From Limihaloglobus sulfuriphilus (lineage in GTDB: Bacteria; Planctomycetota; Phycisphaerae; Sedimentisphaerales; Sedimentisphaeraceae), in the NCBI RefSeq assembly GCF_001999965.1, contig NZ_CP019646.1, positions 2,542,001 to 2,606,000 on the forward strand: a DNA stretch of 64,000 nucleotides. Direction: 5' to 3'. The notes under the pieces were generated by a model that made no database searches, had not been told where the DNA came from, and saw only the letters and a list, made by a program, of their open reading frames with translations. Positions 1 through 64,000 of this stretch are shown piece after piece; the stretch's first letter is position 1; each line of letters opens with the position of its first letter. The position numbers and the translations under genes are program-made.

Positions 1-2894
1 TTTGCACTGCCGCCAAGCTGATCGATCAGGTGTTCCAGAGCCGAGCCGTAGCCGAGCTTTTTCCACCAATAACGGCTGTTAGTGTCTATCGAATCACCGT
101 AAGAGCCCAGCACGACAAGAACGCCGCCGCTGTTAACCCAGTTGACAAGCGAATTGTTCATAGAGACATAACGAGGCTTGAAATGCTCGTAAGAAAGTAC
201 AATCACGTCAAACCTGGACAGATAATCCGGCTCGCCCGCGCGTTCCATGACGAAAGAGGAAATCGGGACGCCCTTTTGAATCAGTGGAATGAGAAGCCCG
301 TATGCGTTCTGCAGCCTCGGATAGCCGCCCGTCTGCCACATCATTGTGTCAGCGACAGCGGCGCCGATGCGCTGTGTGGGCTGATTAACCCCGTCAACGT
401 GCCACTGGCCGCCCTTCTGTATTTCCTGAAGAACCTGAGTGATGGTCAGAATCCGTATTCTGAAATCCTCCGGAGCCGGTGTGCCGCCGCCGGTAGCAAA
501 ACCTAAATCTTCAAATATCCGCTCAGGCCAGGGTAGAATCTGATAAGAATCAACGTCCGGCATACTGAGCATCGCGGCTATGGATTGCCTGTACCAATTT
601 TCATACTGCTGCCATGTGCGATTGAGATCATCTTCGACCGGGTCAACAAGCAGCCACAGCTTCTTACCGGATGCCGCGGTCAATTGGACAAAATAATCAT
701 AAAGCGCAAAAGCCGATGAGAAGAATGATTTATCAGATGAGTTGTACTGATTCAATGACCAGTTTATCGGCCCTGTCCATACCTGGCCTATATAGCCGTC
801 ATAGGACGCGGTTGTTGACTGCCCCAACGGAGCAACCAGTGGATATGCAAAAGCAACGTTACTGTAAAGCGAGTGAACAGGAACTATAAAGGCTGCATTT
901 TCGTTTTTCTGCCGTGCTGATTCTTTGGTTTTTGAATAGAGCCTGCTTAAAAGTTGTTCATAGAGATGCTCTTTGAGCTGTCCGGTATAATATCGGGCGG
1001 CAGCGGAAGTATGGCCGCCTTCCCACGGCCGGCCGTAATAATCAACCCATAACTGCTTAAAACTCTCTTCATAGCCACCGTTTAGAAACGTAAGCGGCTC
1101 TTCCGGCAGGATTGCCTCCGCTCCAACAATCTCAATAGATTTTTCCGTCATTTCCTCAAGATAGCTAACCCAGCCGTCTGTGGCAGTCATATAATAACGG
1201 CTGCCTTCTATTCCGAACAAACCGCCCCACTGGTCTGTTTGAATATCATCAGTGTGGTCTCGGCCGTCCCAAGTGCCATTCCAATAGACATTACCGGCAT
1301 CAGAATCTGCTATAAACGATCTGGCGACACTATAGCCCTTCTGCCTCCAGGAATCTACAGTAGTCTTGCTGATATAATGCCAATCACCAAAACTCTGTCC
1401 CCAACTGGTTACAGCATCCGATGCGATGGCGGATCTGAGACTATACCCCAGTCCGGTCTGGAAGAAAGTTTTCGCGTTATAAAAATCTGATTCGATAAAG
1501 CTGCCGCACCCGGGATCAGCGGAATCATTACATTCAGTCCATTGCCCGGTCACCAGGTAAAAATCTTCTGTCCCGATTCTGCAATCTTTGTTCAAATCCC
1601 CCTGCATATAACCGCCATCTAAACAAGACCCCTGCTGAGCCTGAACAACATCAGCCCTGAAGCCATACACATTTGGCTTATACATTAGATAGTCATAAAT
1701 GCTGCTTGAAGAAACCGCAAACCTTGCAGATGTACTTTCCCCGCCGGAGGTCATTGAAAAGCGAACATAAACCACATCGGAGCCGCCGACAAAATCGGTT
1801 ATATCGTAATGAACGCCGGGGCCGCTGTCAGTACCGGAAGCGACTTGTGTCCAGTACTTATTATCTTTGGAAACCCACAACTGTGATTTGCACGAAGAAT
1901 CCGCCGCGTAACGCGTAGCCCAGACTTCTGCGCTGTCAAAACTTGTATCTATCACATAGCCCGGGCCGTATATTTCGGTAAAATCATACTTATAAACAAC
2001 TTCAGCATAACCATCAACAACAGGGCAGTAATACCTGTAGGTTGTTGACGGCTCGGAGTAAATCTGTGCGTTAGTCATCGAATAGCGGTAATCCTCATAC
2101 GCCGCGTCAGCGTCAAACAAATCCCATATATCACTGAAGGTATTCGGCGACTCATAGTTGGGGTTGCAGGACGGATCAAACGGGTCGTTGCAATCCATCC
2201 AGCTGCCCGCCAGTGCGGCAAAATCGTTCAGCTCAACGCGGCAGTTATGGTCAACATCGCCGCTGAGATAATACCCCTGCTGACATGAGCCGTATTGGCT
2301 GTGAACAATCTCTGCTTCAAACCCATAAACGTTTGGAGCCTCAAGGCTGGAGTTTGCCTGTTGTGACCGGCAGAACTGAGTATGTATGGCATCCGAATCC
2401 GCATCCATATAAAACTTTATATAGACTACACTTGAGCCGTTCACAATATCAGATATATCGTGCCGGACGGCAGGGCCGTTATCAGATCCGCCGGCGATAA
2501 GATGCCAGTCAATGCCGTCGGCAGAGACATAAAGCTCTGTCAAACCGCCAAGATTGAGCCTTGTACTCCATACGTAAGCGCTGCTTGACTGAGTGTCAAC
2601 TACATATCCATCACCATATATCGCACTGAAATCGTATTTGTAGATCACGGATGCGGGATTTATATCTACCGGACAAAAATATTTAAATCCCAATTGTGTT
2701 TCTGTCTCTATCCTGGCGTTATCCATACGGTAAAGGTATTTTTGACCGGTGCCGGCTGTATCGTACATATCCCAGACATCGCTGAAAAACTCAGCCGAGA
2801 CATTGCCGCAAGAGACACACAGCATAACACACAACAACAGTAGAGTCCTGTTGAATATATGCTTTTTAAAATTTTCAGTCAAAATACACTTCAT
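1..2894 (-). CDS. Secreted dockerin-containing glycosidase-like protein (3' end cut by window edge)
   Basis: The reading frame is open from an ATG at 2894 to the left edge, so about 965 residues are visible and the C-terminus is missing. It has a hydrophobic signal peptide (FNRTLLLLCVMLCVSC), then two copies of a roughly 160-residue module opening with FSD[VI]WD, each followed by a dockerin-like segment (GDVDHNCRVELNDFAALAGSWM and GDLNKDCRIGTEDFYLVTGQW). After these comes a large domain with the acidic motif LPEEPL and a GATase-like stretch (RFDVIVLSYEHFKP, SGGVLVVLG) reminiscent of the trimerisation domain of GH42-type enzymes. It is a tandem paralogue of the gene at 2913-6353, which lies 18 nt upstream in the same orientation. 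No clear Shine-Dalgarno precedes the ATG, so expression may rely on coupling to the upstream gene. Glycosidase activity is inferred from the layout; I do not recognise a named GH family. Confidence 0.8.
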   Translation of the reverse strand, partial: MKCILTENFKKHIFNRTLLLLCVMLCVSCGNVSAEFFSDVWDMYDTAGTGQKYLYRMDNARIETETQLGFKYFCPVDINPASVIYKYDFSAIYGDGYVVDTQSSSAYVWSTRLNLGGLTELYVSADGIDWHLIAGGSDNGPAVRHDISDIVNGSSVVYIKFYMDADSDAIHTQFCRSQQANSSLEAPNVYGFEAEIVHSQYGSCQQGYYLSGDVDHNCRVELNDFAALAGSWMDCNDPFDPSCNPNYESPNTFSDIWDLFDADAAYEDYRYSMTNAQIYSEPSTTYRYYCPVVDGYAEVVYKYDFTEIYGPGYVIDTSFDSAEVWATRYAADSSCKSQLWVSKDNKYWTQVASGTDSGPGVHYDITDFVGGSDVVYVRFSMTSGGESTSARFAVSSSSIYDYLMYKPNVYGFRADVVQAQQGSCLDGGYMQGDLNKDCRIGTEDFYLVTGQWTECNDSADPGCGSFIESDFYNAKTFFQTGLGYSLRSAIASDAVTSWGQSFGDWHYISKTTVDSWRQKGYSVARSFIADSDAGNVYWNGTWDGRDHTDDIQTDQWGGLFGIEGSRYYMTATDGWVSYLEEMTEKSIEIVGAEAILPEEPLTFLNGGYEESFKQLWVDYYGRPWEGGHTSAAARYYTGQLKEHLYEQLLSRLYSKTKESARQKNENAAFIVPVHSLYSNVAFAYPLVAPLGQSTTASYDGYIGQVWTGPINWSLNQYNSSDKSFFSSAFALYDYFVQLTAASGKKLWLLVDPVEDDLNRTWQQYENWYRQSIAAMLSMPDVDSYQILPWPERIFEDLGFATGGGTPAPEDFRIRILTITQVLQEIQKGGQWHVDGVNQPTQRIGAAVADTMMWQTGGYPRLQNAYGLLIPLIQKGVPISSFVMERAGEPDYLSRFDVIVLSYEHFKPRYVSMNNSLVNWVNSGGVLVVLGSYGDSIDTNSRYWWKKLGYGSALEHLIDQLGGSA

Positions 2895-2912
2895 ATTTTA
2901 CATTAATTATTC

Positions 2913-5900
2913 TTACTGTGGATATTCAATTTCTACAACCGCTCCGTCCGGGTCATTGTTGAATTTTATGCTGAAGGTATCGCCGTCATCGCTAAACTCA
3001 AATGATACGGGCTGATTATCGGAACCGGTAACGTTTATGTTGCTCTCGATTCCCGAATACGGCGCCGCCACACGGGCAACCGCCGGTGTCTGATCGGGGC
3101 CCTTCAACGTAAACCGCAGCACATTGCCCGCATACTCCTGCGACATAAGCCGGTGTGTGGCGTGCAGCACCGCGGGCGTGCCGCTTTGAAGCTGCGATGT
3201 AACATCTCTGTATAAGCCGCTGCTGCCGACAGTTACGATAGGATCAGTAACAACCTCCAGCGCCGGCGAGAAGATATCAACCATCCTGCCCTGGATACTG
3301 ACCGGATTGCTGATCGAGTGGGCTATAACAAAGGGGCCTCTGTCTATCCTGAAAAATCCAGGTGTCTGCATCGCCGGTCTGCCGATTTTGGCAAGTGCAC
3401 TGTTAAGCAGAGGCAGATAAACATTATTAGCCGTCGAGGAAGAAGCGAAACTGCCCGGGCTGACCTGCCGGCGAAGTACCCAGCCCTCTCCCGCCTGCCA
3501 GTCGTTGTCCTGATTTGCACTGCCGCCAAACTGATCGATCAGGTGTTCCAGAGCCGAGCCGTAGCCGAGCTTTTCCCACCAATAACGGCTGTTAGTGTCT
3601 ATCGAATCACCGTAAGAGCCCAGCACGACAAGAACTCCGCCGCTTTTGACCCAGTTGACAAGCGAATTGTTCATAGAGACATAACGAGGCTTGAAATGCT
3701 CGTACGAAAGTACAATCACGTCAAACCGGGACAAATACTCCGGCTCGCCCGCGCGTTCCATGACGAAAGAGGAAATCGGGACGCCCTTTTGAATCAGGGG
3801 AATGAGAAGCCCGTATGCGTTCTGCAGCCTCGGATAGCCGCCCGTCTGCCACATCATTGTGTCAGCGACAGCGGCGCCGATTCGCTGCGTCGGCTCGTTA
3901 ACCCCGTCAATGTGCCACTGGCCGCCCTTCTGGATTTCCTGAAGAACCTGAGTAATGGTTAAAACCAGTATTCTGAAATCCTCCGGACCGGGTGTGACGC
4001 CGCCGCCCATCGCGAAGCCATCTTCAAATACGCGCTCGGGCCAGGGCATAATTTCATACGAATCGATTTCATCCATACTCAGCAATGCAGCCACTGAGTG
4101 TTTGTACCACCCTTCATAACTTTCCCATGTATGGCTTGGGTCGTCTTCTACAGGATCCACCAGCAGCCACAGTTTTCTATCAGATGCGACAGATAGCTGA
4201 GTAAAATAGTCATACAATGCAAACGCCGACGAAAAGAATGATTGATCATATCCGTTATACTGGTTCAATGACCAGTTTATCGGCCCTGTCCATATCTGAC
4301 CGATGTAACCGTCATAATCCTGCATTGTAGTCCGGCCCAGCGGAGCGACAAGGCCCGCCGCGACGTTGCTGTACATTGAATGTATTGGAATTACGAACGG
4401 GATATTCTGATTTTTTTCACGGGCGATATCTTTCGTTCTGGTATAGAGTTTCTTGAGAAGCTCTTCATACAGGCGGCATTTGAGCTGACCTGTGTCAAAT
4501 CTGGCGGATAATGAGCTGCTGCCGGCTTCCCACGGCCTGTTGTAATAATCAACCCATATATCTTTGAAGCTCTGCTCGTAGCCGCTGCTCAAGTGGGCAA
4601 GAGGTTCTTCCGGCAGGATCGCATCAGCGCCTGCGTTATTCAGGGATTTTTCGGTTATATCTTCGAGATAATCCGTCCAGCCGTCTGTGGGCGTCATGTA
4701 ATAACGAGTACCGGCAACACTAAACAACCCCCCCCCCCGATCTGTTTCGATGTCATCAGTATGCTCTCTGCCATCCCATTCACCAGAGGTGTATATGCTG
4801 CCGGCGTCAGAGTCAGAGAAAAACATCCTGCCGACACTGTAACCGTTCTGCTGCCATGAGTTTATCGCTGTTTCAATATAGTCCCAGCTTAAGCCGTGTC
4901 CGTGAAGTATCATTGCATCTGTCGAAATGGCGGACTTGGGGCTGTAGGTAAGTGTTGTCTGGAACATGGTTTTGGCTTTATAAAAGCCCGACTCGATAAA
5001 GTCGCCGCACTCGGGGTCGGAAGAATTATTGCATTTTCCCCACTGCTGAGCCATCAGCATCAAATCTTCTGTATCTACGCGGCAGTCTTTATTCATTTCG
5101 CCGTCGAGATAGTTGCCGCCCAGACACGACTGCGGCTGGGACTGCACAACATTGGCGCGGAAACCGTAAACGTTGGGCTTGTAAATGAGATAATCGTAAA
5201 TGCTGCTCGAGGAGAGCGCTGCCTGCGCAGATGTGCGGTCCGGGCCGGAGGTCATGGAAAACCGCACATAAACCGTATTTGAACCGCCAACAACATCGCT
5301 TATGTCATGGTGGACGCCCGGTCCGTTGTCAGTGCCTGAGGCGGCGAGCGTCCAGACCTCGTTATCCGGCGAGACCCAAAGCTGAGATTTGCTCCCGCTG
5401 CCGGCAATACGTGTGCACCAGACCTCCGCGCTGTCATCCTTTGTGTCTATCACATAGCCGGGGCCGTAAATCTGTTCGAAATCGTATTTGTACACTACCT
5501 CCGCATAGCCGGGCTCAATCGGGCAGTAATATTTGTATGTTGTTGACGGCGGAGCATAAATCTCCGCGTTTGTCATTGAATACCGGTAATCCTCGTACGC
5601 CGCCTCGGCGTCAAACAAATCCCATATATCGCTGAAGGTATTTGAGGACTCATAATTGGGGTTGCAGAACGGATCAAACGGGTCGTTGCATTCCATCCAG
5701 CTCCTTGCAAGTCCGGCGAAATCACCAAGCTCAACGCGGCAGTTATGATTCACATCGCCGCTGAGGTAATACTCCCGCTGACATGAACCGTTGTCGGCAT
5801 GAACCACTTTTGCCTCGAACCCATATACATTGGGTGTTTCAAAGTCCGGATTATCCTCTTGAGAACGGCAAAACTGGGAATTGATGTGGCTTGAAACAGG

Positions 5901-6353
5901 ATCGACAACAAACTTAACATAAACAACCCCCGCGCCGCCGATTATCTTCGATATATTATGACGCTGAGCGGGGCCGTAATCTTCACCGGAGGCAATAAGA
6001 TGCCAGTCAATCCCGTTTACAGAGACATAAAGCTCTGCCGTGCCTCCTATGTTCAGGCGGGTAGCCCAGACTTTCGCTCCATAGTCATAGGGATCAACCA
6101 CATAGACGGGGCCGTAAATAGTGCTGAAATCATATTTATAAATAACCTCTGCCCTTTCGAGTGTTGAGGAGCAGAAAAACTTAAAATCAGGCTCTGTATA
6201 TATTTCGGCATTGTCAAGGCGATAAAGATACTTCTGGCTGACTTGAGGCGGGTCGTACATATCCCATACATCACTGAATAATTCCGCCGAGGCAGAAACA
6301 CATAAAACACATAGCAAAACCAACATTGACAATCTTTTAACCGTACCGGTCAT
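2913..6353 (-). CDS. Secreted two-dockerin glycosidase-like protein (full-length paralogue)
   Basis: 1146 residues. Signal peptide about 1-23 (MLVLLCVLCVSASA). Module A about 24-190; dockerin-like repeat about 197-227 (GDVNHNCRVELGDFAGLARSW); module B about 240-405 (FSDIWDLFDAE); second dockerin-like repeat about 412-445 (GEMNKDCRVDTEDLMLMAQQW); large C-terminal region about 455-1146. The C-terminal region holds ILPEEPL, DGYIGQIWTGPINWSLNQY and a GATase-like segment (RFDVIVLSYEHFKPRYVSM), then a beta-rich tail. The layout suggests a TIM-barrel hydrolase plus a GH42-like trimerisation domain, but the exact family and substrate are unknown. The dockerin repeats are internal, not terminal, which is unusual. 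An 11-base G run (4728-4738, coding strand) encodes a Gly stretch where the paralogue has QWGG. Probably co-transcribed with the downstream paralogue. Confidence 0.85.
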   Translation of the reverse strand: MTGTVKRLSMLVLLCVLCVSASAELFSDVWDMYDPPQVSQKYLYRLDNAEIYTEPDFKFFCSSTLERAEVIYKYDFSTIYGPVYVVDPYDYGAKVWATRLNIGGTAELYVSVNGIDWHLIASGEDYGPAQRHNISKIIGGAGVVYVKFVVDPVSSHINSQFCRSQEDNPDFETPNVYGFEAKVVHADNGSCQREYYLSGDVNHNCRVELGDFAGLARSWMECNDPFDPFCNPNYESSNTFSDIWDLFDAEAAYEDYRYSMTNAEIYAPPSTTYKYYCPIEPGYAEVVYKYDFEQIYGPGYVIDTKDDSAEVWCTRIAGSGSKSQLWVSPDNEVWTLAASGTDNGPGVHHDISDVVGGSNTVYVRFSMTSGPDRTSAQAALSSSSIYDYLIYKPNVYGFRANVVQSQPQSCLGGNYLDGEMNKDCRVDTEDLMLMAQQWGKCNNSSDPECGDFIESGFYKAKTMFQTTLTYSPKSAISTDAMILHGHGLSWDYIETAINSWQQNGYSVGRMFFSDSDAGSIYTSGEWDGREHTDDIETDRGGGLFSVAGTRYYMTPTDGWTDYLEDITEKSLNNAGADAILPEEPLAHLSSGYEQSFKDIWVDYYNRPWEAGSSSLSARFDTGQLKCRLYEELLKKLYTRTKDIAREKNQNIPFVIPIHSMYSNVAAGLVAPLGRTTMQDYDGYIGQIWTGPINWSLNQYNGYDQSFFSSAFALYDYFTQLSVASDRKLWLLVDPVEDDPSHTWESYEGWYKHSVAALLSMDEIDSYEIMPWPERVFEDGFAMGGGVTPGPEDFRILVLTITQVLQEIQKGGQWHIDGVNEPTQRIGAAVADTMMWQTGGYPRLQNAYGLLIPLIQKGVPISSFVMERAGEPEYLSRFDVIVLSYEHFKPRYVSMNNSLVNWVKSGGVLVVLGSYGDSIDTNSRYWWEKLGYGSALEHLIDQFGGSANQDNDWQAGEGWVLRRQVSPGSFASSSTANNVYLPLLNSALAKIGRPAMQTPGFFRIDRGPFVIAHSISNPVSIQGRMVDIFSPALEVVTDPIVTVGSSGLYRDVTSQLQSGTPAVLHATHRLMSQEYAGNVLRFTLKGPDQTPAVARVAAPYSGIESNINVTGSDNQPVSFEFSDDGDTFSIKFNNDPDGAVVEIEYPQ
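4728..4738. repeat. Eleven-base poly-C/poly-G tract inside a coding region
   Basis: Eleven consecutive C on the plus strand, read as G on the coding strand of the 2913-6353 gene. It encodes Arg-Gly-Gly-Gly where the tandem paralogue (near 1228) reads Gln-Trp-Gly-Gly from a mixed sequence of the same length. The frame stays open with 11 bases. Such tracts are prone to slippage, so it may be a phase-variation site or a sequencing or assembly artefact. Confidence 0.9.
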
Positions 6354-6491
6354 ATTTCACTCCACTAATGGTGTCATAAAGCTATTTGCAAAATCCTTAA
6401 TTGGAGGATTTTCCTGTTAAAAATAAAAATTATTCAGTAAGAAACCTGAGAGCTTATCAGCGGCGCCGAATAACGCGGCTCAGGTATAAAA

Positions 6492-8477
6492 TCATAGAAC
6501 ATTCACTTCGCATTCAACTCTGTTCGCGGGTTTGAGAAGTATATCTTTCAAACGCACTGCCGCGGGCTTGAGGTTGCCCTCGAAATCGATCAGCGATGTA
6601 TTTGCCGGGCATGGGTAGCTGTCATGTCCCATCCAGATAATGAAGCCGCCAACCCTCGGGAATTTACTTTTATAAATATTCAAAGCCGTGCAGAGATAAT
6701 CCGCCTGGCGTTTCTGTCCCCACTGAACGTATTGCTCAATAGACGAGGGGCAGCGCCCGTGCTCGTCGATAAACTCCTGATCCTCTATCCACCATGACGA
6801 AGCCGACCACAGCGGGTTTTCAAGCGATACAGGAAGCGGCTCAAAAGAGCCTTTGTATTTTGTTATAATATCAGCAGATGAGGGACCTGGGATGCCCATT
6901 TCCGCCCTGAAATGCGAATCTTCGTCCTGCCAGTAATTCTGCCACTGATCCAGTGTATAACCCTTCGCTTTCCATGGGCCGTGCACGTTCCAATGCAGAT
7001 TCTGGTTAAACGATTCTTCATGGGCGTTGAAACGCGGGCCGATTGGAGATGTCGGCATAAACCGGCGCTGCGGGTCAAACAGCATCACTGCCTCTTCCAG
7101 GCTCTCCAGCATCGGGTGGGTGCTGTCCAGCGGCAGGCCGATACCCGGCGAGCCGTCAAGAGCGGTCTGGAGCTCATTGCCGCCGCACCAGACGGAAATT
7201 GAAACATGCCTCTGCAGCCGCTTCAAATACGAAACGGCGGTTTCGGTAATGACCTCTATAGCCGCCTTCTCACGCGGCGGGCTGTTGTCTATACCTGATG
7301 AGCTCAAAGGGAACTCCTGCCAGACCATAAGGCCCAGCTCGTCGCAGATTTCATAGAGGCAGTCGGGCTCTTTGACACCCCCGCCCCAGATTCTAATCAG
7401 GTTAAAGCCCATCTCTTTGTAATGATTGAGCCGGAGAAAATAATCTTCCTCTCTCAGGTCAGCGTAATTGGGCAGTATGGGTGTCCAGTTCACCCCCTGA
7501 ATAAACATATCCCTGCCGTTGACCCTGCAAATCCAGGGATCGCACTCGGCGGGCGTGCTATGGCAGTTTTTCCAGCTGATTTTCTTAAAGCCGACCCGCT
7601 CTGATACCTCTTTTACAAGATTGCCGCTGCCGTCATATATCCTGATTCGCAGGCGGTAGAGTTTCTGATGCCCCAGACCGTTTGGCCACCAGGAGGAGAC
7701 TTTCAATCTGCCGGCGGAAAAGACGCCGCCGTCTATCGGGTGCTTTCGGCTGAATACTGTTTGATTTCCGTCAAAAAGCGAAATTTCAGCATAAACATCT
7801 GAATCGCTCTGTGCATCAAAGGAAACGCAAACCTCGCCTGTACCGCTTTGATAATCATAATCTGTATATGAAATTACAGATCTCACGTAAACAGAATCAA
7901 AGCCCTCGATGCTGATAGGGCCGAAGATACCCGTCTGGACGAGCCGCCGCGTCCAGTCCCAGGTATAATTATAACGCGGCTTCCAATCGTTTATTTTAGA
8001 TGTGTAACCGTACTGACCAAGCCATCGCGGCGGGCAGTCGAATATAATCTGTAATGTATTATTACTTTTTTCCAAGTATCGCGTCAGCTCAACTTCATGG
8101 CTTACAAAGGCATTGTCAAAAGAATACACCTGTGTGGAATTGACAAAAATCCGCCCCTTGTAGTCCAGGCCGTCGATCTTGAGCATGTGCCGCGTCGAGC
8201 TGCTTAGCCACTCTTGCGGAAGCTGCGTCTCAAAAAGCCACTGGCGGTTTTCCACCCATTCGCAAAGGCGGTAGTTATCTCCCTGGTTCCAGTCGGGAAT
8301 TAACCCCGCATCGAGCAGGCTCTTCTGAACAGAACAGGGTACCGCGGCAGGTATCCCACGGACATCCGCATCGAGGTTTTCACCAAGTTCAGCACTGCTG
8401 CACAGGTCCCACTGATTGGGCAGGTATCCCGTGAGCGTCCAATTTAAAGTTGAAAGATCGTGAACACAATTTCGCAT
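6492..8477 (-). CDS. Glycoside hydrolase family 2, beta-mannosidase-like
   Basis: 661 residues, no signal peptide, probably cytoplasmic. It resembles beta-mannosidase-type GH2 enzymes: an N-terminal jelly-roll domain (DLSTLNWTLTGYLP, ENRQWLFETQLP, LKIDGLDYKGRIFVN), an Ig-like middle domain, and a TIM barrel opening with MFIQGVNWTPILPNYADL. The acid/base glutamate is E435 in VWCGGNELQ. E526 in FRAEMGIPGP is the likely nucleophile, by position. It would remove terminal beta-mannosyl residues from oligosaccharides produced outside. At 661 residues it is shorter than the usual 800 or more, lacking most of the C-terminal beta domain. The ATG at 8477 has no strong ribosome binding site. It lies downstream of the PEP-CTERM gene but is separated from it by a terminator. 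Confidence 0.85.
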   Translation of the reverse strand: MRNCVHDLSTLNWTLTGYLPNQWDLCSSAELGENLDADVRGIPAAVPCSVQKSLLDAGLIPDWNQGDNYRLCEWVENRQWLFETQLPQEWLSSSTRHMLKIDGLDYKGRIFVNSTQVYSFDNAFVSHEVELTRYLEKSNNTLQIIFDCPPRWLGQYGYTSKINDWKPRYNYTWDWTRRLVQTGIFGPISIEGFDSVYVRSVISYTDYDYQSGTGEVCVSFDAQSDSDVYAEISLFDGNQTVFSRKHPIDGGVFSAGRLKVSSWWPNGLGHQKLYRLRIRIYDGSGNLVKEVSERVGFKKISWKNCHSTPAECDPWICRVNGRDMFIQGVNWTPILPNYADLREEDYFLRLNHYKEMGFNLIRIWGGGVKEPDCLYEICDELGLMVWQEFPLSSSGIDNSPPREKAAIEVITETAVSYLKRLQRHVSISVWCGGNELQTALDGSPGIGLPLDSTHPMLESLEEAVMLFDPQRRFMPTSPIGPRFNAHEESFNQNLHWNVHGPWKAKGYTLDQWQNYWQDEDSHFRAEMGIPGPSSADIITKYKGSFEPLPVSLENPLWSASSWWIEDQEFIDEHGRCPSSIEQYVQWGQKRQADYLCTALNIYKSKFPRVGGFIIWMGHDSYPCPANTSLIDFEGNLKPAAVRLKDILLKPANRVECEVNVL

Positions 8478-8529
8478 AATAGAAATCTGAGCTGTGCTTC
8501 AAAGCACTGCAAATAGTTGACTTAATTAA

Positions 8530-8559
8530 AAGGCGTACGCGTTTGAACACGTACGCCTT
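8530..8559 (-). terminator. Rho-independent terminator after the PEP-CTERM gene
   Basis: Perfect 10-bp stem AAGGCGTACG/CGTACGCCTT with a 10-nt loop. It lies 29 bases beyond the stop of the 8588-9202 gene and is followed on the minus strand by TTAATTAAG. An operator for a LacI-type regulator is possible because the arm is itself rich in CGTACG, but the position favours a terminator. Confidence 0.65.
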
Positions 8560-8587
8560 ATTTATAAACTTTATTGAAACGTACTTG

Positions 8588-9202
8588 TTATTTTCTTCTC
8601 TTCAGCAGCAGTGCGCCAAGTCCTAATACTGCAAGGCTCGCAGGTTCAGGGACTAAAACGGCGTTGTCCGCCCTTGTAACACCCCAGTCACCGTATGTAC
8701 CGCCTCCCATGTAACCGACGATGCGATATCTGATTTTTTGCGTATTTGCGGGAGCGGTCAGGGTCATTGAGCGAGTTACCCAGGAATGCTCAATATAATC
8801 AGGGTCAGTAGGCTTAAGCTCGGCGCCGTCCTGTCCGGAAATCAATGCATTAGCAGCGTCATAGAATTCTAAATTGAGGTAAATCTGCTCTGCTCCGGCG
8901 ATTCTGCCTTTGAATTCGGCTGAAGCGGTGAACTCAGTACCGCCGACATCTGTTCCAAAATCGACAGTCTGTTCTCCCCAGCCCCAGTTAAGTGACTCTA
9001 AATCGCCAATCTGAAGCTGCCACTCTCCGTGACCGGCCTGGATTTCAGTTTCACGCTGGACATTGCCGCCGGCAAAATACCAATTATCAGCTATGGCATT
9101 GCCGTCGCCGTCTTCAAAACCAGGGTTTAACAGATAATTTGCATTGACCGCACATACTGTACTCAATACAACCAACAAATAAAAAACAGTCTTCTTTTTC
9201 AT
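8588..9202 (-). CDS. PEP-CTERM sorting-domain secreted protein
   Basis: 204 residues from the ATG at 9202 (MKKKTVFYLLVVLSTVCAVNA), which has GGAG about 10 nt upstream and gives a proper signal peptide. A longer frame reaching 9268 would put about 22 residues before it and is less likely. The mature part (NYLLNPGFEDGDGNAIADNW) looks like a beta-sandwich carbohydrate-binding-type domain. The C-terminus is a classic PEP-CTERM signal: VPEPASLAVLGLGALLL followed by KRRK, the tail that exosortase systems recognise before attachment or release at the cell surface. It lies 88 nt downstream of a prepilin-like gene in the same orientation and ends at a strong terminator. The ligand is unknown. Confidence 0.85.
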   Translation of the reverse strand: MKKKTVFYLLVVLSTVCAVNANYLLNPGFEDGDGNAIADNWYFAGGNVQRETEIQAGHGEWQLQIGDLESLNWGWGEQTVDFGTDVGGTEFTASAEFKGRIAGAEQIYLNLEFYDAANALISGQDGAELKPTDPDYIEHSWVTRSMTLTAPANTQKIRYRIVGYMGGGTYGDWGVTRADNAVLVPEPASLAVLGLGALLLKRRK

Positions 9203-9290
9203 GGTACTTCTAACTCCAAAAAAAGGAAAAATAAATTTTAATGGCCCACTCGGACCATTCACTAACACATTATATCATTGTCGGACCCGC

Positions 9291-10181
9291 TTAGCGAAAA
9301 CGTGCAGGCACCCACATTATATCATTTGCCTGATAATCCGGCCATCTGCCGTTTTCAGCATACCTGAAGGCCTCTTCTTTTTTCAGATATTCACAGTGGC
9401 CGTCCCAGTAGCCCATATTGATACCTTCCTGGTGACGATACGCCGGAGAATTCCAGCCGGGCCCCGAAGGGTTGGTATTGCTGCCCTGCACATCTCCGAA
9501 AATATCCCACATTCGTTTATAATCCGCGTTCTGCATCACCAGACCGAAGTCTGTCGAATCGCCGAAAGCGAAACACCTCTGGGGATATTTGACATCTGAT
9601 TGTTTAAAACCTATATAACCGCCTCGGAAGTCAGGATTGAAGCCGCTTGAACGCGGATCAGGGTTTAAACCCGTCCAGTTGTAGCCGTAGTTAATATCAA
9701 CACGCTCTGCGCCGGTGTCTAATATCTCTTTGTGAGGCGGAGAACTGGGGCACTGAAACTGCTTGGAAACGGTCAGGTCATTTGCGATGCTGTCGTCAAC
9801 TGTCTTTCCCGGGTCAACTAACTTACGGAAATACGGCATCTGAAACCACCTTGCTTGATAACTGCTTGTATCTTCAAGTACCGAGCCAGGGAACACGAAA
9901 GGCATATAGTAGCCTTTGTTCTCGTTGGCGTAGATTGTATTGGCGGTAGTCAGTGTCCTGACATTGTTCATGCAGACAATCCTCTTGGCGGCTTCCCGGG
10001 CCCTGTTAAGCGCCGGCAGCATTATCGCCATAAGCAGTGCTATAATTGAGATAACTACAAGCAGCTCTATGAGGGTGAAACCGCCGCGGAACCGACTCTT
10101 GCGAGAAGTTATGAGGGATGTGCGATTCTGTTTCGGGTTAGCTGCTTTAAAAGACATTTTCACGTTACTTCGATTTAACAT
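9291..10181 (-). CDS. Prepilin-type N-terminal cleavage/methylation domain protein
   Basis: 296 residues. A prepilin peptidase site lies at G34|F35 with Glu at +5, followed by a hydrophobic helix ([16 protein letters not shown], about 35-57), then [17 protein letters not shown], the usual pseudopilin neck. The globular part ends with a histidine-rich segment ([15 protein letters not shown]) typical of the H-x9-DG tail of planctomycete pseudopilin-like proteins (DUF1559 and relatives). These proteins are often encoded beside carbohydrate-degradation genes; their role is unproven. An internal start at 10157 (MSFKAANPK) would also keep the whole domain. It probably forms an operon with the PEP-CTERM gene downstream. 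Confidence 0.85.
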
Positions 10182-10584
10182 TCTTAATCCTTAAATGCAT
10201 ATGAATAAATTGTCATGTACAAACTTCTTTATGATTAGGATTGTAGCAGACGGCCGCGGTTCTGTCAACATAAAATCCGTAAAAAAATAGACTTTAAGGG
10301 AAACATTGTTTCCATAAAAAGAAAACAAATTTCTAAAAATCACTGAGACTTACTCGGTTTGAAATCAACACAAAACAAAACACTGCGACGTAAAATGCTT
10401 ACCAACAAGCGTTTAAAGTACAAAGTTAAATATCTTTTTTGAATATGCCCACTGAACATTAAAGAAACAATATTACAATATTACAGATACAAAAATTTAT
10501 TTATTCTCAAACATTTATTGCAAAATTGCCGAACAACTATTATTATATTTCTATGGCACAGACATTGGTTGCAAAGGAAAATGA
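10182..10584. promoter_or_regulatory. Divergent intergenic region with a candidate promoter for the LacI gene
   Basis: 403 bp without genes between the minus-strand prepilin gene and the plus-strand LacI gene, visibly AT-rich. Reading right, TTGCAA at 10518-10523 and TATTAT at 10541-10546 are 17 nt apart and lie 39 bp before the LacI ATG. An operator for the LacI protein would be expected here, but I could not identify a convincing palindrome. Confidence 0.45.
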
Positions 10585-11649
10585 ATGCTAAATATAAAAG
10601 TCAGACAAATAGCAAGAGAACTTGGGCTCGCTCCGTCAACGGTTTCAAAGGCGCTTCGCGGCACAAACACCGGCGTCTCCGCTGAAACCGCACGAAAGGT
10701 ATTGCGATATTGCGTATCGAACAAGCATTTCAGCAATTACCAGGCCGGCACACTGCTTTTGAGAATCGGCGAAAAAACCCGCGGCTCACAGATCTTCTGC
10801 ATAACACACCGCAGCGGCCTGAGCATGTACGATGAAGTGTTCCACGGAATATGCGATAAACTGCGTGAAAATCAATTCTTCCCTTCTCTTTACACACTTG
10901 ACCGCGAAGGTGTTAACGGGTTCCCTTTCAGCCTGGCCAGCGTTGCCGTAGTTCTGGGCAGGGTGCAGAAGTCTGTCCTTGAAAAACTCACCGAGAACAA
11001 TATCAAAACCGTTGTTGTCGATGATAAGGTCTCAGTCCCCGGTGTCAGCTGTGTAAACAGCAACAACCTCGAGGCGATGACCGCGGCGGTAGAGATACTG
11101 ATTGAAAAAGGGCACAAACGGATAGCCTTCCTGTGCAACCATGAAGACCAGATTTGCTACACACATACTTTTCACCAAAGGCAGCTCGGCTACATTGTGG
11201 GGCATTTGAATTCCGGATTGAAATACGATGAGAAACTCTTGATTACAGGCCAGCTTGAGAACATTGACGAACGCCATCTAACACCCAAAGTCTGCTTCTC
11301 GAGCATACGAATTCTCTGCCGCAGAATTCTCGATTTAAAACCCCTTCCAACTGCCGTAATTGCCGTAAACGACATGCACGGCTATATTTTGCGCCAGGTG
11401 CTAAATGAAGCCGGATTGAAAGTCCCCGAAGATATCAGCATAATCGGCTACGACGGCGAACACTGCCTCAACAACAACCAGACCATATACGCCCCGATTT
11501 CGACGATGGTTGTAAAATGGAAACTGATGGGCGTTGAAGCGGTAAACATGGCTTTGAGCTCACTTTATGACACCGATGCCCCCGAGAGGCATATAGAGGT
11601 ACCCACCACATACCAGGATGCCGGCACAGTCGCGCCGCCAAAAAACTGA
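10585..11649 (+). CDS. LacI/GalR-family transcriptional regulator
   Basis: 354 residues. The N-terminal helix-turn-helix is clear (VRQIARELGLAPSTVSKALRG, about 5-25), followed by a periplasmic-binding-protein-like sensor domain (HGICDKLREN, AFLCNHEDQICY, AVIAVNDMHGYILRQVL, EDISIIGYDGE). Such proteins bind palindromic operators and release or bind DNA on sensing a sugar. The ATG at 10585 has AAAGGA about 8 nt upstream. It lies between divergent glycan-utilisation genes and directly upstream of the GH16 gene, so it probably controls both sides. The segment after the HTH lacks the usual run of the family hinge helix, so DNA binding may be somewhat atypical. The effector is unknown. Confidence 0.9.
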   Translation: MLNIKVRQIARELGLAPSTVSKALRGTNTGVSAETARKVLRYCVSNKHFSNYQAGTLLLRIGEKTRGSQIFCITHRSGLSMYDEVFHGICDKLRENQFFPSLYTLDREGVNGFPFSLASVAVVLGRVQKSVLEKLTENNIKTVVVDDKVSVPGVSCVNSNNLEAMTAAVEILIEKGHKRIAFLCNHEDQICYTHTFHQRQLGYIVGHLNSGLKYDEKLLITGQLENIDERHLTPKVCFSSIRILCRRILDLKPLPTAVIAVNDMHGYILRQVLNEAGLKVPEDISIIGYDGEHCLNNNQTIYAPISTMVVKWKLMGVEAVNMALSSLYDTDAPERHIEVPTTYQDAGTVAPPKN

Positions 11650-11689
11650 AACCATCAGGGGCTGAGACTGTATAAATCTGGAGAATAAA

Positions 11690-13141
11690 ATGCGAAAAAT
11701 CGTAACAACCGCCGCTTTTCTGGCCGTCTGCCAGGCCGGTTTTTCAGTCAATCTGATTGCAAACGGCGATTTTGAAAGCGGTACCGTTGCGGGGCATTTT
11801 CTCTACGGCTATCCCGAAGGCTGGGAAGGCGTCAGCGTTGACGGCTGGCATCACAGTGACACCGGCTATCATAAAGACAGCTGCGGCATAGCAATATGGA
11901 ACAACAGCACACTGTTAGAGCAGCTCCTGGATTCCGGCCCCGCCCGCCGGTACAAGCTCACCGCCGAGATGATATACCACACAACCGAGGTGCTTGTAAA
12001 TAAGCGGGCTTACCTGCGGGCGCAATTCTGGCAGGGAAGCTATCCGGACGGCATACTCCTGGGCGAGGATGACGCCGGACTGCTCACACCCAGCCACAGT
12101 TCCGGGCAGTGGTACAACTTCTCAAAGATAATCACAACCCCTGCCGGCACCGACCAGATGCGGATTATATGTTCCACGGAGAGAATCAACACAAATGTAC
12201 CATCTTCGGGCAAGGCATACTGGGATAATATCGCCGTGGAGGTTCAGAGCGTTATAAATGACCCGGATTACAACGGCGATATGACGGTAAATATCCTCGA
12301 TTTTACCCTGATGGCATCTGGCTGGCTGAAGGTTGACGCAGATGTGAACCTGGCGGGAGAAAACTTCATAGACGGTGAAGACCTGGCGGTACTGGCCGAT
12401 AACTGGCTGGCCCGGCTTTGGGGGTATGAGCTTGTCTGGGCGGATGAGTTCAACGCCGCTCAGCTCGACACGGCCGCATGGACACATGATATCGGCACGG
12501 GCGACTGGGGCTGGGGCAACGGCGAATGGCAGTATTACACCGCCAGGCCGGAAAATATCAGGCTCCAGGACGGAAAGCTGATAATTGAAGCCCGAAAAGA
12601 AAATTACGGCACAAGCAGCTACACATCCGCCAGGATCAAAACACAGGGCAAACAGAGCTTCCAGTACGGCCGGATTGAGGTACGCATAAAGATGCCCGCA
12701 GGCGGAAATGGAATCTGGCCGGCGTTCTGGATGCTTGGAAACAATATATCAAACGTTGGCTGGCCGGCGTGCGGCGAGATCGACATCGTTGAGATGATGG
12801 AGGATCCATACAAAAGCTCAGGGGCCCTTCACTATGGCTCATCGGAGGAGCACCGATACCAAAGCGGAGATGACGCAGCCGCCGGGAACCTCTCATCGGA
12901 CTACCATGTTTTCGCTATTGAATGGGAACCAACCCAGATCCGCTGGTACCGTGATGATGTGAATTACTTCACGGCGACGCAGTGGTGGAGCAGCACCGGC
13001 GAATACCCGGCACCGTTCAACCAGCAGTTCTATATCCTGCTCAACTTCGCCGTTGGAGCTCACTGGACGGTCGAAGACCCCAATGTCGTCTTTCCGCAGC
13101 AGCTTATGGTCGATTACGTCAGAGTGTACCGTAAAAGATAG
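11690..13141 (+). CDS. Secreted GH16 endo-glucanase/galactanase with dockerin repeat
   Basis: 483 residues. Signal peptide about 1-20 (IVTTAAFLAVCQAGFSV); N-terminal CBM-like beta-sandwich about 21-185 (NLIANGDFESG to AYWDNIAVEV); dockerin-like pair about 193-240 (DYNGDMTVNILDFTLMASGWL, EDLAVLADNWLA); GH16 catalytic domain about 243-483. The GH16 signature ExDxxE is present as E363-I-D365-I-V-E368, with E363 the nucleophile and E368 the acid/base by family knowledge. GH16 enzymes cut beta-1,3/1,4-glucans, agar or carrageenan-type galactans; subfamily cannot be decided here. GGAGA lies 6 nt before the ATG. It is 40 bp downstream of the LacI gene and probably in its operon. Confidence 0.9.
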   Translation: MRKIVTTAAFLAVCQAGFSVNLIANGDFESGTVAGHFLYGYPEGWEGVSVDGWHHSDTGYHKDSCGIAIWNNSTLLEQLLDSGPARRYKLTAEMIYHTTEVLVNKRAYLRAQFWQGSYPDGILLGEDDAGLLTPSHSSGQWYNFSKIITTPAGTDQMRIICSTERINTNVPSSGKAYWDNIAVEVQSVINDPDYNGDMTVNILDFTLMASGWLKVDADVNLAGENFIDGEDLAVLADNWLARLWGYELVWADEFNAAQLDTAAWTHDIGTGDWGWGNGEWQYYTARPENIRLQDGKLIIEARKENYGTSSYTSARIKTQGKQSFQYGRIEVRIKMPAGGNGIWPAFWMLGNNISNVGWPACGEIDIVEMMEDPYKSSGALHYGSSEEHRYQSGDDAAAGNLSSDYHVFAIEWEPTQIRWYRDDVNYFTATQWWSSTGEYPAPFNQQFYILLNFAVGAHWTVEDPNVVFPQQLMVDYVRVYRKR

Positions 13142-13150
13142 GCGTAATTC

Positions 13151-13203
13151 AGGGTGGTTTTAATCTGGGAAGCCGTATTTTAATGCTTCAAAACCGCTGC
13201 CCT
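13151..13203. terminator. Hairpin between convergent genes, possible bidirectional terminator
   Basis: An imperfect long inverted repeat (GGGTGGTTTT against AAAACCGCTGCCC) encloses a smaller GAAGC/GCTTC hairpin. It sits in the 76-bp gap between the convergent GH16 and DUF454 genes. The T and A runs inside the stem would serve either direction. Confidence 0.4.
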
Positions 13204-13217
13204 AAAGTGCGGCTGGT

Positions 13218-13589
13218 TTATGTTTTTCCGGGAACATAGGTGTTGAGGCCGAGGATATGCTTTGATACGGCGGCAGCAATGATCAGCAGCAGTATTTTTA
13301 CCGTGAAATGCAGCGGGGCGAACACCACAGAATAGCCTATAGTAATCCATAACAGCGAAACCGCGGAGATTTTGTGGGAGAGCCTGATGCTTCTATTCTG
13401 GCGGTAGTTTCTGATATACTCGCCGCAGATGCGGTTGTTGAGCAGCCAGTGGTGCGCTTTTTGCGAGCTTCTGGCAAAGCATACCCCCGCCAGCAGCAGA
13501 AACGGCGTGGTTGGCAGCAGAGGGATAAACATGCCAAGCACACCCAACCCCACAGATATAAATCCGCTAATTATAAGTATCTGTTTCAT
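13218..13589 (-). CDS. DUF454 (YbaN-like) inner-membrane protein
   Basis: 123 residues with four hydrophobic stretches. The family hallmark is visible near the N-terminus: LGVLGMFIPLLPTTPFLLLAGVCFARSS (read in part), followed by the soluble HHWLLNNRICGEYIRNY segment. Length matches the family. Function is unknown; YbaN-like proteins are integral inner-membrane proteins found beside diverse genes. It stands alone, convergent with the GH16 gene, and I see no functional link. Confidence 0.85.
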   Translation of the reverse strand: MKQILIISGFISVGLGVLGMFIPLLPTTPFLLLAGVCFARSSQKAHHWLLNNRICGEYIRNYRQNRSIRLSHKISAVSLLWITIGYSVVFAPLHFTVKILLLIIAAAVSKHILGLNTYVPGKT

Positions 13590-13671
13590 ACTGTTGCTGC
13601 TTTTCGCCGCGATACGGGTTGAAGCCTTTCAAACATACATTTGTAACATCTTACAATAGTTAAGTTTGTGT

Positions 13672-14601
13672 TCATTCTTTGGATAAAACTCCAATTTCTT
13701 TCATCCAGTCCTCACACGCCGCGGGCCACTGCGATGCCGGGCCGGCCTGAGGCCGCGTGCCAAAGCCGTGTCCGCCTTTGAGATATATGTGCATTTCAGC
13801 GGCAACGCCGGCATCGAGACAGGCCTGGTAAAAGAGCAGGCTGTTTTGAGGCAAGACGCCCTTATCATCGCCGGCATGAACCAGAAACGCCGGCGGGGTA
13901 TCGGCTCTAACCTGCATTTCGTTTGACATAAGCTCAACCAGCTCGGGCTCGGGATCGCTGCCGAGCAGCTTTTGGCGAGAACCCATGTGGCCAATGCCGC
14001 TCTTCATGGAGATCACGGGGTAGATCAGCACCTGGAAGTCCGGCCTGCATGAAACCGCATCAACGGGGTCCGTCTTGCCGGGCAGTTTTACCGGATCATT
14101 GAAATGTGTGCCGGCACTTGATGCCAGATGCCCGCCGGCGGAAAAACCCAGAATACCGATCCTTTTGGGGTCAATATCCCATTTTTCCGCATTTGAGCGG
14201 ACAGTGCGTATCGTCCGCTGGGCATCTGCCAGGGGAACGGGGTGACGGTATCCGTTTGCCGGCAGCCTGTAGGTAAGCACAAATGCGTTGATGCCGATAC
14301 TGTTTAGCCATTCCGCGATTTGCACCCCCTCGTGGTCATCGGCGAGCCTGGCATAGCCGCCGCCCGGGCAGACAATAACCGCAGCTTTCGAAGACGGCTG
14401 AGCTGGGGCCGGATAAAAGTCCATCGAGGGTATATCTGCATCTGCGCCGCCCTTTGAGAAAGGAATTTCACTCTGCCACAATTGCAATGTCATTTTGTTC
14501 TCCTGTTTTTCCAGAGTTTCTGCGCCGCAAACACCGGCCAGCACGAGACAAAACGCGGCCAATGCGAGCTTTTTAGGATATTCTGTTGATAGTATTTTCA
14601 T
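13672..14601 (-). CDS. Secreted alpha/beta-hydrolase esterase (acetyl-xylan-esterase-like)
   Basis: 309 residues. Signal peptide about 1-27 (LALAAFCLVLAGVCGA). It is an alpha/beta-hydrolase: oxyanion-hole motif VCPGGGYARLADDHEG (about 77-92), nucleophile S154 in GFSAGGHLAS, acid in LVHAGDDKG, and histidine in KGGHGFGTRP near the C-terminus. This is the layout of the secreted esterase family often annotated as xylan or pectin acetylesterase, which removes ester groups from polysaccharides. The substrate is not determined. It lies 22 nt downstream of the ZntB-like gene in the same orientation but looks functionally unrelated to it. Confidence 0.85.
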   Translation of the reverse strand: MKILSTEYPKKLALAAFCLVLAGVCGAETLEKQENKMTLQLWQSEIPFSKGGADADIPSMDFYPAPAQPSSKAAVIVCPGGGYARLADDHEGVQIAEWLNSIGINAFVLTYRLPANGYRHPVPLADAQRTIRTVRSNAEKWDIDPKRIGILGFSAGGHLASSAGTHFNDPVKLPGKTDPVDAVSCRPDFQVLIYPVISMKSGIGHMGSRQKLLGSDPEPELVELMSNEMQVRADTPPAFLVHAGDDKGVLPQNSLLFYQACLDAGVAAEMHIYLKGGHGFGTRPQAGPASQWPAACEDWMKEIGVLSKE

Positions 14602-14623
14602 TCTGATACCTGAAACTGTCTTT

Positions 14624-15589
14624 TCAAAACCATTTTTTCTTTTTGAATATTAAAATCTGCAGTATTACCACAGCACACAAGAAAAGAATGAATACCCAGA
14701 AGGCGAACCTGTATTCAGCCCCGGGTATGCCGGCAACGTTGATGCCGAGCAGTCCGGTAAGAAAACCCAGCGGCATAAACAGAGCAGCCACGATGGAAAG
14801 AACGTACATACGGGTATTCATCTGCTCAGCCAGCCGGTTGGAGAGCTCTTCCTGGCTGACGGCCGCCCTGTCGCGTACAGAGTCGAGATCTTCGGTAAAC
14901 CGCATCAGCTGATCTGTGATTTCCCGCAGATAAACCCTGTCGCGGTCCTGCATCCAGGCTATTTTTTCGGTTTGAATCCGTGTCATTGCTTCCCGCTGCG
15001 GGGCCAGATGCCGCCGGAGCATTATCGCCTCGCGGCGGAGCTCGGATATCTTGGAACGCAATGAATAACTTTCAGTATCGATGATATCTTCTTCTATCTG
15101 AGCAGTCCTGTCTTCGAACTCCTCTACTGTGCCGCCCATCCTCGAGATGAGGTTGCCGGCAATCTCCACCAGCAGCTCAGAGGTATTTTCAGGGCCCTGG
15201 TTTGCCTCGAAAGCCTTTATTATGTCATCTTCGCTGAGCAGTTTTCGCCGGCGGGTGGTTATCAGCCGGTCCTGTTCAACCCATAGACGTATCGCAACCA
15301 TGTCTTCGGGGTCTGAGCCGGGGTTTAGATTCACACCCCGAAGCGCGGCAAGCAGCCCGCCATCGACCATGGCTGCTCTGGGCCGGCTCTCTTCGCTGAG
15401 AAGCGAGTCAATAACAACCTCATCGAGGCCGCTGTTGCTGGTAATCCAGTCGATGGTTTCGGGGCTTGTATAGTCAAAATGCAGCCACAAAGGGCCGTCC
15501 TGGGGTTTCCATTTGTTCACAGATTCCCAGTCCAGTCTTTTGGCCGAGCCTTTGCCGTCCATCAGATATGCGTATAAAAGTCCGTTCAT
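14624..15589 (-). CDS. CorA/ZntB-family divalent metal transporter
   Basis: 321 residues. Long N-terminal cytoplasmic domain with helices (SLRSKISELRREAIMLRRHL, REAMTRIQTEK), then two C-terminal membrane segments: VLSIVAALFMPLGFLTGLLG and FAFWVFILFLCAVVILQILIF. The selectivity motif is GIN (GLLGINVAGIPGAEYRFAFW), closer to the GVN and IPG pattern of ZntB than to the GMN of CorA, so Zn2+ or another divalent ion is more likely than Mg2+. Family proteins act as pentamers. No regulatory element is evident upstream. Confidence 0.85.
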   Translation of the reverse strand: MNGLLYAYLMDGKGSAKRLDWESVNKWKPQDGPLWLHFDYTSPETIDWITSNSGLDEVVIDSLLSEESRPRAAMVDGGLLAALRGVNLNPGSDPEDMVAIRLWVEQDRLITTRRRKLLSEDDIIKAFEANQGPENTSELLVEIAGNLISRMGGTVEEFEDRTAQIEEDIIDTESYSLRSKISELRREAIMLRRHLAPQREAMTRIQTEKIAWMQDRDRVYLREITDQLMRFTEDLDSVRDRAAVSQEELSNRLAEQMNTRMYVLSIVAALFMPLGFLTGLLGINVAGIPGAEYRFAFWVFILFLCAVVILQILIFKKKKWF

Positions 15590-15654
15590 TTGTACCGCCT
15601 CTTTTTGAATATTACTGATTTTAACCTATTTTATAGAGGTCAGGCGTATATTGC

Positions 15655-16044
15655 AAACTAAAACGCAGAGCTTTTGTATTCCGAGAGGGCAATAACCAGT
15701 ATAATTCTATTGACAATGAGGGGATTTCGTATGATAATGCCGGCAACATGACTGAGGATATACAAGATTATACCTACACTTATGACTATGAAAGTCGGCT
15801 TGTCAGGATTGAAGACAGCCAGAGCGCGGCAGTTGCTCAGTTTTGCTATGATGCCCTGGGCAGGCGGATTATGAAGGACGACAACACGGTGGATTATCCC
15901 TGGATGTATTATTATGACAACAAGGGGCGGATGACCATAAGCAGGTCAACCGTCTCGGTTGACATTGACAGAGCGAAAATTCCTCTCCGCTGTAAATGCC
16001 CAGCGGGAAAGACCAAAATAGGATTTATATGTATAATACTTTAA
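15655..16044 (+). pseudogene. RHS/YD-repeat protein remnant (copy 1)
   Basis: The frame reads NQYNSIDNEGISYDNAGNM, then TYTYDYESRLVRIED, AVAQFCYDALGRRIMKDDN and YYYDNKGRM, which are YD repeats of the RHS family. The upstream repeats and N-terminus that make an RHS protein (usually over 1000 residues) are absent, and the frame stops at 16044 after unrelated sequence. It is a decayed or truncated 3' fragment. A second copy of its core lies at 20629-20751, on the far side of an AT-rich insert. Confidence 0.75.
15811..15933 (+). repeat. Direct repeat, left copy (RHS core)
   Basis: This 123-bp segment aligns without gaps to 20629-20751, with only a handful of mismatches by eye. Both copies encode QFCYDAL[GS]RRIMKDDNT and DYPWMYYYDNKGRM. 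The similarity falls away on both sides, so this marks the boundary of the insert. Confidence 0.85.
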
Positions 16045-19000
16045 AATACAACCATAGCTTGAAATGTAAAAGGTTATCAATAAAGAACATAGATGATGTA
16101 CTCAACAAAAAGAGACTTCCCCTCTTTACTTTGCTCTTAACTATTCTTTGTTTAACTTGCGGAAGTTTTGGTGTTGAGGTATCTAATGTATCTGCTGCCC
16201 AAAGAACAGATGGCAGTGGACTTGTAGATATCTATTATACTCTGTCTGATTTGAGTGATGGTAACTGTGAAATTAGTCTTCAAATTAGTTATGACAGCGG
16301 AAGTACTTGGGATGTTGAGGCATCATCACTTACTGGAGACATAGGTGATGGCGTTACTTCAGGGGGCAAACATATTGCCTGGGATAGTAAGGCTGATCTG
16401 CCCGAAGCCAACAACTCGTTCTATCGAGTTAAGGTCATTGCAAAAGGTTATAGCGAGTTTGGGACATATACCATTGATGGTGATACCTCATATAACAATG
16501 AACTTCGCATTTACAATATCCCGGAGGGTATGGCTAGAATATCTTATGTTTCAGGTTATACAACGAATTTTTCTTTGAGTTCGCCAAAACCCGCCTGGGG
16601 AAGATATGCTTGCAATTGTGTTTCTTTTAAAGCTACAACATATCATGTAGTTCCTTTTGAAGAATGTTGGGGTTATTATTTATATTTAAATGATTTACTT
16701 TCATGTTTAGATTGTTTGCCTCCCGCTTATATAAAAATTGAACATGATACTTATTTAAGGGTGTGGTTGTGGGATGAGCCAGTGGGTACCGGCAATACAC
16801 TAACACATCGAGATGGGCAGGTAACTTTCAGATTAGATACCATTACAGCGACAGATGAAGGTATATCAGATATTTTTTCAATTCACAACAACGCAGATTA
16901 TGGAGAAAGTTACATTTCGATTGATAAGGTAGCAAGTCCTCTCGGAACTCTCTCTAGTGACGACATGCCCAGAGGAACATGGAAGTGGCACATTCCTATT
17001 GATGGACATGTTGCATATAATACAACACTGGATTTCTCATGGGAAACAGATTCTTACGCAAAAATAGAAATATATGCAACTGCTTATGGTCCGAATGGTT
17101 CAACATATCCAAAGTTGTTATATTCAAACAGTAATGTTTCTACAGGTTCTGGTTCCAACTCATTATTATTAGGATCTGGCAATCCGTTGCCGGGAGATGA
17201 AAATACCTATGAAGTTGTTTTTTCTGCATATATATTCAACGGTGAATATGACTACCAAGTACCCAATGATACGGATTATGATGTTCTGACGGTTTCAGAA
17301 AACCTTCGCACTGATTATCGCCCTCAAATACCTAATATTGCATCGGCAAAACGTGACTGGATATTGATAAGATCGGGAGAGTTTGAGAATTATAGTAGAG
17401 AGAAATTACTGGATATATATAATCGCTATATGAATGTTTATACAACTATTCGAAATGAAATCAAAAATAAGGCACAAGCAGCAATTGAAGATCAAATATG
17501 GGATGTGTTTGGTTTTGTTTTTCCAGAACCAGTTATGGTAGCGGCTGGAGCTGCATCAGGTAGATATTCAAATTTCGATGCATTATTGCTTGATATTTCA
17601 AAAGCTGTACTAAAATATGTCAAGTCTGATAGTGGGCTTGATGATTGGCTTATTCCTCAAGTTATTCCATATATGCTAAAATCAGCTTATAGAGTTTATG
17701 ATCATGAAAAAAATTGCCTCGAACTTCAATATTACATTTACATAATTGATTATGTAGCGGTACTTCTAGATGATATTATTGCTACAGCAACAGATGGTGA
17801 GTACCCAGGGAAGGTGGTTATCAGCTGGACGCCAATAAATAATGCAACTCAATATACTGTTTACAGGTCAACACAGCCAGATTCATCAGATATTTCTATA
17901 TTATTCAGTGCAGTTTACGCAGAGACTATTGAAGATACAACTATTGAACCGGGACGTACTTATTATTATTCAGTCAGAACCGAGGTAGATGGAAAGATGT
18001 ATTTTTCAGAAGCTGATGCAGGTTTTGCAAGGCATGAACTGAATTTCACACTAAACTCCAGTCATGGAAACCCAGTTCCTGAACCTGATACATATAAATA
18101 CATAGCAGGTGCCAGTGTTCCACCTGGTACAGTGCAATCGCCGGCAGATCAAACAAATACAACAAGGTATATATGTACCGGCTATTATGGCACCGGCAGT
18201 GCTCCGAGCGGCAATACAAATTCTTATACCTCATTTGCAATTACAGAAGAATCATCCATTACCTGGAAATGGAACCCTCAGTATATGGTGACTGCTACGG
18301 CAGGTAACAATGGATACCTCACCCTAAATCCATCAGGCTGGCATGACAGGGGTACGTCAATTACCGTCTCGGCACAACCCAACAATAGTTATGAAATTGA
18401 CAGATGGATTGTAAACGGCGTTAACGTGCAAAATGGGGGTGTAAGTTTATCACTGAATAATATTTCAAATGCCAAAAATATATTTGTGATATTTTCTGGA
18501 ATTGAAATCAATTTTTCTATTGTATCCGAACACGGGGAATCCAGTCCTGAAATCGGCAGCTATTCTTACGTTGTCAATGATATAGTTCCAGAAGGAAGTG
18601 TTAATTCTCCGGCAGATGACAACGGTAGTCAGCGTTTCATTTGTTCCGGCTTTGAGGGGACTGGTGACGCTCCAAGCGGTAGGGAAACCTCATATTCCTC
18701 ATTTTCAATTACACAGGACTCTTGCATAATATGGCAATGGTATCCTCAATATATGGTTTCTATGGATGTTGCTTATGGAGGTTCAATAGTGGAAAACCCT
18801 GCTGGTTGGAAAGATACAGGCAGTTCCATAGATGCCCGAATTCAACCTCAAGAGGGTTTTGGTGTAAATAAGTGGTATGTCAATGGTATTGCTTATCAAG
18901 ACGGTGGAGAGAGTTTCAGTTTCGACAATTTAAACGAGCCAGTTAATATTTATGCAGACATGATTTCACTGACTCCGTTGATAGCAGGAGATATTACAGG

Positions 19001-19157
19001 TGAGGGTCTTGTAAACTTAAGGGACTTTACAATTTTGGCATCACAATGGCTGGCATCCCCAGGTGTAGCATCGGCAGATGTTTCTGAACCATGTGATGGT
19101 TATGTCGATTACTTAGATCTTATTGTGTTGGCCGAGAGCTGGCTTAGTGGAAATTGA
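16029..19157 (+). CDS. Large secreted protein with Fn3-like domain, tandem repeats and C-terminal dockerin pair
   Basis: 1043 residues from the ATG at 16029; an in-frame ATG at 15996 adds 11 residues overlapping the RHS remnant and is less likely. A signal or anchor helix lies about residues 30-48 (LPLFTLLLTILCLTCGSFG). The N-terminal domain resembles secreted beta-sandwich proteins (GSGLVDIYYTLSDLSDGNCEI). A fibronectin-III-like domain follows at about 595-665 (VVISWTPINNATQYTVYRS), then two copies of a roughly 150-residue repeat (PQYMVTATAGNNGYLTLNPSGW and PQYMVSMDVAYGGSIVENPAGW, each with a G-G-[DT]-x-A-PSG turn). A dockerin-like pair closes the protein (GLVNLRDFTILASQWL, GYVDYLDLIVLAESWL). 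No catalytic motif is seen; an adhesive or structural role is likely. Base composition is clearly AT-richer than its neighbours, suggesting transfer. Confidence 0.8.
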   Translation: MYNTLKYNHSLKCKRLSIKNIDDVLNKKRLPLFTLLLTILCLTCGSFGVEVSNVSAAQRTDGSGLVDIYYTLSDLSDGNCEISLQISYDSGSTWDVEASSLTGDIGDGVTSGGKHIAWDSKADLPEANNSFYRVKVIAKGYSEFGTYTIDGDTSYNNELRIYNIPEGMARISYVSGYTTNFSLSSPKPAWGRYACNCVSFKATTYHVVPFEECWGYYLYLNDLLSCLDCLPPAYIKIEHDTYLRVWLWDEPVGTGNTLTHRDGQVTFRLDTITATDEGISDIFSIHNNADYGESYISIDKVASPLGTLSSDDMPRGTWKWHIPIDGHVAYNTTLDFSWETDSYAKIEIYATAYGPNGSTYPKLLYSNSNVSTGSGSNSLLLGSGNPLPGDENTYEVVFSAYIFNGEYDYQVPNDTDYDVLTVSENLRTDYRPQIPNIASAKRDWILIRSGEFENYSREKLLDIYNRYMNVYTTIRNEIKNKAQAAIEDQIWDVFGFVFPEPVMVAAGAASGRYSNFDALLLDISKAVLKYVKSDSGLDDWLIPQVIPYMLKSAYRVYDHEKNCLELQYYIYIIDYVAVLLDDIIATATDGEYPGKVVISWTPINNATQYTVYRSTQPDSSDISILFSAVYAETIEDTTIEPGRTYYYSVRTEVDGKMYFSEADAGFARHELNFTLNSSHGNPVPEPDTYKYIAGASVPPGTVQSPADQTNTTRYICTGYYGTGSAPSGNTNSYTSFAITEESSITWKWNPQYMVTATAGNNGYLTLNPSGWHDRGTSITVSAQPNNSYEIDRWIVNGVNVQNGGVSLSLNNISNAKNIFVIFSGIEINFSIVSEHGESSPEIGSYSYVVNDIVPEGSVNSPADDNGSQRFICSGFEGTGDAPSGRETSYSSFSITQDSCIIWQWYPQYMVSMDVAYGGSIVENPAGWKDTGSSIDARIQPQEGFGVNKWYVNGIAYQDGGESFSFDNLNEPVNIYADMISLTPLIAGDITGEGLVNLRDFTILASQWLASPGVASADVSEPCDGYVDYLDLIVLAESWLSGN

Positions 19158-19910
19158 TGGTCATTAAATATCTCAAATGGCGAAGAAACAAAGTGGTCAA
19201 GTCTCTTTTTAAACATTACGGGCACACAAGATCTTTATTATAAGCACTTTACGTGTGGAAGGCTGTCCGAGTCTTAAATCCTGAATAGGGGAAATTAAAA
19301 GGGGTAAATTAAAAGGGTTGAGACTCTTTGTTTTTGTAAGGTATTGCAAATGAATACTTTATGGTTACTGTTTAAATGTATTATATCCTTGAAACCTGAT
19401 TCATTTATGATAAGATGGGTAAAGTGATTAGCGAATACGAACAGGTTGTGACCGGCTGGGCTCGGTATTTAAGTTTATAGCACCTGTCGCGGGCTCGAAA
19501 AAACGGATAACATGAATAATACTTTTAAAGAATACAGATTTAGCAAGTGTAACGTTTTGAAAGTAAAGGAGATACGTAACGACAGAATTCTCTTTATGTG
19601 TAAAACCCTTTACAATAATAAGTTATAAAACAAAATCAGATACATATACCTGAAAAAATACTGCCGAAACTCTTTGCTCTTAACTTATCACTCTTAACTT
19701 TTGATCCTGTAAATCCTGTCTGATAAGAATTTTAAATTACCATGAAGTTCATGAAGAACACAAAGAATTTCTTATGATTTAAACTTCAATTCCTTCAATA
19801 CCTTCATGCTTAAAAATGAGAACTAAAACTATTTTTAGTTTCCACTTGAATAAGTGCCGTCAAACCCGTAAAATCTTACTGGTAAGATTATTTATTAAGA
19901 AAGGTTTCTT
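19158..19910. other. Long AT-rich intergenic stretch without a recognisable gene
   Basis: About 750 bp between the large dockerin gene and the AbrB/PIN pair. I see no open frame with family resemblance, no tRNA and no clear terminator. Short phrases around 19690-19780 (TCCTGTAAATCCTGTCTGATAAGA, read in part, and a CATGAAGTTCATGAAGAACA stretch) look like dispersed or degenerate repeat sequence. Confidence 0.5.
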
Positions 19911-20177
19911 ATGTTGACAAATTTTGCTACAACAAAAATGTCCTCTAAAGGGCAAGTCGTGATCCCTGAATCTGTTAGGAAAGCACTCGGTTTGGAGAAC
20001 GGCTGCCAGTTTCTTGTTTTAGGGGAAAAAGATGCTGTTATTCTCAAAGCAATCTCTGCCCCTTCCAAGCAAGAGTTCAGCAGCTTGATTTCTAAAGCAC
20101 GTAAGGAAGCGAAAAAAGCCGGCTTAGAGCCCAAAGATATCTCCAATGCGATCGCTAAAGTTAGAGGCAGAAAGTGA
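19911..20177 (+). CDS. AbrB/SpoVT-type antitoxin of a PIN toxin pair
   Basis: 88 residues. The swapped-hairpin AbrB domain is obvious at about 8-48: TKMSSKGQVVIPESVRKALGL followed by GCQFLVLGEKDAVILKAI. The C-terminal tail (KARKEAKKAGLEPKDISNAIAKVR) is the usual toxin-binding segment. It overlaps the PIN toxin gene by 4 bp (ATGA-type coupling), the standard layout for a type II toxin-antitoxin operon with autoregulation by the complex. A run of AAAGG lies a few bases before the ATG. Located inside the AT-rich insert. Confidence 0.9.
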   Translation: MLTNFATTKMSSKGQVVIPESVRKALGLENGCQFLVLGEKDAVILKAISAPSKQEFSSLISKARKEAKKAGLEPKDISNAIAKVRGRK

Positions 20178-20584
20178 AAACACCTATAGTTGTGGTTGAC
20201 ACAAATGTCTTTGTTTCGGGCATCTTTTTTAGTGGACCGCCGTATAGTATTCTCAAGGCCTGGCAGGATGACCGGCTTCATATTGCTGTCACCAAAGAGA
20301 TAATTGAAGAATATCGGAGAGTTATTGAAACCCTGTCGGAGAAATTCGAAAGTACCGATATTGATTATTTCTGGGAACTACTCCTTATCGAAGCTGAGCT
20401 GGTTCCTTCGTATTCATTTAATGAAGTGATCTGCGAGGACCCGGACGATGACAAATTCCTTGCTTGTGCAATTGCGGCCAAAAGTAAGTATATCATAAGC
20501 GGTGATAAACATTTGCTCAAAATAGGCCAGTTTCTTAACACAAAAATTGTAACTCCAAGGTATTTCCTCGACAATATGCTATGA
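20174..20584 (+). CDS. PIN-domain toxin (COG1569-type)
   Basis: 136 residues. PIN ribonuclease fold: first acidic residue D9 in VVDTNVFVSGIFF, middle acid in EIIEEYRRVI, and the C-terminal cluster CEDPDDDKFLACAIAAKSKYIISGDKHLL with the metal-binding aspartates. This matches the family annotated as putative PIN toxin of a toxin-antitoxin system (COG1569). Free toxin would cleave RNA and stop growth until neutralised by the AbrB-type partner encoded just upstream. All expected acidic residues are present, so it looks intact. Confidence 0.88.
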   Translation: MKTPIVVVDTNVFVSGIFFSGPPYSILKAWQDDRLHIAVTKEIIEEYRRVIETLSEKFESTDIDYFWELLLIEAELVPSYSFNEVICEDPDDDKFLACAIAAKSKYIISGDKHLLKIGQFLNTKIVTPRYFLDNML

Positions 20585-20613
20585 ATAAGTAAAATTAAAA
20601 AGCTATTAAATTC

Positions 20614-20898
20614 TACCTTAACAGGAGTGAAAACGGCCAGAGCACGGCAGTTGCTCAGTTTTGCTATGATGCCCTTAGCAGGCGGATTATGAAGGACGAC
20701 AATACGATGGATTATCCCTGGATGTATTATTATGACAACAAGGGTCGGATGGTTGAGAAGATGGAAACTTCGCGGAACGTGGAGCAGCGTAATCTGTTAG
20801 AGTTCACGCTTGAGCGTGTTAAACCTCACAGACAGGACACACTGAAGTGCGGACTCTTACAGACAGAGCAATCGAGAAACTATGAATCCGGTTTATAA
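20614..20898 (+). pseudogene. RHS/YD-repeat remnant (copy 2)
   Basis: The frame reads SENGQSTAVAQFCYDALSRR, then IMKDDNTMDYPWMYYYDNKGRM, the same RHS core as at 15811-15933. Downstream it continues into sequence (VEKMETSRNVEQRNLLEFTLE) that differs from copy 1. It has no plausible start or complete domain. Together the two copies bracket about 4.8 kb. Confidence 0.7.
20629..20751 (+). repeat. Direct repeat, right copy (RHS core)
   Basis: Ungapped match to 15811-15933 in the same orientation. Position and orientation make it a possible recombination partner for excision of the intervening AT-rich segment. Confidence 0.85.
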
Positions 20899-20924
20899 AC
20901 AATTAAAAATTATGGGGTATAATT

Positions 20925-22364
20925 ATGCCGGCAGAAAATGATCATGTGAATAATTCAGAAGGTGCAAGCGATGTGGTAAACGAATTTGAACGTCAGCGGG
21001 TGCCTGATAGTGCCTTGCTCAATTTCAAGGATTTTATCGGTATGTACGCCGGTGAGCACTGCGCGGGCACTGAGCTGATGATAGGCCCGTTATTCGTTGC
21101 TGCCGGGGTAGGTATATTCGATTTGATCTGGGGGCTGGTTCTGGGCAATCTGCTGGCGGTACTGAGCTGGATGTTTTTGTGCGCACCAATAGCAACAAGA
21201 GCCCGGCTCACGCTGTATTATCAGCTTGAAAAGATATGCGGCAAGAACCTGGTGGTTTTGTATAACCTGGCAAACGGCATAATGTTCTGTTTTCTCGCCG
21301 GCTCTATGATAACCGTTTCGGCGACGGCGATCGGTGTCTGGTTCAAATTTCCTATGCCGGGGCTCAATGATCTTTATCCCAACAGCGTCGGCTGGGTAAT
21401 TGCGGTTCTCTTTGTCGGCGGTTTGATAGCGGTTGTAGCTGCTTACGGGTACAAAATTGTTGCCAGGTTCGCAAATATAGCTTCGCCCTGGATGGTTCTT
21501 GTATTTGCTGCGTTTGGTATTATAGGATTAAAAAACTTTATCGACATAACCGGCGAAGACATATCAGGGCTTTCTGATATCTGGAATCTGGCAGAGGTGC
21601 ATATATGGCGAGGCGGCGAACCGCTTGCGGGACAGGTTAAATTCACTTTCTGGCATGTGACGTTTTTTGCGTGGTTCTGCAATATGGCGATGCATATTGG
21701 AATGAGCGATTTGAGTGTTTTCAGGTACGCAAAAAAATCATGGTATGGCCTGGCATCAGCTTCGGGAATGTATGTAGGTCATTTTATGGCATGGATTTCC
21801 GCTTCTATTCTTTATGCCTACCAGCTCCACCTTGATCCCGCCGATACGAATGTGCTGCCCGGGCCGATGGCATTTAGAGTGGCCGGCGTTGCAGGGATAA
21901 TATGTGTTATAATAGCCGGCTGGACCACGGCAAACCCGACAATATACAGGGCGGGGCTTGCTTTTCAGGCAATCATGCCGAATGTCTCACGGTTTAAGGT
22001 GACTCTGGCAACAGGTGCGGCGGCAACAATTGCCGGAATGTTTCCCGCGATAGCAATGAAACTTCTGGGCTTTGTTGCTCTTTATGGAATGGTTCTTATG
22101 CCGATGGGAGCTGTGATATTCGTTGACTTCTGGCTGATGAAGAGATTCGGGCTGAAGAGCAACTACGCCGAGCTCAGCGGAAAACTGTTTAACTGGGCGG
22201 CCGGCATCGCATGGCTGGGAACGCTGTTAATATGTGTGGTTCTGGTAAAATTTGCCGGGGTGCAGATATTTTTCGTAAGCCTTCCGGGCTGGTTTATCGC
22301 CGCGGCCGGATATATAATCCTCAGTAAGATATATCAAGACAAAAAAGGAGCTGACGCATGGTAA
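20925..22364 (+). CDS. NCS1-like purine/cytosine permease family transporter
   Basis: 479 residues with about twelve hydrophobic segments. The start of the membrane domain (LNFKDFIGMYAGEHCAGTELMIGPLFVAAG) and the LGNLLAVLSWMFLCAPIATRARLTLYYQLEKICG stretch (read in part) match the layout of the nucleobase:cation symporter-1 family; GYKIVARFANIASPWM corresponds to the conserved middle region. Predicted role is Na+- or H+-driven import of a nucleobase, hydantoin or similar small compound. The substrate is unknown. Its stop overlaps the start of a 68-residue two-helix membrane protein, which suggests a two-component transporter. Confidence 0.8.
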   Translation: MPAENDHVNNSEGASDVVNEFERQRVPDSALLNFKDFIGMYAGEHCAGTELMIGPLFVAAGVGIFDLIWGLVLGNLLAVLSWMFLCAPIATRARLTLYYQLEKICGKNLVVLYNLANGIMFCFLAGSMITVSATAIGVWFKFPMPGLNDLYPNSVGWVIAVLFVGGLIAVVAAYGYKIVARFANIASPWMVLVFAAFGIIGLKNFIDITGEDISGLSDIWNLAEVHIWRGGEPLAGQVKFTFWHVTFFAWFCNMAMHIGMSDLSVFRYAKKSWYGLASASGMYVGHFMAWISASILYAYQLHLDPADTNVLPGPMAFRVAGVAGIICVIIAGWTTANPTIYRAGLAFQAIMPNVSRFKVTLATGAAATIAGMFPAIAMKLLGFVALYGMVLMPMGAVIFVDFWLMKRFGLKSNYAELSGKLFNWAAGIAWLGTLLICVVLVKFAGVQIFFVSLPGWFIAAAGYIILSKIYQDKKGADAW

Positions 22365-22564
22365 CCCAAATTGCAAAATCAGCCGCATTACTATCACTTG
22401 TAATGCTGATTGTACCTTCGCTGCTGTATCTTTCAGGCATAATGGAACTGGACAAAGTAAAGTTAATAATGGGCATCTGCACCGTAGTTTGGTTTGTATC
22501 CGCCGCAGTCTGGATGTGGGACAAAAGCGAAAATAAAACAGGTGCCTCCGAAGAGAGCAAATAA
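22358..22564 (+). CDS. Small two-helix membrane protein, partner of the permease
   Basis: 68 residues; two predicted membrane helices (SAALLSLVMLIVPSLLYLSG and LIMGICTVVWFVSAAVWMW) and a charged C-terminal tail (DKSENKTGASEESK). Its ATG lies inside the last codons of the permease gene (7-bp overlap), with AAAGGAG upstream, so translation is probably coupled. I do not recognise the family. By analogy with small subunits of other solute symporters, it may stabilise the permease. Confidence 0.75.
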   Translation: MVTQIAKSAALLSLVMLIVPSLLYLSGIMELDKVKLIMGICTVVWFVSAAVWMWDKSENKTGASEESK

Positions 22565-22925
22565 AAGGATTAAATTTCTTTTGTGTGCAAGGTATTTATT
22601 AACAATTGTTTATAAAAAAATCATAGTCAGCCTGCCCTGACAGATACTGGCATTGCGTGTGTATCATTTTTGGGGAGTGCGGGTGCAAGCGCCGGCATAA
22701 GATTGTAAGAGTCCAGGCTTTAGCTTGTTACCAGGCACCAAACGACGGGGAAACAAACTAAAGTTTGAACTCTAAACACAATCAATTTTCCGCCATTTTT
22801 AACAAAAAATTAAAAAATTTTCAAAAAGTGCTTGAAATGCCGCGAACCGATAATAAAATATCGAGTAATATATATCGATAAGGAAATATCTATTAAATAA
22901 AAAACTAAATATCAGGCACGCGAAA
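22565..22925. promoter_or_regulatory. Intergenic region upstream of rex, with a 20-bp palindrome
   Basis: 361 bp without genes. A near-perfect palindrome TTATTAACAATTGTTTATAA lies at 22596-22615, just after the small membrane protein. It contains TTAACAA and TTGTTTA half-sites, but arranged back-to-back, not in the TTGTTAA-N4-TTAACAA order known for Rex operators. The stretch at 22795-22880 is very AT-rich and presumably holds the rex promoter. Confidence 0.4.
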
Positions 22926-23588
22926 ATGGAAACAAAAGAAATAAAATCTATATCAAAGGCCGCCATCAGGCGGATGCCGCTTTACCTTAGTCTGGTAAAA
23001 CAGCAGATTGCGATGGGCGAGAAAACCCTCAGCAGCACATTTATAGCTGAAAAGCTCAACACCGAGGCCATACAGGTTCGCAAGGACCTGGCCGCGACCG
23101 GCGTTGTCGGCCAGCCACGTTTGGGGTTCTGCTCAGAAGAGCTTGCCGCGGCGATCGAGAGGCTGCTGGGCTGGGACAACCTACAAGAGGCGTTCCTTAT
23201 CGGTGCGGGTAATCTCGGTTCGGCCCTGATCGGATATGAGCCGTTTATAGAAAACGGGCTCAACATTGTCGCGGCGTTCGATAATGACTCTGACAAGATA
23301 GGAACAGAAATCCGCGGCGTAAAGGTTCTCAGCATTGACCGTCTGGAAAACCTTATCGGCCGAATGCACATCAAGCTGGCAATACTCACCGTACCTGTAG
23401 AGGTGGCACAACAGACCGCCGAGCGGCTTGTCAGTGACGGCATCGAGGCGATCTGGAACTTTACGCCGACAAAAATCATCGTCCCCGACGAAGTGATAGT
23501 AGAACGTACCGACCTGGCCGCCGGCTATGCCCAGATATCCTCGAGGCTTGCGACCAAAGCACAAAGAAAGGCCGCAGAGAATGGCTGA
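22926..23588 (+). CDS. rex: Redox-sensing transcriptional repressor Rex
   Basis: 220 residues, the usual Rex length. Winged-helix DNA-binding domain about 1-85 (AAIRRMPLYLSLVKQ, TFIAEKLNTEAIQVRKDLAATG), then a Rossmann NADH-binding domain with AFLIGAGNLGSALIGY and FDNDSDKIGTEIRGVKVL. The C-terminal swapped helix is GYAQISSRLATKAQR. Rex represses fermentation and hydrogenase genes when NAD+ is high and releases DNA when NADH accumulates. It opens the hydrogenase cluster and overlaps the next gene by 8 bp, so it probably controls that cluster. Confidence 0.93.
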   Translation: METKEIKSISKAAIRRMPLYLSLVKQQIAMGEKTLSSTFIAEKLNTEAIQVRKDLAATGVVGQPRLGFCSEELAAAIERLLGWDNLQEAFLIGAGNLGSALIGYEPFIENGLNIVAAFDNDSDKIGTEIRGVKVLSIDRLENLIGRMHIKLAILTVPVEVAQQTAERLVSDGIEAIWNFTPTKIIVPDEVIVERTDLAAGYAQISSRLATKAQRKAAENG

Positions 23589-23844
23589 TAAGGCGGTTCA
23601 CGTTCGCATATGCATGGGCAGCTCGTGTTTTGCCCGGGGCAACTCTGATACGCTTGCCTGTATCCGAAGCCATTTTCAGGTGGCACAGGATCAGGGGCTT
23701 ATCCGGCTCGAGGGCAGTCTTTGCGAGAACAACTGCCATCATGGGCCAAATATTGTTATAAACGGCCGCCCTTACGGCAGTATTACAGCCGCCGCGGCGG
23801 TTGAGCTTATAGAAAATGAACTGAAAAATCAAAACCGCGGCTAA
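23581..23844 (+). CDS. Thioredoxin-like [2Fe-2S] ferredoxin (HndB-like)
   Basis: 87 residues from the ATG at 23581, which overlaps the end of rex by 8 bp. A thioredoxin-like [2Fe-2S] domain is visible: VRICMGSSCFARGNSD supplies the first two cysteines and CENNCHHGPNIVINGRPYG the other two. It resembles HndB of NADP-reducing hydrogenases and the C-terminal domain of the HydA encoded at 29329-31326. It would carry electrons to or from the sensory or catalytic hydrogenase proteins of this cluster. A longer frame from 23527 exists but would extend into rex and adds no recognisable domain. Confidence 0.85.
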   Translation: MADKAVHVRICMGSSCFARGNSDTLACIRSHFQVAQDQGLIRLEGSLCENNCHHGPNIVINGRPYGSITAAAAVELIENELKNQNRG

Positions 23845-23920
23845 AGGGTTTGGCGGGAGAGTTTACCCGCGGCTCAATCTCATAATCGACATATTCTAAA
23901 CTTATTTAAACGGTAACCAA

Positions 23921-25663
23921 ATGAACTACTTACAGCCAATTTACACAGAATCCGCACAGTGTCAGGACTGCTACAAGTGCCTTCGCAGGTGCGATGTGAA
24001 AGCGATCCAGATACTCGAGGGCCATGCCAGAGTGATGGACAGCCAGTGTGTGTACTGCGGCAAGTGCGTAAAGAACTGCCCCGCAGAGGCAAAAAAAGTC
24101 CGCACAGACCTCGAGAGGGTTAAGCTGCTCATCAGCGGCGGCGAAAGGGTTATCGTTTCACTGGCTCCCAGCTTTGTATCTGAATTCGCCGGAACAAAGC
24201 CTCAAGTGCTGGCGGCGGGACTGAGACGGCTGGGCTTCTACGGCGTATCTGAAACATCTATCGGCGCAGAGGAGGTCTCGGCAAATATCGCCAGATACCT
24301 CAAGACCGCCGAGCCCGGGATACATATATCCTCGGCCTGCCCTTCTGTAGTTGAGCTGGTAAAAAAATATTATCCTGATTTCGCCGATTGTGTAACTCCG
24401 GTATATTCTCCCGCTCTGACGCACGCGAAGATGCTTAAAAAAATCTACGGCGAAGACACAAAAATCGTGTTTGTCGGACCGTGCATAGCCAAAAAAATCG
24501 AAGCTGACAGATATCCCAATCTACTCTCTGCCGCCTTGAGCTTTCGTGAGCTGCACGAGTGGTTTGCCAGAGAGCGTATAAACCTCGAGAGCGGCCTTTG
24601 CGGCGATTCATTTTTGGAGAATGACGGTTTTATCCCCGAAAGGGCGAATCAGGGCCGGCTCTACCCCGTTGACGGGGGCATGATCGAGGGCATAAAGGCC
24701 GGCTGCGGTGTTACCGAGAGCGGGTTCATGACATTCTCCGGCGTCGGCAATATCAGGGCGGCGCTGAGCGAGTTCGAAGGGCTAAAACTTGCCAGGCCCC
24801 TGTTTCTCGAGCTGCTAGCCTGTGAGGGCGGCTGTGTGAACGGCCCGCTGGTTTCACGCGAAGGAGGAACCGTTTCAAAGCGGCTTGAGATTATTTCAGA
24901 GCTTGACGCGGCGGAATACACACAGCGCGAACCGGAGTTTGATATATACTGCCAATGGCAGACAGAGCCGGTCGCACAGAGCAGCTTCAGCCGGGAAGAC
25001 ATCTTCAACGCACTTGAGAAGGTCGGCAAGTACAGTCCTGCCGATGAGCTCAATTGCGGCGGCTGCGGCTATGAAACGTGCCGGCAGTTCGCACAGGCAC
25101 TTTTAGAAGGCAAAGCCGAGCCGCAGATGTGTCTGGGTTATATGCGGAAGCTGGCAAACAAAAAGGTTGACGCTCTTATCCGTACAATGCCCGGCGGGGT
25201 TGTTATGGTCGATGAGAACATGAAAGTCATCGAATGCAACAAGCGGTTCGCGCAGCTGCTGGGCAGAGACGTTTTAAATATATTCCTTTCAAGGCCGGGA
25301 ATGGCGGGGGCGGACATAGCTAAGCTGCTCCCGGCTCCCGAGCTTTTCAGAAATGTTCTCGAGAGCGGCAGTGAGACCGCGGAAAAAGACATAAAATTCA
25401 ACAACAGCATTCTGCATCTATGCGTTTTCACTATCGAGCCGCATCGGCTTGTGGGCGGGTTCCTCCAGGATATCACCGCTCCTGCCATGCACAAGGAACA
25501 GATCGTAAACCGCGCCAGAGAGGTTATCGCCAAGAACCTCCAGACTGTACAGCAGATCGCGTACCTGCTCGGGGAAAACGCCGCCGACTCTGAAGTTATA
25601 CTCAACTCAATAGTGAATACCTTTACCGCCCAGCCTTTGGAGAAACCCGATGCTCAAGACTGA
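23921..25663 (+). CDS. Sensory [FeFe]-hydrogenase-like protein with Fe-S domain and PAS domain (HydS-like)
   Basis: 580 residues. Two [4Fe-4S] motifs at the N-terminus (C14, C17, C20, C24 and C43, C46, C49, C53); H-cluster domain about 75-350; an additional Fe-S domain about 376-405 (CGGCGYETCRQFAQALLEG); PAS domain about 415-530 (ALIRTMPGGVVMVDENMKVIECN). The H-cluster ligands are kept: C140 in SSACPS, C188 in VGPCIAKK, and C301 and C305 in LLACEGGCVNGP. The residue before C140 is Ala139, where catalytic enzymes have the proton-relay cysteine of TSCCP. This substitution and the PAS domain fit sensory hydrogenases of groups C/D, not a turnover enzyme. It overlaps the phosphatase gene by 14 bp, so the two probably form an H2-responsive signalling pair. 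Confidence 0.88.
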   Translation: MNYLQPIYTESAQCQDCYKCLRRCDVKAIQILEGHARVMDSQCVYCGKCVKNCPAEAKKVRTDLERVKLLISGGERVIVSLAPSFVSEFAGTKPQVLAAGLRRLGFYGVSETSIGAEEVSANIARYLKTAEPGIHISSACPSVVELVKKYYPDFADCVTPVYSPALTHAKMLKKIYGEDTKIVFVGPCIAKKIEADRYPNLLSAALSFRELHEWFARERINLESGLCGDSFLENDGFIPERANQGRLYPVDGGMIEGIKAGCGVTESGFMTFSGVGNIRAALSEFEGLKLARPLFLELLACEGGCVNGPLVSREGGTVSKRLEIISELDAAEYTQREPEFDIYCQWQTEPVAQSSFSREDIFNALEKVGKYSPADELNCGGCGYETCRQFAQALLEGKAEPQMCLGYMRKLANKKVDALIRTMPGGVVMVDENMKVIECNKRFAQLLGRDVLNIFLSRPGMAGADIAKLLPAPELFRNVLESGSETAEKDIKFNNSILHLCVFTIEPHRLVGGFLQDITAPAMHKEQIVNRAREVIAKNLQTVQQIAYLLGENAADSEVILNSIVNTFTAQPLEKPDAQD

Positions 25664-26840
25664 CAACATATACGTAGAGGTGTTTCACAGCCAGATAAAG
25701 AAACACGGCCAGGCCGCCGGGGGCGATGTCTTTCTCTCCGAGAAGCCGGCCCGGGGCCGCCGGACAATATGTGTTCTGGCGGACGGCCTGGGCAGCGGGG
25801 TAAAGGCCAATGTGCTTGCGACGATGACATCAACAATGGCTTTGAAATATGTCAAAAGCGATATAGACGTAAAAAAGGCCTCCGAGATAATCATGCGTAC
25901 CCTTCCGGTATGCAGCAGAAGAAAAGTCGGTTACAGCACCTTTACCATCGTCGATATAAGCGGCGGGGGCAAGGTCAGCATAATTGAATACGATAACCCC
26001 TCTTATATACTGCTCCGCGGTGACAATCCGGCAAAGGCAGAGAAGACGGCGTTTGAAATAGAGGCAGCCGGCCTTGGAAAACGCAAACTCGAGTACAGCT
26101 CATTCGAGGCGCGTGAGGGCGACAGGATGATTTTCTTCAGCGACGGCGTAACACAATCGGGCATGGGCAGCCGGGTAAGGCCGCTCGGCTGGGGCTTCGA
26201 GGGTGCCGCGGATTTTGTCGCCGCCCGCTGCAAAGCCGGCAAAGAGCTGACCGCCCAGGGACTCGCCGAGGACATTGTTGAGCGTGCCGAGAAAAATGAC
26301 GGGCTCAAGGCCAAAGACGATATAACCTGTGCGGTGATAAATTTCCGCAGGCCGCGGCGGCTGCTGGTTATGACCGGCCCGCCATACGACAATAAAATGG
26401 ATTCGGATCTTGCCCTGAAAGCCGACGCATTTGAAGGACGCAAGATTATCTGCGGCGGAACTACCGCCAAAATAATCGCCCGTGAACTCGATCGCGATGT
26501 GGAGGTTGACCTGAATCAGATTTACAGCGATGTGCCGCCCGCCTCAAAGCTCAAGGGCTTTGACCTGGTAACAGAGGGCACAATTACGCTGAGCAAGACA
26601 ATGAAACTTCTCAGCGGTTCAGCGGAGTTAAAACGGCTCGCCAAAGACGCGGCGGTAAGACTGGCTTCTATGCTGCTTGAGAGCGACATTATCGAGTTTG
26701 TTGTAGGCACCAAGATTAACGAGGCGCATCAGGATCCCAAACTGCCCGATGAGCTGGCGATAAGAAGAAACCTGATACGTGAGCTGGTGGAGCTGCTCAA
26801 CAAACGATACCTCAAAGAGGCAGAATACAGACTGATATAG
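25650..26840 (+). CDS. SpoIIE-type PP2C protein phosphatase with extra C-terminal domain
   Basis: 396 residues. SpoIIE/PP2C phosphatase domain about 1-225: GGDVFLSE, VLADGLGSGVKANVLATM (metal-binding Asp), RKVGYSTFTIVDI, MIFFSDGVTQSGMG and KDDITCAVI. A second region about 233-396 (LLVMTGPPYDNKMDSDLA, KIICGGTTAKIIARELDR, LKGFDLVTEGTITLS) matches no domain I know. It follows the sensory hydrogenase with a 14-bp overlap. Sensory hydrogenases of this type are commonly encoded beside PP2C phosphatases, so the likely role is H2-dependent dephosphorylation of a regulator; its target is not visible here. Confidence 0.85.
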   Translation: MLKTDNIYVEVFHSQIKKHGQAAGGDVFLSEKPARGRRTICVLADGLGSGVKANVLATMTSTMALKYVKSDIDVKKASEIIMRTLPVCSRRKVGYSTFTIVDISGGGKVSIIEYDNPSYILLRGDNPAKAEKTAFEIEAAGLGKRKLEYSSFEAREGDRMIFFSDGVTQSGMGSRVRPLGWGFEGAADFVAARCKAGKELTAQGLAEDIVERAEKNDGLKAKDDITCAVINFRRPRRLLVMTGPPYDNKMDSDLALKADAFEGRKIICGGTTAKIIARELDRDVEVDLNQIYSDVPPASKLKGFDLVTEGTITLSKTMKLLSGSAELKRLAKDAAVRLASMLLESDIIEFVVGTKINEAHQDPKLPDELAIRRNLIRELVELLNKRYLKEAEYRLI

Positions 26841-26931
26841 TTAAACTAAAAACTAAGAACTAATAGTTGATGAGTAATAAGAATAACCAGGAATTGAAAT
26901 TTAGAAGTTTTAATATGAGAGGAATAATTTA

Positions 26932-27438
26932 ATGGCTTGCCAGAATTGTAAAAGCGGTCAGGATCGGTTGAGTAAACTTTGCCGGATAATCGAGAAGAAC
27001 GATAATGATCCGTCAAAGCTGATCCCGATTCTGCATGAGGTCCAGCGAGAGTTTCGCTATCTGCCCGAAGATGTACTTGCCTACATCGCGACAGCCCTGA
27101 AGCTGCCGCCGGCAAAAGTGTACGGGGTAGCGAGTTTTTATTCTCACTTCGCCCTCGAGCCCAAGGGCAAATATGTCGTGCATATCTGCGACGGAACGGC
27201 CTGTCATGTAAAGGGCTCGATGAACATATACGACGCCCTCTGCGAGAAACTCAATGTCTCGGAGGAGAAATCAACCACAGAAGATATGCAGTTCACCGTT
27301 GAGACCGTAAGCTGTATCGGCGCGTGCGGGATGGCACCGGTGATCTCGATAAACGGCAAGGTTTACGGTCAGGTTACTGCCGAAAAGGCCGTAGAAATTA
27401 TAGATGAACTCTCAGCCCAAGAGGTGGCAAATGTCTAA
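26932..27438 (+). CDS. hydC: NuoE-like [2Fe-2S] subunit of bifurcating hydrogenase (HydC/HndA)
   Basis: 168 residues. N-terminal helical bundle typical of NuoE (ILHEVQREFRYLPEDVLAYIA), then a thioredoxin-like [2Fe-2S] domain with ligands in CDGTACHVKGS and SCIGACGMAPVI. Matches HydC/HndA of trimeric and tetrameric electron-bifurcating [FeFe] hydrogenases and NuoE of complex I. Its gene overlaps hydB by 8 bp, and order HydC-HydB-HydA is the usual one. GAGAGG lies about 10 nt before the ATG. Confidence 0.93.
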   Translation: MACQNCKSGQDRLSKLCRIIEKNDNDPSKLIPILHEVQREFRYLPEDVLAYIATALKLPPAKVYGVASFYSHFALEPKGKYVVHICDGTACHVKGSMNIYDALCEKLNVSEEKSTTEDMQFTVETVSCIGACGMAPVISINGKVYGQVTAEKAVEIIDELSAQEVANV

Positions 27439-29326
27439 ACAGATGTTAAATCTTGAAAGAATACAAAAGGACTATAAAACGGCATTGAAAAAATGCAAAC
27501 GCCGTATCGTGGTCTGTGCGGGAACGGCCTGCGTTGCCAACGGCTCACTCGAAGTTTTTGAGGCGCTGAAAAAAGCTGTCCGGGCCAAAGGCCTTAAGGT
27601 GGACGTAAAGCTCGAAAAACATGATGACGTTGACTGTTTGTTTTCACGCAGCGGCTGCCGCGGTTTCTGCCAGGTAGGCCCGCTGGTTACTGTTGAGCCC
27701 TCAGATACTCACTACGTAAAGGTAAAGCCCGAGGATGCAGATGAGATCGTGGAAAAGACCATAATGGCCGATGAATACGTAGAGAGGCTGCTCTATGTTG
27801 ACCCTGTAACCGGCGAGAAATGCAGCCGCACGGCGGACATACCGTTTTACAAACGCCAGGACCGCTACGTGCTGGGCAACTGCGGAAGGCTCGATGCCGA
27901 GGATATCAACCAGTACATCGCTGACGGCGGATACACTGCCGCGAGGATGGCTTACACAGAGCTTGAGCCAAAACAGATTTGCGATATGGTTGAAAAGGCC
28001 GGACTTCGCGGCCGCGGCGGCGGAGGGTTTTCTACCGGACGCAAGTGGAACCTGACTCTGCCGCAGAAATCGGACAAGAAATATATAATCTGCAACGGTG
28101 ACGAGGGCGACCCCGGCGCGTTTATGGATAGATCGCTGATGGAGGGCAACCCGCACCGTGTGCTTGAGGGAATGATGATCGCCGCACGGGCTATCGGAGC
28201 AGACGAGGGCTATATCTATGTGCGTGCGGAATACCCGCTTGCGGTTGAGCGCGTGCAAAAGGCCGTTGATGACGCGGAAAAGCTGGGCATACTCGGTGAA
28301 GACGTCTTCGGCAGCGGAGTAAACCTAAAACTCTTTGTCATGGAAGGTGCCGGAGCGTTTGTCTGCGGCGAGGAAACCGCCCTGATAGCCTCCATCGAAG
28401 GACGCCGCGGAATGCCGATGCCCAAACCGCCCTTCCCCGCAGAATGCGGGCTCTGGGGCAAGCCTACATGTATAAACAATGTAGAGACTCTCGCCACCGT
28501 GCCGCTGATACTTCGCGACGGTGTTGATAAGTTTCTCGCCTACGGCACAGAATCCTCGCCCGGAACAAAGACATTCGCCCTTACCGGCCATGTCGCCAAT
28601 ACCGGCCTGATAGAAGTGCCTTTCGGTGTAACAGTCCGTGAGATTGTATATGACATCGGCGGCGGGGTTACAGACGATGCAGGCAACATACTCGAAGACG
28701 GATTTAAGGCCGTGCAGGTCGGCGGCCCCTCGGGCGGCTGTCTGACCAAAGATCACTTAGACCTGGGTATGGATTTCGACTCGCTCCGCAGTATCGGCGC
28801 GATGGTCGGCTCCGGCGGTCTGGTGGTTATGAACAAAAATACCTGTATGGTTCAGATCGCCCACTTTTTCATGAAGTTTACGCAGAACGAATCCTGTGGA
28901 AAGTGTGTTCCGTGCCGCGAGGGCACAAAGCAGATGCTCAAACTTCTGGAAGATATTATCGAAGGCCGCGGAACAATGGAAACCATAGAGCTGCTCGAGC
29001 GGATAGCAAGCGCAGTGGGCAAGGGCTCGCTATGCGGGCTTGGCAAGACGGCCCCCAATCCGGTACTGACAACGCTGCGTTTCTTCCGCGATGAGTACAT
29101 CGCTCACGTAGAGGATAAACGCTGCCCCGCCGGCCAGTGCAAGGCCCTGGCGATGCCGGAGATTCTGGAAGATAAATGTATCGGATGCGGGCTGTGCAGC
29201 AGGAAATGCCCTGTAAACGCGATCACAGGCGAGAAGAAACAGCCCCATTCAATAGACCCTGATGTATGTATAAAGTGCGGCGTGTGTGCCGAGGTTTGCA
29301 AGTTTAACGCAGTAATCGGAGTGTAG
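27431..29326 (+). CDS. hydB: NuoF-like FMN/NAD(H) subunit of bifurcating hydrogenase (HydB/HndC)
   Basis: 631 residues from the ATG at 27431, chosen because GAGGTGG precedes it; a frame from 27404 would add 9 residues overlapping hydC. Domains in order: thioredoxin-like [2Fe-2S] (CAGTACVANGS, CRGFCQVGPLV); FMN/NADH-binding NuoF core (GRGGGGFSTGRKW, CNGDEGDPGAFMDRSLMEG, GEETALIASIEGRRGMP); SLBB; NuoF C-terminal [4Fe-4S] (ESCGKCVPCREGTKQ); two C-terminal ferredoxin clusters (CIGCGLCSRKCPVNAI and CIKCGVCAEVCKFNAV). It is the flavin site where electrons from NADH and ferredoxin are combined to make H2, or the reverse. Two bases separate its stop from hydA. Confidence 0.95.
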   Translation: MSKQMLNLERIQKDYKTALKKCKRRIVVCAGTACVANGSLEVFEALKKAVRAKGLKVDVKLEKHDDVDCLFSRSGCRGFCQVGPLVTVEPSDTHYVKVKPEDADEIVEKTIMADEYVERLLYVDPVTGEKCSRTADIPFYKRQDRYVLGNCGRLDAEDINQYIADGGYTAARMAYTELEPKQICDMVEKAGLRGRGGGGFSTGRKWNLTLPQKSDKKYIICNGDEGDPGAFMDRSLMEGNPHRVLEGMMIAARAIGADEGYIYVRAEYPLAVERVQKAVDDAEKLGILGEDVFGSGVNLKLFVMEGAGAFVCGEETALIASIEGRRGMPMPKPPFPAECGLWGKPTCINNVETLATVPLILRDGVDKFLAYGTESSPGTKTFALTGHVANTGLIEVPFGVTVREIVYDIGGGVTDDAGNILEDGFKAVQVGGPSGGCLTKDHLDLGMDFDSLRSIGAMVGSGGLVVMNKNTCMVQIAHFFMKFTQNESCGKCVPCREGTKQMLKLLEDIIEGRGTMETIELLERIASAVGKGSLCGLGKTAPNPVLTTLRFFRDEYIAHVEDKRCPAGQCKALAMPEILEDKCIGCGLCSRKCPVNAITGEKKQPHSIDPDVCIKCGVCAEVCKFNAVIGV

Positions 29327-29328
29327 AA

Positions 29329-31326
29329 ATGCAGAAACAATATTTGACAATAGATAACCGGAAAGTAGAAATAAAAGACCAGCGCAACCTGCTTGAGCTG
29401 ATTCGCGGAATCGGAATAGACCTTCCCACATTCTGTTACCATTCAGAACTGAGTGTTTACGGCGCGTGCAGGCTCTGTGTCGTTGACATCGAGGGTATGG
29501 GAATTGTAACCTCATGCAGCACAACCCCCAAAGAGGGCATGGTTGTCCGCACAAATACCGCCGAGCTGCGGGAGATGCGCAAGGTGTATCTCAAGCTGCT
29601 GCTGGCAAACCACGACCAGAGCTGCTACACCTGTTCAAAGAGCGGCAGCTGCCGTCTGCAGGATCTGGCAAACCGCTTCGGTATCCAGGAAATCCCCTTC
29701 GGCAATGAATACAAGCCCAAACCGCTCGACGAGAGCAATCCGGCGATAATCCGAGACCCCAACAAGTGCGTGCTCTGCGGCGACTGTGTCCGGGCGTGCG
29801 ACGAGATACAGGGTGTCGGCGCGATAGACTTTACCGGCCGCGGCGCACATACATGCGTATCTCCGGCGTTCGGCAAGGACCTCTGCGAGGTTGAATGTGT
29901 TTACTGCGGCCTCTGCGCCAGCGTCTGCCCGACGGGTGCGATTACTCCAAAACCCGATATAGATAAGGTCTGGAGCGAGATTTATGACCCGGACAAGGTC
30001 GTAGTAGCCCAGATTGCCCCGGCGGTACGGGTTGCCGTCGGCGAGATGTTCGGTTTCGAAGCCGGCGAAGTAACAACCGGCCGGCTGGTCGCGGCGATAA
30101 AGATGATGGGATTCGACCAGGTTTATGATACATCTTTCGCGGCGGACCTGACCGTTCTGGAAGAAACAAACGAGTTTATACAGCGCAAATCAGACGGCGG
30201 TAAACTGCCGCTTATCACCTCATGCTGTCCGGCATGGGTCAAATATGCAGAGCAGTTTTATCCAGAGCTTCTGGGAAATGTATCTTCCTGCCGCTCTCCC
30301 CAGCAGATGTTCGGCGCGGTAGCCCGCAAGACACTGCCGGAATATCTTGGAGTCAAGCCGGAGAATCTGGTCATTGTATCGATTATGCCGTGTACCGCCA
30401 AAAAGTTTGAGGCAACCCGCGAAGAATTTTCGACCGACGGCCGGCCGGACGTTGATTATGTGATAACTACACAGGAGCTTGGACGCATGATAAAAGAAAC
30501 CGGCGTGCGTTTCAGTGACCTTGAGCCGGAGTCTCTGGATATGCCGATGGGCTTCAAGACCGGTGCCGGCGTGATTTTCGGAGCCACCGGCGGTGTCAGT
30601 GAGGCCGTACTGCGTTACGCAGGCGAGCGGCTCACCGGTGAGAAACTCAGCGACAGCGACTTCCACGAAGTACGCGGCAGCGAGGGCATACGCGAATACG
30701 AGGCGGTAATAGGCGAAACCACGCTGAAAATGGTAATCGTCAACGGCCTTGGCAACGCGAGGAAAGTCCTTGAAGATGTCCGTAAAGGCAAAAGCGACTA
30801 TGATTTCATAGAGGTTATGGCATGTCCCGGCGGATGTGTCGCCGGAGCCGGCCAACCCGTATCCTGGGACGCCGATGCCCGGACAAAACGCGCCGGCGGA
30901 CTTTACAAAAGCGATAAACGCCACCAACTGCACAACCCGCAGGATAACCCGTACGTTCAGAAGACCTACAGCGAAACTCTGGGCGAGCCGGGCAGCCATG
31001 CCGCTCATGAGCTTCTGCACACCAAATACCGCAACCGCAGGAGAATCAGCGGGATAAGCCTTGAGACGGATGCAAAGGCTGACACAGCCGGTATGCTTGA
31101 TGTCAATGTGTGTGTCGGCACGAGCTGTTATCTCCGCGGCTCACAGGATATCCTCAATAATGTTACAGAATACGTCCGCAAAAAAGAGCTTGGCGATAAG
31201 GTTAATGTCACCGCGACTTTCTGCTACGAGAATTGCGGCAGCGGCCCTAATGTCCGTGTCGGCGACTCCGTCCTGAGCAGGTGCGGCTTTGATGACGTAG
31301 TTAAGGAAATCGAAACCAGACTTTGA
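29329..31326 (+). CDS. hydA: [FeFe] hydrogenase catalytic subunit of bifurcating complex (HydA/HndD)
   Basis: 665 residues. N-terminal plant-type [2Fe-2S] domain (C36, C47, C50, C63 region), a His-Cys [4Fe-4S] motif (HDQSCYTCSKSGSC), two [4Fe-4S] (CVLCGDCVRAC and CVYCGLCASVC), then the H-cluster domain with all three signatures: TSCCP (C299, C300), MPC at C355, and MACPGGCVAGAGQP (C499, C503). The proton-relay cysteine is present, so it should turn over. A C-terminal thioredoxin-like [2Fe-2S] domain (about 590-665, CVGTSCYLRGS and CYENCGSGP) matches the extended HydA of Thermotoga-type enzymes. Last gene of the hydrogenase cluster. The maturation genes hydEFG are not in this window. Confidence 0.95.
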   Translation: MQKQYLTIDNRKVEIKDQRNLLELIRGIGIDLPTFCYHSELSVYGACRLCVVDIEGMGIVTSCSTTPKEGMVVRTNTAELREMRKVYLKLLLANHDQSCYTCSKSGSCRLQDLANRFGIQEIPFGNEYKPKPLDESNPAIIRDPNKCVLCGDCVRACDEIQGVGAIDFTGRGAHTCVSPAFGKDLCEVECVYCGLCASVCPTGAITPKPDIDKVWSEIYDPDKVVVAQIAPAVRVAVGEMFGFEAGEVTTGRLVAAIKMMGFDQVYDTSFAADLTVLEETNEFIQRKSDGGKLPLITSCCPAWVKYAEQFYPELLGNVSSCRSPQQMFGAVARKTLPEYLGVKPENLVIVSIMPCTAKKFEATREEFSTDGRPDVDYVITTQELGRMIKETGVRFSDLEPESLDMPMGFKTGAGVIFGATGGVSEAVLRYAGERLTGEKLSDSDFHEVRGSEGIREYEAVIGETTLKMVIVNGLGNARKVLEDVRKGKSDYDFIEVMACPGGCVAGAGQPVSWDADARTKRAGGLYKSDKRHQLHNPQDNPYVQKTYSETLGEPGSHAAHELLHTKYRNRRRISGISLETDAKADTAGMLDVNVCVGTSCYLRGSQDILNNVTEYVRKKELGDKVNVTATFCYENCGSGPNVRVGDSVLSRCGFDDVVKEIETRL

Positions 31327-31628
31327 CCCTGAATTCCTCAGTTGCGGATTTGTTTTGCGGTTGATTTTTGCTTCCAAGTTGATGTATATACTATTGTTAT
31401 ACGATATAATTACTCTGTTTGGAGGCACACCCAATTGGTGAAGGCGTTACCGAGATAGCTGCCGGACTGGTAAAGACCGGCAGGCAGCAAACTGTGAAAA
31501 TACGCGTAATATACTGATTGTAAATATCTTACGTAAAAACACCAAACGCCTGATGATAAACCGTTTCTGCTGTTATCGCAAAACACAGCATTATTAGAAT
31601 AATAACTTGTTATTTAACTTAAAACTCG
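31327..31628. other. Intergenic stretch between hydA and the thiamine operon
   Basis: About 300 bp without coding potential. It contains a TATAAT at 31405-31410 and, right after it, a GC-rich element with several complementary segments (31421-31488, listed separately). I see no T-rich terminator for the hydrogenase operon. Confidence 0.5.
31421..31488 (+). ncRNA. Candidate structured RNA element, unassigned
   Basis: A GC-rich island in an AT-rich gap. Visible pairings: CACC/GGTG around CAATT (31429-31440); GCTGCC or GCCGG at 31458-31465 with CCGGC/GGCAGC at 31477-31488; and TTACC at 31447-31451 with GGTAA at 31469-31473 in the following hairpin loop, which could form a pseudoknot. A TATAAT 10 bp upstream would start a transcript at about 31417. 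It matches no riboswitch class I can name, and tRNA was considered and rejected. Confidence 0.35.
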
Positions 31629-31634
31629 TATAAT
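31607..31634 (+). promoter_or_regulatory. Sigma-70-type promoter of the thi operon
   Basis: TTGTTA at 31607-31612 and a perfect TATAAT at 31629-31634, with a 16-nt spacer. Transcription would start about 31641, just before the TPP riboswitch. Confidence 0.6.
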
Positions 31635-31645
31635 AGCATTAAATA

Positions 31646-31732
31646 TTGTCAGGGGAGCCGTTGTGGCGGCTGAGAGGTTACCGAAGTAACGACCCTTTGA
31701 ACCTGTTGGTTAGAACCGGCGTAGGGAGCCAA
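31646..31732 (+). promoter_or_regulatory. TPP (thi-box) riboswitch
   Basis: All landmark segments of the TPP aptamer are present in order: AGGGGAGCC (31651), GGCTGAGAGG (31668), ACCCTTTGAACCTG (31692), GTTAGAACCGGCGTAGGGA (31709-31727). It precedes thiF and is followed at once by a rho-independent terminator (31748-31774). This fits the usual off-switch: TPP binding lets the terminator form and thiFSGH is shut down. Confidence 0.95.
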
Positions 31733-31747
31733 TGCTGAAAATTGCAG

Positions 31748-31774
31748 AGCACACCTTCGCGGGTGTGCTTTTTT
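31748..31774 (+). terminator. Riboswitch expression-platform terminator
   Basis: Eight-bp stem AGCACACC/GGTGTGCT with loop TTCGCG, followed by TTTTT. It lies 16 bp after the TPP aptamer and 14 bp before the thiF ATG, so it is the attenuator of the operon and not the end of another gene. Confidence 0.9.
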
Positions 31775-31787
31775 GGTATATAGCCTT

Positions 31788-32423
31788 ATGCAAAATACAC
31801 TTACAAAAGAACAGATCGAGGCGTCCACAGACCGCAATACCGGTGCGGCCCTTGCGGCGAAACTGCGGAGCGTGCGTGTCGGCGTTGCCGGGCTCGGCGG
31901 GCTGGGCAGCGTGGTTACATCGTCCCTTGTCAGGGCGGGAGTCTGCAATCTGATTCTCGCGGATTTTGACCGTGTGGAACTTAGCAATATGAACCGCCAG
32001 CTGTACCGGCTTGACCAGATCGGTATGCTCAAAACTGATGCCTGCGAAGATAACCTGCTGGCAATTAACCCGCATCTGAGAATAGAAAAACTCGCCTGCA
32101 CAATAACCGCCGACAACACAGGAGATTTTATCAGCCGCGTGGATATCGTGGCGGAATGTTTTGACAATCCAGCGGCAAAACAGATGATAGTCGAAACTGC
32201 TTTGAGCCGGTATCCGGAAAAATATATCGTTGCCGCCAGCGGCCTTGCGGGGTTTGGCAGAAGCAACATGATACAAACCAGAAAAATCAGCGAAAAATTC
32301 CAGATTGTCGGCGACGGCGAGAGCACGCTGGAAAAACATTGCGGCCTTTTCGCCGCCCGCGTCGGGATTGCGGCAAATCATCAGGCAAACGCGATAATAC
32401 AACTTATAAACGAGGTGTTTTAA
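31788..32423 (+). CDS. thiF: ThiS adenylyltransferase ThiF (short family)
   Basis: 211 residues from the ATG at 31788; a TTG at 31773 would start inside the terminator U-run and is rejected. E1-like adenylation fold: ATP-binding GVAGLGGLGSVVTSSLVRAG, LILADFDRVELSNMNRQLYR (with the conserved Asp and the N-x-x-R-Q motif), and DIVAECFDNPAAKQM. It adenylates the C-terminal Gly-Gly of ThiS as the first step of sulfur transfer for thiazole synthesis. About 210 residues is the short ThiF type lacking the C-terminal zinc-cysteine region of the E. coli protein. It abuts thiS without a gap. Confidence 0.9.
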   Translation: MQNTLTKEQIEASTDRNTGAALAAKLRSVRVGVAGLGGLGSVVTSSLVRAGVCNLILADFDRVELSNMNRQLYRLDQIGMLKTDACEDNLLAINPHLRIEKLACTITADNTGDFISRVDIVAECFDNPAAKQMIVETALSRYPEKYIVAASGLAGFGRSNMIQTRKISEKFQIVGDGESTLEKHCGLFAARVGIAANHQANAIIQLINEVF

Positions 32424-32636
32424 ATGGCATCACTGAAAGTAAACGGTAAAACAATAGACTACGGCGAAGGAAAATTGCCGGCCAATGTCGCCGGACTGCT
32501 GGAGAACATGAATATTGACAAGGCTACTGTCGTGGCAGAAATCGACGGTAAAATCGTAGAACGCAAAGATTTCGAGACCTTTGAGCTCAAAGACGGCCAG
32601 TCAATAGAGCTGATTCGCTTTGTCGGCGGCGGCTGA
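32424..32636 (+). CDS. thiS: Sulfur carrier protein ThiS
   Basis: 70 residues, ubiquitin-like fold. It ends in RFVGGG, the Gly-Gly tail that ThiF adenylates and that carries sulfur as thiocarboxylate to ThiG. The sequence MASLKVNGKTIDYGEG and VVAEIDGKIVERKDF is typical of the family. Starts directly after the thiF stop; AGGTG lies about 9 nt before the ATG. Confidence 0.93.
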   Translation: MASLKVNGKTIDYGEGKLPANVAGLLENMNIDKATVVAEIDGKIVERKDFETFELKDGQSIELIRFVGGG

Positions 32637-32681
32637 GGCGGCAGATAATTCTAATAATGAGATTTAAAACTAAGATAAAAT

Positions 32682-33458
32682 ATGAATAATGACAAACTTA
32701 TCATCGCAGGACGTGAAATAAAATCCCGCCTTTTTGTAGGAACGGGAAAATTCTCTTCAAACAGAGTTATGGCAGAGGCTCTTAGTGCAAGCGGCGCGGA
32801 GATCGTAACAGTGGCGCTTCGCCGGGTTGATATCGAGAACGAAAATGATGATATGCTCGCGGCGATTGACAGAGAGAAATATCTGCTGCTGCCAAACACA
32901 TCCGGCGCCCGTGACTGCGAAGAAGCCCTCCGGCTGGCGAGGCTGGCCCGTGCGGCATCGGGGATCAACTGGCTCAAGCTCGAAGTAACACCCGATCCGT
33001 ATTACCTGCTGCCCGACGGCGGCGAGACGCTCAAGGCGGCCCAGATTCTCGTAAAAGAGGGCTTTGTCGTGCTGCCGTATATAAACGCCGACCCGATACT
33101 GGCAAAACGCCTGCAGGACGCGGGCACGGCAACTGTGATGCCGCTGGCAAGCCCTATCGGTTCAAACCGCGGGCTGGCAACACGCGAATCGATAGAGATT
33201 ATCATTGAACAGGCAACCGTGCCGGTGGTGGTTGACGCAGGGCTTGGCCGACCGTCACACGCGGCAGAGGCGATGGAGATGGGAGCCGACGCGGTGCTTG
33301 TAAACACGGCGATAGCCTCGGCAAATGACCCGGTGGCTATGGCGCGGGCCTTCGCGATGGCAGCCGAGGCAGGCAGAACATCCTTTGTAACGGGCGCGGC
33401 ACCTGTACTGAAAACAGCGAGTGCTTCAAGCCCGCTGACCGGATTTCTGCGAGATTAA
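32682..33458 (+). CDS. thiG: Thiazole synthase ThiG
   Basis: 258 residues, standard length. TIM-barrel: [19 protein letters not shown] at the start, the Schiff-base lysine K99 in [35 protein letters not shown], and the phosphate-binding [33 protein letters not shown] region (read in part). It builds the thiazole ring from DXP, dehydroglycine and ThiS thiocarboxylate, with ThiH supplying dehydroglycine. 45 bp after thiS. Confidence 0.95.
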
Positions 33459-33482
33459 ATGTAAAAGAAAACAACATAAATT

Positions 33483-34631
33483 ATGAATACAAAAACTGAC
33501 ATATACAGCGTTCTTGATGATACAGGTATTGACACCCGCCAGGATGAATACCTCTCGCGAATACAATCTGTAACAGAGGCCGATGTGCGGCGGGAGCTTG
33601 CCATAAAGCCGGGGCATTTTTCGCTTGAGCGGCTGATTGTTCTGCTCTCAGAAGCCGGCGGAGCCTTCCTCGAAGATATGGCGCAGCAGGCACACGCCCT
33701 GACACTCCAGCGGTTCGGCAAAACTATGCAGCTCTACGTGCCGATGTACGTGTCGAATTACTGCATCAACAGATGTCAGTACTGCGGCTACAACGCAGAC
33801 CACAAATTCAACCGCAGCCGGCTGACAATGGAGCAGGCCGTTCAGGAAGCAGACGCCATAGCAAGCGCAGGTTTCCGGCATATTTTGATACTCAGCGGCG
33901 AAGACCCAAAACACATTGACGTTGACTATCTCGCCGAGCTGGCAAAACGGCTCAGAAGCAAGTTCTGCGCGATCGAAATCGAGATATACCCGCTGGATAC
34001 AGACGGCTACAAACGGCTCTTTGATGCCGGTATAGACGGCCTGAGCATCTATCAGGAAACCTACAACCGCCGGCTGTACGAAACGCTTCACGCAGGGCCG
34101 AAGGCGGACTACCGCTACCGTCTCGAAACGCCGTCAAGGGCTGCACGGGCCGGTTTCAGGCGGCTTGGAATCGGTGCGCTGCTGGGGCTGTGGGACTGGC
34201 GGCTTGAGACGCTGTCTCTGTCTGTACACGCCGCGTACTTGATGAAACATCACTGGCAGAGCCAGATTTCGTTTTCGTTTCCGCGGATCCGCCCTGCACA
34301 GGACGTTGAGGATCAGCCGTATAAGCACATCATCTCGGACAGACAGTTTGTGCAGATGATGCTGGCGCTGCGGCTGTGTTTCGCAGATGCGGGGATTGTC
34401 GTTTCAACCCGCGAGAGCAGCGAATTCCGCAGGCACCTGATGAACCTCTGCGTTACGCGTATGAGCGCCGGCTCTAAGACAAACCCCGGAGGCTACGCAG
34501 TGAACAAAGAAGCGGTTTGCCAGTTTGAGGTTGACGACAAAAGCTCCCCGCAGCAGGTAGCGGCGATGATAGAGGCCGCCGGCTACGAGCCTGTATGGAA
34601 AGACTGGGATCCGGCATTTACCGCCGGATAA
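33483..34631 (+). CDS. thiH: Radical SAM tyrosine lyase ThiH (2-iminoacetate synthase)
   Basis: 382 residues. Radical SAM cluster C94xxxC98xxC101 in SNYCINRCQYCGYN, followed by ILILSGEDPKH and a C-terminal region with TRMSAGSKTNPGGY that is typical of ThiH. It cleaves tyrosine to dehydroglycine and p-cresol; use of ThiH instead of the oxidase ThiO fits an anaerobe. Last gene of thiFSGH; its stop lies 7 bp from the stop of the convergent maturase gene, so there is no room for a classic terminator between them. Confidence 0.93.
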   Translation: MNTKTDIYSVLDDTGIDTRQDEYLSRIQSVTEADVRRELAIKPGHFSLERLIVLLSEAGGAFLEDMAQQAHALTLQRFGKTMQLYVPMYVSNYCINRCQYCGYNADHKFNRSRLTMEQAVQEADAIASAGFRHILILSGEDPKHIDVDYLAELAKRLRSKFCAIEIEIYPLDTDGYKRLFDAGIDGLSIYQETYNRRLYETLHAGPKADYRYRLETPSRAARAGFRRLGIGALLGLWDWRLETLSLSVHAAYLMKHHWQSQISFSFPRIRPAQDVEDQPYKHIISDRQFVQMMLALRLCFADAGIVVSTRESSEFRRHLMNLCVTRMSAGSKTNPGGYAVNKEAVCQFEVDDKSSPQQVAAMIEAAGYEPVWKDWDPAFTAG

Positions 34632-34638
34632 ACACTCG

Positions 34639-35760
34639 CTATCTAAGCTCGCCCGCGGCGAGTCTTGCCGCCAGGTGCGCCAGCTTTGGCATCGTGTAGT
34701 CGAATATCATTTTGTAGCCCTCGCACAGCGGTGTTGCGTCTTCGAAGTTGCCCCAGGCCGAATAGCGGTCTTTCAGGCAGCCGCCGTAACAGCACTTGCG
34801 CCAGCGGCACAGCATACACTTTGTGCATGAGGTGTTTTTGGCACGGGCGAATTTCCTTTTCACTTCGCCGGTTATCAGCTCGCCGATATGGGTTTCCATG
34901 ATGTTGCCCATCCGGCAGCCCTCCTCGACGAAAAAGTCGCAGCAGAACGCATCCCCGTTATGCTCAACCACCATATAATCACTGCACGATTTATTGAAGG
35001 TACAGTTGGTATGCTGTCCGTTGACGATATAGTTCAGCAGCGAATCGAAAAGCCGGATACTCAGCTTTGTCGGGCCGTAATCAAGCCAGCGGTCGAATAT
35101 GCGGCAGATAAACCGCCCGTACTGCTCGGCGCTGGTGCTGAAATCGGTGAGCTTGCCTTTTTCTCCGCCCGGCTCTACGCACGGGACAAACTGCAGAAAG
35201 CGTATGTTCTTTTCTTTAACGAAAAAATCAAACAGCTCATCGGGCTTTTCCACATTGAGATTGTTGAGCAGCACGAGGATATTGAACTCCACCCGTGCCC
35301 GCCTGCACGCCTCTATGCCTGCGACAACGCGGTCATAGGTGCCGTTGCCGCCGCGGTCTTTGCGGTAGTGGTCATGGAGATATTTGGGCCCGTCGAGGCT
35401 GATTCCCACGAGCCAGCTGTACTGCTTGAGAAAGGCCGCCCACTCATCGTCGAGCAGTATGCCGTTGGTCTGGAGGGCATTGGAGACAGCCTGTCCGTCA
35501 TCTCCACAACGCTGCTGGGTTTCAACCACGCGTTTGTAGAAATCCAGCCCCATCAGGGTCGGCTCGCCGCCCTGCCAGGCAAAACTGCTCACAGGAAAGC
35601 CAAGCCCCATAAAATCGCTCACCATACGCTCCATCACCTCATCGCTCATGCGGTGCTTGTGTGTGCCGAACATTTCCGTCTTGCCCGTATAAAAGCAGTA
35701 CTTGCACGCAATGTTGCAATCCGGCCCGGTAGGTTTTATCAGTAAAGAAAATGGTTTCAT
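34639..35760 (-). CDS. Anaerobic sulfatase maturase (anSME), radical SAM/SPASM
   Basis: 373 residues. Starts MKPFSLLIKPTGPDCNIACK with the radical SAM cysteines C15, C19, C22, followed by FAWQGGEPTLMGLDFY (the GGEP motif). The C-terminal SPASM region has many cysteines (CNKSCSDYM, DAFCCDFFVEEGC, CTKCMLCRWRKCCYGGCLKDR) for two auxiliary clusters. It converts the active-site Cys or Ser of sulfatases to formylglycine without oxygen. Its expected substrates are the three Cys-type sulfatases at 46859-48691, 48753-50243 and 55180-56769. It stands alone, convergent with thiH. Confidence 0.93.
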   Translation of the reverse strand: MKPFSLLIKPTGPDCNIACKYCFYTGKTEMFGTHKHRMSDEVMERMVSDFMGLGFPVSSFAWQGGEPTLMGLDFYKRVVETQQRCGDDGQAVSNALQTNGILLDDEWAAFLKQYSWLVGISLDGPKYLHDHYRKDRGGNGTYDRVVAGIEACRRARVEFNILVLLNNLNVEKPDELFDFFVKEKNIRFLQFVPCVEPGGEKGKLTDFSTSAEQYGRFICRIFDRWLDYGPTKLSIRLFDSLLNYIVNGQHTNCTFNKSCSDYMVVEHNGDAFCCDFFVEEGCRMGNIMETHIGELITGEVKRKFARAKNTSCTKCMLCRWRKCCYGGCLKDRYSAWGNFEDATPLCEGYKMIFDYTMPKLAHLAARLAAGELR

Positions 35761-35801
35761 TGTTTTAGTACATAGTTATTGGTTAGTAGTCAGAATTAAT
35801 T

Positions 35802-36200
35802 CTAAATCCAGTTTTCGACTTTCAAGTCTTTAATACGATTGAATTCTTTCATGTTATTCGTAACGAGCGTCAGCTCTTGCGACATGGCGTGAGCCGCAAT
35901 CAGCGTGTCAAATGGACCGATGGGTGTGCCTTTGCTTTCCAGTTGACACCGGACGATCCCATAGGCCGCTGCAGCGTCATTGTCGAACGGCAGGATTTCC
36001 AGTACACTGCACGCCTTTATGAGCAGAAGAGTATTCCGAGCGGGATCGGAGCTTTTTTGTACGCCGAATTCAAGCTCTGCCAGCGTAATTGCCGAGATAG
36101 CGATATCGCCCGGCCGGTATTGCTGAATATGAGCCAGTGCCCTGCTTTGCGGCTTTCGAATCATATCAATGCAGATATTTGTGTCGAGCATGTAAATCAT
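35802..36200 (-). CDS. vapC: VapC-type PIN toxin
   Basis: 132 residues. PIN fold: D6 in MLDTNICIDMIR, E-L-E in ISAITLAELEFGV, and PIGPFDTLIAAHAM with the third acidic residue, then LVTNNMKEFNRI. This is the canonical VapC layout; the toxin cleaves RNA, often initiator tRNA or rRNA. It overlaps the VapB gene by 4 bp. It is not closely similar to the PIN protein at 20174-20584. Confidence 0.92.
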   Translation of the reverse strand: MIYMLDTNICIDMIRKPQSRALAHIQQYRPGDIAISAITLAELEFGVQKSSDPARNTLLLIKACSVLEILPFDNDAAAAYGIVRCQLESKGTPIGPFDTLIAAHAMSQELTLVTNNMKEFNRIKDLKVENWI

Positions 36201-36427
36201 AGAGGGTCGCGTTTGTCAATCTCTGATGGGTCGCCGCGGTCAGCCATAAAATCATCCGTGAATTTGCCGCAGGCTTCTAACAAGGGTGCCCAGCCGCTGT
36301 TAAGAGGGAATAAAACAACGGCATTACCGATTTTATTGATACCAATCTCATTGGTTTCAAACCGGCAATCCTTAGGCAGCCGAACTGCCTGACTGCGTCC
36401 ATTCGAAAATATTTTTGCGGTATTCAT
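36197..36427 (-). CDS. vapB: VapB-type antitoxin
   Basis: 76 residues. N-terminal AbrB/SpoVT domain (TAKIFSNGRSQAVRLPKDCRF, the NGRSQAVRLP phrase being diagnostic), followed by an acidic tail (FMADRGDPSEIDKRDPL) that would wrap the toxin. GGAAA lies about 8 nt before the ATG. The first gene of the pair; the complex usually represses its own promoter in the gap 36428-36564. Confidence 0.92.
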   Translation of the reverse strand: MNTAKIFSNGRSQAVRLPKDCRFETNEIGINKIGNAVVLFPLNSGWAPLLEACGKFTDDFMADRGDPSEIDKRDPL

Positions 36428-36564
36428 AAATGTTTCCTTTATTAGGTATATATCAAAGTATATACCATTCGCCCCTGCAAGTCAATCAAAAACAAAAATA
36501 TTATTAAAACGGATATGAATTATTTCCATTTTTGATACAATTGTTCAGCAAATACCTCACCCAT

Positions 36565-37047
36565 TCACTTTATTCCGAAGATATCCATCCACTCATCGGT
36601 TTCGCCTTTTGAGAGGCCGCCGGTTCGTTTGGCTCCGGGTTCGGGGTTTGGTTTTTCCGGCCTGTCAATGACACTGACCACCTGTTCCCAGAATTCCAGT
36701 GCATCGATAGTCTTTGCTCTTTTGCGTTTGGCGGCGCGTTTTACCCTGCGGTCAGAGCTGACAACCACCAGCCCGCTCGGCGCTGAATGATCCTCCACGA
36801 GGTATTCGATCAGGTCGTCGGCTTCCTGGTATTCGCCGGAAAAGTGTACATTCAAATTGTGGAACCGGTTGAAAAACGACTTATCGAACGGGCCCGTGCC
36901 GTCGAAAAACAGCTCCGCCCGGTCTCTGCTGCGGCGCATATATTCGTGCAGAAACTGAACCAGAAACTCCGCGTTTAGCCCGAGGTACTGGTCGCTGCAG
37001 CCGCGAACCGCGAAGAGGAGATTATGTCCGTCGATAACATAGGGCAC
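36565..37047 (-). CDS. NYN-domain (YacP-like) putative ribonuclease/RNA-binding protein
   Basis: 160 residues from a GTG at 37047, chosen because GGCGGAGG lies 5-6 nt upstream and the fold begins immediately (VPYVIDGHNLLFAV). An ATG at 37101 would extend the frame well inside pyrC. PIN-like NYN fold: DGHN near the N-terminus, ELFFDGTGPFD, EADDLIEYLVEDH and VVVSSDRRVKRAAKRK, the layout of YacP/Rae1-type proteins. Acidic residues for metal binding are present. It is immediately downstream of pyrC and probably co-translated. Confidence 0.8.
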   Translation of the reverse strand: MPYVIDGHNLLFAVRGCSDQYLGLNAEFLVQFLHEYMRRSRDRAELFFDGTGPFDKSFFNRFHNLNVHFSGEYQEADDLIEYLVEDHSAPSGLVVVSSDRRVKRAAKRKRAKTIDALEFWEQVVSVIDRPEKPNPEPGAKRTGGLSKGETDEWMDIFGIK

Positions 37048-37048
37048 A

Positions 37049-38344
37049 TCAATCCTCCGCCGTGTATCGCATTTCGCCGCCGACGATTGTATGCATAACA
37101 ACGCCCTTTAGCCGCCAGCCGTTGTACGGGCAGTTTTTGCCCTTTGAGCGGAACTTCTGCACGTCCACGGTAAACTCCCGCTCCGGATCGAAAATCGTGA
37201 TATCCGCCCATTTACCCGCGTCGAGCGAGCCTTTCATATTATCGATGCCGATGATTTTCGCCGGCCGGCAGGTCATCATTGCCAGCATCTGCGGCCAGTC
37301 GAGCGTGCCGGTGTCTATAAGTGCTTTTGCGTACAGCGGCAGCGCGATCTCGAGGCCGGCTATGCCGAACGGCGCGATCAGAAACTCCAGCTCCTTCTCG
37401 CTCAAGAGGTGCGGCGCGTGGTCGGTGGCGAGAGCATCGATTATGCCGTCCTTGACCGCCTCACGAAGCGCCGCGATATCGTCAAGAGAACGCAGCGGCG
37501 GCGACATCTTGAAATTTGTATCGTAGTCCTTTACCATGCTGTCATCGAGCAGCAGATGGTGCGGCGTCACCTCGCAGGTAACCGGCAGGCCGTCGTTTTT
37601 CGCCCGGCGGATTATCTCAACAGCGCCGCGTGTGGAGATATGCTGGGCGTGGTAACGTGTGCCGGTGCCGCGGACAAGCTCGATATCCCGCCACAGCATC
37701 AGCTCCTCGGCAAGCGGATCCATGCCCGGCAGGCCCAGTGAGGACGAGTTGAAGCCAGCGTTCATTACGCCGCTGCCGGCGAGAGAATTGTCCTGGCAGT
37801 GCTGGGCGACGACCTTGCCGAACATGCCGGCGTATTTGAGAGCGCGTTTCATCATCGCAGGATCCTGAACGCCCGCACCGTCATCGGTGAAGCCCACCGC
37901 GCCGGCCTCGGACATAAGCCCCATCTCGGCCAGCTCAACGCCCTGGCGGTCTTTGGTGACAGCACCCATCACATAGACATGCGTCTTGCGTGTCTGGCGG
38001 CCCATTCTGTGGACGAACTCAACGCTGGTCTCGTTCTGGATCGGCGGCGTGGTGTTGGGCATACATACAACCGAGGTAAACCCGCCGGCAACCGCGGCAC
38101 GCGAACCGCTGGCGATGGTCTCCTCCTCTTCGTCGCCGGGCTCGCGAAAGTGCACGTGCATATCGATCAGCCCAGGGCAGACGATCTGGCCCGCCGCGTC
38201 GATTGTGCGGGCGGCTGCGGGGCCGGATTTGCCAATGCTCTGGATTTTGCCCTCTTTGACATAGATATCCGTCACCTCGTCGAGGCCGTTAGCAGGGTCT
38301 ATCACCCGCCCGTTTGTTATAAGAAGCTCTCTGCTATCGTCCAT
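37049..38344 (-). CDS. pyrC: Dihydroorotase (class I type)
   Basis: 431 residues. Amidohydrolase fold with zinc ligands H63 and H65 in PGLIDMHVHFREPGDEEEET, the substrate-contacting VVCMPNTTPPIQN, and the catalytic Asp in DALATDHAPHLLSEKE. The composite N- and C-terminal beta domain (RELLITNGRVIDPANG, KWADITIFDPEREFTVD) is that of class I dihydroorotases. It closes carbamoyl aspartate to dihydroorotate in pyrimidine synthesis. No pyrB or other pyr gene is nearby. It stands divergent from the Cas12a gene. Confidence 0.93.
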   Translation of the reverse strand: MDDSRELLITNGRVIDPANGLDEVTDIYVKEGKIQSIGKSGPAAARTIDAAGQIVCPGLIDMHVHFREPGDEEEETIASGSRAAVAGGFTSVVCMPNTTPPIQNETSVEFVHRMGRQTRKTHVYVMGAVTKDRQGVELAEMGLMSEAGAVGFTDDGAGVQDPAMMKRALKYAGMFGKVVAQHCQDNSLAGSGVMNAGFNSSSLGLPGMDPLAEELMLWRDIELVRGTGTRYHAQHISTRGAVEIIRRAKNDGLPVTCEVTPHHLLLDDSMVKDYDTNFKMSPPLRSLDDIAALREAVKDGIIDALATDHAPHLLSEKELEFLIAPFGIAGLEIALPLYAKALIDTGTLDWPQMLAMMTCRPAKIIGIDNMKGSLDAGKWADITIFDPEREFTVDVQKFRSKGKNCPYNGWRLKGVVMHTIVGGEMRYTAED

Positions 38345-38745
38345 ATTATTTCCGCCAAGATTGATAAATCGCTGTTTTTAAACGTTACAGACCGGATTAT
38401 ACCCTCAAAGGCGGCTTTTTCAAGAACCAATTCCCCGCCGCGGCGTTTAGGAAGCAGCGGGGAAACGGCTGTTTTTTTGAATTTGTTGTGGAAAAACGGT
38501 TAATCGCTTGTTAGAATTGCGTTTAGTTGTTGTTTTCGACAGGATTTACAAGATTATACAAGGGCGTATAAAGGACATTTAGATGCTTGTTTTAAGGTTG
38601 TTGTTGACTGAATGAGTTCATCTAATTACACTACAGGTATAAGTTTAACGGGGTTGAACCGAGCTCTGGTTTTGAATCATCTCCCTCCAAAGCCCTCTTG
38701 TTGTTTTAATAAATGAGTGCAGTATTTAAAATCAAGGAGAGTACC
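38345..38745. promoter_or_regulatory. Region between pyrC and cas12a, with a candidate cas12a promoter and a hairpin
   Basis: About 400 bp. TTGACT (38604-38609) and TACACT (38627-38632) are 17 nt apart and would start transcription near 38640, giving a roughly 105-nt leader. A hairpin TTCCCCGC/GCGGGGAA (38431-38464), followed a few bases later by seven T, may insulate cas12a from upstream reading. The rest is AT-rich and unremarkable. Confidence 0.5.
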
Positions 38746-41700
38746 ATGAAGGACTTTACACATCAGTATTCACTGAGCAAGACATTGAGGTTTGAGCTCA
38801 AACCCGTCGGAGAAACGGCAGAGAGGATCGAGGATTTCAAAAATCAGGGGCTCAAAAGTATTGTTGAAGAAGACCGCCAACGAGCAGAAGATTATAAAAA
38901 GATGAAAAGGATTCTCGACGATTATCACAAAGAATTTATCGAAGAGGTGCTCAATGACGACATCTTCACCGCAAACGAAATGGAATCTGCTTTCGAAGTG
39001 TACCGCAAATATATGGCGAGTAAAAATGATGATAAGCTGAAAAAAGAAATCACCGAAATTTTTACAGATTTAAGAAAGAAAATCGCAAAGGCTTTTGAGA
39101 ATAAGAGCAAAGAATATTGTCTTTACAAAGGCGACTTCAGCAAACTGATAAACGAAAAGAAGACCGGAAAAGACAAAGGGCCGGGAAAACTCTGGTACTG
39201 GCTTAAAGCTAAGGCAGATGCAGGAGTTAACGAATTCGGAGACGGCCAAACTTTTGAACAAGCCGAAGAAGCCTTAGCCAAATTCAATAATTTCAGCACC
39301 TATTTCACCGGATTCAACCAGAATCGTGACAATATCTACACGGATGCTGAACAGCAAACCGCTATCAGCTACAGAGTAATAAACGAAAATATGACCAGAT
39401 ATTTTGACAACTGCATTCGATACTCCAGTATTGAAAACAAATATCCGGAACTCGTAAAACAGCTTGAGCCGCTTAGCGGCAAATTCGCCCCCGGAAACTA
39501 TAAAGATTATCTAAGCCAGACTGCCATCGATATTTACAACGAAGCTGTCGGCCATAAGTCTGATGACATAAACGCAAAGGGTATCAACCAGTTCATCAAT
39601 GAATACCGACAGAGAAACAGCATAAAGGGCCGCGAGCTGCCGATTATGTCCGTACTCTACAAACAGATATTAAGCGATATTAATAAAGATCTCATTATCG
39701 ACAAGTTCGAGAACGCCGGCGAGCTTTTGGATGCTGTAAAAACACTCCACAGAGAATTAACTGATAAAAAGATTTTGCTCAAGATTAAACAAACTCTTAA
39801 CGAATTTCTCACAGAAGACAATTCGGAGGATATTTACATCAAAAGCGGCACCGATCTTACAGCAGTTTCAAACGCTATATGGGGCGAGTGGTCTGTTATT
39901 CCTAAAGCACTCGAAATGTACGCCGAAAACATAACTGACATGAATGCTAAAGCCAGAGAAAAATGGCTGAAACGAGAAGCCTACCATTTGAAAACCGTAC
40001 AGGAAGCGATAGAAGCGTACCTGAAAGATAACGAAGAATTTGAAACCCGGAATATATCAGAATATTTCACAAATTTTAAATCCGGCGAAAACGACCTTAT
40101 TCAAGTTGTCCAAAGTGCTTACGCGAAAATGGAATCGATTTTCGGTATAGAGGATTTTCACAAAGACAGGCGTCCCGTCACAGAAAGCGGCGAGCCCGGA
40201 GAAGGTTTCAGACAGGTAGAACTTGTTCGGGAGTATCTTGACAGCCTGATAAACGTAGAACACTTTATAAAACCGCTGCACATGTTCAGAAGCGGTAAGC
40301 CGATTGAGCTGGAAGACTGCAACAGCAACTTCTACGATCCTTTGAATGAGGCATATAAGGAACTCGATGTTGTATTCGGCATATACAACAAAGTAAGAAA
40401 TTACGTTACCCAAAAACCCTATTCAAAGGATAAATTTAAAATCAATTTTCAAAACAGCACCCTTCTCGACGGCTGGGATGTAAACAAAGAATCAGCCAAC
40501 AGCTCTGTTTTGCTGTTAAAAAATGGCAAATATTACCTTGGTGTAATGAAGCAGGGCGCAAGCAATATCCTCAATTACCGCCCAGAGCCGAGCGATAGCA
40601 AAAACAAAATAAACGCCAAAAAACAGCTTTCAGAAATAGCACTTGCAGGGGCAACGGATGATTATTACGAGAAAATGATATATAAACTGTTGCCTGACCC
40701 TGCTAAAATGCTGCCAAAAGTGTTTTTCAGCGCCAAAAACATTGAATTTTACAACCCTTCCCAGGAAATAATATATATCAGGGAAAATGGGCTTTTCAAG
40801 AAAGACGCCGGCGATAAAGAGTCCCTTAAAAAGTGGATCGGTTTCATGAAAACATCGCTTTTAAAACACCCTGAATGGGGTAGTTACTTTAACTTTGAAT
40901 TTGAGCCCGCTGAAGATTATCAGGATATCAGTATTTTTTACAAACAAGTTGCAGAGCAGGGCTACTCTGTTACTTTTGACAAAATAAAAACAAGTTACAT
41001 AGAAGAAAAGGTTGCCAGTGGAGAGCTGTATCTCTTTGAAATATATAATAAGGATTTTTCTCCACACAGCAAGGGACGGCCCAATCTGCATACAATGTAC
41101 TGGAAAAGTCTTTTTGAAAAAGAGAATCTCCAAAATCTCGTAACTAAACTCAACGGCGAGGCGGAGGTCTTCTTCCGGCAGCATTCCATAAAGAGAAACG
41201 AGAAGGTGGTTCACAGAGCCAACCGGCCGATACAAAACAAAAACCCCCTCACCGAAAAGAAACAAAGCATCTTTGAATACGACCTCGTGAAAGACCGCCG
41301 GTTTACAAAGGATAAATTTTTTCTGCATTGCCCTATTACGCTGAACTTCAAAGAGGCCGGACCCGGCAGGTTCAACGACAAAGTCAACAAATATATCGCC
41401 GGCAATCCGGACATCAGGATAATAGGCATTGACAGAGGAGAGAGGCACCTGCTCTATTACAGCCTCATAGACCAGAGCGGCAGAATCGTGGAGCAGGGCA
41501 CACTTAACCAGATAACCAGTACCCTCAACAGCGGCGGCAGGGAAATACCCAAAACCACCGATTACCGCGGCCTGCTTGATACAAAAGAAAAAGAACGGGA
41601 CAAGGCGAGAAAATCATGGTCAATGATTGAAAACATTAAAGAGCTCAAAAGCGGCTATCTCTCGCATATTGTCCATAAACTCGCTAAACTGATGGTTAAG

Positions 41701-42600
41701 AATAATGCAGTTGTGGTGCTTGAGGATCTTAATTTCGGGTTCAAACGCGGCCGATTCAAGGTTGAAAAACAGGTTTACCAGAAATTTGAAAAGGCCCTCA
41801 TAGAAAAGCTGAACTATCTTGTTTTCAAAGACGCCCGGCCCGCAGAGCCGGGGCATTATCTCAACGCATACCAGCTTACCGCACCTCTTGAAAGTTTTAA
41901 AAAGCTCGGCAAACAGAGCGGATTTATATACTATGTGCCGGCGTGGAACACCTCAAAGATTGACCCTGTTACCGGTTTTGTAAATCAGTTTTACATCGAA
42001 AAGAACTCAATGCAGTACCTTAAAAACTTTTTTGGTAAATTCGATTCGATAAGGTTTAACCCGGATAAAAATTACTTCGAGTTTGGATTTGACTACAAAA
42101 ACTTTCATAACAAGGCCGCCAAAAGCAAATGGACTATCTGCACCCATGGAGACAAACGCTCATGGTACAACCGTAAACAGAGAAAACTGGAGATTCACAA
42201 TGTAACAGAAAATCTGGCAAGCCTGCTCAGCGGCAAAGGCATAAATTTCGCTGACGGCGGCAGTATCAAAGACAAAATACTATCCGTAGATGATGCGTCT
42301 TTCTTTAAAAGCCTTGCATTTAATTTTAAACTCACCGCCCAGCTTAGGCACACATTCGAGGATAACGGCGAGGAGATCGACTGCATTATCTCACCTGTCG
42401 CGGCGGCTGACGGTACATTCTTCTGTTCTGAAACGGCAAAAAAACTTAACATGGAATTACCCCATGACGCCGACGCAAACGGTGCTTATAATATTGCCCG
42501 TAAGGGTCTTATGGTTCTAAGGCAGATACGCGAAAGCGGCAAGCCCAAGCCAATCTCAAACGCCGATTGGTTAGACTTCGCCCAGCAGAATGAAGATTGA
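38746..42600 (+). CDS. cas12a: Cas12a (Cpf1), type V-A CRISPR effector nuclease
   Basis: 1284 residues from the ATG at 38746, with AAGGAG 6 nt upstream; an ATG at 38713 would add 11 residues and lacks a site. The N-terminus HQYSLSKTLRFELKPVGETAE is the Cas12a signature. RuvC-I D896 (IIGIDRGERHLLYYSL), RuvC-II E993 (VVVLEDLNFGFKRGRFKVEK), RuvC-III DAD at 1241-1243 (PHDADANGAYNIA), and the Nuc-domain arginine R1201 (QLRHTFED), by position the counterpart of R1226 of the Acidaminococcus enzyme. The bridge/RuvC region (QSIFEYDLVKDRRFTKDKF, FIYYVPAWNTSKIDPVTGFVNQ) aligns with Francisella Cas12a. It is guided by a crRNA with the array's AATTTCTACTGTTGTAGAT handle, needs no tracrRNA, and processes its own crRNA. 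Length is normal and no key residue is missing. Confidence 0.97.
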   Translation: MKDFTHQYSLSKTLRFELKPVGETAERIEDFKNQGLKSIVEEDRQRAEDYKKMKRILDDYHKEFIEEVLNDDIFTANEMESAFEVYRKYMASKNDDKLKKEITEIFTDLRKKIAKAFENKSKEYCLYKGDFSKLINEKKTGKDKGPGKLWYWLKAKADAGVNEFGDGQTFEQAEEALAKFNNFSTYFTGFNQNRDNIYTDAEQQTAISYRVINENMTRYFDNCIRYSSIENKYPELVKQLEPLSGKFAPGNYKDYLSQTAIDIYNEAVGHKSDDINAKGINQFINEYRQRNSIKGRELPIMSVLYKQILSDINKDLIIDKFENAGELLDAVKTLHRELTDKKILLKIKQTLNEFLTEDNSEDIYIKSGTDLTAVSNAIWGEWSVIPKALEMYAENITDMNAKAREKWLKREAYHLKTVQEAIEAYLKDNEEFETRNISEYFTNFKSGENDLIQVVQSAYAKMESIFGIEDFHKDRRPVTESGEPGEGFRQVELVREYLDSLINVEHFIKPLHMFRSGKPIELEDCNSNFYDPLNEAYKELDVVFGIYNKVRNYVTQKPYSKDKFKINFQNSTLLDGWDVNKESANSSVLLLKNGKYYLGVMKQGASNILNYRPEPSDSKNKINAKKQLSEIALAGATDDYYEKMIYKLLPDPAKMLPKVFFSAKNIEFYNPSQEIIYIRENGLFKKDAGDKESLKKWIGFMKTSLLKHPEWGSYFNFEFEPAEDYQDISIFYKQVAEQGYSVTFDKIKTSYIEEKVASGELYLFEIYNKDFSPHSKGRPNLHTMYWKSLFEKENLQNLVTKLNGEAEVFFRQHSIKRNEKVVHRANRPIQNKNPLTEKKQSIFEYDLVKDRRFTKDKFFLHCPITLNFKEAGPGRFNDKVNKYIAGNPDIRIIGIDRGERHLLYYSLIDQSGRIVEQGTLNQITSTLNSGGREIPKTTDYRGLLDTKEKERDKARKSWSMIENIKELKSGYLSHIVHKLAKLMVKNNAVVVLEDLNFGFKRGRFKVEKQVYQKFEKALIEKLNYLVFKDARPAEPGHYLNAYQLTAPLESFKKLGKQSGFIYYVPAWNTSKIDPVTGFVNQFYIEKNSMQYLKNFFGKFDSIRFNPDKNYFEFGFDYKNFHNKAAKSKWTICTHGDKRSWYNRKQRKLEIHNVTENLASLLSGKGINFADGGSIKDKILSVDDASFFKSLAFNFKLTAQLRHTFEDNGEEIDCIISPVAAADGTFFCSETAKKLNMELPHDADANGAYNIARKGLMVLRQIRESGKPKPISNADWLDFAQQNED

Positions 42601-42617
42601 CTAATACAGACCTCCAC

Positions 42618-42658
42618 ACGGGCCGGCACCGTTTAAGTAAAATAAGGTGCTGGTCCGT
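42618..42658 (+). terminator. Hairpin between cas12a and the four-helix-bundle gene
   Basis: A 13-bp stem (ACGGGCCGGCACC paired with GGTGCTGGTCCGT, two G-U pairs) with a 15-nt A/T-rich loop, 18 bp after the cas12a stop. Only a weak T run (ATTTGT) follows, so it may be an attenuator or processing site that sets cas12a apart from the adaptation genes. Confidence 0.5.
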
Positions 42659-42706
42659 ATTTGTCGGTTAAAGTCTATGTTGACAGGCTAAAAAAGGATA
42701 TGCTCT

Positions 42707-43384
42707 ATGTCTGACGAAAATCTTATTCCCGTTCATGGCGGGTATCGAAACCTGAAGTCTTTCCAGCTTGCACAGCTTGTTTACGACATAACAGTTGTGT
42801 TTTGCGGGCGTTATGTTGACAAATTCAGCCGAACCACCGACCAGATGGTGCAGGCGGCACGCTCGGGTGTACAGAATATCGCCGAGGGTTCGCAGGCTTC
42901 CGGCACATCAAAGAAGACAGAGCTGAAACTAACCAGCGTGGCACGGGCAAGCCTTGAAGAACTTCGGCTCGACTACGAGGATTTTCTGCGGCAGCGGTGT
43001 TTGCCTCAGCTTTTGCCCGATGAGCCGGCGATGATGCGGTTTAAAAAACTGCGGTGCAATAGTTTAGAACAGTTTCGAGGGTGGGTTGACAAAGAAAAGC
43101 GGATTCTGGTTCGCGGCGGTGAAGAAACAGACCCGCACAGACACGCACAGACTAACACGGGCGGCAAATCACATGTTGAAAAATTCGTGATTGTCAGTGA
43201 GCGTCCGTGTCCGTCCAGGATGATCTCGGCGATGCTGGCAGCCAATGCAGTTTTATCACTGCTGAACCTGACCTGTTATCTGCTTGAGAAGCAGATAAAG
43301 TCGCAGGCGAAAGATTTTGAACAGAAAGGGGGCTTCACAGAACGGCTTTACAGAGTCAGAAGCCAAAAACGACAAAGGTATTAA
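42707..43384 (+). CDS. Four-helix-bundle protein (bS23/IVS-like, suffix-domain type) inside the cas operon
   Basis: 225 residues. The N-terminal half is the four-helix-bundle family related to 23S rRNA intervening-sequence proteins: GYRNLKSFQLAQLVYDITVV, MVQAARSGVQNIAEGSQASG and KKTELKLTSVARASLEELRL. The C-terminal half (MISAMLAANAVLSLLNLTCYLL and a basic tail) is helical and fits the so-called suffix-domain subgroup. It has no nuclease motif. AAGGA lies about 9 nt before the ATG. It sits 106 bp after cas12a, with only 2 bp before cas4, so it is probably translated with the adaptation genes. Family members are widespread and of unknown role; related Avd proteins bind nucleic acid in diversity-generating retroelements. 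A role in spacer acquisition is possible but unproven; chance insertion is the alternative. Confidence 0.8.
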   Translation: MSDENLIPVHGGYRNLKSFQLAQLVYDITVVFCGRYVDKFSRTTDQMVQAARSGVQNIAEGSQASGTSKKTELKLTSVARASLEELRLDYEDFLRQRCLPQLLPDEPAMMRFKKLRCNSLEQFRGWVDKEKRILVRGGEETDPHRHAQTNTGGKSHVEKFVIVSERPCPSRMISAMLAANAVLSLLNLTCYLLEKQIKSQAKDFEQKGGFTERLYRVRSQKRQRY

Positions 43385-43386
43385 AA

Positions 43387-43944
43387 ATGGAAACGTACAT
43401 ACTTATATCGCAGCTCAACGATTTTATTTTTTGCCCTAAGTCTATATATTTCCACCAGTTGTACGGCGGGTATTCGACCCGGCTGTATCACGATACGCCG
43501 CAGATAGAGGGCAAAGCCGCACACAAGGCCATAGATATCGCAGGCTACTCTACAAAAAAGTCTATCCTGCAGGGGCTTGAAGTCTATTCCCAGCAGTACG
43601 GAGTCTGCGGCAAGATTGACCTATTTGATACCGAGCTGGGGCTGCTGACAGAGCGAAAAAAACATATATCAACAATCTATGACGGTTATGTTTACCAGCT
43701 TTATGCTCAATACTGGGCTCTGATTGAAATGGGACACGATGTTCGGAAGCTGCGTTTCTACAGCAGCGACACCAACAGGGTATATCCTATCGATTTGCCG
43801 GCAGATAACCCTCAAATGCAAACAAAATTTGAAATGATAATTGAAGATATCCGCACCTGTGATATAGAAGAATACCGGCAGACTAACGTTAAAAAATGCC
43901 GCAACTGTATTTATGAACCCTTATGTGATGTATCATTATGCTGA
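43387..43944 (+). CDS. cas4: Cas4 exonuclease
   Basis: 185 residues. RecB-like nuclease: D79 in GKIDLFD and E89-x-K91 in LLTERKKH, followed by YVYQLYAQYW. The Fe-S cluster cysteines are C16 (FIFCPKSIYF) and C171, C174, C180 at the C-terminus, with C185 last; a four-Cys set fits the family. Cas4 trims prespacer ends and helps choose PAM-bearing spacers before Cas1-Cas2 integration. The stop overlaps cas1 by 7 bp. Confidence 0.93.
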   Translation: METYILISQLNDFIFCPKSIYFHQLYGGYSTRLYHDTPQIEGKAAHKAIDIAGYSTKKSILQGLEVYSQQYGVCGKIDLFDTELGLLTERKKHISTIYDGYVYQLYAQYWALIEMGHDVRKLRFYSSDTNRVYPIDLPADNPQMQTKFEMIIEDIRTCDIEEYRQTNVKKCRNCIYEPLCDVSLC

Positions 43945-44903
43945 CAGCACCGGATTTTAAACAGAAACAGATAGTATTTGCCATGCTCAGCCGCGGTGAG
44001 AGGCTGAGCTTCAAAAACGACAATGTTATAGTCAAGGACAGCGAGGGCAGGATAAAACATCAGTCAACCTGTTACAGGCTTTTTGCCCTTTTTGTAGCAG
44101 GCCATGCCTCGATAACAACCGGACTGCTTCAGCGGGCCGAGAAATTCGGTTTCAGCATTGTACTGATGACCCACGGGCTGCGAGTTTACGGTTTGTGGGC
44201 CAATGAGAGCAAAGGAAACGTAATACTCAGACGAAAGCAGTATAATCATGAAAACCTTAACATAGCCGCTCATATTGTGAAAAATAAGATTACCAACCAG
44301 ATTGCCGCACTTAAAAAAATACGGCCCAGAGAAGTGAAAAGACTTGAAGCTGCGGAAAAACTTATGGATTACTTAGCTTCGATTGAAGACTGCAAGAAGA
44401 TAGACCTGCAGAGCCTGTTAGGAACAGAGGGTATCGCGTCCAGAATTTACTTTCAGACATTGTTTGACGAGATGAACTGGAAAGCGAGACGGCCCAGAGT
44501 AAAACACGACACTACAAACTGTCTGCTTGACATTGGATATACGTACCTGTTCAATATTGTAGAGGCTCTTTTAAGCATTTACGGATTTGATCTCTACTGC
44601 GGGGTTTACCATCGGGAATTCTATCAGCGTAAGTCTCTGGTTTGCGATCTGGTTGAACCTATGCGGCCCCTGATCGATCTGCGTATCAGAAAAGCACACA
44701 GGCTCGGCCAGATCCGCATAAGCGACTTCTACGTAAAACAGGGCAGACACAATCTCTTCGGGAAGAACGCCGGCCCGTACACTTCCCTTATTCTCAAGGA
44801 ACTGATCAATCACAAGCAGGAGATGTTTATCTATATACAAAGTTATTACAGGGCATTTATGAGGAATAAACCGGCAAATGAATTTCCAGTATTTACAATA
44901 TGA
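43938..44903 (+). CDS. cas1: Cas1 integrase
   Basis: 321 residues. N-terminal beta domain (RLSFKNDNVIVKDSEGRIK), then the helical catalytic domain. The active-site residues of the family are E164 (LLGTEGIASRIYF), H225 (GVYHREF) and E240 (CDLVEPMRPLID). With Cas2 it integrates prespacers at the leader end of the array. The ATG lies inside the end of cas4, and its stop overlaps the first codons of the cas2 frame, so cas4-cas1-cas2 form a coupled set. Confidence 0.95.
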   Translation: MLTAPDFKQKQIVFAMLSRGERLSFKNDNVIVKDSEGRIKHQSTCYRLFALFVAGHASITTGLLQRAEKFGFSIVLMTHGLRVYGLWANESKGNVILRRKQYNHENLNIAAHIVKNKITNQIAALKKIRPREVKRLEAAEKLMDYLASIEDCKKIDLQSLLGTEGIASRIYFQTLFDEMNWKARRPRVKHDTTNCLLDIGYTYLFNIVEALLSIYGFDLYCGVYHREFYQRKSLVCDLVEPMRPLIDLRIRKAHRLGQIRISDFYVKQGRHNLFGKNAGPYTSLILKELINHKQEMFIYIQSYYRAFMRNKPANEFPVFTI

Positions 44904-44914
44904 AAGGTTGCAAA

Positions 44915-45190
44915 ATGTTGATTGTCTCGTATGATATAAGCAATGATAAACTGCGAACAAGATTTTCTAAATTTCTTACGAAATTTGGATTTCGGCTGCA
45001 GTACTCTGTGTACCAGATTAAAAACAGTGACGCGGTGCTCAGGAACGTGGCAACCGAGATTGAGACCGAGTTCTCGAAACAATTCGAGCAGACCGACAGC
45101 GTCATTATTTTCCGCCTTAGCAGGCAGTGTAAAAAATACTGCTACGGATACGCGATAAACGATAACGATGAACTGATAATTATTGAATAA
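44915..45190 (+). CDS. cas2: Cas2
   Basis: 91 residues from the ATG at 44915, which has AAAGG at a good distance; an ATG at 44900 overlapping cas1 would add 5 residues. Ferredoxin-like fold with the early Asp (MLIVSYDISNDKLRTRFSKFL), LQYSVYQIKNSDAVL and SVIIFRLSRQCKKYCYG. Small dimeric scaffold bridging two Cas1 dimers. The CRISPR leader begins right after its stop. Confidence 0.93.
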   Translation: MLIVSYDISNDKLRTRFSKFLTKFGFRLQYSVYQIKNSDAVLRNVATEIETEFSKQFEQTDSVIIFRLSRQCKKYCYGYAINDNDELIIIE

Positions 45191-45285
45191 AATGCAAACC
45201 TCTGTCTTAATGTCAAATTTTCGCCATATTTTGGTATTTTTTACTGGCACAATCGCCCTTACAGGGGTAAAATCAGACATTACCT
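45191..45285 (+). promoter_or_regulatory. CRISPR leader
   Basis: 95 bp, T-rich at 45220-45245, between cas2 and the first repeat. The complete, non-degenerate repeat lies at this end, as expected for the leader side. A CCCTTACAGGGG stretch forms a small inverted repeat at 45256-45267. It probably holds the array promoter. Confidence 0.6.
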
Positions 45286-45442
45286 CTCTAAGAGGCATAT
45301 AAAATTTCTACTGTTGTAGATTCAGTTCCTCACCTATAGCCGAATCGCTCTAAGAGGCATATAAAATTTCTACTGTTGTAGATAGTTTATTGACACGTTG
45401 TATGCGTAACTCTAAGAGGCATATAAAATTTCTACTGTTGTA
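45286..45442 (+). CRISPR. Type V-A CRISPR array: 3 repeats, 2 spacers
   Basis: Repeats at 45286-45321, 45348-45383 and 45410-45442. The 36-nt repeat starts CTCTAAGAGGCAT and ends in AATTTCTACTGTTGTAGAT, the Cas12a crRNA handle with stem TCTAC/GTAGA. Spacers at 45322-45347 and 45384-45409, both 26 nt. The last repeat is intact for 33 nt and then departs from the consensus (TAAGAC instead of TAGAT), as trailer-end repeats often do. The handle at the right end of each repeat shows transcription on the plus strand, the same as cas12a. By eye neither spacer matches the rest of this window. Confidence 0.97.
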
Positions 45443-45796
45443 AGACAACTATAACACAGCGCAGCCCCCCCCCCCCCCGATGTGGGCGGGGAGATGGTTT
45501 GGCGGCGGCACGGATTCCAGGTGCGCTAACCTGGGTTAAGTTATCCAGTCCGCTCAGACTTGGGGAATACGCCGCGTAACGTGTATAAATACACCCTAAA
45601 GTGTGAACTTCTTACGGCGAATGCGGCACAGGCCGTCTTTGTAAAATAGTAACGATTTGTAATAATTATCTAAATATTTATTTGATTATTAGTTTTATAG
45701 TTTATTCTTTTATAAATAAAGATTATGGGACTGGTTTTAAGCAATTGTAACCCTAAGCCCTGAATATGGCTGATTAGTTGACTATAGGATTTTACT
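45443..45796. other. Gene-free trailer region with a 14-base poly-C tract
   Basis: 354 bp after the array. It starts with a 14-C run at 45465-45478, then GC-rich sequence to about 45640 and AT-rich sequence before the next gene. I see no gene, no further repeat and no spacer remnants. The poly-C run resembles the one at 4728-4738 and could be a slippage site or assembly artefact. Confidence 0.55.
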
Positions 45797-46825
45797 ATGC
45801 CGGATTTTCAAAATTTACTGAGAGTTTTAGAGCGAAAGAAGCCGGACGAGCCGACATTGTTCGAGTTTTTTCTGAATCCCGATTTATACAGAGAGCTTGC
45901 CGGAGCCGATATTGCGGCAATGGAGCCTGATTTTGACTTTTTAGGGTGCGGCCTTGTCAAAATTAACGCGTTTAAAAATGCCGGCTATGATTATGTCCAG
46001 GCGAACGGCTGTGATATGCGGTTTGTAACCGAAGCCCCCGAATCCAGGGAAAGCATCTCATTAAACGCCGGACATGCCATAACTGATCATGAATCATTTA
46101 AGTCTTTCCAATGGCCCGATCCCGGCAGCTATGACTACAGCCGTTTAGAAACAGTCAAAGAGGACTTGCCGGCGGGAATGAAGCTTGTTGTCTCGGGCCC
46201 CGGCGGCGTGCTTGAAAACGCGATTAGCTTAGTCGGTTTTGAACGCTTGTGCATGATGCTTATAGACAGCCCCGCCCTTGCGGAAAAGATATTTGGCGAA
46301 ATCGGCGAAAGGCTTGCCGGGTACTATAAGATATGTGCCGGATACGATTCTGTCGGCGCCTTGATTTCCAATGATGATTGGGGGTTTAAAACCCAGACAA
46401 TGTTTTCGCCGGAATATATGCGGAAATATGTGACAGGCTGGCATAAAAAAATCGCTCAAATCTGCCACCAGGCAAATAAGCCTGTTATACTGCACTCATG
46501 CGGCAATGTGGGCGCTGTGATGGATGATATAATATCTGATATAGGCTATGATGCAAAACATTCTTATGAGGATGCCATCGAACCTGTTGAGGATTTTTAT
46601 GAGAGATTCGGCGACAAAATAGCAGTTCTTGGCGGCATCGATCTTGACTATCTCTGCACCGCTTCTGAGACGCAGATTAGGGATAGATGTCTGAAAATGC
46701 TCGAAAGAGCCTCTAAAAGAGGAGGTTATGCGCTGGGAACCGGAAACAGCGTCCCCCATTACGTGCCTAAAGAAAAGTATTACGCAATGATCGATGTTAT
46801 CCGAAAGACAAAACCCGCCGTTTAG
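45797..46825 (+). CDS. Uroporphyrinogen decarboxylase-family protein, methyltransferase-like
   Basis: 342 residues. URO-D/methyltransferase TIM barrel: DFDFLGCGLVKINAFKNAGY, VVSGPGGVLENAISLVGFE, DDWGFKTQTMFSPEYM, and the zinc-type HxC motif in VILHSCGNVGAVMDDI, then YALGTGNSVPHYVP. It lacks the usual HemE start and is isolated from heme genes, so a corrinoid-dependent methyltransferase (MtaA/MtbA-like) or demethylase role is more likely than heme synthesis. Genes of this kind often accompany glycan clusters in planctomycetes; the methyl donor is unknown. It faces the adjacent sulfatase gene convergently. Confidence 0.75.
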   Translation: MPDFQNLLRVLERKKPDEPTLFEFFLNPDLYRELAGADIAAMEPDFDFLGCGLVKINAFKNAGYDYVQANGCDMRFVTEAPESRESISLNAGHAITDHESFKSFQWPDPGSYDYSRLETVKEDLPAGMKLVVSGPGGVLENAISLVGFERLCMMLIDSPALAEKIFGEIGERLAGYYKICAGYDSVGALISNDDWGFKTQTMFSPEYMRKYVTGWHKKIAQICHQANKPVILHSCGNVGAVMDDIISDIGYDAKHSYEDAIEPVEDFYERFGDKIAVLGGIDLDYLCTASETQIRDRCLKMLERASKRGGYALGTGNSVPHYVPKEKYYAMIDVIRKTKPAV

Positions 46826-46858
46826 CGATGCCGCGGCAATTCCTGGAACTTGAACAGG

Positions 46859-48691
46859 TTATAAAGCAGATTTACTGTTCAATTCCGCCGACTTCAGGAA
46901 CGATTCAACTTCGTCGATAGCCGGATAATGCCCGGGCAGCTCTGAGGCCTGCACTGCGACGACGTCAATCGGCGTTACAGATGTAATCTGCCAGTCAAGC
47001 AGGGCATCGATAAACTCCTCGAATCTGTCAAGGTCTTCGCCGCGGTCAATCAGCTGCCTGGAACTGCCGCCCTGCCCGAGCCGGAAAAACTCACACTCCC
47101 TGCCGTAGAGTGGGTAAAACAGCAGGCGGCGGCGGGGGCAGTCTTCCACGACATACATGCCGCGGTATTCGGTGATATAAAACGGCCTTGCGTCCCAGCC
47201 GGGCTTTGTGTGGTGAACCTTGCTGTATCTGCCGCCGCGGCTGAAGATGGTATCCTCTATGTCGCTGACATCTTCCTCGTCCCAGGGGCCGGCCAGCACA
47301 CTTACAAGCTGCTCTTTGAGCTCCAGGCGCTTGCTGCGGTACTCTTTGAGCTCGTAGAGATTGCGTCTCTCCTGCGGGTCATCGCTCAGGTCAAAGAGCA
47401 TCCCGTGATTTTGCTTGAGATAATACACGAGTTTCCAGCCGTCTTTGATCAGGGCTTTGATGGAGTACTGCTCGCATAGAGCCGCCTGTTTGCGGGGGAT
47501 ATCTTCGCCGCGGAATATTGCGGAGAAGTCCGTGCCGTCGATGTCCCGGACTGGATCAAGCCCGTGAAGTGAAATCAGTGTCGGGTAGAGGTCTATGCTT
47601 TCGATAAGCCCATCATACGCAGCCGGACATGAAAGATTAGAGCCGCCGGCGGGTTTTATTATCATCGGAATCTTTATAACCTGGTCAGACAGCCGGTCTT
47701 TCTCGAAAGTCCGGTGCATTCCCGCCATATCGCCGTGATCGCTTGTGAATATTATCGTGGTTGAATCGTAGAGCGAGTTTTCTTTGAGATAATCGATTAC
47801 CCTGGCGATTTCCTGATCAATGCAGGTTATTATGGCATAATATGCCGCCAGAACTCGCCTTAGCTTTCTGTCATCGGCGAAAAACTTCCTGAGCCGCTGA
47901 AAATAATCATACGGCTTGCCCGCTATCTCTTCCGCTGTTTCATAGGGCAAAAGCGTTAGCTTTGAGGGGTCGTAAAGTTTGTCATACGGAGAAGATACAC
48001 CATGCGGCGCGTGCGGGCGGTCGTAGGTAAGCCACATAAAAAACGGCTTGCTGCCGTCTCTGTCCTTTTCGAGGAAGTCCAGTGCCTGATCGGTTGTCCA
48101 TTTTTCTATGCTGTGTTTATATTCAACGCCGCACCTGCCGGCACAGGCGGTGTAATTGTCGGTGTCAATCTCGCAGTCTGTGTTTGCTTTTTTCCCGCCG
48201 CGGGGTTTATCATCGGGAACCGCATCGCCGGCGGCGGCTCCGTGGCACTGCGCGGTGGGAAACTCAATCGAGTTCTCTTTGAGGTAATTGGGGTACCACC
48301 TCTCCGGGCCGGTGCATCTGTGCTGGTCTTCTTCGAGTGTCGCCGAGACGACGTCAAAGCCGACATTGGCCCCGAGTGAGTTGATATGCAGCTTGCCGAA
48401 GGCGCCGGTACTGAAGCCGGCTTTCCTGAAATGCAGCGGCATCAGCTCCGCGGATGGTTTTACCATGCCCTCAAAACCGAACTGGCGGTGTTTTTTCTGG
48501 TACTGGCCCGTGAAAAAACATATCCGGCTCGGCTGACAGACCGGAGACTGGGCGTAGCAGTTGGTGAAATTTACACCATCGCGAGCCAGAGCGTCAATGT
48601 TGGGCGTTCGCACGTCAGGGTGCCGCATTAGCCCGAGACAGCGGTAATTGAGCTGATCGAGCATTATAAAAAGTACGTTTTTCTGTTTCAT
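46859..48691 (-). CDS. Sulfatase, Cys-type, without signal peptide
   Basis: 610 residues. Alkaline-phosphatase-superfamily sulfatase: metal-site MLDQLNYRC near the N-terminus, formylglycine site C52 in SPVCQPSRICFFTG, then TYDRPHAPHG and FTSDHGDMAGMH with the second metal set. No signal peptide or Tat motif is present, so it probably works in the cytoplasm on imported oligosaccharides. The C-terminal region is long (about 150 residues past the core). It needs modification by the anaerobic maturase at 34639-35760. Confidence 0.9.
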   Translation of the reverse strand: MKQKNVLFIMLDQLNYRCLGLMRHPDVRTPNIDALARDGVNFTNCYAQSPVCQPSRICFFTGQYQKKHRQFGFEGMVKPSAELMPLHFRKAGFSTGAFGKLHINSLGANVGFDVVSATLEEDQHRCTGPERWYPNYLKENSIEFPTAQCHGAAAGDAVPDDKPRGGKKANTDCEIDTDNYTACAGRCGVEYKHSIEKWTTDQALDFLEKDRDGSKPFFMWLTYDRPHAPHGVSSPYDKLYDPSKLTLLPYETAEEIAGKPYDYFQRLRKFFADDRKLRRVLAAYYAIITCIDQEIARVIDYLKENSLYDSTTIIFTSDHGDMAGMHRTFEKDRLSDQVIKIPMIIKPAGGSNLSCPAAYDGLIESIDLYPTLISLHGLDPVRDIDGTDFSAIFRGEDIPRKQAALCEQYSIKALIKDGWKLVYYLKQNHGMLFDLSDDPQERRNLYELKEYRSKRLELKEQLVSVLAGPWDEEDVSDIEDTIFSRGGRYSKVHHTKPGWDARPFYITEYRGMYVVEDCPRRRLLFYPLYGRECEFFRLGQGGSSRQLIDRGEDLDRFEEFIDALLDWQITSVTPIDVVAVQASELPGHYPAIDEVESFLKSAELNSKSAL

Positions 48692-48752
48692 ACAAAATGT
48701 CCTGCGGATTTAAGTCGAATATCGCATCGCTCATATAACGGGCAGAAATCCC

Positions 48753-50243
48753 TTAAAAGGGATAATCGGGCACCTTGTAGTCGGTCTGGCGTTTAAGCTC
48801 TTCGAGCCTTTTGCTGAGCCGCTCTCTGACACCCGCGTATTCTTCTTTGTAATAGAGGTTAGTCAACTCAAGCGGGTCGTTTTTCAGGTCGTACATCTCA
48901 TTATTGCCCTCAAGCTCCGGATAGTCAACCAGCTTGTACCTTTCGGTGCGTATGCCGACAACGCTGGGTATGCCGGGCGCGTAGCCCTCCCTGAAATACT
49001 CGTAGAGGAAGTCTTTCCGCCAGCCTCTGGTCCTGCCCCGCAGCAGCGGAACAAAGGATTCGCCCTGCATGGTCTGGGGTACTTTGGCACCTGCCAGGTC
49101 GATAAACGTCGGCGCGAAATCGACATTGAGAACCATCTTGTCAATTTTTGTGCCGGCAGAAATCAGCCGCGGATAACGGATAATCAGCGGTACCTTGATC
49201 GATTCTTCCCACATGATCCGCTTATCGGAAACGCTGTGGTGGTTGCCGAGCAGATAACCGTTGTCGCTGGTGAACATAAAGAATGTATCGTCAAGGATAT
49301 CCAGCGATTTGAGCTTGTCATAAAGCCTGCCGGTGTTTCGGTCAACAGATGAGATTGTCTTTAGATAGTCCATCCACGCCTTTTCTTTGCCCGTCCATTT
49401 TTTTGCGGGCGGAGTTTTATCGGGCGTCGGCTTGCCCTTGCTCTTCATATAGGCATCACGGTGAACGCCGTAGGTCGAGGCTCTGCGAAGCCAGCTGCCC
49501 TTGTCTGCATAGTCGTCATGGTAGTTGGCCGGCTCGGGTATCAGATCGTCGGCATACAGGTTCTCATCTTCGGGAGCGGGTTCAAACGGGGCGTGAACAG
49601 CCTTGTGCCAGAGGAACAGGCAGAACGGTTTTGACTTGTCGCGTTTCTCTTCGATCCAGCTTTGGGCATGGTCTGTGAGAATATCGGTAATGTAGCCTTT
49701 GGCCTCGAACTCTCTGCCGTTTTCATTCAGCTCGGGGTCATAATACTGCCCCTGGCCGCGGAAACTGAGCCAGTAATCAAAATCAGGCCGCGGCCTGGCG
49801 TGGAGCCTCTGGTGCCATTTACCGATGAATGCCACTTCATAGCCGTTCTGGCGGAGAGTTCTCTGCAGAGATGGAACGTCGAGGCGGTGATCGGCTATCT
49901 CGTTTACCGGAACGCCGCTGTCATGGGCGTAGAGACCTGTCAGACAGGTTGCCCTCGAGGGGGAACACAACGCTGTAGTTACAAACGCGTTTTTAAAAAC
50001 CGCCCCTTCAGAGGCTATTTTATCTAACTGGGGTGTTTTAAGAAACGGATACTCATCTTCAAAGCCTACCGCGTCCCACTTCTGGTCATCGGTCATGATG
50101 AACACAAAATTCGGGCGCTTGCCGCTTTTACCAAAACTGAAAGCATTGCTGCTGCAGCCGGTAAATAATGATAAACCCGTCGCGGCTGAAGTAATCGCCG
50201 CTGCGGCTGTGAATTCTCTTCTTGTCATTTTGCTGTAATTCAT
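48753..50243 (-). CDS. Exported sulfatase, Cys-type, Tat signal
   Basis: 496 residues. Twin-arginine signal (MTRREFTAAAAITSAATGLSL) followed by a lipobox-like LFTGC, so it is probably exported folded and may be a lipoprotein. Metal site FIMTDDQKWDAVG, formylglycine site C93 in TALCSPSRATCLTG, HKAVHAPFEPAPED, and FTSDNGYLLGNH. It removes sulfate esters outside the cytoplasmic membrane; substrate unknown. Its ATG overlaps the stop of the metallophosphoesterase gene by 4 bp (ATGA), so the two are translationally coupled. Confidence 0.92.
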   Translation of the reverse strand: MNYSKMTRREFTAAAAITSAATGLSLFTGCSSNAFSFGKSGKRPNFVFIMTDDQKWDAVGFEDEYPFLKTPQLDKIASEGAVFKNAFVTTALCSPSRATCLTGLYAHDSGVPVNEIADHRLDVPSLQRTLRQNGYEVAFIGKWHQRLHARPRPDFDYWLSFRGQGQYYDPELNENGREFEAKGYITDILTDHAQSWIEEKRDKSKPFCLFLWHKAVHAPFEPAPEDENLYADDLIPEPANYHDDYADKGSWLRRASTYGVHRDAYMKSKGKPTPDKTPPAKKWTGKEKAWMDYLKTISSVDRNTGRLYDKLKSLDILDDTFFMFTSDNGYLLGNHHSVSDKRIMWEESIKVPLIIRYPRLISAGTKIDKMVLNVDFAPTFIDLAGAKVPQTMQGESFVPLLRGRTRGWRKDFLYEYFREGYAPGIPSVVGIRTERYKLVDYPELEGNNEMYDLKNDPLELTNLYYKEEYAGVRERLSKRLEELKRQTDYKVPDYPF

Positions 50244-51148
50244 TCTGAAATTTCCTTAAACGTGTATTCCTTAAATTCTGCGCCTTTGCCGCTGATGCTT
50301 ATCTTCATATATCCGATGGGAGCGTTGCCGCCGTTCCATGACATCGAACGCATGACAAAACATTTTGTCGAGCCTATCATGAAATCACGCGTAGGCTGGT
50401 GCTGATGGCCGAAAAACATAAACGACGGCCGTGTCTCTTTAACGAGGTTATTGAAAAAGGCAGAATCATTCCGCGACATATACATATTGCGGTCTTTGCA
50501 GTCGGGGTGCGGGGGGATATGCCCGAAAACCACCTTTATCTTTTCTTCTTTTTCCAGCTCGGAAATCAGCCAGTCTGACTGGCCGAAGGGTATTATCGTC
50601 TCGGAGCTCAGATGCCCTACATGATCAGTCGCAACAGCGTTGCACATGCCTATAAAACGGCAGCCTTTGTTCACAAACGAGTAGTAATCAGACTCTTTAC
50701 CATTGATATTAAAATCCTCGGGATATGATTTTCTCAGCAGCTCTCTGTCCTTAACGCCCTCGTGGTTGCCGGCTATAAAATGGAGTTTAAGTTCGCAATC
50801 ATCGACAATGTCTTTGACCTTGTGCAGATGTATATCGCCGCAGACCAGCACAAAATCGGCGCTTTTCTCACGACTCTGGGCAATGTGGTCAAGGGCAAGT
50901 TTAAATTTATCACGTGCCGGGCCGAATTTTTCGTAGCCGGCTCTTACCGGCTCGCCGGCATGGGGATCACTGATGACGCAGAAACTGAACTCCCGGGCAT
51001 CTTTATCCCAGAGGGCAAAATCTGAGGCGGGCAGAAAAACAGTGTTCTCTTCGACTTTAAATCCCTCAAAAGACTCTGCCAATACGCAGCCGGCAGTTAA
51101 AAAACCCAGTACAAACAAACTCATCAACAATATTTTATTAGATTTCAT
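50240..51148 (-). CDS. Secreted metallophosphoesterase (lipoprotein-like)
   Basis: 302 residues from the ATG at 51148, which has AAAGG upstream and gives a signal peptide (KILLMSLFVLGFLTAGC) with a lipobox-like end; a start at 51187 adds 13 residues that spoil it. All calcineurin-type motifs are present: DPH in VISDPHAGEP, GD in VCGDIHLH, GNHE in AGNHEGVKD, VVFGHIPPH and FFGHQHQPT. It hydrolyses a phosphoester; the substrate is unknown. Coupled to the sulfatase gene downstream. Confidence 0.87.
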   Translation of the reverse strand: MKSNKILLMSLFVLGFLTAGCVLAESFEGFKVEENTVFLPASDFALWDKDAREFSFCVISDPHAGEPVRAGYEKFGPARDKFKLALDHIAQSREKSADFVLVCGDIHLHKVKDIVDDCELKLHFIAGNHEGVKDRELLRKSYPEDFNINGKESDYYSFVNKGCRFIGMCNAVATDHVGHLSSETIIPFGQSDWLISELEKEEKIKVVFGHIPPHPDCKDRNMYMSRNDSAFFNNLVKETRPSFMFFGHQHQPTRDFMIGSTKCFVMRSMSWNGGNAPIGYMKISISGKGAEFKEYTFKEISE

Positions 51149-51207
51149 TTTGATTACCTTTCTGACATACTTTAAGCTGTTAACCACCCACTTATATCTG
51201 CCCTCAG

Positions 51208-53544
51208 CTATACTATCAAGGCCGCAGTTTCTTTTTCTTCTGCTGCGTACGCATGAGATATCAGCTCAAAATCATCGCTGATATCGGCAGCCATCTCGAG
51301 GCAGTCCGGGTATTCAACCTCAACAACCGTTTTGCCGGCCGTTCTTTGCCGCTGGACAATAATCTCACCGAAAGGGGTTGGAACAGAGCCTTTTATAGAG
51401 TCAAGGTCTGCGCAGCGGGGAGAAACGGCAAATCTCCTGAACCCCGGTTCAAGCGGCTTTATGCCTATTATCCTGGAATAGATATAATACACCGGTATTA
51501 TCGACCAGCCGTGCGAAAGGCTGCCGGCGCCGTTGAAATCGGACTCGCCCTTGATTGTTTCCCAGAAACTTGAGCAGCCTTTGGAAATCATATAACCCCA
51601 GTCCCTGCGAATTATATCAAGCGGCGGCGAGCTGTCTTTAAATATGTTCTCCAGAGCGTTGAAAACGTATCTCTTCATGCTTAGAGTAGCGCCGCTAAGG
51701 TCAGTATCGGTGCCGATATGCCTGCCGACCGTTTCCAGCTCCTGATCTTCAAGATCCATATAAATACAGGCAAGCGACTGGGTCAGCTCGGAGAAAACAC
51801 AATCCTTATCGGCGGGAAATTCATTCGTAAACAGCCCGGCAGATTTAGAGTAATATTTTTCCCTGATACCGCTCTGTATTTTTCTAATCACATCGCCGGG
51901 TACTCTCGAATCGCGGCCGAGAAAGCCGCAGATATCGTTATAACAGCCGATAGACTCAATCAAAAACAGCGATATGCAGCTGTGGTATGATTTCTCGTCG
52001 CTGCTGTGAGGCCCGTTGCCGTCAAGCCCAGGGGACCACTCATAAAAATTCCAGTATCTTTTCGACGTATCAACCTTAAGCACATTATCCTCTAACCGGC
52101 TGATCATAGAAAAGATAAAATTTCTGACGAAGCCGAAATGCTCTTCCGCCAGGTTAGTGTCACCGCTGTAGAGGGTGTAATCCCGAAGGGCCTCTATCCA
52201 GAACATAGTAAAGGATGGAATGGTTATTTCATTATCGCTTGGAGCGCACATCGCAAGATATGTATCATCGAAGCGGGCTTTGCCCATAACCCGCAGGGAT
52301 TTTTCGGCGTATTCGTAATTACCGAAGAGATAATAGCCGCACAATGCCTGATTGAGCACATCAAGCGGATAAAGCGACTGCTCTCTCCAGGGGGTATCGC
52401 AGTAATTTTCCAGCATACAGAGCCTTGCGGTTTTCTTTGACACATCCACAATCCGCTCTATGAGCCTGTCGCTGCAGGCAAAATCCGAGCTGAAGCTCAG
52501 CGGATACTGCTGCGTCCTTAGACTTACCGAGTTTATATTTACTCTGCCGCGGCTGTTTCTCACATGAAGCTCTATATAGCGGCAGCCGAGTTTGCGTACC
52601 GGCATCGACCATAGCTGCGCACCCGGACGGGCGATATACCGGTCGGCGAAGTTTCTATCTTCTATCTTAGCCCGGACACGGCCGTCTGCCAGGTGCTCGC
52701 CATGGGCAATGTCGATTACGGTCACATCGTCCGCCTCAAGCTCGAGCCGGAGGTAGCCGCATTCTTCGCTCAATAAATCAAAGATAACAAAGCTGCCCTC
52801 AGCGGCGGCGGTAAGAGTTATGCCGCTGCTGCCGATCTGACCGTCCAGATATTTTAAATCCGCACCGCTTACCATATCGGCAAAGGTTCCCCCGTCAGGG
52901 ACATTCTCAAGCAGTCCGTTTGAGCAGACTCTGGCTGTTTTTATGTTTTGCTCAAAACGTTTCAGGGGATACGGCCCAAGACCGTTAGCAGTGAATTCAT
53001 CCGCCGCTGCTATCTCCTGAGCAGAACCCCAGCCGCTGTCATCATAACTTAGAGATTGCCAGCCGTCATCTTTAGACCCGTCGTATTGAATTGTCGGGCC
53101 GAGCTGGGGAGTAACCATCGCTGCATCTCCAGACAAATAAGCAGGGCTTGTTCTCGCCCGAGAGCCTGCATCGCTTTTAACCAGAGAGCCGCCCTCTGTC
53201 TGTATTTCAAAAAGAATCCCCGCACGCCCTTTAACGTATCGGGAAGTATTTATACCCTGGTAGTATCCTAAAACGGCTAAGCAGTTCTTCCCGGGTTTGA
53301 TATAGCCGGAAATATCTTTGGTCAGATAATATCTGTCATCCGGAAATTCTGAAAAATAAGCGTCATCAACCGCCTCACCATTTATCCATAGCTGGTAAGA
53401 AGTATCGGCGGCTATAAGAACCTTTGTTTCACTGAGCCGGTCAACCTGAAAAGTTTCCCTGAATTCCACCCAGTGATTAAAGGGATAACGCTCATCTTTG
53501 AGCCATATCCATTTTGTATTTTTATCTATCGATTTTTCTATCAT
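51208..53544 (-). CDS. GH78-like alpha-L-rhamnosidase
   Basis: 778 residues, no signal peptide. N-terminal beta domains (WIWLKDERYPFNHWVEFRET, KVLIAADTSYQLWINGEAVDD), then an (alpha/alpha)6 barrel opening with CMLENYCDTPWREQSLYPLD, the D-x-PW-x-E-Q signature of GH78-type rhamnosidases, and GSLSHGWSIIPVYYIYSRIIG later. C-terminal beta domain (PTPFGEIIVQRQRT). It would release alpha-L-rhamnose from oligosaccharides, probably in the cytoplasm. A GPH symporter gene lies just upstream in the same orientation. Confidence 0.83.
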   Translation of the reverse strand: MIEKSIDKNTKWIWLKDERYPFNHWVEFRETFQVDRLSETKVLIAADTSYQLWINGEAVDDAYFSEFPDDRYYLTKDISGYIKPGKNCLAVLGYYQGINTSRYVKGRAGILFEIQTEGGSLVKSDAGSRARTSPAYLSGDAAMVTPQLGPTIQYDGSKDDGWQSLSYDDSGWGSAQEIAAADEFTANGLGPYPLKRFEQNIKTARVCSNGLLENVPDGGTFADMVSGADLKYLDGQIGSSGITLTAAAEGSFVIFDLLSEECGYLRLELEADDVTVIDIAHGEHLADGRVRAKIEDRNFADRYIARPGAQLWSMPVRKLGCRYIELHVRNSRGRVNINSVSLRTQQYPLSFSSDFACSDRLIERIVDVSKKTARLCMLENYCDTPWREQSLYPLDVLNQALCGYYLFGNYEYAEKSLRVMGKARFDDTYLAMCAPSDNEITIPSFTMFWIEALRDYTLYSGDTNLAEEHFGFVRNFIFSMISRLEDNVLKVDTSKRYWNFYEWSPGLDGNGPHSSDEKSYHSCISLFLIESIGCYNDICGFLGRDSRVPGDVIRKIQSGIREKYYSKSAGLFTNEFPADKDCVFSELTQSLACIYMDLEDQELETVGRHIGTDTDLSGATLSMKRYVFNALENIFKDSSPPLDIIRRDWGYMISKGCSSFWETIKGESDFNGAGSLSHGWSIIPVYYIYSRIIGIKPLEPGFRRFAVSPRCADLDSIKGSVPTPFGEIIVQRQRTAGKTVVEVEYPDCLEMAADISDDFELISHAYAAEEKETAALIV

Positions 53545-53643
53545 CAGTTGTGTTCGGTTTATTACATATAATTTCAGCAGGCCCTTTTCGGCAAGAATTA
53601 CAACGTATTGGGACCGCCTCGAGATTTGGTTTTAATTTAAATC

Positions 53644-55119
53644 TTACAAAGTCTGCGGTTCTTCCTCAAGTCCGTGCTGCCGACGAAGCCGGTTCAAGAA
53701 CTCGTGGGTAATAGGATATTTCCTAAGCACCAGATAAGAAATCAGCATTACAATCGGGCCGATAATAAAAGTCATCAGCGCCAGTTTGTCGATCGTCTCG
53801 GGGGTCTGAAACTCCGCATCTGAAACGTAGCCGACACCCTTGAGCACATAACCGGTAATAAGCAGCCCTATCGCGCTTGCTGCCTTGAGAAAGAACGAGA
53901 ATCCCGCGGCATAGCGGCCCTCGGTAATCTCACCGGTTTTAATCCGTTTTACCATCGAAAGATCCGCTATCATAGAGGCCGCAAGGGGCACAATTATGCC
54001 GCAGCCGCCCCACCACAGCATCTGCATAAGGCCAAAGACCGCCACTGCGACGGGGAAACTGCCGATTTGAGCCTGAGGATCCATAAGCCCGCCGGTAAAG
54101 ATTACCAGCAGAGCCAGACAGCCAAATGAGCTCGCAACCATGGCGATATATCCGGTGAGTTTTTTATCCAGCCGCCTTACCATCGTTCCCAGAAGCAGCG
54201 AGCCAAGCATAAAGCCGACCATACCGCCGGTATGCACAAATGTTTTTTCCGCGGCGGTAAACCGCATATACTCTACGTAGGTAAACATCTGCACCTGCGA
54301 GACTACCATCATGGAAAACTGCGCGATGCCGAAGAATCCAAACACAAACCATACCAGCTTGTCGGAATAGACATCTTTGAGGTCGTGCATAAACGCCTTG
54401 ACGTGTTCTGCCATGCCCTCGGCCTCATTCTTTTTCAGCCCCCTCTCGGCGTATTTATAGGTGGCGAAGATACAGAAAAGTGTCAGCAGCAAAGAGCTTG
54501 CGGCAAGCACGCCGCCCATATTGAGATAGTTCTGGTGTATCTTGGTACCGTCAATCACAGCGCCGTTTGCCGCCTGCTGGTCAGGGAAGAACAGCACCCA
54601 GGCAAGGCCGCCGGTGAGGATATTGACTACCATATTAAACGCGTAGCGAACGCCCTGGAGCCTGGCCCGGTCGTTATCGGTCTTGCACATCTCAAAGCCA
54701 AGCGCCGTATATGGTACGATAAACAGCGTGAATGCCGTTTTAACAAATATATTCACTATAAGCAGATAAACAAAAATCACCTTCTCACCCTCGAACGATT
54801 CGGGTACAAACCAGACCGCCAGAAAGGAAAGGGTCAGCAGAATCCCGCCTATAAACATATAAGGGTGGCGGCGGCCGAAACGGCTGTATGTCCGGTCTGA
54901 AATGGTGCCCATCAGCGGATCTGTAACCGCGTCCCAGACAGTGGCTATAGACAGAGCAATACCCACCAGCTCAGGGCTTATGCCTAAAATCTGCGTATAA
55001 AACAGCATAGAAAAGTTGCCTATGCCGTTCATGGTAATCGATGTCGCACCCTCACCGGAGGCGTAGCCCCACAATTCTCGTGTTTTGAGTTTTATTTTTG
55101 CTGCCGCGGCTTTTTCCAT
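53644..55119 (-). CDS. GPH-family (MelB-like) sugar:cation symporter
   Basis: 491 residues with twelve predicted membrane helices. Start of the family fold KTRELWGYASGEGATSITMN and the loop motif VWDAVTDPLMGTISDRTYSRFGRRHPYM are typical of the glycoside-pentoside-hexuronide:cation symporter family. It would import a mono- or oligosaccharide with Na+ or H+. Its position between a sulfatase and the rhamnosidase suggests a desulfated, rhamnose-bearing product. The substrate is inferred only. Confidence 0.88.
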   Translation of the reverse strand: MEKAAAAKIKLKTRELWGYASGEGATSITMNGIGNFSMLFYTQILGISPELVGIALSIATVWDAVTDPLMGTISDRTYSRFGRRHPYMFIGGILLTLSFLAVWFVPESFEGEKVIFVYLLIVNIFVKTAFTLFIVPYTALGFEMCKTDNDRARLQGVRYAFNMVVNILTGGLAWVLFFPDQQAANGAVIDGTKIHQNYLNMGGVLAASSLLLTLFCIFATYKYAERGLKKNEAEGMAEHVKAFMHDLKDVYSDKLVWFVFGFFGIAQFSMMVVSQVQMFTYVEYMRFTAAEKTFVHTGGMVGFMLGSLLLGTMVRRLDKKLTGYIAMVASSFGCLALLVIFTGGLMDPQAQIGSFPVAVAVFGLMQMLWWGGCGIIVPLAASMIADLSMVKRIKTGEITEGRYAAGFSFFLKAASAIGLLITGYVLKGVGYVSDAEFQTPETIDKLALMTFIIGPIVMLISYLVLRKYPITHEFLNRLRRQHGLEEEPQTL

Positions 55120-55179
55120 ATTTTTCTATCTCTAAGTTTGCATTCTATCATAAAAAGAACCGTATAAACTTTTCATACA

Positions 55180-56769
55180 CTAAAAGAACTCGCCCTTGCT
55201 CCACTGATACGCATAGCTTTCAAGCTCATCTATCACATGGGTGTATTTAGAATCGTTATACAGATTGCGGATTTCACCCGGGTCATTCTTTAAATCGTAC
55301 AATGCCCCGTCCTTATCTTTTACCCGTTCGTCCATAAAGAATATCAGCTTGTAATTTTTTGTCCGAACCATTACCCTGCGTCCGGTGCCGTTTCTTAATT
55401 CATTATACATGCTGCTGCTGTGGTCAATCTCACAGAAACAGGCTCTCCTCCATTTTTTAACTTTTCCGGTTATCAGCGGGACAAGACTTTTACCCCGGAT
55501 AGCATCAGGGATTTCTAAATCTGATAATTCAAGCAGAGTAGGCAGAAAATCAATCATCTCTACCGGCTCATCAATCCGTTTACCCCCGGGCAGCCTTTCA
55601 GGGCAGTTTATGATCAGCGGCGATTTGACATAATCTTCGTAGAAGGCTCTTTTCTTCCACAATCCATGTTCACCGAGACCAAAGCCCTGGTCAGAATTTA
55701 CCGCTATAATTGTATTATCCAACAGGCCGGTTTTTTCCAGTTCTTTTACTATTCTGCCGACCTGTACATCGACAAGGCCTGCCATGCCGTAATATGTGCC
55801 GCGGCTGATATCTATCTCTTCTTTAGTCAGATCAAGACTGCCGGCATATTTACGCAGGCAGTTTTTCTCAAACTCCGGCTTGCTCTCAAGCTGGGTCTTA
55901 TCCGGCAGAGGCAGCTCTATTTTCTCGGGATCTACAAAAAACTCCTTCGGCACATGACATGGAACGTGCGGCGCGTGGAAAGAGACCCGTAAAAAGAACG
56001 GCTCTTCCTGCTTTGAAAGCTGATCAATCTTTTTTACCGCCATATCGCCAAGCCGCCATGGAGTAGTATCTTCGGGCTTTACGTCCAGTACGCCTCCGAT
56101 TTGCCAGTTATATGTCTTAGTCCTGACTGAACTTAATATTCTCTCTGCCGCGTCCGGATACTTCTGTTTGAAAAACGCGGTCGGCTTTCCAAAAACGTCC
56201 AGAAGCTGCTCGGCATCGCCGAGAGAATCCCATTGGTCGTGAAAACCGTGAATCTTGCCTATGTTAATCGGCTTCATTTGAGCCCGGGTCCAGATATCCA
56301 GCAGGTTTGGAACATCCTCAATCCCAGAATCACCGCTTTGTTCAACCAAACCCAAAGACTGGAGTATGGCCTCTCTGTCCCAGACACCCTTGTCTTTGCC
56401 CTTCATGTAAGCCGGCGTTTGCTGCGCCGCCTTACCCATAGCCATAGGGCCGCTCTGATGGCAGTAGTTGCCTGTCTTCATGCTGCGCCTTGACGGAACA
56501 CAAACGGGGTTCTGGACAATTGCGGTCGTAAAGAGCACCCCATTTTGAGCTATCCTGTCAATATTCGGGGTATTGGCCCACTTTGTCCCGTAACAGCCCA
56601 ACGCGTCCGCCCTGCCGTCATCAAACATTATCCATAAAATATTCGGCCGCCGGCGAGGCTTAGCCTTATCCGCGTTTGATTGTTCTGACGGTCTGCTGCC
56701 CATACCCGATACGCCGGAAACAAAAGCTGTTGAAAATAAAGCTGTTTTCAAAAAATCTCTTCTTTGCAT
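55180..56769 (-). CDS. Exported sulfatase, Cys-type, Tat signal
   Basis: 529 residues. Tat signal MQRRDFLKTALFSTAFVSGV. Metal site LWIMFDDGRADALGCYG, formylglycine site C90 in NPVCVPSRRSMKTG, SFHAPHVPCHVP, and VNSDQGFGLGEHGLWKK. It acts outside the membrane. With the other two sulfatases it gives three non-identical enzymes, which suggests several kinds of sulfate ester on one polymer. 60 bp upstream of the symporter gene. Confidence 0.92.
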   Translation of the reverse strand: MQRRDFLKTALFSTAFVSGVSGMGSRPSEQSNADKAKPRRRPNILWIMFDDGRADALGCYGTKWANTPNIDRIAQNGVLFTTAIVQNPVCVPSRRSMKTGNYCHQSGPMAMGKAAQQTPAYMKGKDKGVWDREAILQSLGLVEQSGDSGIEDVPNLLDIWTRAQMKPINIGKIHGFHDQWDSLGDAEQLLDVFGKPTAFFKQKYPDAAERILSSVRTKTYNWQIGGVLDVKPEDTTPWRLGDMAVKKIDQLSKQEEPFFLRVSFHAPHVPCHVPKEFFVDPEKIELPLPDKTQLESKPEFEKNCLRKYAGSLDLTKEEIDISRGTYYGMAGLVDVQVGRIVKELEKTGLLDNTIIAVNSDQGFGLGEHGLWKKRAFYEDYVKSPLIINCPERLPGGKRIDEPVEMIDFLPTLLELSDLEIPDAIRGKSLVPLITGKVKKWRRACFCEIDHSSSMYNELRNGTGRRVMVRTKNYKLIFFMDERVKDKDGALYDLKNDPGEIRNLYNDSKYTHVIDELESYAYQWSKGEFF

Positions 56770-56900
56770 TTATTCTGCCCCTGCTGATTTCAACCGGCAT
56801 CTGTACCGAATTTAACAGATAAAATAAAGCTGAAAAATTACATAACGTTCTATCCGGTCAAAAGCAGTCATATTAACAAGTTATTCTGCAGCAACGGTTG

Positions 56901-58283
56901 TTACTTTGTTTCCACTCTATACAGAACAGCCCCGCCGCCGCCAAGCTCCTCAACGCAGGCATTTGAATTATTCAGGCTGACCTGCTCTTCGCGGCCGGTT
57001 GTATTAGAAACAGCATAAACATTTTTCACATCGTCTGTAAAAGAAACAACCGTTTTCAGGCTGCCGCCGTCTCTGCTCATATACTCGCCGTGGCGTTTAT
57101 TGACAATCATCACATACGGGCGGTTGTCCTTATCCTCAAAATAGCTGACGATGTAACCCATACTTAGAACGTTGTTCCGGGCATCTACGCCGGCGATATA
57201 TTCTTCAGCTGCGCCAAAACGGCCTACGTTGCCGGCAAACTCATCTGTCCCCACCGGAACAAAGGACTCACCGAAGCCGCGGATATGGCGAACCTTGATA
57301 TTCTCCAGCTCAAGCAGAACCTTGCCCCAGCAGAGGGTTTCTTTGTTAATCGCCGCGGCGTCATCGTATCGCGGCCCTTTTTGGTCGTTTGAATCCAGTA
57401 CACCGCTGCCGAATTTGAAAACCGGCTCGTAGTACTCTTCTCTCATACCGCCATTGTTATAATTTATTGCAAGACCTTCTGTTTTATGGCTGAGCGCTTC
57501 TTTTTGTGCAAGTTCATTTATTCCGCAAACAGGATGCCTGAAATAGAAATACCAGAGTCCCTTGCAGCCGTAGGCCAGAAATGAATTTATCTGCCATGCA
57601 AGGTCAGAGCCGCTGACATTTCTGTCTTTGTAAGATGAATAGACCTGGACAAAGCCGAACTGTTTACAGTTGTTCTTCAGGGAAAGCTCCCGCTGTATCT
57701 CAAGGTCGTGATAAAAACTGGGTGAATCCACGTTGAACCTGAAACATGGATAATGATCCAGCGAGCTGTAACGGGGATTGAGTTTTTCATAATATGTTTC
57801 AACGTACTGCCTGAAAGTGCTTCCAAGCCGCGTTTCGCTGACATACGAGGGGAACATATTCACGATACATATATCCTGCGGGTGTCTGCGGCGGAGGTAC
57901 TCGTACTGTTCCACGTATTTTTCTATCTCGGGGGTTGTCGGCTCATCGCCAAGCATAAACCCGATTCTCTTGGGATCATCCGCGTGAAAATCGCTCATTG
58001 TCTTATAGTTGTAGCCCTTTGTATTCCATTCCTTGAACACCATCCAGTTGCCGTCCCAGTGCTTTTTCATCTTCTGATAGGCTTCTTCTTCCGGGTAGAT
58101 AAACATAACGTTGAAGCCTGCATCATCGTACCAGCCCAGCTGCTCGGCGGTAAGCGCCGGAGGCACCCACGTCATTATGGGAAAGGGTTCTATTGTAATT
58201 TCCGGGTAATTCATTTCAGCTTGAGAGTTTACGGTAAATAAAGCACAAAAAACCAATATTAAAGACGCAGAGATTCTTATCAC
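56901..58283 (-). CDS. Secreted TIM-barrel-like protein of unassigned glycosidase type
   Basis: 460 residues. Signal peptide about 1-22 (ISASLILVFCALFTVNSQA). The sequence reads like a glycoside-hydrolase barrel: EQLGWYDDAGFNVMFIYP, IGFMLGDEPTTPEIEKYVEQY (with an acidic pair after strand 4), SLDHYPCFRF, FGFVQVYSSYKD and GCKGLWYFYFRHP. A small beta domain follows (NRPYVMIVNKRHG). The GDEP motif and SLDHYP suggest a retaining or endo-acting enzyme, but I cannot assign a family. It shares the order of motifs with the C-terminal half of the 59267-61330 protein (FSPIDEP, WLAFDLYESGDG). Confidence 0.75.
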   Translation of the reverse strand: MIRISASLILVFCALFTVNSQAEMNYPEITIEPFPIMTWVPPALTAEQLGWYDDAGFNVMFIYPEEEAYQKMKKHWDGNWMVFKEWNTKGYNYKTMSDFHADDPKRIGFMLGDEPTTPEIEKYVEQYEYLRRRHPQDICIVNMFPSYVSETRLGSTFRQYVETYYEKLNPRYSSLDHYPCFRFNVDSPSFYHDLEIQRELSLKNNCKQFGFVQVYSSYKDRNVSGSDLAWQINSFLAYGCKGLWYFYFRHPVCGINELAQKEALSHKTEGLAINYNNGGMREEYYEPVFKFGSGVLDSNDQKGPRYDDAAAINKETLCWGKVLLELENIKVRHIRGFGESFVPVGTDEFAGNVGRFGAAEEYIAGVDARNNVLSMGYIVSYFEDKDNRPYVMIVNKRHGEYMSRDGGSLKTVVSFTDDVKNVYAVSNTTGREEQVSLNNSNACVEELGGGGAVLYRVETK

Positions 58284-58340
58284 AGGAGTATCCTTTCTTA
58301 ATAATATAAATACTAAACATTTTGCGGGAAAATCGATGTA

Positions 58341-59192
58341 TTATTCAGGACAGGCAATACTGCCTTTAGGAGTGCTGTACTTATAGCCCCTGTCTGAATA
58401 TTTATAACCTGTATGGTCCAGGACCGAATTGCCCAGAAGCTGGGATGGATCGTCAGGGTCTCTTCTAAAATACTCATCCGCCCTGCGGTCCTCGACATGC
58501 ATATCCGCCCAGAGTGAATTGGAGATGCCGCCTGAATGGCTGCCTGCGATATTACCGTTTGAGGTAACATATCTGGAGCTTACGTTGTAAACGGGATAAA
58601 ATCTCCCGCCGCCTGTATTGGAAACAAAAAACGATGCGGCATCTATCAAAACTAGAGTATCTGATTTTGCCTTGTTACCGGCATAACTCCAGTTATCCGT
58701 CCTCTCGGGCTGGTTAGTTGCCGAATTCCAGGAATTATACCTGGAGAGGTGACTGTTATAACCGTAGCCGATTGGGTAGTGCTCGGCGATATTGTCGCCC
58801 CAGCCGTATATCATTTCACGTTTTCTCTCCAGAAACTTCCGGAACGAGGGGCAGGAATAAGCCTCGCGAACAGAGCTGGCCCCTACAACCCATTCATCGT
58901 TGCCCTCTACCGTTTCCTCGCCGTCTATCAAGTCGGCCTTAATTAAAGACTCGGTATAGGTCCTCCTTGCGAAACTGTTGTTCGACCAGTATGCTATCGG
59001 ATAAAAGCCGTCATTATTCGCCTTATAATTTTCAATAGCAATACCCATATTGTGCATGTGAGAGCCGCAGACGATTTTTCTGGCCATGTTTCTGACCTTA
59101 GAAAGCGCCGGCATCATAATCGCCATCAGTAAAGCTATGATCGAAATCACAACTAAGAGTTCTATTAGTGTAAAACCTTTTTTGCTTCGCAT
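58341..59192 (-). CDS. Prepilin-type N-terminal cleavage/methylation domain protein
   Basis: 283 residues. Cleavage site G6|F7 with Glu11 ([19 protein letters not shown]), then ALSKVRNMARKIVCGSH. The globular part ends with SHSGGISNSLWADMHVEDRRADEYF, the H-x-G tail seen in planctomycete pseudopilin-like proteins. It is a paralogue of the protein at 9291-10181; both lie beside dockerin and PEP-CTERM genes. Confidence 0.87.
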   Translation of the reverse strand: MRSKKGFTLIELLVVISIIALLMAIMMPALSKVRNMARKIVCGSHMHNMGIAIENYKANNDGFYPIAYWSNNSFARRTYTESLIKADLIDGEETVEGNDEWVVGASSVREAYSCPSFRKFLERKREMIYGWGDNIAEHYPIGYGYNSHLSRYNSWNSATNQPERTDNWSYAGNKAKSDTLVLIDAASFFVSNTGGGRFYPVYNVSSRYVTSNGNIAGSHSGGISNSLWADMHVEDRRADEYFRRDPDDPSQLLGNSVLDHTGYKYSDRGYKYSTPKGSIACPE

Positions 59193-59224
59193 GATTAATT
59201 ACCTTTTATTCTATAATCTCGATT

Positions 59225-59259
59225 AAAGTCTCCCCGGTATTCACTGCCGGGGAGACTTT
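59225..59259 (-). terminator. Rho-independent terminator of the 59267-61330 gene
   Basis: Perfect 13-bp stem AAAGTCTCCCCGG/CCGGGGAGACTTT, with a 9-nt loop, 8 bp beyond the stop codon. It is one of the strongest hairpins in the window and is also preceded by AAAA on the other side. Confidence 0.9.
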
Positions 59260-59266
59260 TAGATTT

Positions 59267-61330
59267 TTATTCAGATGACCAAACAGCGCCGTACGCGGCA
59301 AAGTCGATCAGATCTACATGACAGTCACGGTTGTAGTCAAATTTATAGAAACCGTTCCATATATCACCGCAAACCTCGCCGGCTATCTCAGAGCCGATCG
59401 CCTGCTGCGCGGCAAGTGCCAGCGGTATCGTGCTTCCCGCACCGTCAAAGTGCTCTTGGCGGCAGCCGTCGGCGGGGAAGACCATCATACCGATAATCTC
59501 ATCATCGCTCTGCATCAGGCTGTAAAAATCGTTGATTGAATCAGCAAGCTGCTGATCGGTATAATCGGCGACTAAATTCATCGCTGAAGGCGGAATGATA
59601 AACAATTTCTGCTCAGGCAGTTTTATGCTTTTCATGTGGTTCACAATCGCCTGAATGTCCGCTATCTGCACCGGCTGGCCGTCACCGCTTTCATAAAGGT
59701 CAAACGCAAGCCAGTCCGCACCTGCCGGCAGAGTCTCTGCCGTTAAATTGGGAGCTACAGTGGGTGCGAAATTCACATAGACTGGTACCCCAGGGAAAGC
59801 CTCTTTCAGTGCCGCAATAGCTGTCTCAAGGTCGGCCTGTGAAACATTGCGGTGATACGGCTCGTCTATCGGAGAAAACGCGCCAACGTATTCTTCATAA
59901 CCGTTAAAGAGAGAAACAAGACCGCTAACGGCATCTTCATAATTGCTCTTAAGCTGATAACCGCCGCTGCCGTCTGCTTCAAACAGCTGCCAGTGGGTAT
60001 CCACAAGCATATAAGAATGATTAGCTACCGCGGCATCTGTCGCGCCCTGATTGGGGAAAACGTGGTTAAGGTTTGTAAATGAGCCAACCTCGGGGAAGGC
60101 ATTTCCCCAGTTATTGAAGTCAGTATAGGCATGATAATAGCCATACCAGGTTGAAGGTTTACTCGGGTTCTCATAGACTATCGGATCAAAAGGATCATAA
60201 TCTGGGTCATCAGCCGTTGACACTTCAACCGTATTGAAAATTACCGCGTTACTTTCACCCCATAGATTGATAGTAGAAGCGGCAGTATTTACCCATCGCA
60301 GCTCAATAAATGAAGTATCCAGCGCCTCGGCGGTCAGGTCGGTAACCATCTCAGTCAAAGCCGCGCGAGTGGTTTGAGCAAGCACATTACCTGCATCATC
60401 AACCATCTGAACAACCATGCTTGTACCGACGTTAAAGTACATTTTGGGTACGCTAACCGAAATAATTGTCTTTCCTTCGGCAGCGGTGTATCTTGCTCCG
60501 ACATAAGCACCGGAATTGGGCTGAATCTGGTTAACCGGAGAAAACATTCCTGCATCCCAGCCCCAGCTTCCCCCGTCAGTGCCGAAATCATTCGTGTTGG
60601 CAGGGCTTATAAAATTAACAATCTCGTTAAAAGGTTTTTCCGCCCCGCCGTCAGCAACATCATAAGCCGTCCCGGAACCGATATACTCCCAGCCTTCAAG
60701 GCCTGCCTCGGCAAAAACTTCAGTTGTAATTGCATTAGTATCAAGCTCTAAAGCAACTTCAACCGAGCTGATTATAACACCGTTGTTTGCCCAGACGTTA
60801 GTCGTGGTAGAAGACGTATTAACCCATCTTATCTCCACTGCCGTTGTACTAAGTCCCGCGGCTGCTATATCCGTTACCATCTCGTTAGAAGCGGATCTTG
60901 CTGACTGCGCCACTATATTACCTTCACCGTCAGCGACCGCAACCGCCATATTAGCCCCGACATTGAAATAAGCCTTTGGAATATTCACACCAGTTATGAT
61001 GTATCCCGCCGGAGCCTCAAACCTTGCGCCTGCCCAGGCACCCGATTCAGGTGTTATGTAGGCAGAGGGTGAAAATTTTGCCGCGTCCCAGCCCCAGGCG
61101 GCGCCATCGAGGCCGAAGTTGTTTGTATTGGCAGGGCTTTCCATTGAAACAAGATCCTGCATCGGTGCTAGAGAACCGCCGTCATCAATATTGTAGGCAT
61201 TGCCGCTGCCGAGGAAATCCCAGCCCGCAAGGCCGTTGGTGCCGTCAAAAACCAGAGTCTCGGCAAAAGAAAAAGACGTTATGACTGTTATTACTGTAAT
61301 TAACAGGGATAGAGATCTGAGCGTTTTCAT
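59267..61330 (-). CDS. Secreted modular protein: two CBM-like domains, barrel-like domain, C-terminal dockerin
   Basis: 687 residues. Signal peptide about 1-23 (LSLLITVITVITSFSFA). Two tandem repeats of a roughly 170-residue domain (GLAGWDFLGSGNAYNIDDGG and GLEGWEYIGSGTAYDVADGG) with the same NTN-FG-DG-x-WGWDA core, probably carbohydrate-binding. A barrel-like region about 385-640 follows (PSTWYGYYHAYTDFNNWG, YVGAFSPIDEPYHRN, ADWLAFDLYESGDG). The end is a half dockerin (DYNRDCHVDLIDFAAYGAVW). No GH family is recognised. GGAG lies about 9 nt before the ATG; a strong terminator follows. Confidence 0.82.
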   Translation of the reverse strand: MKTLRSLSLLITVITVITSFSFAETLVFDGTNGLAGWDFLGSGNAYNIDDGGSLAPMQDLVSMESPANTNNFGLDGAAWGWDAAKFSPSAYITPESGAWAGARFEAPAGYIITGVNIPKAYFNVGANMAVAVADGEGNIVAQSARSASNEMVTDIAAAGLSTTAVEIRWVNTSSTTTNVWANNGVIISSVEVALELDTNAITTEVFAEAGLEGWEYIGSGTAYDVADGGAEKPFNEIVNFISPANTNDFGTDGGSWGWDAGMFSPVNQIQPNSGAYVGARYTAAEGKTIISVSVPKMYFNVGTSMVVQMVDDAGNVLAQTTRAALTEMVTDLTAEALDTSFIELRWVNTAASTINLWGESNAVIFNTVEVSTADDPDYDPFDPIVYENPSKPSTWYGYYHAYTDFNNWGNAFPEVGSFTNLNHVFPNQGATDAAVANHSYMLVDTHWQLFEADGSGGYQLKSNYEDAVSGLVSLFNGYEEYVGAFSPIDEPYHRNVSQADLETAIAALKEAFPGVPVYVNFAPTVAPNLTAETLPAGADWLAFDLYESGDGQPVQIADIQAIVNHMKSIKLPEQKLFIIPPSAMNLVADYTDQQLADSINDFYSLMQSDDEIIGMMVFPADGCRQEHFDGAGSTIPLALAAQQAIGSEIAGEVCGDIWNGFYKFDYNRDCHVDLIDFAAYGAVWSSE

Positions 61331-61368
61331 ATAATATCTCCTATTGTAGAGTTAATATGCAAATTTAG

Positions 61369-62148
61369 TTACTGGACGCAGTTCACATCAGCAGGGTCAT
61401 TGCAGTCAAGCCAGTACTGAGCAAGAAGCTGTATGTCAGAGCTGTCAACATCGCAATCGCCGTTGAGATCAGCGGGCGGATATGGATTGTATTTCGTGCC
61501 GCACTCTGCGTCTTCTTCATCGATAAGTGTGATCTCAAGCTGTTCAATGTACATGGTGTTACCTGACCAGACCCATGTCGCAGCATATGGTGTAAGGACA
61601 AATTTTATCCTTTTAGTTGGGTTTTGGCTGAAGTCCACAACGGTTCCCTGCCACCACGGCACAGACATCGTAACGGGATTTTCCGTATATACCAGTTTGT
61701 CATCTTCATCATAAAACGATGCGGCGACAGAAGAATTCCCTCCGCTTGGGAAATTCCAAAAGGAGTTAATAACCTTTACGCTGGAAATCAGCTTACCGCT
61801 TATGCCGGCGGAAGCAAGGTCGAATTCATAACCTGTAGGATCTATCGTAGAACCGACAACCTGATTTTCCGCCCGTATCTGCAGGCCGTGAGTCTGAGGC
61901 ACAAACTCGCCCGGCCACGGTTGCGTTGCAGGGTCGCCCTCCCAGGCAGAGTCCAAGGTAAATGAGCCTTCAACCCACGTCCAGTCAGTGTAAGTGTACC
62001 ACAGCTGGCCGTCAGGCTGATTTTCAGGGTCGGGGCCCACACCCCATTTGAGGGTATTTTCATCAACAAGGTACCCGTCAGCATACAGACCCGATAAAAC
62101 CACAAAACCGAGAGTTAAAAACAACAGTGCGTAATTTAATTTACTCAT
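61369..62148 (-). CDS. Secreted dockerin-containing carbohydrate-binding-type protein
   Basis: 259 residues. Signal peptide about 1-23 (YALLFLTLGFVVLSGLYA), then a single all-beta domain (WYTYTDWTWVEGSFTLDS, HGLQIRAENQVVGST, AATWVWSGNTMYIEQLEITL) likely to bind a polysaccharide. The C-terminus is a dockerin-like repeat ending in a Cys pair (DLNGDCDVDSSDIQLLAQYW, then LDCNDPADVNC). GGAAA precedes the ATG. The gene is 38 bp upstream of the 59267-61330 gene, the same orientation. Confidence 0.82.
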   Translation of the reverse strand: MSKLNYALLFLTLGFVVLSGLYADGYLVDENTLKWGVGPDPENQPDGQLWYTYTDWTWVEGSFTLDSAWEGDPATQPWPGEFVPQTHGLQIRAENQVVGSTIDPTGYEFDLASAGISGKLISSVKVINSFWNFPSGGNSSVAASFYDEDDKLVYTENPVTMSVPWWQGTVVDFSQNPTKRIKFVLTPYAATWVWSGNTMYIEQLEITLIDEEDAECGTKYNPYPPADLNGDCDVDSSDIQLLAQYWLDCNDPADVNCVQ

Positions 62149-62282
62149 TTTTGTTTCCTTTTGTTAATTACTATAGAAACATTTAATTAGTCATTCAAGG
62201 CGCAAAATCCCCGCAACCTCAAAAACCAAACTAAAGTGATTCACAGAACCACTCATATAACTTTGTACCGCTGTAAATAAAC

Positions 62283-62306
62283 ACGGGCAGATTTTACTCT
62301 GCCCGT
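62283..62306 (-). terminator. Rho-independent terminator after the PEP-CTERM gene
   Basis: Nine-bp perfect stem ACGGGCAGA/TCTGCCCGT with loop TTTTAC, 19 bp beyond the stop of the 62325-62987 gene, followed on the minus strand by GTTTATTT. Confidence 0.75.
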
Positions 62307-62324
62307 ATGCGGATATTTCTGAAT

Positions 62325-62987
62325 CTATTTTTTTCGTTTAACTAAGAACAGAGAACCCAAAGCCAGAACCGCCATTGAAGCCGGCTCCGGAACAGTCTCC
62401 GTATTTAGATATATCGGCTGGGTATAATAAGCATTATTCGTACCCCAAAGATTATGGGCCTGGGTTGCATAAACTATAATCCGCAATGCATCGACATTAT
62501 CGAATGTTGGATTATCCAGACCTTGATTTTGAATCCAGCCTCCTGCAGGACTTGCCGACCAAAGAACATTTTCGTTGACATCGGTAATGCGGATCTCCAT
62601 TGAACCTGTCAGAAAGTTGAAATAACCCGGCAGCCAGGCACTGACAACCTCTTCGTTGACACCATCAGGAACACTCCACTCATAACCTGCCCAGGTACCT
62701 GCCGGTATTGTATTTGGCGACGGTGAAGCCAAAGCCTCTACCCTCAGCCTTACATCATTCGATGTGCCATCGTAAGGGTCCAGGACATCGAGCGGGCTGT
62801 CAACATTACTCACCAGGTTAAGATAGTTCTCGTAGCCGGCAGAACCTACTTTCGTCCAGTCATTGACCGTGGATTTTGTCCACTGATCCCAATGATAGGA
62901 ATTGCCGACATTGACTCCGGCACCAAAAGACGTGCATACGAGAGATAAAAGACATGCGATTGAAGTTATAACGACTAACTTTCTCAT
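62325..62987 (-). CDS. PEP-CTERM sorting-domain secreted protein
   Basis: 220 residues. Signal peptide about 1-22 (VVITSIACLLSLVCTSFGA), an all-beta domain (WAGYEWSVPDGVNEEVVSAW, LTGSMEIRITDVNENVLW), and a C-terminal sorting signal VPEPASMAVLALGSLFLV followed by KRKK. Same architecture as the protein at 8588-9202. GGAG lies about 9 nt upstream of the ATG. Function of the beta domain is unknown; surface carbohydrate binding is likely. Confidence 0.85.
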   Translation of the reverse strand: MRKLVVITSIACLLSLVCTSFGAGVNVGNSYHWDQWTKSTVNDWTKVGSAGYENYLNLVSNVDSPLDVLDPYDGTSNDVRLRVEALASPSPNTIPAGTWAGYEWSVPDGVNEEVVSAWLPGYFNFLTGSMEIRITDVNENVLWSASPAGGWIQNQGLDNPTFDNVDALRIIVYATQAHNLWGTNNAYYTQPIYLNTETVPEPASMAVLALGSLFLVKRKK

Positions 62988-63241
62988 AATAAAAACTCCA
63001 CTTAAACAACATTACTTTATCAAAATCTTCAAACGATGGCTTAATTATAACACAACAACGAAACAATACTATACATTTTATGAAATATTTAAAAAAAAAG
63101 TTTAAACATAAACATTCTTACATCTTAAATCACTAATATATAAAGACTTAAATAGCATTAAAATTTTACTATACATTTATATACATTTTGTCTTTTTTCG
63201 CTGATTCAGCCTTAAAAATAAACGTTTTTGAAGCAATTGCA
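62988..63241. other. AT-rich gap with two copies of ACTATACATTTAT
   Basis: 254 bp between the LacI gene and the PEP-CTERM gene. The phrase ACTATACATTT occurs near 63068 and again at 63168-63178. These could be operator half-sites or promoter elements for the cluster, but I have no stronger evidence. Confidence 0.3.
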
Positions 63242-64000
63242 TCATATCGGCCTGCAAGAATCACGCTCTATGAGCTTATTAGCGACGAAAGAAAGGCTCT
63301 GGTCAACGGCTTTTCCGCCGAGTTGTTTATCTATCATATCAATCGCCATCTCCCCCATAAGGTCGTAATCGAGCGATGTGGTCGTTATGCGGGGATAGGT
63401 AGATTCACAGATATCGAAATCGCCTGTACCCAGGACAGAAACATCTTCAGGGACATTTACGCCGATATTACGCAGGTGTGAGATTGCCCAGGCGGCGATT
63501 TTGTCATCAAGACACAGTATAGCAGTAGGTGCCGGCTGGGTTTTATGGACAAAGATACTGTTGAGCTCGGAAACGACACGATTGTATTCATACCGGCACT
63601 CTTTGACTGTAACATCAAGGTCTGCCGCTGTTTTCTCTTTTACATCACGCACGGCGTTTCGCACCTCTTCTATATAGGGCTTTGTGAGCATATCGTGAAA
63701 GATAAGTATCTTTTTATGGCCGATTTGCGGCAGATAGTTCAGGCCGTACTCAAGCCACGGCCTGCCCAGCACCGCATACTGGGCTATATCGCTGTACCTG
63801 TAATCATTAAGTGCTACATACGGAATGCGTGCGGGAAACTCCTTTATCTGATTGATATGCTCCGTACTGAAGTTACAGCTCACCATCGCGGTATCTTTGG
63901 AGTCTGTAGAGAAAAATTTCTCCCGGAATATCTCCATAGCGTTTTCGAATGATGCAATAGCGGTATCGTATCCCTTTGAATTAGCCGCCTTTACAACGCC
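63242..64000 (-). CDS. LacI-family transcriptional regulator (5' end cut by window edge)
   Basis: The frame is open to the right edge, giving about 252 C-terminal residues. It is the ligand-binding part of a LacI/GalR protein: KKILIFHDMLTKPYIEEV, TAILCLDDKIAAWAISHLRN, VPEDVSVLGTGDFDICE, PRITTTSLDYDLMGEMAIDMI, and the family ending KLIERDSC. The HTH lies beyond the window. It sits upstream of the whole minus-strand glycan cluster and is the natural candidate for its regulator. An internal ATG at 63937 is not the true start, because the conserved fold continues upstream of it. Confidence 0.85.
   Translation of the reverse strand, partial: GVVKAANSKGYDTAIASFENAMEIFREKFFSTDSKDTAMVSCNFSTEHINQIKEFPARIPYVALNDYRYSDIAQYAVLGRPWLEYGLNYLPQIGHKKILIFHDMLTKPYIEEVRNAVRDVKEKTAADLDVTVKECRYEYNRVVSELNSIFVHKTQPAPTAILCLDDKIAAWAISHLRNIGVNVPEDVSVLGTGDFDICESTYPRITTTSLDYDLMGEMAIDMIDKQLGGKAVDQSLSFVANKLIERDSCRPI

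Follow-up and report, generated by a model that had tools for sequence, protein, structure and literature searches.

A gene for a four-helix-bundle protein with a TIGR04258 suffix (4HB gene) lies between cas12a and cas4 in the type V-A CRISPR operon of Limihaloglobus sulfuriphilus, and what seemed a stray insertion in a single operon belongs to a repeated pattern, in which separate branches of the same family are found beside cas4 in two CRISPR types. The reading we prefer, with a probability of roughly 55%, is that the gene is a captured guest from a dispersed and horizontally moving family, which settles in operons and repeatedly does so next to cas4. The pattern raises the question of whether Cas4-containing adaptation has a bundle-shaped helper or whether the boundary between effector and adaptation genes is a docking site for guest genes.

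The 4HB gene, its product and its operon

The features of the operon are listed in Table 1, where positions refer to the window, i.e., the whole stretch of 64,000 nucleotides that was analysed. The open reading frame of the 4HB gene is real and intact. Its product is a TIGR04258 suffix protein, as the suffix model scores above its cut-off (70.1 bits against 40, residues 177-223) behind a TIGR02436 domain (35 bits against 24, residues 17-87) in the NCBIfam search, and the membership in the bS23/IVS-like four-helix-bundle family proposed in the initial annotation is thus confirmed. With the Pfam model of bS23/IVP (PF05635) the score is 32.2 bits, slightly below the gathering cut-off of 33.8, probably because a loop splits the bundle.

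The AlphaFold (AF2) model of the protein, built from 38 relatives, has a pLDDT of 86.7 and comprises helices at residues 17-36, 42-64 and 69-96, a short helical insert, a loop at approximately 140-169, a long helix at 170-207 and a C-terminal helix. The top folds retrieved with Foldseek are the S23-family structures 2gsc (probability 1.00) and 2rld (probability 0.98), with E-values above 0.001, and 2gsc was also found weakly by a profile search with the protein (E 0.041). As modelled, the product is a four-helix bundle matching S23-family structures, in which the suffix probably supplies the fourth helix and so completes the bundle. Residues 140-169 probably form a disordered loop; in the 4HB-suffix family as a whole, the equivalent stretch is rich in repeats and hypervariable. 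The product is basic and has a bundle fold of the bS23/IVP (Avd-like) type, and judging by this fold it probably forms an oligomer that binds nucleic acid.

Table 1. Features of the type V-A operon and of the 4HB gene in the window.
Feature	Position	Strand	Details
cas12a	38713..42600	+	TIGR04330, 1169 bits
Stable stem-loop (stem of 13 bp) between cas12a and the 4HB gene	42618..42658	+	z -3.5
Four-helix-bundle-suffix gene (TIGR02436 and TIGR04258)	42707..43384	+	225 aa, ATG start, pI 9.55
Predicted loop-coding stretch, residues 140-169, between helix 3 and helix 4	43124..43213	+	pLDDT about 51-60
Predicted helix 4 and C-terminal helix (TIGR04258 suffix)	43214..43375	+	Profile match and structure model
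cas4 (type V)	43387..43944	+	TIGR04328
cas1 (type V)	43938..44903	+	TIGR04329
cas2	44900..45190	+	ORF and NCBIfam search
Short CRISPR array of 2 spacers and 3 repeats (36 nt each); 3' end of the final repeat degenerate	45286..45445	.	Array after cas2

The loop-coding stretch of 4HB-suffix genes contains repeats with a 9-bp period (GGACNNNNN and variants), which are often inverted (e.g., in L129, L130, L137, L075 and L074). Similar repeats precede several genes and are dispersed in some genomes, G067, G085 and G024 among them, whether or not 4HB genes are present. Compared with control stretches, the linkers of the family show better folding (median z -1.8 vs. -0.2). A function of the linker as an RNA hairpin was considered and rejected, as the linker of the window copy does not fold better (z -0.7 and +2.5 in two computations).

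The 4HB gene follows cas12a after 106 bp and is separated from cas4 by 2 bp, so that its position inside the CRISPR operon and 2 bp before cas4, as given in the initial annotation, agrees with the coordinates. From cas12a to cas2 the operon consists of Cas genes and the 4HB gene, with no reverse transcriptase or template repeat identified there. The gene resides in a cas operon and outside 23S rRNA, and is in this respect unlike a 23S rRNA IVS ORF. The 2-bp junction suggests that it may be co-transcribed with cas4-cas1-cas2. This tight junction, from which co-translation with the adaptation genes had been proposed, is real, but it says little about a special link, since members of the family elsewhere commonly overlap or nearly touch their neighbours (yraN, hsdR, hsdM and a glycosyltransferase gene). 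A VapBC-type toxin-antitoxin pair is located on the minus strand at 35802-36427, approximately 2.3 kb upstream of cas12a.

For comparison, 19 V-A loci of other phyla, found via Cas4, and the Cas12a loci of the genomes G004 and G332 were used. None of the 19 loci has a 4HB gene at the junction of cas12a and cas4, fewer than 19 of them counting as clean negatives and several being partial or apparently read by another genetic code, and neither do G004 and G332. That cas4 usually comes directly after cas12a, as had been assumed, is right for most of the readable loci (G004, G332, L042, L043, L044 and L053); in G004, which belongs to the same family as the window genome, the two genes are approximately 22 bp apart. 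Other genes take up the junction in L037, L038 and L039. A RhuM gene occupies the junction in L038 (6916-7968) and L039 (6971-7969), both V-A loci of other phyla, the identity of RhuM being Pfam-confirmed for L039 and based on resemblance for L038. In L037 (4068-7379), a second Cas12a-like protein is encoded between cas12a and cas4; it has 1103 aa, ends in a region with a zinc-ribbon-like CxxC motif and may resemble Cas12a2.

Copies of the family and their placement beside cas4

The own genome has two further TIGR04258 copies, both at unrelated places. One is intact, with rplS on one side and yraN, which it overlaps by 1 base, on the other; the second is N-terminally truncated and follows an isocitrate-dehydrogenase-like gene (all three neighbours named by eye). 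In the phylum, sampled with 392 genomes of which many are drafts, 51 4HB-suffix copies were found in 29 genomes, mostly away from CRISPR. Some of the copies abut type I restriction-modification (R-M) genes: in both G367 and G398 the neighbour, at -4 bp, encodes an HSDR_N protein, and the copy of G157 is placed between a helicase gene and a fused hsdM/S gene. The HSDR_N adjacency (2-3 copies vs. 0.17 expected, by the calculation also applied to cas1) is a weaker enrichment than that for cas1, and it indicates that the preference of the family is not for CRISPR alone. Other copies are found beside housekeeping genes (yraN and those for a short-chain dehydrogenase and a PALP enzyme). There was no match in phage records, and the plasmid and viral-contig searches yielded one partial and one clear relative; no mobility vehicle emerged from these phage, plasmid and viral-contig searches. 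A 4HB-suffix gene is present on an IMG/VR viral contig (L198:5995-6588).

The linkage of the family to cas1 and cas4 is recurrent and exceeds chance. According to the 4HB and Cas1 coordinates in the 392 genomes, 10 of the 51 copies are located at most 3 kb from cas1 (G000, G332, G367, G166 with two, G467, G350, G247, G398 and G417), where 0.12 would be expected under random placement, and the Poisson probability of at least three such copies is 2e-4 when positions are taken as uniform and relatedness is ignored. Owing to these two simplifications, we put the weight on the number of independent arrivals and not on the raw count. Type I-C operons account for most of the ten copies. An eleventh CRISPR-adjacent copy, which is frameshifted, was found in G090 of the order sample. 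The intact CRISPR-adjacent copies are all in cas4-cas1 modules, either adjoining cas4 or between cas4 and cas1. The usual order in type I-C operons is cas3-cas5-cas8-cas7-(4HB)-cas4-cas1-cas2, with cas5 and cas8 assigned by position. The order in G090 is cas7-cas3-4HB-cas4, G166 has a second 4HB gene between cas4 and cas1, and in G398 the 4HB gene is immediately before cas1, downstream of cas4 and a HEPN-MNT pair.

When 60 proteins were placed in a tree, nine of the I-C copies grouped in a single clade (UFBoot 100), all nine members of which are CRISPR-linked. The window copy and copy 1 of G166 fall into two other clades apart from the I-C clade, the window copy clustering with those of G086 and G083, neither of which is near cas1. 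The presence of three clades at cas4 means that this placement arose repeatedly, with at least three independent arrivals across two CRISPR types (I-C and V-A). The 4HB proteins of the I-C clade share 79-88% identity, also between operons in which Cas4 and Cas1 are only 42-51% identical. The gene has therefore moved from one I-C module to another, although these are divergent, and its place is still beside cas4. In this clade the 4HB gene is under purifying selection (pairwise dN/dS 0.05-0.16).

Guest gene or helper of adaptation

Close relatives with I-C operons differ in the presence of the gene: it is found in G350 and missing from G423, found in G332 and missing from G289, and found in G166 and missing from G310 and G447. 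Eroded remnants lie between cas7 and cas4 in G463 and G341. In addition, truncated copies follow tRNA-Phe at the edge of the CRISPR locus in two genomes of the window organism's family, namely G004 (V-A, L056:7992-8590) and G002 (I-C, L189:1233-1973), the remnant of G002 being placed between tRNA-Phe and cas3 of the I-C operon. One tRNA-Phe site is thus accompanied by different CRISPR types in the two genomes, as if cassettes were exchanged there. Genes for RhuM, YhcG, HEPN-MNT and ATPases (the ATPases named by eye) were found at the same junctions in other operons. Nucleotidyltransferase genes occur between cas4 and cas1 in the I-C operons L114, L116, L117 and L188, with a HEPN-type partner in L114 and L116.

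Capture of a guest gene accounts for the dispersal of the family, its R-M neighbours, the losses, the decay and the shared junctions. A family member would land in an operon and, in this phylum, would do so repeatedly at the boundary of the interference and adaptation modules, right beside cas4, where selection for an activity of its own may maintain it; any influence on CRISPR adaptation would be optional, and the gene would be dispensable for that process. What fits this less well is that the whole I-C clade is CRISPR-linked despite its divergent cas4/cas1 modules, as a pure passenger would be expected elsewhere more often, and that the intact CRISPR-adjacent copies are tied to cas4-cas1 modules and not to cas genes generally. 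Moreover, a guest gene could still work in adaptation. The clade found only with CRISPR and the constancy of cas4 as a neighbour are better accounted for if the 4HB protein is a partner of Cas4-Cas1-Cas2, e.g., an oligomeric bundle on prespacer or leader DNA, that was recruited independently into I-C and V-A. The recurrent independent placement at cas4 in two CRISPR types, the movement of an exclusively CRISPR-linked clade among divergent I-C modules, the strong purifying selection and the naming of 23S rRNA IVP among the genes newly tied to adaptation modules (in a figure legend of PMC10910872) all argue for such a helper. However, the gene is missing in close relatives whose I-C operons are otherwise complete and in the other V-A loci, the remnants represent decay of the 4HB gene while the operon persists, most of the family shows no connection to CRISPR, and unrelated guest genes use the same junctions. 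We regard a helper of this kind as less likely than a captured guest. Equally tentative is the proposal that 4HB-suffix proteins in general are accessory subunits recurrently recruited by Cas4-containing adaptation modules, in I-C and V-A independently, which would alter prespacer trimming or integration.

A one-off chance insertion had been the initial reading, suggested by the V-A loci of other phyla without the gene and by the copies in the own genome, and it was dropped on the recurrent adjacency of 4HB genes and cas1. The initial annotation had held that absence from all related loci or presence at random sites of the genome would point to chance. The gene is indeed absent from the junction in all other V-A loci compared, but it stands beside cas4 in I-C operons; the own genome does have two unrelated copies, but the placement at cas4 is recurrent, phylogenetically independent and beyond chance. 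A neutral insertion of a dispersed IVS-like element into the gap between cas12a and cas4 would agree with the scattered copies and remnants, both in this genome and in related ones, and with the occupation of the junction by a 4HB gene in only one V-A locus, yet the excess of copies near cas1, the at least three independent arrivals at cas4 and the intact ORF make it improbable. Still less credence, indeed very little, is given to a defence or addiction gene that acts alone (toxin-antitoxin-like or anti-element) and is carried along in defence operons, a behaviour proposed for RhuM and HEPN genes. It would explain the junctions held in common with RhuM, YhcG and HEPN-MNT and the contacts with type I R-M genes, and RhuM and HEPN genes are themselves known from R-M neighbourhoods (PMC3710099), but no catalytic motif was recognised in the 4HB protein, there is no paired partner gene, and copies are also found beside housekeeping genes. 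The captured guest thus remains our preferred reading.

Comparison with known systems

A general association of IVP with CRISPR adaptation is already known, as 23S rRNA IVP is linked to adaptation modules in the legend of Fig. 6B of Altae-Tran et al. (2023; PMC10910872). The window copy is similar to that cluster in being an IVP/four-helix-bundle gene that accompanies CRISPR adaptation modules; the window copy itself is of the suffix type, belongs to V-A and comes from a clade otherwise unseen near CRISPR. The rRNA IVS has been described as a selfish element (PMC4990558). The bS23/IVS proteins (of Coxiella and other 23S rRNA IVS ORFs; 2gsc, 2rld) have the same four-helix fold, but the window 4HB gene is located outside rRNA and its product, as modelled, has an additional loop that separates helix 3 from helix 4 and long C-terminal helices (TIGR04258).

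Avd of the diversity-generating retroelements presumably assists its reverse transcriptase by binding nucleic acid. It has a homologous bundle fold, a likeness which rests on PMC10053308, and is essential for retrohoming (PMC10053308). An Avd gene would be expected beside a reverse transcriptase and template and variable repeats; from cas12a to cas2 only Cas genes and the 4HB gene were found, and the 4HB gene is not classed with Avd of the retroelements. RhuM genes are also known between cas1 and cas9 (PMC5704556). Together with YhcG/DUF1016 and HEPN-MNT, RhuM shares with the 4HB gene the junctions of cas7 and cas4, cas12a and cas4, and cas4 and cas1, although the proteins of these guests are unrelated to 4HB.
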